DNA of 40,508 nt from an uncultured Haliea sp. Its GTDB lineage: Bacteria; Pseudomonadota; Gammaproteobacteria; Pseudomonadales; Halieaceae. Location: assembly GCA_913061145.1 (NCBI GenBank), contig CAJXUQ010000027.1, forward strand, positions 1-40,508, written 5' to 3'. Shown in pieces: positions 1 through 40,508 of this stretch. The position numbers were made by a program, and so were the translations under genes. Positions within the stretch are counted from its first letter, which is position 1; each line of letters opens with the position of its first letter. The notes under the pieces are model-generated. The model had not been told where the DNA came from. It worked only from the letters and a program-made list of their open reading frames with translations, and ran no database searches.

Positions 1-36
1 GCCGAATTGACTATTAACTTTTAAAGAACTGTCCAT

Positions 37-810
37 TTGAGGTTGACACGTTCCGCAACCTTCTTCAATGTGGGCGCCCTGCCCGACCTGCTCGATTTCG
101 TCGGCCCTGTGAGCACCATTTTCGTCAGGCAGCCGCAAGTGCGCTGGACCGAGGGCAATTTCCAGTTCGCACTGGAGAACCCCGCCACGCGTATTGATGA
201 ACTCAGCGATACCGGGGTCAACCGGCGCCTGGATAATGCGGAAACCATTCCGGACCTGATCGCGCGCTACAACGGCACCGCCGGTGACCTCAGCTGGACA
301 CTCGCAGCCATGGGCCGCCAGCTCGGCTACGAGAGCCGCCTGAACAGTGGCGAAAAACTGGCCAGCGACGACACCTGGGGTTACGGCCTCAGTCTTGCGG
401 GCAAATGGCAGCTGGCAAACGGCGATATGCGCTTCATGCTCAACCAGGGCTCTGCACTGGGCCGCTACATGGGTCTGAACACATTCGACGACGGCTACAT
501 CGACAGTAACGGCGACATTGACACCATTGCGCAGTGGGGTGCCATGCTCGCCTACCAGCACGCCTGGAGCTCACAGTGGCGCAGCACCTTCGCACTGTCG
601 GCCTCTGCAGCCGACAATCCCTCGATCGGTGAATACGCCTCTGCCGGCCAGCTGGCAAAGCGCTATGAATCCGCCCACGCCAACCTGAACTGGTTGCCAC
701 ATCCCGGCCTGCAGCTGGGTGGGGAACTGATTTACGCGCGCAAGGAACTGGAGGATGGTCGCTCGGGTGATCTGAGCCGCCTGCAGTTTGCCATGAAGTA
801 CGCCTTCTGA
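37..810 (+). CDS. DcaP-like outer membrane porin, N-terminally truncated
   Basis: The C-terminal 257 residues of a trimeric outer membrane porin of the DcaP family, which passes small dicarboxylate-like solutes. Seen: a GALPDLLDF segment followed by TIFVRQPQVRW and LENPATRI, which are hallmarks of the DcaP barrel, then alternating amphipathic beta strands and a terminal phenylalanine (KYAF) as expected for Bam-dependent insertion. Family members are usually about 400 residues or more, with a signal peptide and an N-terminal coiled coil; neither is present. All three forward frames carry a stop within the first 24 bases (8-10, 15-17, 22-24), so the missing part is not directly upstream. The only near start is a TTG at 37 without a signal sequence. 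It is therefore a 5'-deleted pseudogene or a sequence junction. Family assignment is fairly sure; expression is doubtful. Confidence 0.7.
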   Translation: MRLTRSATFFNVGALPDLLDFVGPVSTIFVRQPQVRWTEGNFQFALENPATRIDELSDTGVNRRLDNAETIPDLIARYNGTAGDLSWTLAAMGRQLGYESRLNSGEKLASDDTWGYGLSLAGKWQLANGDMRFMLNQGSALGRYMGLNTFDDGYIDSNGDIDTIAQWGAMLAYQHAWSSQWRSTFALSASAADNPSIGEYASAGQLAKRYESAHANLNWLPHPGLQLGGELIYARKELEDGRSGDLSRLQFAMKYAF

Positions 811-857
811 TGGCGCTATCGACCAAGGTCCAACAGCGACGCAGCGATACCCGGTGC

Positions 858-863
858 TATAGT
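858..863 (+). promoter_or_regulatory. Candidate extended -10 (TGC-TATAGT) for the symporter operon
   Basis: TATAGT preceded by TGC gives an extended -10 element 41 bases before the DUF4212 start codon, in the only gap between the porin and the symporter genes. No convincing -35 hexamer lies 16-18 bases upstream, which is tolerable for an extended -10. A good GGAGAG ribosome site follows at 894-899. Confidence 0.4.
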
Positions 864-904
864 CCGACCGCCTGCGACGATAACAACAGCAATGGAGAGT
901 CCCC

Positions 905-1171
905 ATGTCACGTTTAACCGAGGCCCAGGCGCTGGCCTATTGGCGCCGCAATCTTGCCCTGATGTTCAAACTTCTGGTGGTCTGGTTCGTGGTGAGTTTC
1001 GGCTGCGGCATCCTGTTTGTCGATGTGCTCAATCAGATCCAGATCGGTGGTTACAAGCTCGGCTTCTGGTTCGCCCAGCAGGGCTCCATCTACGTGTTCG
1101 TACTGTTGATTTTTTACTACACACGCAAGATGGGCAAGCTCGACCGCGAATTCAATGTAGAAGAAGACTAG
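905..1171 (+). CDS. Sodium:solute symporter small subunit (DUF4212)
   Basis: An 88-residue inner membrane protein of the DUF4212 family, known as the putative small subunit encoded directly before VC_2705-type symporters. Seen: a basic and aromatic N-terminus (AYWRRNL), then two hydrophobic helices at about residues 19-40 and 57-77, separated by the loop QIQIGGYKLGFW, and an acidic cytoplasmic tail (EFNVEED). The length is typical. GGAGAG lies five bases before the ATG. The stop is 10 bases before the large subunit, so the two are surely co-transcribed. Its role, assembly or regulation of the large subunit, is inferred from conserved pairing only. Confidence 0.9.
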   Translation: MSRLTEAQALAYWRRNLALMFKLLVVWFVVSFGCGILFVDVLNQIQIGGYKLGFWFAQQGSIYVFVLLIFYYTRKMGKLDREFNVEED

Positions 1172-1181
1172 GGGCCGCCTC

Positions 1182-2912
1182 ATGGAACTGCAAACTCTGA
1201 CTTACCTCGTGGTTGGCGCCAGCTTCGCGCTGTACATCGGCATTGCGATCTGGTCGCGCGCCGGCTCCACCAAGGACTTTTATGTCGCCGGTGGCGGTGT
1301 GCATCCCGTCGCCAACGGTATGGCGACGGCGGCAGACTGGATGTCCGCTGCCTCATTCATCTCCATGGCCGGCATGATCGCCTTCATGGGCTACGGTGGC
1401 TCCGTGTTCCTGATGGGCTGGACCGGCGGCTTCGTTATTCTCGCCATGTTTCTGGCACCCTACCTGCGCAAGTATGGCAAGTTCACGGTACCCGAATTCA
1501 TCGGCGACCGTTTTTACTCGAAAGCAGCGCGCGCGGTGGCGGTGGTGTGTCTGATCATCTGCTCCGTTACCTATGTGATTGGCCAGATGAAGGGCATCGG
1601 CGTCGCCTTCTCACGCTTCCTCGAAGTTGACTACGGCACCGGGTTGCTGGTGGGCATGTGCATTGTGTTCTTCTACGCGGTGCTGGGGGGCATGAAAGGC
1701 ATCACCTACACGCAGATTGCACAGTACTGCGTGCTGATCATGGCCTATACCATTCCCGCCATATTCATCAGCCTGAACCTGACCGGAAATCCCTTCCCGC
1801 AGTTGGGCCTGGGCAGCACACTGACCGGCACCGACACCTATCTCCTCGACAAGCTTGACCAGATGGTGATGGAGCTGGGTTTCAACGAGTACACCACGGA
1901 ATACCGGCTGAGTGGCCTGAACATGTTCGCGTACACGGCGTCACTGATGATTGGTACAGCGGGCTTGCCCCACGTCATCATCCGCTTCTTTACCGTACCG
2001 AAAGTACGCGACGCACGCAGCTCTGCCGGCTGGGCACTGTTGTTCATTGCCATCCTTTACACCACAGCACCCGCCGTTGCCGGCATGGCCCGCCTGAACC
2101 TGATGCAGACCATCGAACCCACGCCCGGTGAATACCTGGTGTATGACGAGCGCCCTGACTGGTTCCGCAACTGGGAAACCACCGGTCTGCTGGCCTTCGA
2201 GGACAAGAACCAGGATGGCCGCATCCAGTACAGCGCCGACCCGGCGGTCAACGAGATGGTGACAGTAGACAATGACATCATGGTACTGGCCAACCCGGAA
2301 ATCGCACAGCTGCCCAACTGGGTGATCGCGCTGGTGGCAGCCGGCGGCCTCGCTGCCGCCCTGTCCACCGCAGCCGGCCTGTTGCTGGCCATTGCCTCGG
2401 CCATCTCCCATGATTTGCTGAAAGGGATGATTGCACCGGGCATTTCCGAACGCGCCGAGCTGCGCGCCAGCCGGGTCGCCATGGCCGCCGCAATCGCTGG
2501 CGCCGGCTATCTGGGCTTCAATCCGCCCGGGTTTGCCGCCGGCACCGTGGCGCTGGCATTCGGGCTCGCCGCCTCCTCCATCTTCCCCGCCTTGATGATG
2601 GGCATCTTCTCCAAACGCACCACCAAAGAAGGCGCGATTGCCGGCATGGTCGCAGGAATCGGGGTGACCCTGTTCTACGTGTTCCAGCACAAGGGTATTA
2701 TGTTCATTGCTTCGACCGCGTTCCTCGGTGACATGCCGGCCAACTGGTTCCTGGGGATTGAACCCAATGCCTTCGGCGCGGTAGGTGCGATCGTCAACTT
2801 CGCCGTAGCCATGCTGGTCAGCCGCGTCACCAGCGCGCCGCCAGAGTCAGTACAGGAACTCGTGGAGCACATCCGCGTGCCGGCTGGCGCCAGCGCGGCA
2901 CACGACCACTGA
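1182..2912 (+). CDS. Sodium:solute symporter large subunit, VC_2705 family (ActP-like)
   Basis: A 576-residue secondary transporter of the SSS family, VC_2705 subfamily, which probably imports a short carboxylate such as acetate with sodium. Seen: about 13 hydrophobic helices, the early KDFYVAGGGVHPVANGMATAADWMS region typical of SSS proteins, and KYTVPEF-like KFTVPEFIGDRF. Two soluble insertions stand out: residues about 205-245 and about 310-375. The second contains DKNQDGRIQY starting at D341, which matches an EF-hand calcium loop at positions 1, 3, 5, 6 and 8 (D341, N343, D345, G346, I348). The substrate is not proven by sequence; acs lying about 3 kb downstream on the opposite strand favours acetate. 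It is the second gene of a five-gene + strand block. Confidence 0.9.
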   Translation: MELQTLTYLVVGASFALYIGIAIWSRAGSTKDFYVAGGGVHPVANGMATAADWMSAASFISMAGMIAFMGYGGSVFLMGWTGGFVILAMFLAPYLRKYGKFTVPEFIGDRFYSKAARAVAVVCLIICSVTYVIGQMKGIGVAFSRFLEVDYGTGLLVGMCIVFFYAVLGGMKGITYTQIAQYCVLIMAYTIPAIFISLNLTGNPFPQLGLGSTLTGTDTYLLDKLDQMVMELGFNEYTTEYRLSGLNMFAYTASLMIGTAGLPHVIIRFFTVPKVRDARSSAGWALLFIAILYTTAPAVAGMARLNLMQTIEPTPGEYLVYDERPDWFRNWETTGLLAFEDKNQDGRIQYSADPAVNEMVTVDNDIMVLANPEIAQLPNWVIALVAAGGLAAALSTAAGLLLAIASAISHDLLKGMIAPGISERAELRASRVAMAAAIAGAGYLGFNPPGFAAGTVALAFGLAASSIFPALMMGIFSKRTTKEGAIAGMVAGIGVTLFYVFQHKGIMFIASTAFLGDMPANWFLGIEPNAFGAVGAIVNFAVAMLVSRVTSAPPESVQELVEHIRVPAGASAAHDH

Positions 2913-2929
2913 AACCGGGAGAAAAGCCG

Positions 2930-3406
2930 ATGTTCAGCAACCGACACGTCATCATCGCACTACTGGTGGCACCGCTGCTGTCCATCGGCGCGTGGTTTGC
3001 CGTGGGTCAATTGGTCGGAGAGCAGCCTCACCTGGCTGAAGCAGGTCGCGACTACCCACTCATTGCCAAGAGCAACTGTCGCTACGACAGCGGCCGCTGT
3101 GCCCTGACCAATGGCAACCTGGAGCTTGAAATCGACGTACAGGCGCAGAGCTCTGGCTGGCAACTGCGGCTGCAGGCGTCACACCCGCTTGAAGGGGCTG
3201 TCGTGGCCATTGAAGAAGCCGGCGCTACTGCGGCTCCGCGAGCCATGCACCCGGATGAATCAAGCCCCCAACGCTGGGTGCTGAACCTGCCTGCACTCCC
3301 CACCGAGGGGGCGAGACTGCAACTGGTGGCCGCCGCAGGCGGCAGCCGCTACTTCGCAGACACGGGTTCGGATTTTCTGCAGCGCTTCCGCACCCCGGGG
3401 CCCTGA
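2930..3406 (+). CDS. Membrane-anchored periplasmic protein of unknown function
   Basis: A 158-residue protein I do not recognise by family. Seen: an uncleaved-looking N-terminal helix (about residues 7-28, rich in A, L, V) followed by a soluble, beta-rich domain. Two cysteines sit close together in NCRYDSGRC (about residues 46-54), suiting a periplasmic disulfide. The C-terminal part reads as a beta sandwich (WQLRLQAS, WVLNLPALP, ARLQLVAA). It sits 17 bases after the symporter and two bases before the DUF294 gene, so it belongs to the same transcript and may be an accessory of the transporter. That role is inference from position. Confidence 0.7.
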   Translation: MFSNRHVIIALLVAPLLSIGAWFAVGQLVGEQPHLAEAGRDYPLIAKSNCRYDSGRCALTNGNLELEIDVQAQSSGWQLRLQASHPLEGAVVAIEEAGATAAPRAMHPDESSPQRWVLNLPALPTEGARLQLVAAAGGSRYFADTGSDFLQRFRTPGP

Positions 3407-3408
3407 CT

Positions 3409-5286
3409 GTGGCCGCAGGCGATGACGCACCCACCGTGCCACGAACGCCCGTGGATCTGGCACCGATCGCGGATTTTCTCGCCAGCACGCTGCCCTTCGA
3501 CCGGCTTTCACCCGCAGAGCTCGGTGACCTGCTGACGTCGGTTGCCATCAGCTATCACACCCGCGGCGAATCGTTTGATGCCGGCTCCGAGCCACGCGGC
3601 TTGCGCATACTGCGCAGCGGTGCCGTCGACCTGCGCGATACAGACAACATCCTGCTGGATCGTCTGGGCGAAGGCGAGAGCTTTCACATTGGCGGCCTGA
3701 ACGCCGAACGCGGCGAGGTGCGCGCCTGCGTGATTGAGGATGCGCTGGTGTATTTTCTCCCGGACAGCGCCTACCAGGCACTGCGCCAGGCACATCGGGA
3801 TATCGATCGGCATTTCAGCAGCCAGCGCAGCCGCCGACTGCGGCGCGCCGCGCGCTATCAACCATCCCCGAACGCCCTGCTGCAGAGCATCCGCGACTAC
3901 ATGAGCACGGATCTGCTCACCGTCCGCGGCACCGACAGCCTGCAGGCTGTTGCCCATGCCATGACGCAAAGGCGCGTCTCCTCGGCGCTGGTACTCGATG
4001 ACAACCGCTTGCAGGGCATTATTACCGACCGTGATCTGCGGGCCCGGGCGTTGACAGCGGCACTGCCTGCCGACACACCCATTGCCAGTATCATGACAAC
4101 ACAGCTGGAAACAGTGGAAGCGGACTGCACCCTGTTTGATGCAACGTTGCTGATGACCCAGCGTGGCTATCACCACCTGCCCGTCATGGAAGCGGACCGA
4201 CTCGCGGGCATGATCACCACATCAGACCTGATACTCGCGCGCCAGAACGACCCGGTGTACCTCGTGCAACATATCTCAAGGCAGGATAGCGCCGAGGGTA
4301 TCAAGGCCGTGCTGGAGGGCATGCCGGCGCTGGTGGTTCAGTGGAGCCAGTCTGGCATGCACGCACATCAGGTCAGCCGCGTCCTGACAGCCATATCGGA
4401 TGCCGTAACCGTGCGCCTGATTCAGCTGGCAGAAGCCGAACTGGGGCCTGCCCCCGCGGGGTGGTGCTGGGTCGGATTCGGTTCCCAGGCGCGTGCCGAG
4501 CAGCTGTTTGGCGCCGATCAGGACAACGGCATGATTCTCGCCGATGATACGCAGCCTGAACACGCGGGCTGGTTTACCGACCTGGCGCGGCGCGTCTGCG
4601 ACGGCCTGCAACTCTGCGGCTACCCTTACTGCCGCGGCGAAATCATGGCAACCACGGACAGCTGGCGGCAACCGCTGCACCGCTGGCAGGATACTGTGCG
4701 CGGCTGGACCATCACCCCCTCTCCGGCGGCGGTGATGCGTGTCAGCATCTTCTTCGACCTGCGGCCCATCTACGGCGAGGAGAGTCTGTGCGAAGCTCTT
4801 CAGGAGGTGATGCTGCAGGAGGCGTCGCGCAACTCCATTTTTCTTGCCGCGCTGGCCGCAAATGCTCTGGAGAGCCGGCCACCGCTGGGAATGTTCCGCC
4901 GTTTTGTGGTGGAGCGCAATGGCGAGCACCGCGACGCGGTGGATGTCAAGAAACGCGGGGTGTTGCCGATCACCGAGATCGTCCGCCTGCACGCGCTGGC
5001 TCACCGCATACCGGCTGTCAACACAGAAGAGCGCTTACGGGCTCTGGCGCGGGAGAAGAAAATGACCATGGGCGACAGCCGCAACCTGGCCGATGCCCTG
5101 CACTGCATTCAACAACACCGCCTGCAGCACCAGTGCCAGCAGATCATGGCGGGGGAAACACCGGACAACTTCCTTAAACCACACGAGCTGCCGACATTGG
5201 CGCGCGAGCAACTGCGCGATGCCTTCACCCTGATCGACGAGTCACAGGCCGCCGTGCGCCAAACCTACCGGGCGGGTATGGGCTGA
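3409..5286 (+). CDS. Cyclic-nucleotide/CBS/DUF294 nucleotidyltransferase-like regulator
   Basis: A 625-residue cytoplasmic signalling protein. Domains in order: a cNMP-binding fold (about 25-135, RSGAVDLRD and LGEGESFHIGGL), a CBS pair (about 165-290, beginning MSTDLLTV, with GIITDRDLRARAL and GMITTSDLILAR), a DUF294 nucleotidyltransferase-like domain (about 355-480, GFGSQARAEQLFGADQDNG, matching the GS-x-A-R-x-E...D-x-D pattern of GlnD-type enzymes) and the DUF294 C-terminal helical domain. Proteins of this build are commonly encoded beside VC_2705 symporters and are thought to sense nucleotides. The start is GTG, two bases after the preceding stop. Enzymatic activity is unknown; uridylylation or adenylylation of a partner is a guess from the fold. 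Confidence 0.88.
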   Translation: MAAGDDAPTVPRTPVDLAPIADFLASTLPFDRLSPAELGDLLTSVAISYHTRGESFDAGSEPRGLRILRSGAVDLRDTDNILLDRLGEGESFHIGGLNAERGEVRACVIEDALVYFLPDSAYQALRQAHRDIDRHFSSQRSRRLRRAARYQPSPNALLQSIRDYMSTDLLTVRGTDSLQAVAHAMTQRRVSSALVLDDNRLQGIITDRDLRARALTAALPADTPIASIMTTQLETVEADCTLFDATLLMTQRGYHHLPVMEADRLAGMITTSDLILARQNDPVYLVQHISRQDSAEGIKAVLEGMPALVVQWSQSGMHAHQVSRVLTAISDAVTVRLIQLAEAELGPAPAGWCWVGFGSQARAEQLFGADQDNGMILADDTQPEHAGWFTDLARRVCDGLQLCGYPYCRGEIMATTDSWRQPLHRWQDTVRGWTITPSPAAVMRVSIFFDLRPIYGEESLCEALQEVMLQEASRNSIFLAALAANALESRPPLGMFRRFVVERNGEHRDAVDVKKRGVLPITEIVRLHALAHRIPAVNTEERLRALAREKKMTMGDSRNLADALHCIQQHRLQHQCQQIMAGETPDNFLKPHELPTLAREQLRDAFTLIDESQAAVRQTYRAGMG

Positions 5287-5948
5287 TGTGGCTGCGGCTG
5301 CGCCGCTCACGCCGGCGGCAGGCGGCGGGGACGCCGTTGGCGGCATGCTGGCAACACCCCACGCCAGCCGGCCGGACCGCCTGCAGAGAAGCACCGTTTC
5401 TGGTTTGTGACGGTGAGATGTCCTCCCTTGATCCCGCGACAGGTGCGCTGCTGAGCCTCGGCTGGGTTGCCATCGAGCACGGCGCCATTCAGCTCGCCAG
5501 TGCGCGCCACTACCTGATTGCCGGAGAGCAGGCTGTTGGCCAGAGTGCCACCATTCACCATATCCACGACCGGGAACTGGCCCAGGGCGCGCCCATCTCA
5601 ACGGTCATGGAAGCGTTCCTGCAGGCGGCGGCCGGCCGCGTGCTCGTGTTTCACCACGCCGCACTCGATATCGCCTTTCTGGATCGACAGTGTCAACGCC
5701 TGTACGGAGCGCCACTGCTGCTACCGACAATCGATACACTGCGCCTTGAGCAGAAACAGCGGGAACGCCGTAACCAGGCCTGTGCACCGGGCGCGTTAAC
5801 CCTGGCGGGCTGCCGCGCGCACTATGGCCTGCCTGTGCACGCTGCGCATAATGCACTGCTGGACGCCATTGCGACCGCAGAGCTGTTGCTGGCGCAGATT
5901 GCACACCGCGGACGCAACACGACCCTGCACCTGCGCGACCTGCGCTGA
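5286..5948 (+). CDS. DEDDh 3'-5' exonuclease, DnaQ/PolC-like
   Basis: A 220-residue exonuclease of the DnaQ-like superfamily. The metal-binding set is visible: D42 and E44 in CDGEMSSLD, D128 in HHAALDIAFLD, and H188 with D193 in HAAHNALLD, which defines the DEDDh class. The first motif departs from the usual D-x-E-T-T/G. The ATG overlaps the upstream TGA (TGATG), so translation is coupled to the DUF294 gene. This exonuclease frequently follows cNMP/CBS/DUF294 genes, but I know of no explained functional link. The first 35 residues are basic and probably disordered. It ends nine bases before the convergent acs stop. Confidence 0.87.
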   Translation: MWLRLRRSRRRQAAGTPLAACWQHPTPAGRTACREAPFLVCDGEMSSLDPATGALLSLGWVAIEHGAIQLASARHYLIAGEQAVGQSATIHHIHDRELAQGAPISTVMEAFLQAAAGRVLVFHHAALDIAFLDRQCQRLYGAPLLLPTIDTLRLEQKQRERRNQACAPGALTLAGCRAHYGLPVHAAHNALLDAIATAELLLAQIAHRGRNTTLHLRDLR

Positions 5949-5957
5949 GTCACCCGA

Positions 5958-7898
<1,941 letters not shown>

Positions 7899-7932
7899 GT
7901 TATTGCTTCCGCCGGTGGTGACTTTGGAGTCG

Positions 7933-7960
7933 ATGATACTGCTTCCCGGAAGGGGCGCAA
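7933..7960 (-). promoter_or_regulatory. Possible acs promoter with a palindrome in its spacer
   Basis: Read on the minus strand: TTGCGC (7960-7955), 16 bases, TATCAT (7938-7933), placed 35 bases before the acs ATG in the 88-base gap after the hydrolase gene. The spacer holds CTTCC-C-GGAAG (7942-7952), an 11-base interrupted palindrome that could be an operator. The -35 match is only partial, so this is tentative. Confidence 0.3.
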
Positions 7961-7986
7961 CTCGACCAAGGTCTATGTCCGATGCA

Positions 7987-8820
7987 CTAGCCCAGCCACG
8001 TCCAGCGCTCCGCCGCGACATCACCGCGCGCTCGCCCCTCGTCAGCCAGCTTGATCAGATGGGCGGACAGCGAAAGTTTGGCCCAATCATGACGCGCGGG
8101 ATCGACGTCGTCGTACACCACCTTGACCAGCGCATTGAGGTCCGCCTGTCCCAGCGAGGAGAGCCCCGCCACCACCTTGCGCTCGCGTGCCAGACGATGC
8201 TCAACCAGACCCGCCACTTCCTCGCGGGGGGTGTGAATCAGGTCGCCATGGCCGGGCGCGATACTCTGCAGGGGGTAATCCAGCAACAGCTGCAGGGAGT
8301 CAATATAAGCCTTCATGTCGCCGCCGGGCGGCACTATCACGACGGTTGACCCGTTCATGATGTGGTCGCCAGCGAACAACATACCGTCGTCTTCCAGCAG
8401 AAAGCAGTAATGATTGTTCACGTGGCCCGGCGTATGCAGGGCCCGCAGTGTGAATTCCGGGGCCGACAACACCCAATCGTGACTGAGCAGGGTTGTCGGT
8501 GAAAAGGTATCGTCCTGGAACCGGTCGTCGGCAGGCATTGCGCCGATCACCTCAGCGCCGGTGGCCGCTGCCACGCCCTGCCATGCCGGTGAGTGGTCGG
8601 GGTGGGTATGGGTGCAGATAATCCAGCGAATCCGCCCGGCGCCAGCTGCAAGGATGGCCTCGATGTGCTCCGGGATAGCGGGGCCGGGGTCGACCACCGC
8701 GACCTGCTCCTCACCGAGCAGATAGGTGTTGGTACCCGGGCCCGTCATCATGCCCGGATTGGGCGCCACCAGGCGGCGCACGCGGTCGTTAAGGCGAAAC
8801 GGCACGCCATGTTCAAACAT
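7987..8820 (-). CDS. Metallo-beta-lactamase-fold hydrolase, LACTB2-like
   Basis: A 277-residue hydrolase with the full binuclear zinc set: H71-x-H73-x-D75-H76 in CTHTHPDH, H133 in TPGHVNNH, D152 in AGDHIM and H191 in APGHGD. The N-terminal [13 protein letters not shown] and the C-terminal helical region ([11 protein letters not shown]) resemble the LACTB2/glyoxalase II-like branch. The substrate cannot be read from sequence; a thioester or a nucleic acid are both known for relatives. I chose ATG 8820 over a TTG at 8841 because it leaves four bases after the fabV stop. Co-transcription with fabV is likely. Confidence 0.88.
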
Positions 8821-8824
8821 CGGA

Positions 8825-10015
8825 TTACACCATATTCTCAATGGGAACCAGCGGATTCACATCGGCGTCGTAGTCAACGCCATCCACCTCAAAACCGAAC
8901 AGTTGCAGGAACTCGCGACGGTAACCCTGAAAGTCCGACAACTGATGCAGGTTATCGGTATCGATCTGTTGCCAGAGCGCCGCCACTTCAGCCTGCACTT
9001 CCGGATCCAGTTCCTTGCCATCAGCCCGCAGGCGACCCTGGTCGTCCAGTTCAGGCGTCGGGTTGTACAGCGAGTTGCGGAACAGGCCATCCACCTGCTC
9101 GATACAGCCCTCGTGTGTCCCCCGGGCCTTCATGACCTTGAACAGAATCGCCAGGTAAATCGGCATGGCGGGAATGGCCGCACTGGCCTGGGTAACCACC
9201 GCTTTCAAAACCGAAACACGCGCGTCGCCGCCCTGCGCGGCCAGGCGCTGACGAATCCCCACGACGCGCCGATCCAGATCCTGCTTGGCGGCACCGATTG
9301 TGCCGTGCCAGTAGATATCCCAGGTCATTTTCTCGCCGATATAGGTGTATGCCGTGGTTTTCGCGCCCTCGGCCAGCACGCCAGCGTCATCCAGCGCTTC
9401 GATCCACATTTGCCAGTCTTCGCCTCCCATCACCGCTACCGTATTGTCGATTTCTTCCTGCGTGGCGGGTTCGAGGTGAAAATCCTGCACTTCCTGCTTG
9501 TCGGTGTTGACGCCCTTCTGCACGGTAGGCTTGCCGATGGGCTTCAGGGTGGAATTGTGTACCACGCCGGTGACCGGATGCTGCCGGCGGGGAGACGCCA
9601 GGCTGTAGACCACCAGGTCTACCTGCCCCAGATCCTCGCGTATCGTGGCGATGGCCTTCTGCTTGACCTCATCGCTGAACGCATCGCCATTGATACTTCT
9701 GGCGTAGAGCCCCTCCGCCTCGGCAGCCCTGTGAAACGCTGCACTGTTGTACCAGCCCGCCGTACCCGGCTTGGACTCGGTGCCTTCTTTCTCAAAGAAA
9801 ATACCGAGGGTCGCCGCGCCGGCGCCAAACGCCGCTGTGATCCTGGAAGCCAGCCCGTAGCCGGTAGAAGCGCCTATGACCAGCACCCGCTTGGGGCCGT
9901 TGTCGACAGGGCCCTGCCGCTTCACGTAGTCAATCTGGTTGCGCACGTTGGTGGCGCAGCCAACGGGGTGGGTTGTGGTGCAAAGGAAACCGCGCACGCG
10001 GGGCTTTATGATCAT
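8825..10015 (-). CDS. fabV: Trans-2-enoyl-ACP/CoA reductase FabV
   Basis: A 396-residue NADH-dependent enoyl-ACP reductase of the FabV type, which completes the elongation cycle of fatty acid synthesis and resists triclosan in known members. Seen: N-terminal [10 protein letters not shown] typical of FabV, the cofactor motif GASTGYG (residues 48-54, with Y53) and the active-site pair Y235-x8-K244 in [11 protein letters not shown], at the same numbering as characterised FabV. The C-terminus ([16 protein letters not shown]) is also family-typical. First gene of the leftward group fabV, hydrolase, acs; about 200 bases separate it from the divergent lipoprotein gene. Confidence 0.97.
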
Positions 10016-10112
10016 GATCGGTTGTTTCCCTGATTTTGTTCAGTCGAGTGCGCCGCCTGCGGGCGCTGCCGCGAGTGTATCACAGGCAACACCGCCTCAA
10101 AGTCGCTTCCAC

Positions 10113-10167
10113 CAGTCACAGAATGGTCACCGAACTGTTACCTCAGCGCCATCATCACGTCACAAAG
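10113..10167 (+). promoter_or_regulatory. PHO-box-like array of 11-base units
   Basis: Five consecutive 11-base registers begin CAGTCAC (10113), TGGTCAC (10124), CTGTTAC (10135), GCGCCAT (10146) and ACGTCAC (10157). The PhoB box of gammaproteobacteria is built of 11-base units starting CTGTCAT/C. Units one, two, three and five match at five, four to five, six and five of seven positions; the fourth is weak. The array ends 49 bases before the lipoprotein ATG, a workable distance for an activator replacing the -35. The assignment is by eye and tentative. Confidence 0.45.
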
Positions 10168-10216
10168 TCCTCGCATCCTGCAGCTGCATTCACTGCTGAA
10201 CCGAACGGAGAATCCC

Positions 10217-12064
10217 ATGCGTCGACTCAACCCCTGGCTGCTGGCCACCTGCCTGACTCTTCCTGCCATGCTTGCAGGCTGCGATGGCGACGATGGCCGC
10301 GACGGACTCGATGGCGCTGACGGTAGCCCGGGTGAACAGGGGCCCGCAGGGGAGAACGCCGCCAACAGCCGCATCGCGTTGAGCTTTCTGGGCCGCTATG
10401 AGACCGGGGAATTTGATGAGAGCGCCGCAGAAATTGTTGACTATGACCCGGCCACACGTCAGGCGTTTGTGGTCAACGCGCAATCCGGCAGGGTGGACAT
10501 CCTCGACATCAGCGCACCCGATATGCCAGTGCTGGCGGGTACTCTCAACGTGGCGGCTGATATCGCCGGCGCCGTGACTGCGCTGGCTGATCCGGAAGCG
10601 CTCGGCGCGGCTAACAGTGTAGCGGTTGCCGGTAGCCTGCTGGCCGTGGCCGTGGAGGCCGACAGTAAACAGGACAACGGCTACGTCGCCCTGTACCAGA
10701 CAGACGGCACTTTCCTTTCTGCCATCGAAGCTGGCGCGCTGCCCGACATGCTGACATTTACCCCCGACGGTAAAAATCTGCTGGTCGCCAACGAAGGCGA
10801 GCCCAATGGCGACTATAGTGTCGACCCCGAAGGCAGTATCACGCTGATCGATCTCACTGCCGGCGCAGGCAATCCCGTGAGTAGAACGCTGCGTTTCACC
10901 GACTTCAACACCGGTGGCAGCAAGACGCTGGGGGCAGGTGTGCGTATTTCCGCAAAGAGCGCGAGCGTTGCACAGGATATCGAACCCGAATTCATCACCG
11001 TAGCAGCTGACGGCAGCACGGCCTGGGTAGCGCTACAGGAAAACAATGCGTTGGCGGTTGTCGACGTGGCAGCAGGCGAAATCAGTGCGGTTATCGGCCT
11101 GGGTTACAAGGACCATGGCCTGACCGGCAATGGTCTGGACGCCAGCAATCGGGACGGCGGCACCAACATTCGTGAATGGCCTCTGCGAGGAACCTTCATG
11201 CCTGACAGCCTGAAGAGCTACACCGTCAATGGCATCACCTATGTCGTCAGTGCCAACGAGGGCGATGGCCGAGAATACCTGACCGATGCGGCCAACGAAG
11301 CCGAGTGCAGCGCACAGGGCGGTTTCGACTACGACGACGGCGATTGCTTTCACTATCTCGACGAGATCCGCGTCGGCGACATCCTGGATACGGGCGCGAC
11401 TATAGAATTGGCAAATCTGGAGCGCTTTGCACCGGACCTGGACTCCCTCCTTGACAACGCCAACCTCGGTCGTATCAAGGTCATTACGAACCTCGGTGTA
11501 CGAGACTGTCCCGCGGGCAGTCTGGAATCGAGCGGACAACCCACCGCTGGCTGCGTATATGAGCACTTGTACAGCTTTGGCGCGCGCTCTTTCAGCATCT
11601 GGGACAGCCGCAACGGTTCACTGGTGTTCGACAGCGGCGCCGACTTCGAAACTGTCACCGCGCAGCGTCTGGGTGACAGCTTTAATGCCAGCAACGACGA
11701 CAATACCGGCGATGATCGCTCGGATGACAAGGGCCCGGAGCCAGAAGCTCTGGAAATCGCCAGCATCGACGGCAAGTTCTATGCGTTTGTCGGACTCGAG
11801 CGTGTGGGTGGGATCATGGTTTACGACATCAGCAACCCAGAGAACGCGACGTTTGTGCAATACGTCAACACGCGAGACTTCAGTCAGAATATCGAAAGCC
11901 TGGTTGACGGGGGCAACTTCTCTGCGGTGGGCGACCTGGGCCCCGAATCCATTCGCTTCGTGCCGGCAGAGCAGAGTCCCAATGGCGAGGCGCTGCTGAT
12001 CGTCGGCAACGAGGTCAGCGGCACCACGGCCCTGTTTGCCGTTACCCTGGTGAGCGGGGAGTGA
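10217..12064 (+). CDS. Choice-of-anchor I family lipoprotein with collagen-like linker
   Basis: A 615-residue exported lipoprotein. Seen: signal peptide with lipobox LAGC (C22), immediately followed by eight Gly-X-Y triplets (about residues 23-48: [21 protein letters not shown] and GEN, with slight offset) that form a short collagen-like stalk. The remainder is a beta-propeller-like domain of the choice-of-anchor I family (LANPE-type repeats such as [45 protein letters not shown]). Relatives are often fused to or annotated as alkaline phosphatase or phytase-like enzymes; no separate catalytic domain is present here, so activity is open. GGAG lies seven bases before the ATG. Its last 23 bases overlap the convergent phosphorylase gene. 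Confidence 0.88.
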
Positions 12065-13823
12065 GCGTCACGCGACAGCTGATCCAGACGGTCTGGTAGG
12101 GTTCCAGCTGCAGTGACTGGTCAGGATCGGGATAACGTTCTCCGCTGATCAGGTCTTCCCATTCCGCCTGCTCGGGCAGACTCAGGTCGAGGAAGCTCAA
12201 CAGGCGTGGCTCATCGGTGATATTACTGATACAGAATATCTGCTGCGCAGGCTCCTGACTGTGCCTCGAGAAGCCAAACAGGGCGCTGCCGAGTTGCAGG
12301 GTAAACTGAGCCGCATTGGGATGGAATGCCGGCTGTGCGCCGCGCAGGCGCAGCAGGGCTTCCAGTGCGAGCATCACCTGGCGGTGGGTGCTCGCTGGAT
12401 CCGCAAGCTGCGCCTCCAGCTCTGACCACTGCCACTGATGCCGATTGATCGCGCGGTTATGTCCCGTGTGTTCCATGCGCTGATAATCATTGCGCGTGCC
12501 CAGAAGGCTGTGGATATACAACCCGGGGATGCCCTCCAGCGCGAACATGATGGCATGTGCGCAGACAAAGCGCGCAAAGGCCCAGCTATCCGGCCCGCGC
12601 ACGGTGCCCTGCAACGCGTCATAGAGCGCGATGTTCACCTCGTAAGGGCGCTGCGCCCCGCCCTCCAACGCACGCCAGGACACCTGTCCACCAAAGCGCT
12701 GCAGAGCACCGAGCAGGGCAGCCAGCTCGTCGTCACTCAACAGGCCCTCAACGGGGCGCAGGCCGATGCCATCGTGAGAAGCGATAAAGTTGAAAAACGT
12801 CGTACCGCTGCGGGCTGGCGGCATTGCCATCAGCCACTGCCGCAGGTAAGTGCAATCGCCGGTCAAAAGCGTATTGATCAGCAGCGGCGGCAGTGAAAAA
12901 TTGTAGACACAGTGGGCTTCGTTGGCGTTGCCAAAGTAGGACAGATTCTCCAGGTTGGGGATGTTGGTTTCCGTAATCAGGATGGCATCGTGTCTTGCAT
13001 GCTCGATCAGTGTGCGCAGCAGGCGCACCACTTCATGTGTTTGCTCAAGATTGAGGCAGCTGGTCCCCGGGATTTTCCACAGGAAAGCGATGGCGTCGAG
13101 GCGAAAGATGCGCACACCGCGGTCCAGATACAGCCGCACGATGCGCACGAATTGCAGCAAGACTTCAGGGTTGCTGAAATCGAGATCGACCTGGTCGTGG
13201 CTGAAGGTGCACCAGACATGACGAGGGCCGCGCACGGTCTCCACCGTGCGCAGCAGCGGGGAGGTCCGGGGCCTCACCACCGCGGAGAGGTCCTGTGCGG
13301 GGTCCGCGGTGAAGAAGTAGTCGCGGCCCGGTGACTCGTCAAGCAGGAAATTTTCGAACCAGGCACTCCGGCTCGAGCAGTGGTTTATCACCAGATCCGC
13401 CATCAGGTCGCAGGACGCGGCGATCTCACCGATATCGTCCCAATCGCCCAGCGCCTCATTGACGCTGGAGTAGTCAAGCACGGCAAAGCCATCATCTGAT
13501 GTCCAGGGATAGAACGGCAGAATGTGCACGCCGCTGATCACGCCCTTGGTATAGGCATCGAGAAACCGCTTCAGCGTGTGCAGGGGCTTCTCGCCAGGTG
13601 CCAGCAGACTGTCCCCGTAGGTAATGAGCAGGGCATCGCGCTCACTCCAGGTGTTCCTGCCTGGCGCCGGGGTGGCTACATCACGCTGCAGGCGCATCGC
13701 CTGTATCAGCTGGGGCACCAGCTCAGAGGTTGATGCTGCGGCCGGTGTATCCGCGTAGATCACCTCCAGATGCTGCTGTACGCGCGCCTGCAGCCATTCG
13801 AAGTCGGACTGTGCGGAACCCAT
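12042..13823 (-). CDS. GH13_18 sucrose phosphorylase-like enzyme, probably glucosylglycerate phosphorylase
   Basis: A 593-residue glycoside phosphorylase of GH13 subfamily 18. Seen: nucleophile D243 in [11 protein letters not shown], acid/base E285 in ITETNIPN and the stabilising pair H350-D351 in ASHDGIG, with the expected (beta/alpha)8 order. Characterised GH13_18 members act on sucrose, sucrose 6-phosphate or glucosylglycerate. Context decides here: the gene is fused by a TGATG overlap to the synthase that makes glucosyl-3-phosphoglycerate, so phosphorolysis of glucosylglycerate to glucose 1-phosphate and glycerate is the best reading. I start at ATG 13823 rather than the adjacent GTG. Sucrose as substrate remains possible. 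Last gene of a four-gene leftward operon. Confidence 0.87.
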
Positions 13824-15052
13824 CACCGCTGAGTGCCGTAGTCCTGCATGTCTGCGTCCACCGCCTCCTGCAGCCGCTCAAGGATATCCGGCACCGCACT
13901 GATCACACGGTTCCAGCTGGGAATGAAGGGCCGCTCCATGGGGTACTCGAGGAAGGCTTCACCGGCCTTCATAATATTCTCGGCAAACATTTCGACCGCC
14001 ATTTCCTCCTTGTGGATGTCCAGACTCAAGCCATTCATCACCGCGTCATTGTGATAGGTCTCTACAAAATCGAGGGCGATGCGGTAATAGGTCGCTTTCA
14101 GTGAACGGAAGGTTTCGCTGTTGAAGGTGACCCCGCGGGTAGCAAGCTTGCGGAACAGCGCTTTGGCAATGTCGATCGACATGCGCGAAAGGCCGCGGGT
14201 CGCATCATCCTGCGACATCTCCTGATGCTTGTGATCATAGACGTCCGCAATGTCGACCTGGCAAAGCCGGTTGTTGGCATAGTTGCGATACACTTCCGAC
14301 AGCACACCGATTTCCAGCCCCCAGTCACTGGGTATGCGAATATCGGTGAGCACATCGCGGCGGAAGGAGAACTCGCCAGCCAGCGGGTAGCGGAAGCTGT
14401 CCATGTAATCCAGGTACTCCATATCGCCCACGGTTTTTTTCAGGGCGCGCAGCAGCGGCGTCACCAGCAGACGGCTGACCCGCCCATTGATTCTGCCGTC
14501 CGCCACCCGCGCATAGTAGCCCTTGCAGAACTCGTAATTGAACTGCGGGTTGGATACGGGATAAATCAGGCGCGCCAGCAGCCCGCGCTCGTAGGTGAGA
14601 ATGTCGCAATCGTGCAGCGCCACTGATTCGGCACGCCCGGAGGCCAGCGTGTAGCCCATGCAATACCACACGTTGCGACCCTTACCGGCCTCGCGCGGCG
14701 CCAGATCGCGTGCATCCAGCTCCGCATCCAGGGCGCGCAGACGCGGGCCGTCGTTCCAGAGCACACGATGGCGCTGGGGCAGGTCCGAGAAGAAGGCCAG
14801 GGCGGCCCGGTATTGCGCCTCGTCCGCCCGGTCGAGGCCGATCACGACTTCTGCCAGATAGGGCACATGCGCCAGCTCCTGCACGATATGCGGTAGCGCC
14901 GCACCCTCCAGCTCCGAATACAGGGAAGGCAGGATGAGTCCCAGTGGACGGGTCCGCGAAAAGCGCAGCAGCTCGGCTTCCAGTTCGGCCACGGAGCGGT
15001 GCGAGAGATTGTGCAAGGTGGTGATAATGCCGTTCTGGTAGAAATCGCCCAT
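13823..15052 (-). CDS. gpgS: Glucosyl-3-phosphoglycerate synthase
   Basis: A 409-residue GT81-type glycosyltransferase that joins glucose from an NDP-glucose to D-3-phosphoglycerate, giving glucosyl-3-phosphoglycerate, the first step to the compatible solute glucosylglycerate. Seen: N-terminal nucleotide-sugar fold with LILPSLYSE, the metal-binding DCD motif at 148-150 ([13 protein letters not shown]), the acceptor loop [12 protein letters not shown] and the conserved [13 protein letters not shown]. The length fits the gammaproteobacterial form. ATG 15052 is preceded by AGGAGA at ten bases. It starts five bases after the phosphatase stop and its own stop overlaps the phosphorylase start. Confidence 0.94.
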
Positions 15053-15057
15053 TCTGA

Positions 15058-15894
15058 TCAGTCTCCTGCTATTGTGTATTGGTGCAGCCAGGCAAGCACA
15101 CCCTCGCACCAGCCTGCCGGACCCAGCCCGGTGCTGTGCAGCACACCGTCCGTGCGTGCCAGCGGTGGAAAGTCGTGTGTCGGCGAGCGCACCAGCAGCG
15201 CGGTTTCTGCTGCCTCCAGCATCGGTACATCGTTGCCGCTGTCGCCGATGGCGAGGTCATGCAGCGGCCGCCCCGGCGCGTCATGCCGGTAGGCGCTGCG
15301 CAGGTAGCGCAATGCCTGCCCCTTGTCACAATCCCCTGCCACCGTCAGGAAACGTCCTCCCTGTTGGACACGCGCCCCTGCGGCTTCCAGCGCGTCTACA
15401 AACTGCGCGCGACGCCCGGGGGTACCCAGCCACTGCACCGGCTCACTGAATTCGCGCCGTGCCGCCAGCGCCGCCGCGTCAGCATCAAGGCCCGTCGCCG
15501 CCACGATGCCGTCGATGCCCAGGCGCTCAAAGCCGGCGAACTCACCCGCAAACTCTGCCGCCAGCGCATTCAGCAGGGCCAGCCAACGGTCCCGGGGGGG
15601 TGCGAAACGCACCTCCTGCCCGTCCCCGCAGGGTAGCGCCTCGGGCAGTGGTTCACGAAAGGTGCCCGAAGGCACAACGATCGCCGCGCCATTCTCAACG
15701 ATCATGGGATACCTGAGGCCCAGCGCGCTTTGCAGGGGCAGCATTTCCGCACGGGTCTTGCTGCTCGCGAGGATCACCGGGATCTCGGCCTCACGCAGCT
15801 GGCGCAGCGCGTCTGCAGCGGCATCCCAGCGATAGCTGTGGTGGTCCAGCAAGGAGCCATCCAGATCGGTGAATACCAGCAGGCGCGGCTTCAT
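15058..15894 (-). CDS. HAD phosphatase, mannosyl/glucosyl-3-phosphoglycerate phosphatase type
   Basis: A 278-residue HAD hydrolase of the IIB (Cof/MPGP) type. Catalytic residues visible: D10 and D12 in FTDLDGSLLD, the serine/threonine motif ILASSKTRAE (41-50), K191 in DCDKGQAL and D218/D222 in GDSGNDVPML. Family members dephosphorylate mannosyl- or glucosyl-3-phosphoglycerate; next to gpgS the product should be glucosylglycerate. ATG 15894 overlaps the glycerate kinase stop by four bases (ATGA), and the protein N-terminus MKPRLLVFTD matches the family. Sequence alone cannot separate glucosyl from mannosyl specificity. Confidence 0.92.
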   Translation of the reverse strand: MKPRLLVFTDLDGSLLDHHSYRWDAAADALRQLREAEIPVILASSKTRAEMLPLQSALGLRYPMIVENGAAIVVPSGTFREPLPEALPCGDGQEVRFAPPRDRWLALLNALAAEFAGEFAGFERLGIDGIVAATGLDADAAALAARREFSEPVQWLGTPGRRAQFVDALEAAGARVQQGGRFLTVAGDCDKGQALRYLRSAYRHDAPGRPLHDLAIGDSGNDVPMLEAAETALLVRSPTHDFPPLARTDGVLHSTGLGPAGWCEGVLAWLHQYTIAGD

Positions 15895-16817
15895 CGGGGC
15901 ACCATGGGACCTGCCCAGGCGTTTATGCTGCGGTCGCTGCCAAGTGTCCACACCAGGTCCATGCGCGGCGGCAGGCTCGCCAGACAATGCCGTGTAAGGC
16001 GCTCGTAGTGCTGCACGAAATGCGCCAGCGCGGCGTCGTCCATGAGGCCAACCGCATGTTCTGTGGCACCTATCCTGGCACGCAGCCGGTTTTCCTGCTC
16101 CGTTCGCCAGCGCAGCACGTCGTCAAACGAGGGTGCCTGCAGCATCAACCAGCGATCCGGCTGTGCGTGCAGCGTTGCATAGACGCCGGCCAGCTGTTGA
16201 TTGACGTAGCCGCGCCAGACCGCCTGTGGATCCTCACGCTGTTCCAGTGCGTTACAGGGGGCCGCGAGCGCCGCCGGCAGTTCGGGCGAGACACCCAGGC
16301 ACCATCCTTCGAGCAGCACAACGTCCAGCGGTGCGCGGATACGCGGCCACGCCACAGCGGGTTGTCGTTCGTCCTCGGCCTTGCTGAAGCGGGGAACCGC
16401 CACGTCACCGGAGACCCTCAAGGCCTGCAACGTGTGCAACAACAGCGGGATGTCGTGGGTGCCGGGAACCCCGCGAGTTGCCAACAGGGGATGCACGGAG
16501 AGCGCCAGCGCCTGCCGCTCAGCGCGCGTCAGGTAGAAATCGTCCAGCGACATGCACAGTGCAGAGAGCCCGGCTTCATGCACCAACCAGTCGCAGAGGT
16601 AGGCGACAAGCGTGGTCTTTCCTGCCCCCTGCGCACCATTTATGCCCACCAATAGCGTCGACTTTGCACTGCTGTGGTGCACCTCGGCCAGCTGCACCGC
16701 AACCGGGTCAAACCAGCGCCTGGCCTCGGCGAGGTAATCCGCAGGCAGGTTTTCTCTCGTGAGGAAAGCGGCACGCCAGTCCTGCTGGCCAGAATCCTGT
16801 ATGTTGCCTGCCGTCAC
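15891..16817 (-). CDS. D-glycerate 3-kinase, P-loop type
   Basis: A 308-residue P-loop kinase similar to plant-type D-glycerate 3-kinase and to uridine kinase/phosphoribulokinase-like enzymes. Seen: Walker A GAQGAGKTT (61-69), SLDDFYLTR as the substrate/metal loop (about 91-99), and GVPGTHDIPLL plus LLEGWCLG downstream, all typical of glycerate kinases. It would return the glycerate released by the phosphorylase to 3-phosphoglycerate, the acceptor of GpgS. The GTG start is chosen because AGGAGAAGGC sits directly before it. First gene of the operon; 71 bases separate it from aceF upstream. Confidence 0.9.
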   Translation of the reverse strand: MTAGNIQDSGQQDWRAAFLTRENLPADYLAEARRWFDPVAVQLAEVHHSSAKSTLLVGINGAQGAGKTTLVAYLCDWLVHEAGLSALCMSLDDFYLTRAERQALALSVHPLLATRGVPGTHDIPLLLHTLQALRVSGDVAVPRFSKAEDERQPAVAWPRIRAPLDVVLLEGWCLGVSPELPAALAAPCNALEQREDPQAVWRGYVNQQLAGVYATLHAQPDRWLMLQAPSFDDVLRWRTEQENRLRARIGATEHAVGLMDDAALAHFVQHYERLTRHCLASLPPRMDLVWTLGSDRSINAWAGPMVPR

Positions 16818-16842
16818 GCCTTCTCCTGTCGCGTTCGCATCC

Positions 16843-16865
16843 GCCTGCTGACAGTCCTAGCAGGC
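16843..16865 (-). other. Hairpin between aceF and the glucosylglycerate operon
   Basis: GCCTGCT (16843-16849) and AGCAGGC (16859-16865) form a seven-pair stem with a nine-base loop in the 71-base gap between aceF and the glycerate kinase gene. No U-run follows on the minus strand, so it is not a standard intrinsic terminator. It could be an mRNA processing or stability element between two leftward units. Confidence 0.3.
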
Positions 16866-16888
16866 TCCGTGCCAACCGGCGCGGCGCG

Positions 16889-18550
16889 CTAGAACAGTAA
16901 CCTGCGTATATCCCCCAGCAGCGTCACCAATTGCGTGCAGAACCGGCCGGCGTCACCGCCATTGATGACGCGATGATCGTAGGACAGTGATAGCGGCAGC
17001 AGCGTGCGTGGCTGGAACGCCTGGCCGTCCCACACCGGTTTCACCGCCGCGCGGGAAACGCCCAGGATCCCCACCTCCGGAGTGTTCACAATCGGGGAGA
17101 AGCCGTTGCCACCGATATTGCCGAGGCTGGAAATCGTGAAGCAGCCACCCTGCATCTCAGCAGGCTTGAGCTTGCGCTCTCGCGCCTTCTCCGCCAGCTC
17201 CACCACCTCATCCGCGAGTTCCCAGATGGACTTGCGATCCACATCGCGTATCACCGGTACCATAAGCCCTACCGGTGTATCCACCGCCATGCCGATGTGG
17301 ACATAGTGCTTGTAGACCAGGCTCTCACCATCGGCTGTCACCGAAGCATTGAACTTCGGATTGTCGCGCAAAGCGGTGGCGCAGGCCTTGAGCAGGAAGG
17401 GCATCGGCGTAAGCCGCGTACCACGCTGCTCCGCCTCCCCCTTCATGCTCTTGCGAAACGCTTCCAGGTCCGTGATGTCGGCGTCGTCAAACTGCGTGAC
17501 ATGCGGCACATTCAACCAACTGCGCTGCATATTGGCGGCGGTGAGCTTATCGAGCTTGGTACGCGGTACGGTTTCGACAGCACCGAAGGCGCTGAAATCG
17601 ACATCCGGGACGGTCGGCAAGCCGGCTCCGACGGCGGCGACCGGCGCCTTGCCACTCAGGGCGCGCTGCACAAATCCCTGCACATCCTCCTTGAGCACCC
17701 GCTCACGGGGCCCGGAGCCAGTCACCTTCGCCAGGTCGACGCCGAGTTCACGGGCCAGCTTGCGCACCGCGGGTCCTGCGTATACCAGCGTGTCATCACT
17801 GTCTCTGGCCGCGGGCTGGCTGGTGGCTGCCCCCGCTGTCGCGGGTGCTTGTGCCACAGAGTCATCAACCGGCGTCGACTCCGTACTGGCCGCGGGACTG
17901 TCGCCGCCGGCGCTGACCTCGACCGGCTCATCCCGGGCACTCTCCAGCAGCACCAGGGGGTCGCCCTCGCGCACGGCTGCACCCTCTTTGACCAGCATAC
18001 GGATCACTTTGCCGGCGCGCGGGGATGGCACCTCCATGGAGGCCTTGTCGGACTCCAGCACCACCAGTGAGTCGCCCTCAGCGACCTCGTCCCCGGGCTT
18101 TACACAGAGTTCAATGACATCGACCGCATCGTCGGTGCCAATGTCGGGCACCTCGACAGTGATCTCGCTGGGCGCGCCGCCGCCCGATGACGCCTGCTCC
18201 GCAGCCACCGGCTCAACGTCGGCGTCCTGCACAGCCTCACCGGCGGGAGACCCACCCTCGGGCTCCGCTGTATCGGCGCTGGATTCGGGTTCTGGCTCGG
18301 CTTCAGCCTCAGCCTCGGTTTCCACAACAACAATCGGGTGCCCCTCGGAAAGCTCATCACCCACCTTCACCAGAACCTGCAGCACCTTACCGGCCAGCGT
18401 AGAGGGTATTTCCATGGAGGCCTTGTCCGATTCGAGCACCAGCAACCCCTGCTCCAGCTCGATCTGGTCGCCTGCTGCGACCAGCAGTTCGATCACCTCT
18501 GCGCCCTCTGCGCCGCCGATATCCGGTACCGTTATCTGTTGCTTAGCCAT
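16889..18550 (-). CDS. aceF: Pyruvate dehydrogenase E2, dihydrolipoyl acetyltransferase
   Basis: A 553-residue E2 core of the pyruvate dehydrogenase complex. Two lipoyl domains, each with the LESDKASME lipoylation loop (K43 and K169), are joined by flexible linkers rich in Glu/Ala/Pro/Ser. Next come an E3-binding domain (about 255-290, AGPAVRKLARELGVDL) and the catalytic domain ending in SYDHRVINGGDAGRF with H526. The active-site partner is Asn (HRVIN) where E. coli has Asp, a substitution I recall from Azotobacter vinelandii E2. Two rather than three lipoyl domains also fits that branch. It follows aceE by 20 bases with AGGA-rich leader and is surely co-transcribed. Confidence 0.97.
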   Translation of the reverse strand: MAKQQITVPDIGGAEGAEVIELLVAAGDQIELEQGLLVLESDKASMEIPSTLAGKVLQVLVKVGDELSEGHPIVVVETEAEAEAEPEPESSADTAEPEGGSPAGEAVQDADVEPVAAEQASSGGGAPSEITVEVPDIGTDDAVDVIELCVKPGDEVAEGDSLVVLESDKASMEVPSPRAGKVIRMLVKEGAAVREGDPLVLLESARDEPVEVSAGGDSPAASTESTPVDDSVAQAPATAGAATSQPAARDSDDTLVYAGPAVRKLARELGVDLAKVTGSGPRERVLKEDVQGFVQRALSGKAPVAAVGAGLPTVPDVDFSAFGAVETVPRTKLDKLTAANMQRSWLNVPHVTQFDDADITDLEAFRKSMKGEAEQRGTRLTPMPFLLKACATALRDNPKFNASVTADGESLVYKHYVHIGMAVDTPVGLMVPVIRDVDRKSIWELADEVVELAEKARERKLKPAEMQGGCFTISSLGNIGGNGFSPIVNTPEVGILGVSRAAVKPVWDGQAFQPRTLLPLSLSYDHRVINGGDAGRFCTQLVTLLGDIRRLLF

Positions 18551-18570
18551 GCGCCTCGTTTCCTGTACCG

Positions 18571-21222
18571 TTAAAGGGTGGTGGGATCGACTTTGTCCGG
18601 GGAGATGCCCAGGGCCTGCATGGCCTCGACCACCACAGCCGCCTTCAGCGCCCCTTCATCCACCAGCGCCTTGAGGGCCGCCAGCACAACGAACTCCCGG
18701 CTCACCTCGAAAAACCGTCGCAGACGCTCACGGGTGTCACTGCGACCGTAGCCATCCGTACCCAACACCGCATAGCGACGGGGAATGAACTGGCGCAGCT
18801 GTTCTGCATGCGCTTTCATGTAGTCAGTCGCCGCAATGACAGGCCCGTCATGCCCCTCCAGCTGCTGGGTCAGGTAAGGCACGCGCGGCTCGTCCGCCGG
18901 GTGCAGCAGGTTCCAGCGCGCCACACTCTTGCCCTCGCGCTGCAGCTCGTTGATGCTCGTCAGGCTCCACACATCCGCTGCCACACCGTAGTCCTGCTCC
19001 AGCATGGCCGCAGCCGCCTCGACTTCCCGCAATATGGTGCCGGCGCCCATGAGTTGCACGCGCGGCCCCTTCTTGCGCGTCGAGCGCCGCAGGGCGTAGA
19101 TGCCACGCACGATGCCTTCCTCCGCACCCTGGGGCATCTCGGGCTGCTGGTAGTTTTCGTTCATCGTGGTGATGTAGTAGAACTTGTTCTCCCCTTCCTG
19201 GTACATGCGACGCAAACCGTCCTGGATGATGACGGCCAGCTCATAGGCATAGGCGGGGTCGTAGCTGACGCAGTTGGGGATGGTGCTGGCCAGGATGTGG
19301 CTGTGGCCGTCCTGGTGTTGCAGTCCTTCCCCGTTGAGCGTGGTGCGACCCGCCGTGGCACCGATCAGAAACCCCCGCGCCTGGCTGTCGCCAGCCGCCC
19401 AGGCCAGATCGCCAATACGCTGGAAACCGAACATGGAGTAGAAGATGTAGAACGGCACCATCGGATAGCCGCTGGTGCTGTAGGAGGTCGCCGCCGCGAT
19501 CCAGGCGGAGAAGGCACCGGCTTCGTTGATGCCCTCCTCCAGGATCTGTCCCTTCTGGTCTTCCTTGTAGAACATGATTTGCCCGGCGTCCTGCGGCGTG
19601 TAACGCTGGCCAACGGAAGAATAGATGCCCAGTTGGCGGAACATGCCTTCCATACCGAAGGTGCGGGCCTCATCGGGTACGATGGGCACCACGCGCTCGC
19701 CAATATGCTTGTCCTTGACCAGGGTTGAGAGCAGGCGCACGAACGCCATCGTGGTGGAGATTTCCCGCTTGCCGCTACCCTTGAGCTGGTTGTCGAAGGC
19801 ACTGAGCGGCGGCGTCTCCAGCAGCTCAAGCTCCTTGCGCCGAGCAGGAATCAACCCACCCAGCTCTTCCCGCCGCTGCATCATGTAGCGCATTTCCGGG
19901 CTGTCCGGTGCTGGCCGGTAATACGGCACATCCTTGAGCTCGGAATCCGATATGGGAATGCCGAAGCGATCGCGGAATGCCTTCAGGCTGTCGAGATCGA
20001 GCTTCTTCAGCGAGTGGGTCTCGTTATTGGCTTCGCCCGACTCGCCCGTGCCGTAGCCTTTGACGGTCATCGCCAGAATCACTGTGGGACGTTCGTGCTG
20101 CGCGACCGCCTGGGCATAGGCCGCGTAAAGCTTGTAGGGGTCGTGGCCGCCACGGTTGAGGTACATGATGTCGTCGTCCGACAAGTCCTCGACCAGCTTC
20201 AGGGTCTCCGGGTACTTGCCGAAGAAATGCTCACGGGTGTAGGCGCCACCGTTGTACTTGTAGTTCTGCAGCTCACCATCGCAGACCTCGTCCATGCGCT
20301 GCTGCAGCAGGCCGCTGTCGTCTTTCTCCAGCAGCGGGTCCCACTTGCGCCCCCAAATCACCTTGAGCACGTCCCAGCCCGCACCGCGGAACACGCCCTC
20401 CAGTTCCTGAATGATCTTGCCGTTGCCGCGCACCGGACCATCCAGCCGCTGCAGATTGCAGTTGACCACGAAAATCAGATTGCCGAGGCGCTCCCGCCCG
20501 GCCATGGAAATGGCACCCAGTGACTCCGGCTCGTCGCACTCTCCATCGCCGAGGAAACACCACACGTTGCGATCGCCATGATCGACAAGCCCGCGGCTCT
20601 GCTGATACTTCATCACGTGGGCCTGGTAGATGGCCTGAATGGGCCCCAGCCCCATGGACACCGTGGGGAATTGCCAATAATCGGGCATCAGCCAGGGGTG
20701 TGGGTAGGAGGACAGGCCATTGCCATCGACTTCGCGGCGGAAGTTATCCAACTGCTCTTCGGTCAGCCGGCCTTCCAGGTAGGAGCGGGCATACATGCCG
20801 GGGGCACTGTGTCCCTGGTAGAACACAAGATCACCGGGATGCCCGTTCTCGTTGCCGCGGAAGAAATAGTTGAAGCCCACATCGTACAGGGTAGCGCTGG
20901 AGGAAAACGAGGAGATGTGACCACCCAGCCCCTCGTCGTTGTCGTTGGCGCGCATCACCATGGCCAGTGCGTTCCAGCGCACCAGAGACCGGATGCGACG
21001 TTCCATGAACAGGTCGCCGGGCATCAGCTTTTCATCGCGCGGTGCGATGGTATTCCGGAACGGTGTGGTAATCGCCGTCGGCAAACGCACGCCGGTCTCG
21101 GTGGCGTGCTTGGCAAGCTCGATAAGCAACTCAGCGGCGCGCTCCGGCCCACTGTATTTGCTGACCGCGTCCAGCGCGTCCATCCATTCCCGTGTTTCGA
21201 TCGGGTCCTTGTCTTCGGTCAT
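18571..21222 (-). CDS. aceE: Pyruvate dehydrogenase E1, homodimeric type
   Basis: An 883-residue thiamine diphosphate enzyme that decarboxylates pyruvate and acetylates the lipoyl groups of AceF. Seen: the ThDP motif GDGECDEPES...NCNLQRLDGPV (about 230-265), HGDRNVW before it, and RTTLNGEGLQHQDGHSH in the C-terminal half. The length is close to the E. coli enzyme. I start at MTEDKDPIETREW (ATG 21222) because GAGGAG lies ten bases upstream; the six extra upstream codons carry nothing family-like. The 253-base region before it holds a -10 candidate and two operator-like palindromes. Confidence 0.97.
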   Translation of the reverse strand: MTEDKDPIETREWMDALDAVSKYSGPERAAELLIELAKHATETGVRLPTAITTPFRNTIAPRDEKLMPGDLFMERRIRSLVRWNALAMVMRANDNDEGLGGHISSFSSSATLYDVGFNYFFRGNENGHPGDLVFYQGHSAPGMYARSYLEGRLTEEQLDNFRREVDGNGLSSYPHPWLMPDYWQFPTVSMGLGPIQAIYQAHVMKYQQSRGLVDHGDRNVWCFLGDGECDEPESLGAISMAGRERLGNLIFVVNCNLQRLDGPVRGNGKIIQELEGVFRGAGWDVLKVIWGRKWDPLLEKDDSGLLQQRMDEVCDGELQNYKYNGGAYTREHFFGKYPETLKLVEDLSDDDIMYLNRGGHDPYKLYAAYAQAVAQHERPTVILAMTVKGYGTGESGEANNETHSLKKLDLDSLKAFRDRFGIPISDSELKDVPYYRPAPDSPEMRYMMQRREELGGLIPARRKELELLETPPLSAFDNQLKGSGKREISTTMAFVRLLSTLVKDKHIGERVVPIVPDEARTFGMEGMFRQLGIYSSVGQRYTPQDAGQIMFYKEDQKGQILEEGINEAGAFSAWIAAATSYSTSGYPMVPFYIFYSMFGFQRIGDLAWAAGDSQARGFLIGATAGRTTLNGEGLQHQDGHSHILASTIPNCVSYDPAYAYELAVIIQDGLRRMYQEGENKFYYITTMNENYQQPEMPQGAEEGIVRGIYALRRSTRKKGPRVQLMGAGTILREVEAAAAMLEQDYGVAADVWSLTSINELQREGKSVARWNLLHPADEPRVPYLTQQLEGHDGPVIAATDYMKAHAEQLRQFIPRRYAVLGTDGYGRSDTRERLRRFFEVSREFVVLAALKALVDEGALKAAVVVEAMQALGISPDKVDPTTL

Positions 21223-21272
21223 GCGGCTTAAACTCCTCAAGCGGGGTGGCTTGTGCGTACGCAGCTTTATTA

Positions 21273-21287
21273 GTTCTTAAATAGAAC
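21273..21287 (-). promoter_or_regulatory. Operator-like palindrome, promoter-proximal site of aceEF
   Basis: GTTCT-TAAAT-AGAAC, a perfect five-base inverted repeat with a five-base AT spacer, followed on the plus strand by CTTAT. It lies 51 bases before the aceE start codon and just downstream of a TATACT -10 candidate, where a bound repressor would block transcription. The same motif recurs at 21416-21430. The binding factor is unknown; this is not the E. coli PdhR consensus. Confidence 0.5.
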
Positions 21288-21314
21288 CTTATATGCACTC
21301 ACAACACAGGGCTG

Positions 21315-21320
21315 AGTATA
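21315..21320 (-). promoter_or_regulatory. Candidate -10 of the aceEF promoter (TATACT)
   Basis: TATACT on the minus strand (AGTATA on the plus), 93 bases before the aceE ATG and between the two operator-like palindromes. No good -35 hexamer is seen at 16-18 bases, so an activator or another start may be involved. Confidence 0.4.
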
Positions 21321-21415
21321 GCCGGTAACGTCAGAAATTACCTGCTTTTGCCTGCGCGCGCCTCACGTACGGGGTAGCACAGTACACCACACATACCCGC
21401 TGTGACAAACATACA

Positions 21416-21430
21416 GTTCTTTTATGGAAC
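21416..21430 (-). promoter_or_regulatory. Operator-like palindrome, upstream site of aceEF
   Basis: GTTCT-TTTAT-GGAAC, the second copy of the GTTC-N7-GAAC motif, again followed by CTTAT. It lies 143 bases from the first copy and about 100 bases upstream of the TATACT candidate. Conservation of both half-sites and the flanking CTTAT argues against chance. It is 46 bases downstream of the M16 protease stop codon, outside any gene. Confidence 0.45.
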
Positions 21431-21475
21431 CTTATTCGACACTTTCATGCCACAGAGGCCGCGCAGACGGCAATG

Positions 21476-24334
21476 CTACTGGATGGTGTAGACCCCCATA
21501 CGCGCCTTCACCGCCGCCGCCGACTCAACCGACTCACCATAACCACCCGGAACGGCTGCCGCTTTGCCCGGAGCAACCACCAGCAGGGACCGCCGCTGCT
21601 GCATGAACACCGCGTCGAAGTAGCGGCGCCAGTCATCGAGCGCCATGGATTGCACCGCCTCGGCGAGCTGCTGGCGGCTGTCAAATGCCGTTTCGCGCTT
21701 GGCGATCGACTGCCAGTAGAACTCCGCCCGCTCCCACAGGTTCTTGTCGGGGCGGAGGATCTCACCGACCAGGGAGTCGCGGTAGCGCAGGAACTGCGCC
21801 TCATCAAGACTGGCGTCGACGCCGTCCAGATAGCGATCCATCGCCTCGACAATGGCGGGCGCGGGCGTATTGGGCGACTGGATAAGCATCATCAACCCCG
21901 GCACGTCCAGCTGCGGCCAGGCAAAGGCGCTGACCACGTAGCCCAGCTGCTGCTCGGTGCGCAGCTGCTGGTAGAAACCCGTCTTGATAACGTGCGCGGT
22001 CAAAGCCGTTGCCGCCCTGTCGCTCCAGGTATCCCCCGCTGCCTGCAGGTACCATCCCACTACCGCGTCGTCATGGGGCACTTCCACCACATACTTCAGG
22101 GCAGTCCCGGGCTCCAGACGGGTCACCTGCAGCGGGGGCATTGCGAGGGGCTCACCGGGGGCCAGCAGCGTGTTCACACGCTCTGCCACAGCCTGCACCT
22201 TGTCCGCCGTGTAGTTGCCGTAGAGCAGGGTTTCCGCTGTTGCCTCACCCCAGAAATCCCGCACCCAGGCGTTCAGACCGGACAGGCTGATTGCCTCCAG
22301 TGCATCAATCAGCGGCTGTTCACCCCACTCATCATGCAACAACGCCTCGCGGGCATCGTCGATCACCTGGCTGCTGGGTCGCTTGGCCACGGCGTTCTTC
22401 AGGCCGCGCACCATGTCAGCGCGGATATTGTTGAAGCGCTGATCACTGAAACTGGCCTCATCGATCGCGACCAGCAGGCGATCCAGCAGACGCTGCTGTT
22501 TGTCGTCATAGCCGCTGATACGCAGGCTGATACCCTGCGCATGCTTGTAGACATCGAAATTCAGCCCTGCCAACAACGCAGGATAGGTAAACTCGTTGAC
22601 GGCATCTTTCAACAGCGCGGTATACAACAAGGCCGCAGCCGCCTGCTCGGGAGTCTCTCCCACATGCGGCGAGCGGAAGTTGATGTACAGGGCCCCGCGA
22701 GGCACACCAAACTCCGTATCCTGACCGAACCAAACGGTCTGGCGCGCAGTTTCCAGGGTACGCTCCGGCGCCTGCGCAACCGGATCCTCGCTCACCAACG
22801 TGACATCTTCGGCAATAAACTCATTCGGGGCGGGCAAGGCCAATGCGGTATCACCCACCGGCGCAGTCCAGCGCGCAAGCAGCTCGGCGCTCACGGTCTG
22901 CACGCTGTAGGGTACCTCGTAGTGGGGGCTTACCCTGTCGACCGGAACCGAGGCATGGCTGATGGTCACCAGTGCGTTTTCCGGCACCACCGAGGCCAGC
23001 AGCTCCTCGATCAGCGCTGGCGCATATTCGCTCATCAGGCTGCCACCACGGAGGATGTCTTCGGGGGCGTAATCGTGCATACCGCTGGCCAGCGCACTGA
23101 CATAGTTCACCGGGTTCGCCTGCTCGCGAAAACGGAACTGCAGGTCGGCCAGACGTGACTGCTCGTCGTACAACCACTGCTGCGGGCCTTCGGCACGCAG
23201 CAGGTCGAGGTAGGCGAACAGCAGTTGCAATACCCTGTCCTGCCCGGCGAGTCCCGCTTCCGTCAAGCCGATACTGATACTGAACAAGGCGCCGCCGCGC
23301 CAGCCGAGCCCCGAGCCTGCCGCCAGCGTCTCCGCCAGGCCCTCTGCCTTGAGCTGGGACAACAGACTGCCGGCCCCCTCGTGCCCGACCAGGTTGCCGA
23401 GGTAGGCAAGGGGGTTGCTGCGATAGTCAATGCGGTAGTCCGCTACCGGAAACGACACTTCCAGCTGGCGCAGGGTCGCCTGGGGCTGGACCTGCAGCAG
23501 CATGGGCAGGCTTTCCGGTGTGAAAAGTGGTTCGGGTATATCCGTCACGTCCACGTCACGGTTGGGGACAGCGCTGAACAGCGGCGTCACCAGTGCTTCC
23601 AGCTGTTCAAGCGACTCGGCACCAAACACCACCAGGCGCATCTTGTCAGCCGAGTAGTGCTGTTCGTAGAAACGCAGCAGATCTTCGCGGATCGGCTGTT
23701 CCGGCGTGTCCGCGAGGGTTTGCAGGCTGCCCACTGTGAACTGGCTGAAGGGATGCGCCGGGTTCATGACGTCCTGCAGCACATCCAGACCTCGCCGCGA
23801 GTCACTGCGCAGCCCCATCTGGTATTCCGCCTCGACCGCATTCATCTCGCGCTCGACATAGACAGCGTCAAAGCGTGGGGCGATGAAGAACTGGGCAAAC
23901 CGGTCCAGCGCGCCGGGTAAATACGCTGCCTGGATATCAAAGAAATAATTGGTGTGCTCGAAGCTGGTGTAGGCGTTGTGGCTGCCACCGTGCTGGTCGA
24001 TGTACTGCTGATAATCCCCCGCCTCCGGGTACTTGTCGGTGCCGAGGAACAGCATGTGTTCGAGGAAGTGCGCCAGGCCCTCGCGTCCGGGTGGGTTATC
24101 CCCGCTGCCTACCAGCACATCGAGGGCAGCGGCCGCCTTGGGTGCATCCGGGTCGGAAATGAGCAGCACCTCAAGCTGGTTGGGGAGTGTGAGGTAGCGG
24201 TAGGCATAGTCGTCATTGGGGCTCTTAACCGGCTGTGGCTGTGCCGGGGGAAGGCTGGCACAGGCAGCCAGCAGGGCGAGCACAGTAAACAGGGCCAGTG
24301 ATCGATGCCACCGTCCAAACCGGGTTGCTTGCAT
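21476..24334 (-). CDS. M16 insulinase-family zinc protease, lipoprotein (pitrilysin-like)
   Basis: A 952-residue exported M16A metalloprotease related to protease III/insulysin. Seen: signal peptide with lipobox LAAC (C25), the inverted zinc motif H89-F-L-E92-H93 and the third ligand E170 in NAVEAEY, 77 residues after H93 as in pitrilysin. Further half-domains follow (NYVSALASGMHDYAPEDILRGG, QLGYVVSAFAW). Such enzymes degrade small polypeptides in the periplasm. The lipid anchor is a difference from the soluble E. coli enzyme. It starts four bases after the AI-2E permease stop with GGAG at seven bases, so the two are coupled. Confidence 0.94.
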   Translation of the reverse strand: MQATRFGRWHRSLALFTVLALLAACASLPPAQPQPVKSPNDDYAYRYLTLPNQLEVLLISDPDAPKAAAALDVLVGSGDNPPGREGLAHFLEHMLFLGTDKYPEAGDYQQYIDQHGGSHNAYTSFEHTNYFFDIQAAYLPGALDRFAQFFIAPRFDAVYVEREMNAVEAEYQMGLRSDSRRGLDVLQDVMNPAHPFSQFTVGSLQTLADTPEQPIREDLLRFYEQHYSADKMRLVVFGAESLEQLEALVTPLFSAVPNRDVDVTDIPEPLFTPESLPMLLQVQPQATLRQLEVSFPVADYRIDYRSNPLAYLGNLVGHEGAGSLLSQLKAEGLAETLAAGSGLGWRGGALFSISIGLTEAGLAGQDRVLQLLFAYLDLLRAEGPQQWLYDEQSRLADLQFRFREQANPVNYVSALASGMHDYAPEDILRGGSLMSEYAPALIEELLASVVPENALVTISHASVPVDRVSPHYEVPYSVQTVSAELLARWTAPVGDTALALPAPNEFIAEDVTLVSEDPVAQAPERTLETARQTVWFGQDTEFGVPRGALYINFRSPHVGETPEQAAAALLYTALLKDAVNEFTYPALLAGLNFDVYKHAQGISLRISGYDDKQQRLLDRLLVAIDEASFSDQRFNNIRADMVRGLKNAVAKRPSSQVIDDAREALLHDEWGEQPLIDALEAISLSGLNAWVRDFWGEATAETLLYGNYTADKVQAVAERVNTLLAPGEPLAMPPLQVTRLEPGTALKYVVEVPHDDAVVGWYLQAAGDTWSDRAATALTAHVIKTGFYQQLRTEQQLGYVVSAFAWPQLDVPGLMMLIQSPNTPAPAIVEAMDRYLDGVDASLDEAQFLRYRDSLVGEILRPDKNLWERAEFYWQSIAKRETAFDSRQQLAEAVQSMALDDWRRYFDAVFMQQRRSLLVVAPGKAAAVPGGYGESVESAAAVKARMGVYTIQ

Positions 24335-24338
24335 GAAC

Positions 24339-25415
24339 TTACTCCAGACTGCGTTGGTTATGGCCCTCTACAGGCGTGGGCCAGGCATTGATCACTGCCT
24401 TGATCAAGGTTGCCAGGGGAATGGCAAAGAAGACGCCCCATACTCCCCAGATACCGCCAAAAAACAACACGGCGAGAATAATGGCCACCGGATGCAGATT
24501 CACGGCCTCGGAGAACAGCAGGGGCACCAGAACATTGCCGTCCAGACCCTGGATGACAAAATAGACCGCCATCAGCCAGTAAAATTCACTCGTGAACCCC
24601 CATTGAAAGAAACCCACCAGCAGTACCGGCAATGTCACAAGCGCCGCACCCAGATAGGGGATGATCACCGACAGGCCAACGCACAGGGCCAACAGGGCCG
24701 CGTAATTGAGCTGCAGGAAGGTAAAGCACACATAGCTGACTGACCCGACGATCAGGATCTCCAGCACCTTCCCTCGCGCATAGTTAGCGACCTGGGTGTC
24801 CATCTCCGACCAGATACGACGCAGCAACGGGCGCTCGCTGGGCAGAAAGGTGGCCAGCCAGCTCAAAATCTGCTGCCGATCCTTGAGAAAAAAGAACACG
24901 AGGATGGGAATCAGGATCATGTAGACCAGCAAGGTCAAAATACTGGGGATGGTCGCCAGTGAACGTGTCACCACCTGCTGACCGAGACCACCCAGCTCTG
25001 CCTGCGCCAGCGCCACCATCTGGTTGATCTGCTGCTGGCTGACGACGTCTGGATAGCGACCGGGCAGCAGGGTCAACAGCTGCCGACCCTGCTCCAGCAT
25101 ACGCGGCATTTCCGAGGCCAGCGCCACCAGCTGACGCCAGACCAGCGGCAGCAGACCGAGCGTCACACCGAAGAAAATACCAACGAACAGCGTGTAGGCC
25201 ACGCTTACGCCCACCCAGCCCGGCAAACCACGCTGCTCCAGACGTCCTGCAAGACCCTGCATCAGATAGGCGAGCACGATAGAAGCCACGACCGGCGCGA
25301 GAATGTCGCCAATCGTCATCAGCAGCGCCACCGCAACAACGAGCAGCACCAGCAAAAGCACCGACTCTTCTTCGAACAGGTAGCGCTTGTACCACTTATT
25401 GAAGATATCCAGCAT
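24339..25415 (-). CDS. AI-2E family transporter (PerM-like permease)
   Basis: A 358-residue inner membrane protein of the AI-2E exporter family. Seen: two N-terminal helices (about residues 17-55), a soluble segment at about 95-145, and a hydrophobic C-terminal half with YLGAALVTLPVLLVGF and the family signature GGIWGVWGVFFAIPLATLIKAV. The name comes from E. coli TqsA; other members export sodium, auxin-like or unknown solutes, so the substrate is open. Gene order TusA-like, permease, M16 protease is compact and leftward; E. coli likewise places perM next to bepA. Confidence 0.92.
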   Translation of the reverse strand: MLDIFNKWYKRYLFEEESVLLLVLLVVAVALLMTIGDILAPVVASIVLAYLMQGLAGRLEQRGLPGWVGVSVAYTLFVGIFFGVTLGLLPLVWRQLVALASEMPRMLEQGRQLLTLLPGRYPDVVSQQQINQMVALAQAELGGLGQQVVTRSLATIPSILTLLVYMILIPILVFFFLKDRQQILSWLATFLPSERPLLRRIWSEMDTQVANYARGKVLEILIVGSVSYVCFTFLQLNYAALLALCVGLSVIIPYLGAALVTLPVLLVGFFQWGFTSEFYWLMAVYFVIQGLDGNVLVPLLFSEAVNLHPVAIILAVLFFGGIWGVWGVFFAIPLATLIKAVINAWPTPVEGHNQRSLE

Positions 25416-25433
25416 GCTGCAGGTCCCTGTTGC

Positions 25434-25676
25434 CTAACGCTTTTTCAGCAGATAGGAGTAAATGCCATCGTGCTCGTCAGAGGCCAACAGCGCGTGGCCG
25501 GACTGCTCCGCGAATACCCGGAAATCGCGCAGTGAGCCGCGGTCAGTCGCCAGCACCCGCAAACACGCTCCGGGCTCCATCCCGTTGAGCGCCCGCTTTG
25601 CCAACAGCAGCGGCATGGGGCAATCAAGCCCCTGCGCATCGACCTCTACCACCGCGTCCTTTGCCTTCTGCATCAT
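25434..25676 (-). CDS. TusA-like sulfur carrier protein
   Basis: An 80-residue TusA/SirA-fold protein. The conserved cysteine C19 stands in LDCPMPLLLAKRAL, the C-P-x-P motif that carries persulfide in TusA, and GACLRVLATDRGSLRDF matches the second conserved block (usually DPG/DPS). The start is one of two adjacent ATGs (25676 or 25673), so length is uncertain by one residue. It lies 18 bases upstream of the permease. A similar small gene sits with perM/bepA homologues in other gammaproteobacteria. The acceptor protein is unknown. Confidence 0.88.
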   Translation of the reverse strand: MMQKAKDAVVEVDAQGLDCPMPLLLAKRALNGMEPGACLRVLATDRGSLRDFRVFAEQSGHALLASDEHDGIYSYLLKKR

Positions 25677-25867
25677 CCACCCGCCGGGTTTGTCCGCCGC
25701 GCAGTATATCCATTCATCCGATACACCCCAACAGCGCTGAACTTTTCTGTAAAACGATCATCACAGGGACTGTTACCGTGCTGGGCCGCCTGCGCGCCGT
25801 TCACGTACAATACAGGGATTGCCCTTGGCCCGCGCGGCTGTCATTACACGTGGTATGTAAAGAGCGT

Positions 25868-27334
25868 ATGCTGCTCCGACGTTTCAGACCGACCCTGCTG
25901 CACGCCGCCCTGCTGGCGACACTGCTGCCCCTGACTACGGCATCGACACAGGCCGTGGAGGGGCTAAAGCTGCCCAATCTGGGTGAGTCCAGTACCAGCC
26001 TGTTCTCCGCCGAATACGAGTACCAGCTGGGCCGCACCTGGCTGAAGATTTTCCGCAGCCAGGCGGCCACCATGGACGATCCGCTGCTGTTCGATTATCT
26101 GGAAGACCTGATCTACCGTCTGGTCATACACAGTCAGCTGGAGGATCGACGCATCGACCTGGTGCTGGTCGACAACCCGACTATCAACGCGTTTGCCGTC
26201 CCCGGGGGCGTGATCGGCGTGCACAACGGCCTGCTGATGTATGCCCAGACAGAAGACGAACTGGCCTCGGTGTTGGCGCATGAAATCGCGCACCTGAGTC
26301 AACGTCACTTCTCGCGCCGTGTGGAGTTCCAGCGCAATCAGCAGCCACTGAACCTGGCTGCCATGCTGGCGGGCTTCGTGTTGCTGGCCACGGCCGGCGG
26401 CGATGCGGGCATGGCCGCGCTGTCTGCGGCCCAGGCGGCAGCCCAGGATTCGGCATTGCGTTACAGCCGCAGCAACGAGGCGGAAGCCGACCGTGTCGGC
26501 ATGCAGACGCTGGTTGCGGCCGGCCTCGACCCGCATGCAACACCGGCCATGTTCGAGCGCATGCTGCAGGCCTCGCGCTACGCCAGCGGCAACCGCATCC
26601 CCGAGTTCCTGCGCACCCACCCCCTTTCGGAAAACCGCATTGCCGACACCCGCAACCGGGCGCGCCAGTACGCCAGCCCGGCGAACAGGGATGACCTGCA
26701 ATACCAGTTGATGCGCGCCCGGGTCGCCAACCACCTCGCCGCAACACCGGAAGCCGCGATACAGCAGTTTCGCGGTGAGCTGGATGGCAACACGCGCTCA
26801 CGCGAGGCATCCACCTACGGCCTGGTTCTGGCGCTGACGGAGGCGGGCCGGGTGGATCAGGCCGCACTGGAACTGGACAGCATCTGGTCCAGCAACCCGG
26901 AACGCCTTGAGTACAAGCTGGCCAATGCGGACATCCTCATGACGCGCGGCGAGCCGGGCAAGGCGGCAGAGCTGCTGGAGCATGAGCTGAAGCTGTCTCC
27001 CGGCAGCCACCCGCTGGCGATGGCGTATGCGCGGGCCCTGATGCAAGACCGCAAACCGCATATTTCGGAGGCTGTGCTGCTCGAGCAGAGCAAGGTGCGG
27101 CCCGAGGACCCCGCACTCTGGTATCTGCTGGCCGAGGTTCAGGGCCTGTCAGGAAATATTGTCGGCCTGCATCAATCTCGCGCCGAATATTTCATCCTTA
27201 CGGGCAACCTGGGTGAGGCTGAGAAACAGTTGAGCTATGCACTGAAGCTGGTGGGCTCAAACCACGTCGCGGCTGCGCGCATCAACGAGCGCCTGAGCGA
27301 TATCAACACATTGCGCGAACGAATGGATATCTGA
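25868..27334 (+). CDS. bepA: M48 metalloprotease BepA-like, outer membrane assembly quality control
   Basis: A 488-residue periplasmic zinc protease, one residue from the E. coli BepA length. Seen: signal peptide (MLLRRFRPTLLHAALLATLL...ASTQA), zinc motif H138-E-I-A-H142 in LAHEIAHLSQRHF, the downstream acidic ligand region E204-A-E-A-D208 in SNEAEADRVGM, HPLSENRIADTR, then C-terminal TPR repeats (about 290-488). BepA chaperones or degrades LptD and other stalled outer membrane proteins. The frame is open far upstream, but homology and the signal peptide begin at ATG 25868. It diverges from the TusA-like gene and ends one base before the convergent nadA stop. Confidence 0.93.
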   Translation: MLLRRFRPTLLHAALLATLLPLTTASTQAVEGLKLPNLGESSTSLFSAEYEYQLGRTWLKIFRSQAATMDDPLLFDYLEDLIYRLVIHSQLEDRRIDLVLVDNPTINAFAVPGGVIGVHNGLLMYAQTEDELASVLAHEIAHLSQRHFSRRVEFQRNQQPLNLAAMLAGFVLLATAGGDAGMAALSAAQAAAQDSALRYSRSNEAEADRVGMQTLVAAGLDPHATPAMFERMLQASRYASGNRIPEFLRTHPLSENRIADTRNRARQYASPANRDDLQYQLMRARVANHLAATPEAAIQQFRGELDGNTRSREASTYGLVLALTEAGRVDQAALELDSIWSSNPERLEYKLANADILMTRGEPGKAAELLEHELKLSPGSHPLAMAYARALMQDRKPHISEAVLLEQSKVRPEDPALWYLLAEVQGLSGNIVGLHQSRAEYFILTGNLGEAEKQLSYALKLVGSNHVAAARINERLSDINTLRERMDI

Positions 27335-27335
27335 A

Positions 27336-28409
27336 TCAGGCGCGACCCAGCACGCTCTTGTTGAGATTGGCGGCAAAATCGAGCATGCGGCGCAACGGCA
27401 CCATGGCTTGCTGCCCTACGACCGGGTCGACGAATACCTCGTTGCCGCCGCGTTCAAACACCTGATCCAGCGCTTCCAGTTCGTTCATTGCCATCCAGGG
27501 GCAATTGGCGCAGCTGCGACAGGTAGCGCCATTGCCCGCCGTCGGGGCGATAATGAATTCCTTGTCCGGTGCCTGCTGTTGCAGCTTGTAGAAGATGCCC
27601 TGGTCCGTGGCGACGATAAAACGGGGGTTCGGCATCTCCCTGGCGGCGCGGATGATCTGCGTGGTCGAACCGACCCGATCGGCCAGTTCGAGAACCGCCG
27701 CAGGCGACTCGGGGTGCACCAGCACCGCGGCGTCCGGATAGACCCGTTTCAGATCGGCTATCCCGCGGGCCTTGAATTCCTCATGCACAATACAGGCGCC
27801 GTCCCACATGAGGATGTCGGCACCGCTCTGGCGGCGCACATAGTCCCCAAGGTGTTTGTCCGGGGCCCAGATGATCTTCTTGCCCTGCGCCGCCAGGTGC
27901 TCGGCCACATCCAGGGCAATGCTCGAGGTTACTACCCAGTCCGCGCGCGCCTTTACCGCCGCCGAGGTATTGGCATACACCACCACCTCGCGGTCTGGAT
28001 GCGCATCACAGAAGGCTGAAAATTCCTCGATCGGACAACCGAGATCCAGGGAGCAGGTCGCCTCAAGCGTGGGCATCAGCACACGCTTTTCGGGGGTGAG
28101 GATTTTCGCGGTTTCCCCCATAAAACGTACCCCGGCCACAATCAGCGTGGTCGCCGGGTGATCGTGCCCAAAGCGCGCCATTTCCAGAGAATCCGACACG
28201 CAGCCACCGGTCGCCTCGGCCAGCGCCTGAATCGCCGGGGCGGTGTAGTAATGCGCAACAATCACCGCATTTTCCGCGCGCAGACGCTCGCCAATGCGCG
28301 CGCACAGCTCGCGCTCCTGCTCGGGGCTCAGCTCGTGCCGCTGAGCATTATCCAGATGAACCTGAACCTGCTTGCGGATGGATTCCAGCTTGTCGGAGGC
28401 AATGCTCAT
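27336..28409 (-). CDS. nadA: Quinolinate synthase
   Basis: A 357-residue enzyme that condenses iminoaspartate with dihydroxyacetone phosphate to quinolinate in NAD synthesis. The three [4Fe-4S] ligands line up with E. coli NadA: C119 ([11 protein letters not shown]), C206 ([10 protein letters not shown]) and C303 ([10 protein letters not shown]). [19 protein letters not shown] and [12 protein letters not shown] are also family blocks. I start at ATG 28409 ([10 protein letters not shown]); the frame runs 13 codons further up to 28448 without homology. Monocistronic by appearance, divergent from the GGDEF-EAL gene with an AT-rich 250-base spacer. Confidence 0.96.
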
Positions 28410-28659
28410 GATCGGCCCGTCGTGCGAAAAGGCGGGGGATTCTAGCACAATTTAAGCGGATGTCGCCGCGTGCAAGGTCGGCACTGCGGACCTCTTCGCC
28501 GGAAAAAAATGTGAATGCGTCGGTGTTTGCGAAAAATTACTAGAATTTCTCTCACATACTACGTATAACCTCATGTTAAATATAGAATAAGAAGCGATAT
28601 AACCACGCCGGTGGGGCGCGAGCCCGAAGGCGGCGATATAAGGATGATGCGGGGAGCCT

Positions 28660-30369
28660 GTGGATCTGCGAACGATTCTGGCGATTTCAGCCAACAAAAC
28701 AGACCATCTGATCCTGGCAGACTGCCTGGACCGCGCCGAGCCCCGCCGATTCCGGTTGAGCAGCAGCACCTCCCTTGAGCGCCCGCTGGATACGCTGACA
28801 GACCCTGCGATAGAGGCCGTCATCCTCGCCGCAGGGCCCGAAACCGACTACCTGCTGCGCCTGGCACAGAAACACGTACCGTCCCTGCCCATCATTCTTC
28901 TGCGCGACAGTGTCCCGGACAGCGAGCAGTTACGCCAGCTGCGCGACAGTGGCGCGCAGGACTACCTGGTGCGCGGGCAACTGCAAGATCCCATGCTGCA
29001 CCGGCTGCTCGACTACAGTATCGAGCTGAAACAGGCCCGCACCACCATCAGCGAGCTATCGAACCGCGACGCCCTCACCGGGACGCTCAACCGGGCGGGT
29101 TTTCGCGCTCACCTTGAACGCGCCATGCAGCGCTCGCAGCGCTATCGCTTCAAGACAGCGCTTCTCTACCTCAATGTCGATCAGTTCACCAACATCAATG
29201 ATCACTACGGTGAACAGAATGGCGACGCGGTTATCCAGGCGTTAAGCCAGCGCATGCTGAGCAAGCTGCGCAGCAGTGACAGCATCGCTCGCCTCGGCGG
29301 CGATGAGTTTGCCGTAATACTTGAGGACGTGGGCACACCCGCCGACATGGCCCGCATCGCCGACAAGATGCTGCAGGCCATCGCGGCACCCTACTACCTC
29401 GAGGGCCAGCACGTAGCGATAGACGCAAGCATTGGCGGTGCGCTCTACCCGGACGATGCTTCCAGTATGAGCGAGCTCATGGACCACGCACGCAGTGCCA
29501 TGCTGCAGGCCAAGGCGATCAGCGGCTGCCGTTTCGTGGCCTACAGCGATCACCTGCAATTTGATATGCAGGGCACCAGCACGCTCGCTGCCGAATTGCG
29601 CCTGGCGGCGCGGCACAACCAGTTCGAGCTGCATTATCAGCCGCGCATGAACCTTGAGCGCGGGCAGCTGGCGGGGCTGGAAGCCCTGCTGCGCTGGAAT
29701 CATCCGCAACGCGGCCTGATCTGTCCCGGTGAATTCATCGCCGAATGTGAAGACATGGGCCTGATGAAAACCATCGGTTATCAGGTCATACAGCACGCCT
29801 GCTGCGCCCTCAATTGGCTGGGTGACCAGCAGATGCATGACGTTGTGGTGGCGGTCAATATTTCGTTCTCGCAGATTCAGGACGATCGGTTCATCACTGC
29901 GGTGAAAGACATTCTGCAGCGCACGGGTGCAAATCCCGCTCGCCTGGAATTCGAACTGACAGAAACCACCATCCTGAAAGATCCCTCTGCCATCAAGGCA
30001 CGCATGCACGAACTGATGCAGATGGGCATCCGTTTTTCGCTGGACGACTTCGGCACCGGTTTCTCTCAACTCACCCACCTCACCGAGCTACCCATCTCCG
30101 CCATCAAGGTCGACGCAGCTTTCGTGAGGGACCTGCCTCATAACCCGCAGCAGGCGGCGGTGTGCAGCCTGATCATAGAAATGGCCCGACGCCTGGAAAT
30201 CGAAGTAATCGCAGAGGGCGTTGAGAATCACGAGCAGGTCAGCTTCCTGCGCGGCCAGAATTGCGAGCAGGTTCAGGGCTTCTACTACAGCAAAGCCATT
30301 CCACTGCAGCAGCTGCCGCGCTTCGTACAGGAGCAGCGCTTCAAGCAGCGGGAGCGCATATCATCCTGA
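28660..30369 (+). CDS. GGDEF-EAL cyclic di-GMP protein with receiver-like N-terminus
   Basis: A 569-residue cytoplasmic protein that should make and/or break cyclic di-GMP. Residues 1-115 look like a receiver fold (LPIILLRDSVPDSEQL, GAQDYLVRG) but the phosphoacceptor Asp position is not evident (AVILAAGPETDY), so it is probably a pseudo-receiver. GGDEF domain about 135-300 with intact G213-G-D-E-F217, although the usual D-x-D-x-F block reads LNVDQFTNIND. EAL domain about 315-560 with E341-A-L, NISFSQ, ELTET, DDFGTGF, IKVD and QGFYYS, all needed residues present. GTG start with GGGGAG just upstream. The 250-base upstream gap is AT-rich. Confidence 0.92.
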   Translation: MDLRTILAISANKTDHLILADCLDRAEPRRFRLSSSTSLERPLDTLTDPAIEAVILAAGPETDYLLRLAQKHVPSLPIILLRDSVPDSEQLRQLRDSGAQDYLVRGQLQDPMLHRLLDYSIELKQARTTISELSNRDALTGTLNRAGFRAHLERAMQRSQRYRFKTALLYLNVDQFTNINDHYGEQNGDAVIQALSQRMLSKLRSSDSIARLGGDEFAVILEDVGTPADMARIADKMLQAIAAPYYLEGQHVAIDASIGGALYPDDASSMSELMDHARSAMLQAKAISGCRFVAYSDHLQFDMQGTSTLAAELRLAARHNQFELHYQPRMNLERGQLAGLEALLRWNHPQRGLICPGEFIAECEDMGLMKTIGYQVIQHACCALNWLGDQQMHDVVVAVNISFSQIQDDRFITAVKDILQRTGANPARLEFELTETTILKDPSAIKARMHELMQMGIRFSLDDFGTGFSQLTHLTELPISAIKVDAAFVRDLPHNPQQAAVCSLIIEMARRLEIEVIAEGVENHEQVSFLRGQNCEQVQGFYYSKAIPLQQLPRFVQEQRFKQRERISS

Positions 30370-30447
30370 CATTTTGTAACAGGGCCCGCGATACGCAGCC
30401 TTGCATCGGCGCCTTGGACAAAGAAGCCTATGCGGTAGCGACACGGA

Positions 30448-32298
30448 GTGGTAGCCTTGACCGATCTTCAGGTTGCCGCGCATAACGTACTGATGCCACA
30501 GTCCAGTTCACACCCGCTACGCGCAAAAATCCTGGTCTGTGATGATGACCAGATTGTGCGTTTATTGACACGGCAGTGCCTGGAAGCCGAGGACATGATT
30601 GTCATCGAGGCCAGCAGTGGCCCAGAGGCGCTGGAGCTGTTTTCGTCTGAACGGCCAGACTTGGTATTCCTGGATGTCGAAATGCCGGGCATGTCGGGGC
30701 TTGAAGTCTGCAAGCTTATTCGCGAGATGCCCCAGGGGGAGTCCATCCCCATCATGATCGTCACGGGCTCCGACGATCGGGACTCCATCGACCTGGGCTT
30801 TGACGCCGGCGCCACCCAGTACAAAACCAAGCCGGTAAACTGGTCCCTGCTGGGCAGGGATGTACAGTACATGCTGCGTGCCAGCCAGGCCTTCAACGCC
30901 CTGCGTCGCCAGGAAGACCGGTTGCGTTATCTGGCCTACTACGACCCGCTGACGAACCTGCCAAACCGCCGCAATTTCAATGAACAGCTGGTGCGCATTC
31001 TGAAGCGCAGCCAACGTCGCAAGTCCTACGCTGCACTGCTCTTTATCGACCTGGACAACTTCAAACGGATCAACGACTCCATCGGCCACGGCCGGGGTGA
31101 CAGGCTGCTGGTAGAGATCGCCAAGCGCCTTACACTGGAGCTACGACAGGATGACGCCATCAACTTCTTCAGTGATGACGATGAAGACGACGATGCGAGC
31201 GGCGATGGCAGCGCGGAAATCGCCAGATTGGGGGGTGACGAGTTCACCGTCGTACTCTCCGACGTACCCGATACCCAGCATGTGGAGAGCATTGCGCGGC
31301 GCATTCTCGAAAGCCTGTCGCAGCCCATCGCACTGCAATCGCACAACCCGGTTGTTACGCCCAGTATCGGCATCGCCATTTACCCGACTGATGGGGAGGA
31401 CCCCGACAGCCTGATCCGCAATGCCGATACCGCCATGTACGTGGCGAAGGCCGAGGGACGAGCCTGCTTCCGCTTCTACAACGAAGAGATGAACGCCAAG
31501 GCCGTAGAGCAGCTCAAGATGGAAGAAGAGCTGCGTCACGGGATGCAGGCGGGTGAACTCGAGCTGCGCTACCAGCCCCAGGTCGAAGTCGCCACGGGCA
31601 ACGTCGTCAGCCTCGAGGCGCTGGTGCGCTGGAAGCACCCATTGCGCGGCATGGTATCGCCAGCGGAGTTCATCCCTGTTGCGGAGCGCACAGGGCAGAT
31701 CATAGAGCTGGGGGAATGGGTCATGACCCAGGTCGCAAAAGACTGCCAGTACTGGGATAGCCTGGGACTGCCGGCCTTCCGCGTGAGCGTCAATATTTCC
31801 CCCCTGCAGTTTAACCAGAGCGGCCTGTCCCGGTTTGTACGCGGCTTTCTGGAGAAGTCGAAGATGCTGCCGCACAGGCTGGAGCTGGAGCTCACCGAAG
31901 GCGCCATCATGACAGATGCGGAGGCCAACATTGTCAAACTCAAGGAGTTGAAGGCCATTGGTCTGGACCTCGCGGTCGACGACTTTGGCACTGGCTACTC
32001 CTCGCTGAGCTACCTCAAGCGCTTTCCGATCGACACGCTGAAGATCGACCAGAGCTTTATCGCAGACCTCGGCAGCCCCGATGGCGCCGCCATCATTGAT
32101 GCCATCCTGGCCTTGTCGCGCACCCTCAACCTGCGTGTGATCGCCGAGGGCATAGAAACGGCAGAACAGATGCGTTATCTCGTCGACAAGAAGTGCGACC
32201 TGCTGCAGGGCTACTATTTCTCCGTGCCGGTTTATCCGGAGGAAGTGCCCAACCTGCTGCGCCACAATTTTTCCGAGCAACTCGCCTCGGGACAGTAG
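30448..32298 (+). CDS. Response regulator REC-GGDEF-EAL
   Basis: A 616-residue two-component output protein for cyclic di-GMP. REC domain about 26-145 with the acidic pair CDDD, phosphoacceptor D76 (VFLDVEMPG), T (IVTGS) and K (YKTKPVNW). GGDEF about 160-335 with G262-G-D-E-F266; the EAL domain has E390-A-L, NISPLQF, ELTEG, DDFGTGY, LKIDQSFI and QGYYFS, so both catalytic sites look complete. Odd: an acidic insertion (about 242-254, DDDEDDDASGDG) just before the GGDEF loop. Start uncertain: GTG 30448, TTG 30457 with GGAG at eight bases, or ATG 30493. It follows the first GGDEF-EAL gene by 78 bases and precedes the subtilisin by 13. Confidence 0.93.
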   Translation: MVALTDLQVAAHNVLMPQSSSHPLRAKILVCDDDQIVRLLTRQCLEAEDMIVIEASSGPEALELFSSERPDLVFLDVEMPGMSGLEVCKLIREMPQGESIPIMIVTGSDDRDSIDLGFDAGATQYKTKPVNWSLLGRDVQYMLRASQAFNALRRQEDRLRYLAYYDPLTNLPNRRNFNEQLVRILKRSQRRKSYAALLFIDLDNFKRINDSIGHGRGDRLLVEIAKRLTLELRQDDAINFFSDDDEDDDASGDGSAEIARLGGDEFTVVLSDVPDTQHVESIARRILESLSQPIALQSHNPVVTPSIGIAIYPTDGEDPDSLIRNADTAMYVAKAEGRACFRFYNEEMNAKAVEQLKMEEELRHGMQAGELELRYQPQVEVATGNVVSLEALVRWKHPLRGMVSPAEFIPVAERTGQIIELGEWVMTQVAKDCQYWDSLGLPAFRVSVNISPLQFNQSGLSRFVRGFLEKSKMLPHRLELELTEGAIMTDAEANIVKLKELKAIGLDLAVDDFGTGYSSLSYLKRFPIDTLKIDQSFIADLGSPDGAAIIDAILALSRTLNLRVIAEGIETAEQMRYLVDKKCDLLQGYYFSVPVYPEEVPNLLRHNFSEQLASGQ

Positions 32299-32311
32299 AT
32301 TGACAGCACAG

Positions 32312-34324
32312 ATGCGCGTGTGCCTGAGGAAACTGCCACTGAGCCTGGCCGCGTTGCTGTGGCTCGCACTACCGGCCCACGCCGAAAACCCTGACGATGC
32401 GTCCCTGATGATTATGCTGCAGGGCGCTGACGTGACGGAACTGCGGCAATTGGTGGAAGGCGTCGGCGGCACGATAACCCACGACCTCCCCATCATCCAG
32501 GCGCTGGGAGCCGCAGTGACCACTGCCCAGCTGGAACAGATTCGCAACTCACCGCTGATTCTGCGACTGATTGACGACCTGTCGATGGACATGTCCGAGC
32601 CGCTTCCTCCACCAGACACAGGCCAGTGCAATCTGGGTGGCGCACTCGAGGCGCGCATCAGCGACAGCAGGCTGGAATGGGACATACATAACCTCGGCGG
32701 GGTGGCAGAGCGACTCACGCACGTGGAACTCTCCTGGCCCGAAACGCTCGGCCCGGAAGTGCAGATACTGTTGGGAGCGACGTCGCTCAAACTCCCGCCA
32801 CCGGCTCAGGAGAGCGACGGCGCCTGGTACACGCGCGACGAGATTGCAGGGGGTGTTCCGGCACCCCTGCCAGGTGACATCGCAACATTTGCCATTGCAT
32901 TCCCGCAGCAAGCCGACTCAGGGTCTGCAGGCTGGCAACAACACCATTTCAGTGTGGCACTGCAGTTCGGTGGGGCGTGCAAGCTCAAAATGATCCCGGG
33001 GTACACCGATTACTTTTCGGACACGTATTTCCCGAGCGTCTCAGGCGCAGCCGAACTACACCGCCACGGCATCACCGGCCGCGGCGTTACCGTTGCCGTA
33101 CTCGACTCGGGACTCTGGGAGCACCCGGCACTGGCCAAAGATACCCGCGGCGAGAACCGCATTGCAGGCCGCTACGACGCAATCCGTGATGTCGCCGACC
33201 ACCCCGTGCCTGATGCCAGCGGGCACGGCACACACATGAGCAGCGTTATCGCTCACAGTGAGCGAGTGCTCACAAATGGTCAACCCGACGGCAGCTATAA
33301 AGGTATTGCTCCGGATGCTCGGCTGGTCGCCATCAAAGCCTTCGATGAAGAAGGGCAAGGCGATTTTCTGGACATCGTCCGCGGCATTCAGTGGGCTGTC
33401 GACAATCGGGGGCGCCTTGATATCAAGGTGCTCAATCTTTCGTTCGCTGCCCGACCCCGCTGGCCTTATTTCCTCGACCCCATCAACCAGGCGCTGATGC
33501 GCGCCTGGGCCGCAGGGATCACCATTGTCGCGGCGGCCGGGAACGAAGGTCCCGCACCCATGACCATCGGCTCCCCCGGTAATCTCCCCTACATCATCAC
33601 CGTTGGCGCCTACACAGACTCCTGGACGGTTGACGACCGTAATGACGATTACATCCCTGGATTCTCGTCGCGAGGCCCCACGCCCAGCGGCCATATCAAA
33701 CCGGATATCGTCGCGCCGGGAGGCCATATAGCAGGCCTGGCAGAGCCGGGCAGCGCGCTGACACGGAAACACCCGAACTACATGATCAGCACCGGTGAGT
33801 TGGTCATGACCGGCACATCACAGGCCAGCGCACTGGTTTCCGGTATTGCCGCGTTATTGCTGCAACTGGAGCCTGGCCTGAGCCCTGATGACATCAAATG
33901 CAAACTGATGAGCAGCGCCGAACCTGCCATACACAAAAACGGCCGCCTCTATTACAGCCCTTTCCAGCAAGGCAGCGGCGCTGTCAGCGCAACTCGCGCC
34001 GTGACTCTGGGGATTTCAGGTTGCGGAAACGCAGGGCTGGATCTAGCCCGCGACATCAATGGAGAAATGCACTTTGAGGGGCCCGCTGTGGTTGACGATG
34101 CCGGGCAACCTACGCTGCCCGGCATCGAACGCATGCTGGCCCCCGATGCCACTGAGGATTCCCCATCCAGCGCTTTGCGATGGGGCGTGAAAGCACACAT
34201 CGAACGAGAAGACGCTGTCCCACCAGAGGAAAACTTGCCGATAAACTGGCTGGAAATCTACTTTTCCGAGAAAGCCAAGATCGAGGAACTCTCGCGCAAC
34301 GCGGACCTTGACACCGGTCACTAA
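32312..34324 (+). CDS. Secreted subtilisin-like serine protease (S8)
   Basis: A 670-residue exported S8 peptidase. Signal peptide MRVCLRK + LPLSLAALLWLALPAHA; then an I9-like propeptide (about 28-95, LMIMLQGADVTELRQLV, LGAAVTTAQLEQI); then a beta-rich domain (about 100-230) with two cysteines (GQCNLGG, GGACKLK) likely disulfide-bonded; then the catalytic domain with D265 (AVLDSGLW), H305 (SGHGTHM), oxyanion-region N in AAAGNEG and S503 (TGTSQAS, usually GTSMA). No C-terminal sorting domain is seen. The ATG is chosen over TTG 32300 in the same frame; both keep the signal peptide. It probably shares the transcript of the REC-GGDEF-EAL gene. It could process neighbouring exported proteins; that is inference. 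Confidence 0.92.
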   Translation: MRVCLRKLPLSLAALLWLALPAHAENPDDASLMIMLQGADVTELRQLVEGVGGTITHDLPIIQALGAAVTTAQLEQIRNSPLILRLIDDLSMDMSEPLPPPDTGQCNLGGALEARISDSRLEWDIHNLGGVAERLTHVELSWPETLGPEVQILLGATSLKLPPPAQESDGAWYTRDEIAGGVPAPLPGDIATFAIAFPQQADSGSAGWQQHHFSVALQFGGACKLKMIPGYTDYFSDTYFPSVSGAAELHRHGITGRGVTVAVLDSGLWEHPALAKDTRGENRIAGRYDAIRDVADHPVPDASGHGTHMSSVIAHSERVLTNGQPDGSYKGIAPDARLVAIKAFDEEGQGDFLDIVRGIQWAVDNRGRLDIKVLNLSFAARPRWPYFLDPINQALMRAWAAGITIVAAAGNEGPAPMTIGSPGNLPYIITVGAYTDSWTVDDRNDDYIPGFSSRGPTPSGHIKPDIVAPGGHIAGLAEPGSALTRKHPNYMISTGELVMTGTSQASALVSGIAALLLQLEPGLSPDDIKCKLMSSAEPAIHKNGRLYYSPFQQGSGAVSATRAVTLGISGCGNAGLDLARDINGEMHFEGPAVVDDAGQPTLPGIERMLAPDATEDSPSSALRWGVKAHIEREDAVPPEENLPINWLEIYFSEKAKIEELSRNADLDTGH

Positions 34325-34382
34325 CCCTCGACATCGACCAACTACCCCATATGGGGCAAACCCGGAACAGCACCTTGCCGTA

Positions 34383-34406
34383 ATTATTTTTCTGATTATT
34401 TTTCAA
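34383..34406. repeat. 12-base tandem direct repeat, AT-rich
   Basis: ATTATTTTTCTG is followed directly by ATTATTTTTCAA: ten identical bases repeated at exact 12-base spacing. It lies about 235 bases before the repeat-protein start and may be a curved or nucleoid-protein-binding element, or a regulator half-site pair. Confidence 0.5.
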
Positions 34407-34503
34407 CAATTTAGAGCCAATTACCTCAAGCCAACTATGAAACAGCGGACGTCTTCCGCCCTCCTTTAAGAAAACGCTGCCCCAAACAGGGTATGGAAAC
34501 GTC

Positions 34504-34532
34504 TTCAACCCCCTCTGCCCCAACTCTATAAC
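34504..34532 (+). promoter_or_regulatory. Weak promoter candidate of the repeat-protein gene
   Basis: TTCAAC (34504-34509), 17 bases, TATAAC (34527-34532). The -10 is good and the -35 poor. It overlaps the second ACGTCTTC/CTGCCCCAA element, which would suit a regulated promoter. Confidence 0.3.
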
Positions 34533-34642
34533 GTTCACAAGCATTACAAACCCGTGATGCAAAGTGCCTCTCAAGGATGAGATCAGGTTAAAGAAATTGG
34601 GTCACAAATGTGGCCGTATCACGCGATGAGGCAGAGGATTTT

Positions 34643-35182
34643 ATGAGAAACCTACCAAGCATGCTGAAGAGAACCGCAGTAGCGACACTGCTCGTTGCGG
34701 CGACGCCCGTGCTGGCAGAGTCTGCACCTGAGAACCTTATGACCAGTTACTCTTCCGTACACAAAGTTTCACACGGGATTGCGAGCAACGTAAATTACGC
34801 ATCGACGAGTGGGTACAAGTGGGCTCAACGATCAGACTCCCAACAGCCAACTTCAGAATCTTGGGCAGAAACGAGCGGCCACAACGCAAATTACAAGTGG
34901 GCCTCCAGTAATTCTCACGTACAGCCCTCGTCAGCTACCGAGCGAACCGCTTCGTCAGGCTTGGATTTTAAGTGGGGGGAATCGAGCGTCGCCAGTGAAA
35001 CGGGCTATAAGTGGGGCTTCCGCAGCTACGCTGACCAAGCCGGCTACAAGTGGGGTTTCCGCAGCTACGCTGACCAGGCCGGCTACAAGTGGGGTTTCCG
35101 CAGCTACGCCGACCAAACCGGTTACAAGTGGGGTTTCCGCAGCCATGCTGAGCAAGCTGGTTACAAGTGGGGTTTCCGATAG
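34643..35182 (+). CDS. Secreted repeat protein with C-terminal GYKWGFR 13-mers
   Basis: A 179-residue exported protein of no family I recognise. Seen: signal peptide (MRNLPSMLKR, then TAVATLLVAATPVLA, cleavage likely after A25), a Ser/Thr/Asn/Gln-rich middle, and four full 13-residue repeats plus a final seven-residue core ending exactly at the stop. Aromatic [YF]KW motifs begin at residues 58, 84, 109, 122, 135, 148, 161 and 174, so the last six are spaced 13 and the first two about 26, implying decayed older units. No cysteine. ATG 34643 is chosen over GTG 34610 because GAGG lies five bases before it and the signal peptide starts there. It is followed by a strong terminator and appears monocistronic. 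It could be a peptide precursor, an amyloid/matrix protein or a surface-binding protein; sequence does not decide. Confidence 0.85.
   Translation: MRNLPSMLKRTAVATLLVAATPVLAESAPENLMTSYSSVHKVSHGIASNVNYASTSGYKWAQRSDSQQPTSESWAETSGHNANYKWASSNSHVQPSSATERTASSGLDFKWGESSVASETGYKWGFRSYADQAGYKWGFRSYADQAGYKWGFRSYADQTGYKWGFRSHAEQAGYKWGFR
35003..35179 (+). repeat. 39-base in-frame tandem repeats (4.5 copies)
   Basis: Units at 35003, 35042, 35081 and 35120, with a partial fifth at 35159-35179. Each encodes GYKWGFR plus a six-residue spacer. Within the core all base differences are synonymous (GGC/GGT, TAT/TAC, CGC/CGA); all three amino acid changes (A to T, Y to H, D to E) fall in the spacer SYADQA. Confidence 0.95.
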
Positions 35183-35204
35183 CCTCAGAGCGCGTTAACA
35201 TCAG

Positions 35205-35229
35205 AGGGAGGCTAAGCCTCCCTTTTTTT
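35205..35229 (+). terminator. Intrinsic terminator after the repeat protein
   Basis: A-GGGAGGC (35205-35212), loop TAA, GCCTCCC-T (35216-35223), with seven T from 35223. An eight-pair, GC-rich stem 22 bases after the stop codon; it isolates the repeat-protein transcript from the kinase gene. Confidence 0.9.
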
Positions 35230-35316
35230 GCCTCTAAAATTCATTGCGCGACGTTCGGACATAAGCGAGTAGATTGATTACACTGGAGCCTTTGACAGAC
35301 ATCTGCACGCCTCAAT

Positions 35317-38300
35317 ATGATCCGCTGGCCACAACTACTTGTCGGACTTCTATCACTCGCCTTCACCGCCAAATCATTGGGGGTAAGCCCTGCATCCACC
35401 CCCAACATAGATTTTCAGCCATCAATTATCTCTTCATTGCTTACTCAGCAGATCGTTACTCAGTCGTTTCAGGATACGAGTGGCAACATGTGGTTTCTTA
35501 CTCAGGAGGGGCTAAATCGTTATAACGGCCACGAAGTAGAAAACTACCGATATTCACTTACAAACCCGAATTCTATTTCCCATGACGCTGTAACAAATAT
35601 CGTAGAGGACGAAGACGGTACAATTTGGGTCTCCACCCGTGGTGGAGGACTCAACCGATATAGCCAAATTGATAATGGGTTTGATCACTTTACCGCTGAC
35701 GGCTTAGAAGAAAGCTCTCCTTTATCAAATGACATACTTACACTCTACATCGACAAAGCCGGCCGTATCTGGGTCGGCTACGACAACGGATTCAGCATCT
35801 TCACCCCCTCTGAGGAGACGTTCGCTCATTACACACACAGTATGATTGGCCTACCTTACCTTGGCGAGGTGAACAGCTTTACTCAAACATCAGACGGTAC
35901 TGTATGGGCTGCATCTACATCTGCTGGGCTAATCAAAATTACAACGGACGGCGAACTTAAAGCCCAAGGTATTGTACCGAAAGAAAAAGGGGTAAACACT
36001 TCCACCGGCCGCGAACCGATCTACAAGGTATTCGCCGACACAGCCGGACAAATCTGGTCACTTACCCCATCCTCAGGCGTAATAAAGTATAACCCTATAG
36101 ATAACACAGCGGAGCGATTCACCCACTCTAGCGAAGACCAGCGTTCAATCCTGTCTAATACGGCCGTTAGTGTGTATGAAGACCGATCAGGGAAAATTTG
36201 GATATGCACACTTGATGGTTTGAACCTGTACTCACCAGCAGAGAACGAATTTTATCGATTCAACACAAGCAATACAAACCTACCATCGGATCGAGTCACA
36301 AGCATTTTCCAGTCACAAGAGGGCCTGTATTGGGTCGGAACAATCTTTGGCTTAGCCACAGGATCGCAAAATCTTTTTTCCAAGTTCAATGCTGAAACAT
36401 CGGGTTTGCCCAACGAATCAATCAACGCATTCGGGCAAACACAGGATGGCACCATCTGGATTGGAACTGATGATGGACTGATCCGGCTAGACGATAAACA
36501 CTCCTCAACAAGAACTATCAATGAGCATACGATACCTGCAATCTCCAACTCTACCGTAATGAGCCTCCTGGGAGAGGGAGATACACTCTGGGTGGGAACA
36601 TTCTCGGGCGGTCTAAATAAGTTTGACACCAAAGAAAATACTGTTAGGACTTTCCAACACTCGCGGCTTGACGACAAAACGATAGGCGCGAATGGGATCA
36701 CTTCAATTATGAGGTCACGCAGCGGAAAACTATATATAGGAACCTACGGGGGTGGACTCAGTATAATGAATTCAGATGAGTCCGGATTCAGGCGGTTTAC
36801 CTATGATCCAACCGACATCAGTAGCCTTAGTAATAATAATGTTCTAGCACTGTTTGAAGACTCACTAGGTTCTGTCTGGGTTGGCACAGAAAATGGCCTA
36901 AACAAAATTAGGTCTTTAGAGGAAGGGAAGTTTGATCGTCACTACACTAAACGCGGGAATACCGATAGCATTTCCAGCGATATGGTGTGGTCGTTCTATG
37001 AAGATGACAAACAAGATCTGTGGCTAGGAACTAAAGGCGGCGGACTCAACAGGTGGGGGAAGACTCCTCGCAGCATCGGCCGTGAGGAATTCGACCACTT
37101 TTCGGAAAATATTGCCTTACCCAGCTCAAATATTTACGGAATTCAAAGCGACTCCCTTGGAAATATTTGGTTGTCACATAACCGCGGGGTAACCAAATTC
37201 TCCCCAGAAAACAAGGAAGTTAGACAATTTGGAGTCAGAGATGGACTTCAAGATACTGAATTCAATATGGGGGCTTCATTTAAGTCTAGCTCGGGAATGA
37301 TATACTTTGGCGGAAACCTCGGTTTCAACGTGATAGACCCGGAGGGGTTTGTTGACCGGGAGTCGCCCCCAAAAGTTAGCATCTCTGAAATCAGAGTGAT
37401 GAATGAGCGCAGGACATTCGACCGGCCCTACAATAGTCTCGACAAGATTGAACTCACTCACAATGATAAAATATTTTCTGTAGAGTTCTTTGCTGCGGAT
37501 TACTCAGACCCTAATTTGGTCCAGTATGCTTACAAACTCGACGGTATAAACGAGAACTGGGTCATCTCCAGTGATGCACGGCAAGCCTCGTTCACTACCC
37601 TGCCCCCCGGGTCCTACAAACTGCACCTTGCCGCAGCGAGCCCAGGCGGCAGTTGGAATTGGGATGGCAAGGCCATAGATGTTAATGTGTCTCCCCCTCC
37701 ATGGCGAAGCGGCGTAGCATATCTGATATATGTGCTGGCTACAGTATCGGTAATCGCGTCCTACTTGATAAAGCAGCGCGAAAAATCCGAAATGGCGATA
37801 GCTAGGCAACGAGAACTGGAGGAGAAGGTCAGGGAACGAACACAAGATCTCCAGGAAGCAACAGTCGCTGCACAGGCCGCGAATAGGGCGAAATCAGAGT
37901 TCCTTGCCACGGTCAGTCATGAGATCAGGACGCCAATGCATGGAATGATCGGCATGACGGAACTACTCCTTCACACTAGACTAGACGAACAACAACGAAG
38001 ATTTGCAACCGCCGCAAACAATAGTGGAGCCGCACTTCTATCATTGATTAACGATATCCTCGATTTTTCAAAGATCGAAGCCAAGAAAATCGAACTAGAG
38101 AACACTCCATTCAACGTCGTCGATCTCGTTGAAGACGTTTGCTACCTTCAAAGCGAACCCGCATCTAGAAAAGGGATTGAACTGGCCCACATAATTGATG
38201 CGGCTATAGACTTCGAAGTAATTGGCGACCCTGGGAAAGTGCGCCAGATCCTTATGAACCTAACCAACAATGCGATTAAGTTCACTGAATCTGGACACAT

Positions 38301-39816
38301 CGAGGTTGTCGTCAATTTTCACCAACCTAGTGAAGAAGGCAAATCAGTACTGCATTTAGAGGTAAACGATACTGGTATAGGCATGGACAGCAGTACTGCC
38401 ACACGTGTCTTTGAGCCATTCACGCAAGCAGATGCGAGCACTACAAGGCAGTATGGAGGAACTGGCCTTGGACTGACGATAACTAAGAGCTATGTTGAAC
38501 TAATGGGAGGGAAAATCTATGTTAAGTCCCAAATCAAAACCGGAACTTCGGTACGGATCGACCTCCCTTTAGCCCCTGTAATCAAGCAAAATCATCTACC
38601 CAGTAGAGCGCCTATCACATCAAACCACACATTCCACATCGTGTCTGAGAGCAAGTCTACAAGAGCGATGCTGCATCAACAGTTGAAGCGCCTCGGTGTA
38701 ACTAACATACGTGAGCTAACGGAGGTACGTGACCTATGCGAATTTGATGACAAAGACTTTTTTTTCATTGACTCGCAAGCTTTAGAGAACAACCGCGGGC
38801 GAGACGACTGGCCAAAAATTCGCGATCGGTCGGCTATCATCACGACTCTTGGCGAAATTTCAAAGCACCAAAAATTGAAAGCAAGCACCATTATCAGCAA
38901 GCCGACAATGATGGAGAGTATTACCAATACCTTGTCGGGGTGGATCCCCAGTGTCCGCGACGAAATATTTATAGAGAACACGCCTAGGCCAGAAACTCAG
39001 AAGCGCAACCTTAGGATCTTGGTTGCTGAAGACATTCCAACCAATCAGCGTATCGCTAGTGAAGTTATAAAGATGTGCGGCTACGACGTTGACATTGCAG
39101 AGAACGGCAAGCAGGCAGTTCATATGCAAAGTCTCAACCAATACGACCTCATCTTTATGGACTGCCAGATGCCAGTGATGGACGGTTTCGAGGCCACGAT
39201 GAACATACGTACAGAGGAGCAGTCAACAGGCAGCCAACCCTGTAAAATTATTGCACTGACAGCAGGGACATCCTCGAGTGATAAGAAAGCCTTCTTCGAG
39301 GCCGGTATGGACGACTTCCTTGGCAAGCCATTCAAGGTGGATGACATAAGAAGAGTCTTAATAGAGCACTTTGGCCTTAACGCATACCCAGAGCATCAGG
39401 AACTTGGCCTCAAGGGCGCCGAAACAACTTCCGCTCCAGATGACGCTGATGATGCTGATGACATAGATGAGGCAGCGATTTCCGCTATCCTCCAGATTGA
39501 AGCACAAACAGGAAAAAAAATATTAAAGGAAGTCTATCAAGGGTTCTGCGCTCAGATGGACCAGAAGATATCGGAGTTCTATTCCGCATATTTGGCTGAC
39601 GATAGAAAGCAGCTACAGTCGGTCTCGCATGCAATAAAATCGATGAGCGCGAACTTAGGTGCAACGAAAATCAAGTCCCTTTCAGGAAGTGTTGAGATTG
39701 CATTAAAGTCGGGAGGAGATGTCGATTTCGAGATAGCGCATCGATCGATTGACCGCGCATATACCAAGTTCACCCTGGAGTTCACATCTCGATATAGGGA
39801 CGCGCTAAATAGCTAG
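35317..39816 (+). CDS. Hybrid histidine kinase with two beta-propellers (Reg_prop/Y_Y_Y)
   Basis: A 1499-residue one-pass membrane sensor kinase. Signal peptide ([22 protein letters not shown]), then 14 propeller repeats of the W[VIL]GT-x-GGLN type (about 40-690; two seven-bladed propellers), a Y_Y_Y domain (about 705-795), one membrane helix (about 800-820), a short coiled coil, HisKA with H868 ([11 protein letters not shown]), HATPase (N box [10 protein letters not shown] boxes DTGIGMD and GGTGLGL), a receiver-like domain with D1152 (FFFIDSQ) but without the acidic pair, a full receiver with D1282 ([11 protein letters not shown]) and an HPt domain with H1438 ([13 protein letters not shown]). 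It lacks the AraC output of Bacteroides HTCS proteins, so it must signal to a separate regulator. Codon and base use are more AT-rich than the left part of the window. Confidence 0.94.
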
Positions 39817-39850
39817 AATCCTGTTGCGTCAAGAGCAATGGAGATCACCC

Positions 39851-40471
39851 ATGCAGAAAAATCAAATAACACTGCATTTTCACATTTTTATTTTTTTGGG
39901 ATTTATCTTATCAATCTCCCCACTAGCGGAAGAACGTCGATCTGCTCGATTGCCTCCTGAGTACACGCTGCAAACCCCATCATTGCTAAATCATCTATCT
40001 TCGACCACAGTATTATCGACGCTTTACGCTTCAGACGGATATTTATGGTTAGCTACTCTTGACGGCATAAGAAGAGTGGAACAACAAGGTGATCAGACAT
40101 TTCATCACTATAGAAACTTCATCGGAGAAAGCGAGAGACTTAGGGCTCGAAAGATTTTGGAAATCTGGGACGGGGAACTACTAGCACTAACGCTAGAAAA
40201 CAGATTGACATCACTTACTCGGGATTCATCAGAGTTTCAGTCGGCATATCGACTAAAGAATATTGGTGTAAGTATTGAAGAGGTTGTGGACGCATATTTC
40301 TCTGCATCCAATCATCTTTGGCTTGGCTATGCCAATGGCCATATAACCCTCATCGAATCCAATAACCAATACCAACAAATATTTAGCGAACTCGACGCTG
40401 GGGCTCCAACAGACATATTTGGATATGGCGACGGGCATGCACTAGTTTCATACCGTGAATTCAATTTGTAA
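39851..40471 (+). CDS. Short exported propeller protein, probably a broken sensor gene
   Basis: A 206-residue protein starting MQKNQITLHFHIFIFLGFILSISPLAEE, a signal peptide, followed by a few propeller-type blades (SDGYLWLATLDGIRRV, SNHLWLGYANGHITLI). ATG 39851 has GGAG at seven bases; the frame is open back to a TTG at 39824. It begins 34 bases after the hybrid kinase. Complete proteins of this kind have many more blades and a membrane helix, so the TAA at 40469-40471 looks premature. In the -1 frame the bases after it read VSATLDELVRGQA up to the window end, compatible with a one-base loss near 40445-40467. The rest is outside the window. Confidence 0.65.
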   Translation: MQKNQITLHFHIFIFLGFILSISPLAEERRSARLPPEYTLQTPSLLNHLSSTTVLSTLYASDGYLWLATLDGIRRVEQQGDQTFHHYRNFIGESERLRARKILEIWDGELLALTLENRLTSLTRDSSEFQSAYRLKNIGVSIEEVVDAYFSASNHLWLGYANGHITLIESNNQYQQIFSELDAGAPTDIFGYGDGHALVSYREFNL

Positions 40472-40508
40472 GTGCAACTCTTGACGAGTTGGTTAGAGGG
40501 CAAGCTGC

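Follow-up and report, generated by a model that had tools for sequence, protein, structure and literature searches.

The locus described here raises the question of what role is played by a predicted secreted protein that is built from tandem copies of a seven-residue core, GYKWGFR, and which is encoded on a 40,508-nucleotide stretch of DNA from an uncultured Haliea sp. (referred to below as the window, meaning the whole stretch that was analysed). A preliminary description of this DNA had proposed a multicopy peptide precursor, with a matrix protein, an amyloid-like fibre subunit or a substrate for cross-linking as alternatives. The open reading frame on which that proposal was based was confirmed, as it runs on the forward strand from an ATG codon at position 34643 to a TAG stop codon at 35180–35182 and specifies a product of 179 amino acids, and its signal peptide was again recognised by eye. 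The gene and its immediate surroundings comprise the following features:

34643..35182 (+), candidate tandem-repeat peptide precursor, from the open reading frame and its array, with homologues in 63/140 Halieaceae genomes

34643..34717 (+), signal peptide MRNLPSMLKRTAVATLLVAATPVLA, read from the sequence with the cut site placed by eye

34718..35002 (+), leader with degenerate core copies, from the alignment of precursors

35003..35179 (+), array of five GYKWGFR cores and four six-residue spacers, from Tandem Repeats Finder and codon counts

35203..35225 (+), terminator-like hairpin (10-pair stem) with a T run, 3' of the precursor gene

Tandem Repeats Finder detected a single array in the whole window (35003–35178, period 39, 4.5 copies, score 275). 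The five cores are perfect and are separated, in order, by the spacers SYADQA, SYADQA, SYADQT and SHAEQA, with the stop codon directly following the last core; the earlier description of perfect 13-residue repeats thus holds for the cores but not for the 13-mers, which are not all identical. The region previously termed a variable middle was found to also contain three degenerate cores (GYKWAQR, NYKWASS and DFKWGES), which are located in the leader. Three terminator-like sites occur in the region versus 1.3 in shuffled sequences, and the hairpin at 35203..35225 is weak when taken alone. The repeat protein produced no match above cut-off in Pfam (best FlaF_Ig-like, E 0.37), NCBIfam or PHROGs, nor against PDB sequences at E values up to 10, in agreement with the earlier statement that no named family carries this motif, and placing the protein in no structural family of these collections. 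The Pfam matches of the precursor of a close relative, G003, to 3HCDH (2.1e-5, over the cut-off) and HTH_AraC (2e-4, below it) were taken to be repeat artefacts because no single stretch passes alone. AlphaFold2, using 22 homologues, predicted no secondary structure (mean pLDDT 45.8, array block means 35–42), a poor model that represents weak evidence.

The neighbouring genes in the window are as follows:

28660..30369 (+), GGDEF-EAL protein, possible c-di-GMP output (Pfam EAL 3.4e-69, GGDEF 9.6e-40)

30448..32298 (+), response regulator that carries GGDEF and EAL domains, candidate output of the phosphorelay (Pfam Response_reg 2.7e-26, GGDEF, EAL)

32300..34324, start not fixed (+), secreted S8 subtilase, candidate processing protease (Pfam Peptidase_S8 4.8e-50)

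35317..39816 (+), Reg_prop/Y_Y_Y propeller hybrid histidine kinase with receiver and Hpt, candidate receptor (Pfam)

39824..40471 (+), second propeller receptor, 5' part (weak Reg_prop match, 0.0019)

The GGDEF, EAL and DDFGTG motifs of the first of these products are intact, while the response regulator possesses the receiver Asp, GGDEF and EAL motifs, the S8 subtilase the DSG, HGTH and GTSxA motifs, and the kinase those of the phospho-acceptor His, the receiver Asp and the Hpt His. The GGDEF-EAL gene adjoins the response regulator gene in the window, and is located farther off or is separated from it by intervening genes in some relatives. The kinase contains Reg_prop, Y_Y_Y, HisKA, HATPase and receiver domains according to Pfam, placing it in the family of Reg_prop hybrid two-component sensors, and its sensor is related in sequence to PDB 4a2l (2.2e-83), 4a2m, 3v9f, 3va6 and 3ott, which we take to be glycan sensors. 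The second receptor gene is split in the assembly: its reading frame runs to 40471, 37 bases short of the contig end, and the remainder of the gene (an 860 aa frame, L081) lies at the end of contig C26 of the same genome, with no overlap between the two parts; a short inverted similarity between the two contig ends, seen by eye, suggests an inserted element. In relatives this receptor is mostly 980–1090 aa in length, and in G003 and G005 it displays Reg_prop, Y_Y_Y and a weak ATPase domain, HisKA not being among the Pfam matches. None of the six window proteins scanned with Pfam (28660 to the window end) was recognisable as an exporter, and RiPP-type cytoplasmic maturation was dropped from consideration, given the signal peptide and the lack of any maturation enzyme among the same six proteins.

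The usual gene order in Halieaceae is RR-GGDEF-EAL (the response regulator), S8 subtilase, repeat protein, propeller hybrid kinase and second propeller receptor. Gene order was counted from the 77 genomes with an S8 entry, 55 of which extend 3 kb or more beyond the S8 gene, and the order response regulator, S8, repeat gene, kinase was observed in 40 of these 55 loci. In six loci, all from genus g6, the repeat gene and the S8 gene occur together and the kinase is not adjacent; five g6 genomes (G163, G012, G051, G172 and G161; L132–L136) carry the kinase on another contig, at 46–51% sensor identity to that of the window, and G168, also of g6, has no kinase match among the matches listed. Among the remaining nine loci, all parts are present in G160, for which the response regulator and S8 genes had been taken from two loci that overlap; the parser missed a short repeat protein with two copies in G031; G013, G015, G052 and G105 bear repeats on the S8 protein itself; and in G108 and G123 the place of the repeat gene is taken by a secreted protein that has no array. 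In G008 (L111) the RR-GGDEF-EAL and S8 genes are retained, and the repeat gene and kinase, both absent although 12 kb is available past the S8 gene, appear to have been lost jointly. The short secreted protein of genus g13 (L119, L120 and L121, from G108, G119 and G123, respectively) displays one FQWGS motif and no array, the G119 locus being cut by a contig end. G015 additionally encodes, between two propeller receptor genes (L123:7792-8193, minus strand), a small secreted protein with two ASDxVAGSIWKT units and a stretch that by eye resembles the N-terminal part of S8; this protein has no Pfam match and is perhaps another precursor architecture.

Matches to the repeat protein were found in 42 of the 97 genomes of a first sample (E up to 0.01), all within Halieaceae, and in none of the 36 genomes from other families of the order in that sample at the same threshold. 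A family-wide search (E up to 0.001) identified homologues in 63 of 140 Halieaceae genomes, representing 20 of 28 genera. A weak match (E 0.003) at G028:C3:95502-95606 lies inside a 681-aa frame that also contains S8. The core of Haliea salexigens DSM 19537 (L034) equals that of the window. Among species the core differs (GYKWGFR, GYRWGIR, AYRWALR, AFKWGLK, GYKWRIN, GSKWGRR and others), as does the number of W-containing units in line, i.e. six in the window, eight in G003, 14 in G004, seven in G005 and 20 in G007; the repeat-number comparison between strains that had been suggested earlier therefore reveals variation, rather than the constancy that would have spoken against a multicopy precursor. 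In the table of these counts G042 was mis-parsed as having one unit (I stands at the core position held by K or R elsewhere), and G101 and G172 were undercounted owing to a unit without W and an ambiguous residue. Some assemblies break inside the array (the ends of L058 and L130 in G006; L044 and L131 in G024), and the gene can thus be missed, or its copies undercounted, in draft genomes. The repeat protein is separate, and not fused to another, in the 57 parsed Halieaceae proteins, with a period of 13 residues in 54 and of 12 in three (G037, G164 and G170). The observation that the protein ends exactly on its last core is true of the window and extends to its relatives, since 46 of 50 parsed 3'-complete precursors have their stop codon three residues past the last W; in three it falls two residues past it (WRR), and the precursor of G160 extends for nine residues. 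The G039 precursor, outside the 50 counted, also extends beyond the last core.

According to the preliminary description, cleavage after Arg would release equal 13-mers. This is compatible with most species, in which R is the last core residue, but not with G056 (N), G040 and G100 (K), G051 (S) or G162 (G). Furthermore, in the window, as in G005 and G007, the first core copy lacks a standard spacer and is instead preceded by VASET or VATET. Simple trypsin-like release of 13-mers was rejected as a family-wide rule because the terminal core residue varies. A dibasic cleavage site between cores was not constant either, as most consensus units have one terminal basic residue, some end in RR and others in N, S or G. 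Given the first copy without a standard spacer and the variable last residue, the mature unit may be the 7–8-residue core rather than the 13-mer.

The selective constraint on individual positions of the repeat was assessed by a codon comparison of 50 Halieaceae arrays (391 units) with at least four regularly spaced W residues, the first unit of each array being excluded. Relative to the consensus codon, the core displayed 488 synonymous and ten nonsynonymous differences (ratio 0.006), as opposed to 335 and 267, respectively, in the spacer (ratio 0.215), with the exception of the spacer Q, which is constrained like the core (61 synonymous, four nonsynonymous). The window array alone displays five synonymous and no nonsynonymous differences in its cores, and four and seven in its spacers, so the earlier reading of a core that changes by synonymous substitution and a spacer that varies applies to the window and, with few exceptions in the core, to the 50 arrays of the family. 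Copies within one protein are kept equal and the common sequence differs between lineages, a combination that is predicted for a peptide read by one receptor and for which a building block would have no need.

Comparison of close relatives revealed that the repeat gene is exchanged together with receptor sequences. The window aligns with G003 by blastn in one block (25231–34651, 9421 bp, 96.07% identity) that stops nine bases into the repeat gene, and with G001 in one block (24894–34651, 91.58%) that has the same edge:

34643..34651 (+), left edge of allele swap, defined by where blastn identity to G003 and G001 ends

The G001 contig (L047) itself ends inside the repeat gene, and the kinase of this genome is on another contig, with a sensor that is 88% like that of G003. 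Between the window and G003 the response regulator is 100% identical and the S8 protein 92%, as opposed to 39.9% for the kinase, and the G003 core is GYRWGIR rather than GYKWGFR. The propeller of the second receptor is only 20–29% identical between these two (windows at residues 200–550), whereas from about residue 700 (Y_Y_Y at 709–767, the membrane segment and the cytoplasmic part) identity is 96–99%, DNA identity being back at 92% inside this gene, near residue 680 by coordinates. At greater distance than for window–G003, the same contrast between response regulator and kinase sensor, with differing cores, is displayed by G004–G006 (93% and 40%), G022–G044 (91% and 36%) and G017–G039 (82% and 39%), and the regulator/sensor contrast recurs in G056–G044. 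By comparison, members of genus g1 of the same type have 62–88% kinase-sensor identity. In four within-genus contrasts from three genera (g1 twice, g16 and g11) precursor and kinase differ together. Core type divides each of the genera g1, g11 and g16 in the kinase-sensor tree, where the GYRWGIR members of these three and of g27 form a cluster (support 0.995) apart from their congeners; G024, from a fifth GYRWGIR genus, is placed just outside this cluster (support 0.112). The second propeller evolves rapidly in general, with 29% identity between the same-type pair G005–G006. Precursor and receptor sensor were thus found to switch together between close relatives, while a Mantel test of the core alone was negative (see below). 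Core sequence and receptor appear to change together at short range, so that the family would have specificity types resembling pherotypes.

Co-inheritance was further evaluated across the family by partial correlation. The pre-array region (signal peptide and leader) correlates with the kinase sensor (partial r 0.554, 0/2000 permutations as high) and not with the response regulator (0.037, 677/2000) among 45 genomes. The propeller of the second receptor correlates with the sensor (0.346, 0/2000) and the regulator (0.225, 1/2000) among 36 genomes, and the C-terminal part of this receptor with the regulator (0.455, 0/2000) and not with the sensor (0.059, 383/2000). For S8, the catalytic domain yielded 0.414 with the regulator (4/2000) and 0.319 with the sensor (0/2000), and the N-terminal region 0.452 with the sensor (0/2000). 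The contrasts are consequently not all-or-none, since S8 partly tracks the sensor and the second propeller also tracks the regulator. By parsimony over 43 genomes, the sensor tree required the fewest core changes (22), followed by the kinase-domain (25), regulator (26) and S8 catalytic (27) trees, the corresponding values for changes at the K/R position being 5, 6, 11 and 12; in 25 column resamplings the sensor-tree ranges did not overlap those of the regulator and S8 trees. Conversely, the seven-residue core displayed no family-wide correlation with the kinase sensor in a regulator-controlled partial Mantel test (r 0.001, 932/2000 as high), and its distance correlated with that of the S8 catalytic domain (0.28, 3/2000). 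At deep divergence the core fails to follow the distance between sensors, which counts against the reading preferred below. The 12-period arrays (G037, G164 and G170) were left out of the core tests; the cores of G001, G039 and G042 were entered by hand from the proteins, and the final 43 genomes include G001, while G039 and G042 fall outside them owing to missing rows for other genes.

A connection between the protease and W-containing repeats extends beyond the separate repeat protein. Within Halieaceae, the S8 protein of G013 (g7), encoded between two propeller proteins, has the unit GNYWNA repeated dozens of times close to its C-terminus, and those of genus g9 (G015, G052 and G105) carry SYFFND or FVWNDS repeats at a similar place. 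Outside the family, a class sample of 369 genomes (E up to 1e-60) yielded three S8 homologues and a phylum sample of 398 genomes (E up to 1e-70) yielded five, all from one other family. All eight possess W-containing tandem repeats near the C-terminus (two to nine copies in line, with units such as GYLWNN, AYLWFD, GDPWGGGY, AFMWDE, GLIWKN, AVIWRL and GVVWNN), as opposed to none of the 36 S8 paralogues of the same eight genomes, one of which is cut by a contig end; this control started from 46 S8 matches, two of which were second pieces of proteins already counted. A Reg_prop/Y_Y_Y receptor adjoins the repeat-bearing S8 gene in seven of the eight genomes, and in the eighth, G342, the contig ends right after the S8 gene and Reg_prop matches are present on another contig. 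Two of these neighbouring receptors are hybrid kinases (G991 and G922) and five have GGDEF or GGDEF-EAL domains, i.e. GGDEF-EAL in G350 and GGDEF in G392, G971, G987 and G969, the match being weak in all of these but G392 and, in G987, falling just under the cut-off.

Based on the above, we propose, with a probability of roughly 0.68, that the repeats constitute a peptide ligand, probably released by S8, of an allele-specific c-di-GMP signalling system that resembles peptide pheromone systems. The observations behind this proposal are gene linkage, natural fusions, co-switching and within-protein constraint, and the reading as a multicopy peptide precursor is favoured because receptors switch together with the precursor, the core is constrained within arrays and a protease is linked. 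That part of the preliminary description consequently stands, as opposed to its detail of 13-mers released by cleavage after Arg, which does not generalise, while its matrix, amyloid and cross-linking alternatives gained no support. The precursor and propeller receptors are likely to represent a cognate ligand-receptor set; the assignment of S8 as the processing enzyme is somewhat favoured, and a role of the peptide as an intercellular pheromone is a tentative suggestion with slightly less than even odds. In the proposed mechanism the signal peptide would export the precursor, and the co-encoded secreted S8 protease would cut it into equal GYKWGFR-based peptides, as suggested by linkage and natural fusions. 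The hybrid kinase, and probably the second receptor, would then bind the peptide through its extracytoplasmic propeller, since the precursor and both propellers co-switch. From domains and gene order, a phosphorelay from HisKA to receiver to Hpt to the adjacent RR-GGDEF-EAL protein would alter c-di-GMP, both the direction of this response and any action between cells being putative. General porins have size limits that the peptides may exceed, and a periplasmic self-sensing loop is thus possible.

Several observations count against this proposal. The kinase does not adjoin the precursor in six g6 genomes, some species have a non-basic last core residue that a single cleavage rule would not accommodate, the six window proteins scanned with Pfam include no recognisable exporter, and the solved relatives of the sensor are glycan sensors. 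Additionally, the swapped region is contiguous, and part of the co-inheritance could represent hitch-hiking on one recombination tract. If this were the whole explanation, the swap would be a neutral replacement of a variable island, driven for instance by selection from phages on a surface protein, and the kinase would have moved with it through linkage. Contiguity of the exchanged genes and the rapid evolution of the second propeller (29% identity in the same-type pair mentioned above) would suit such an island, which is nevertheless improbable given that all four within-genus contrasts change precursor and kinase together, that the G003 exchange ends inside the second receptor just past its propeller, that types recur across genera with matching sensors, and that five g6 genomes retain the kinase on another contig.

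The repeats might alternatively remain unreleased, with the intact chain or the S8 tail acting as a multivalent tether or co-receptor that docks on propellers and brings the protease or clusters to the sensor. Repeats are indeed part of the protease in the eight outside homologues and in genera g7 and g9, and identical copies, with cores and spacer Q held constant, would allow multivalent binding, while an unstructured chain, as modelled by AlphaFold2, fits a tether and a released peptide alike. We consider a tether unlikely, as the repeat protein is a separate entity in the 57 parsed Halieaceae proteins and as a tether would not need the stop codon to fall three residues past the last W, as it does in 46 of 50. 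A secreted structural or matrix protein (an amyloid-like fibre or surface binder), the amount of which is set by the linked c-di-GMP circuit, would account for the signal peptide, the aromatic and cationic repeats, the variable copy number and the nearby c-di-GMP genes, but is very improbable: it leaves unexplained why the propellers switch with repeat type, unlike the C-terminal part of the second receptor, the protein has no match in Pfam, NCBIfam, PHROGs or PDB sequences, and the AlphaFold2 model, poor and thus weak evidence, has no secondary structure (mean pLDDT 45.8). The resemblance to curli and other functional amyloids is limited to predicted secretion and to tandem repeats with conserved Q and G, which are also conserved in the curli repeat motif; unlike these, the Halieaceae protein has no family match in Pfam or NCBIfam, a period of 12–13 residues and no predicted strands.

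The peptide-ligand proposal has counterparts in known systems. In ComQXPA of Bacillus, and likewise in agr of Staphylococcus, the precursor and the sensor half of the receptor vary together. The ComQXPA peptide precursor, processing partner and membrane kinase are encoded together, with a striking polymorphism that defines communication groups (PMC4408185). Similarly, the Halieaceae locus encodes a small-peptide precursor, a candidate processing partner and a membrane kinase together, and is polymorphic in type, but it differs from ComQXPA and agr in its Gram-negative host, its S8 subtilase and propeller receptors, the tandem copies in its precursor and the presence of c-di-GMP domains. ComQXPA and agr have single-copy precursors, Gram-positive hosts, and modification enzymes and kinases unrelated to the Halieaceae parts. 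No Pfam domains of a ComQ/AgrB modification enzyme or of a ComP/AgrC homologue were found in the six scanned window proteins.

The multicopy arrangement is reminiscent of fungi, whose Kex2 protease belongs to the subtilisin family. A survey of Kex2-processed repeat proteins describes a signal peptide followed by core peptides that are cut out by the protease (PMC7329392). Like these proteins and yeast alpha-factor, the window protein has a signal peptide (by eye) and tandem cores; unlike in them, no constant dibasic site occurs between Halieaceae cores. The fungal repeat precursors depend on the eukaryotic secretory pathway, dibasic sites and GPCR pheromone receptors. As regards the Reg_prop/Y_Y_Y hybrid two-component systems (PDB 4a2l, 4a2m and 3v9f), the window kinase is a sequence relative with shared domains. 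Those of Bacteroides sense glycans and end in AraC-type output, whereas the window kinase is genetically coupled to a repeat protein and ends in receiver and Hpt. By analogy, the Halieaceae system would work like pherotype systems and fungal multicopy precursors, and no scanned part belongs to those families. In the open PMC literature no occurrence of GYKWGFR was found, and no description of a repeat-precursor/S8/propeller system was recognised, as judged on titles and abstract openings.

Peptide signalling with dedicated kinases is textbook knowledge in Gram-positive bacteria and rare in Gram-negative ones. We see an even chance that the locus belongs to a widespread, undescribed Gram-negative class in which S8 proteases carry or adjoin W-containing core peptides that act as ligands of propeller receptors with c-di-GMP output, the Halieaceae having a multicopy precursor and specificity types that are swapped as precursor-receptor blocks. 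The receptors and protease present at the locus, which the preliminary description did not bring up, make the interpretation as a peptide precursor testable. If it is true, propeller receptors would gain a peptide ligand, and an unexplained repeat protein would become a testable ligand. Across a marine family, one cassette unites the candidate multicopy precursor with a protease, two receptors and c-di-GMP domains, and its natural allele swaps would predict which strains can signal to which.
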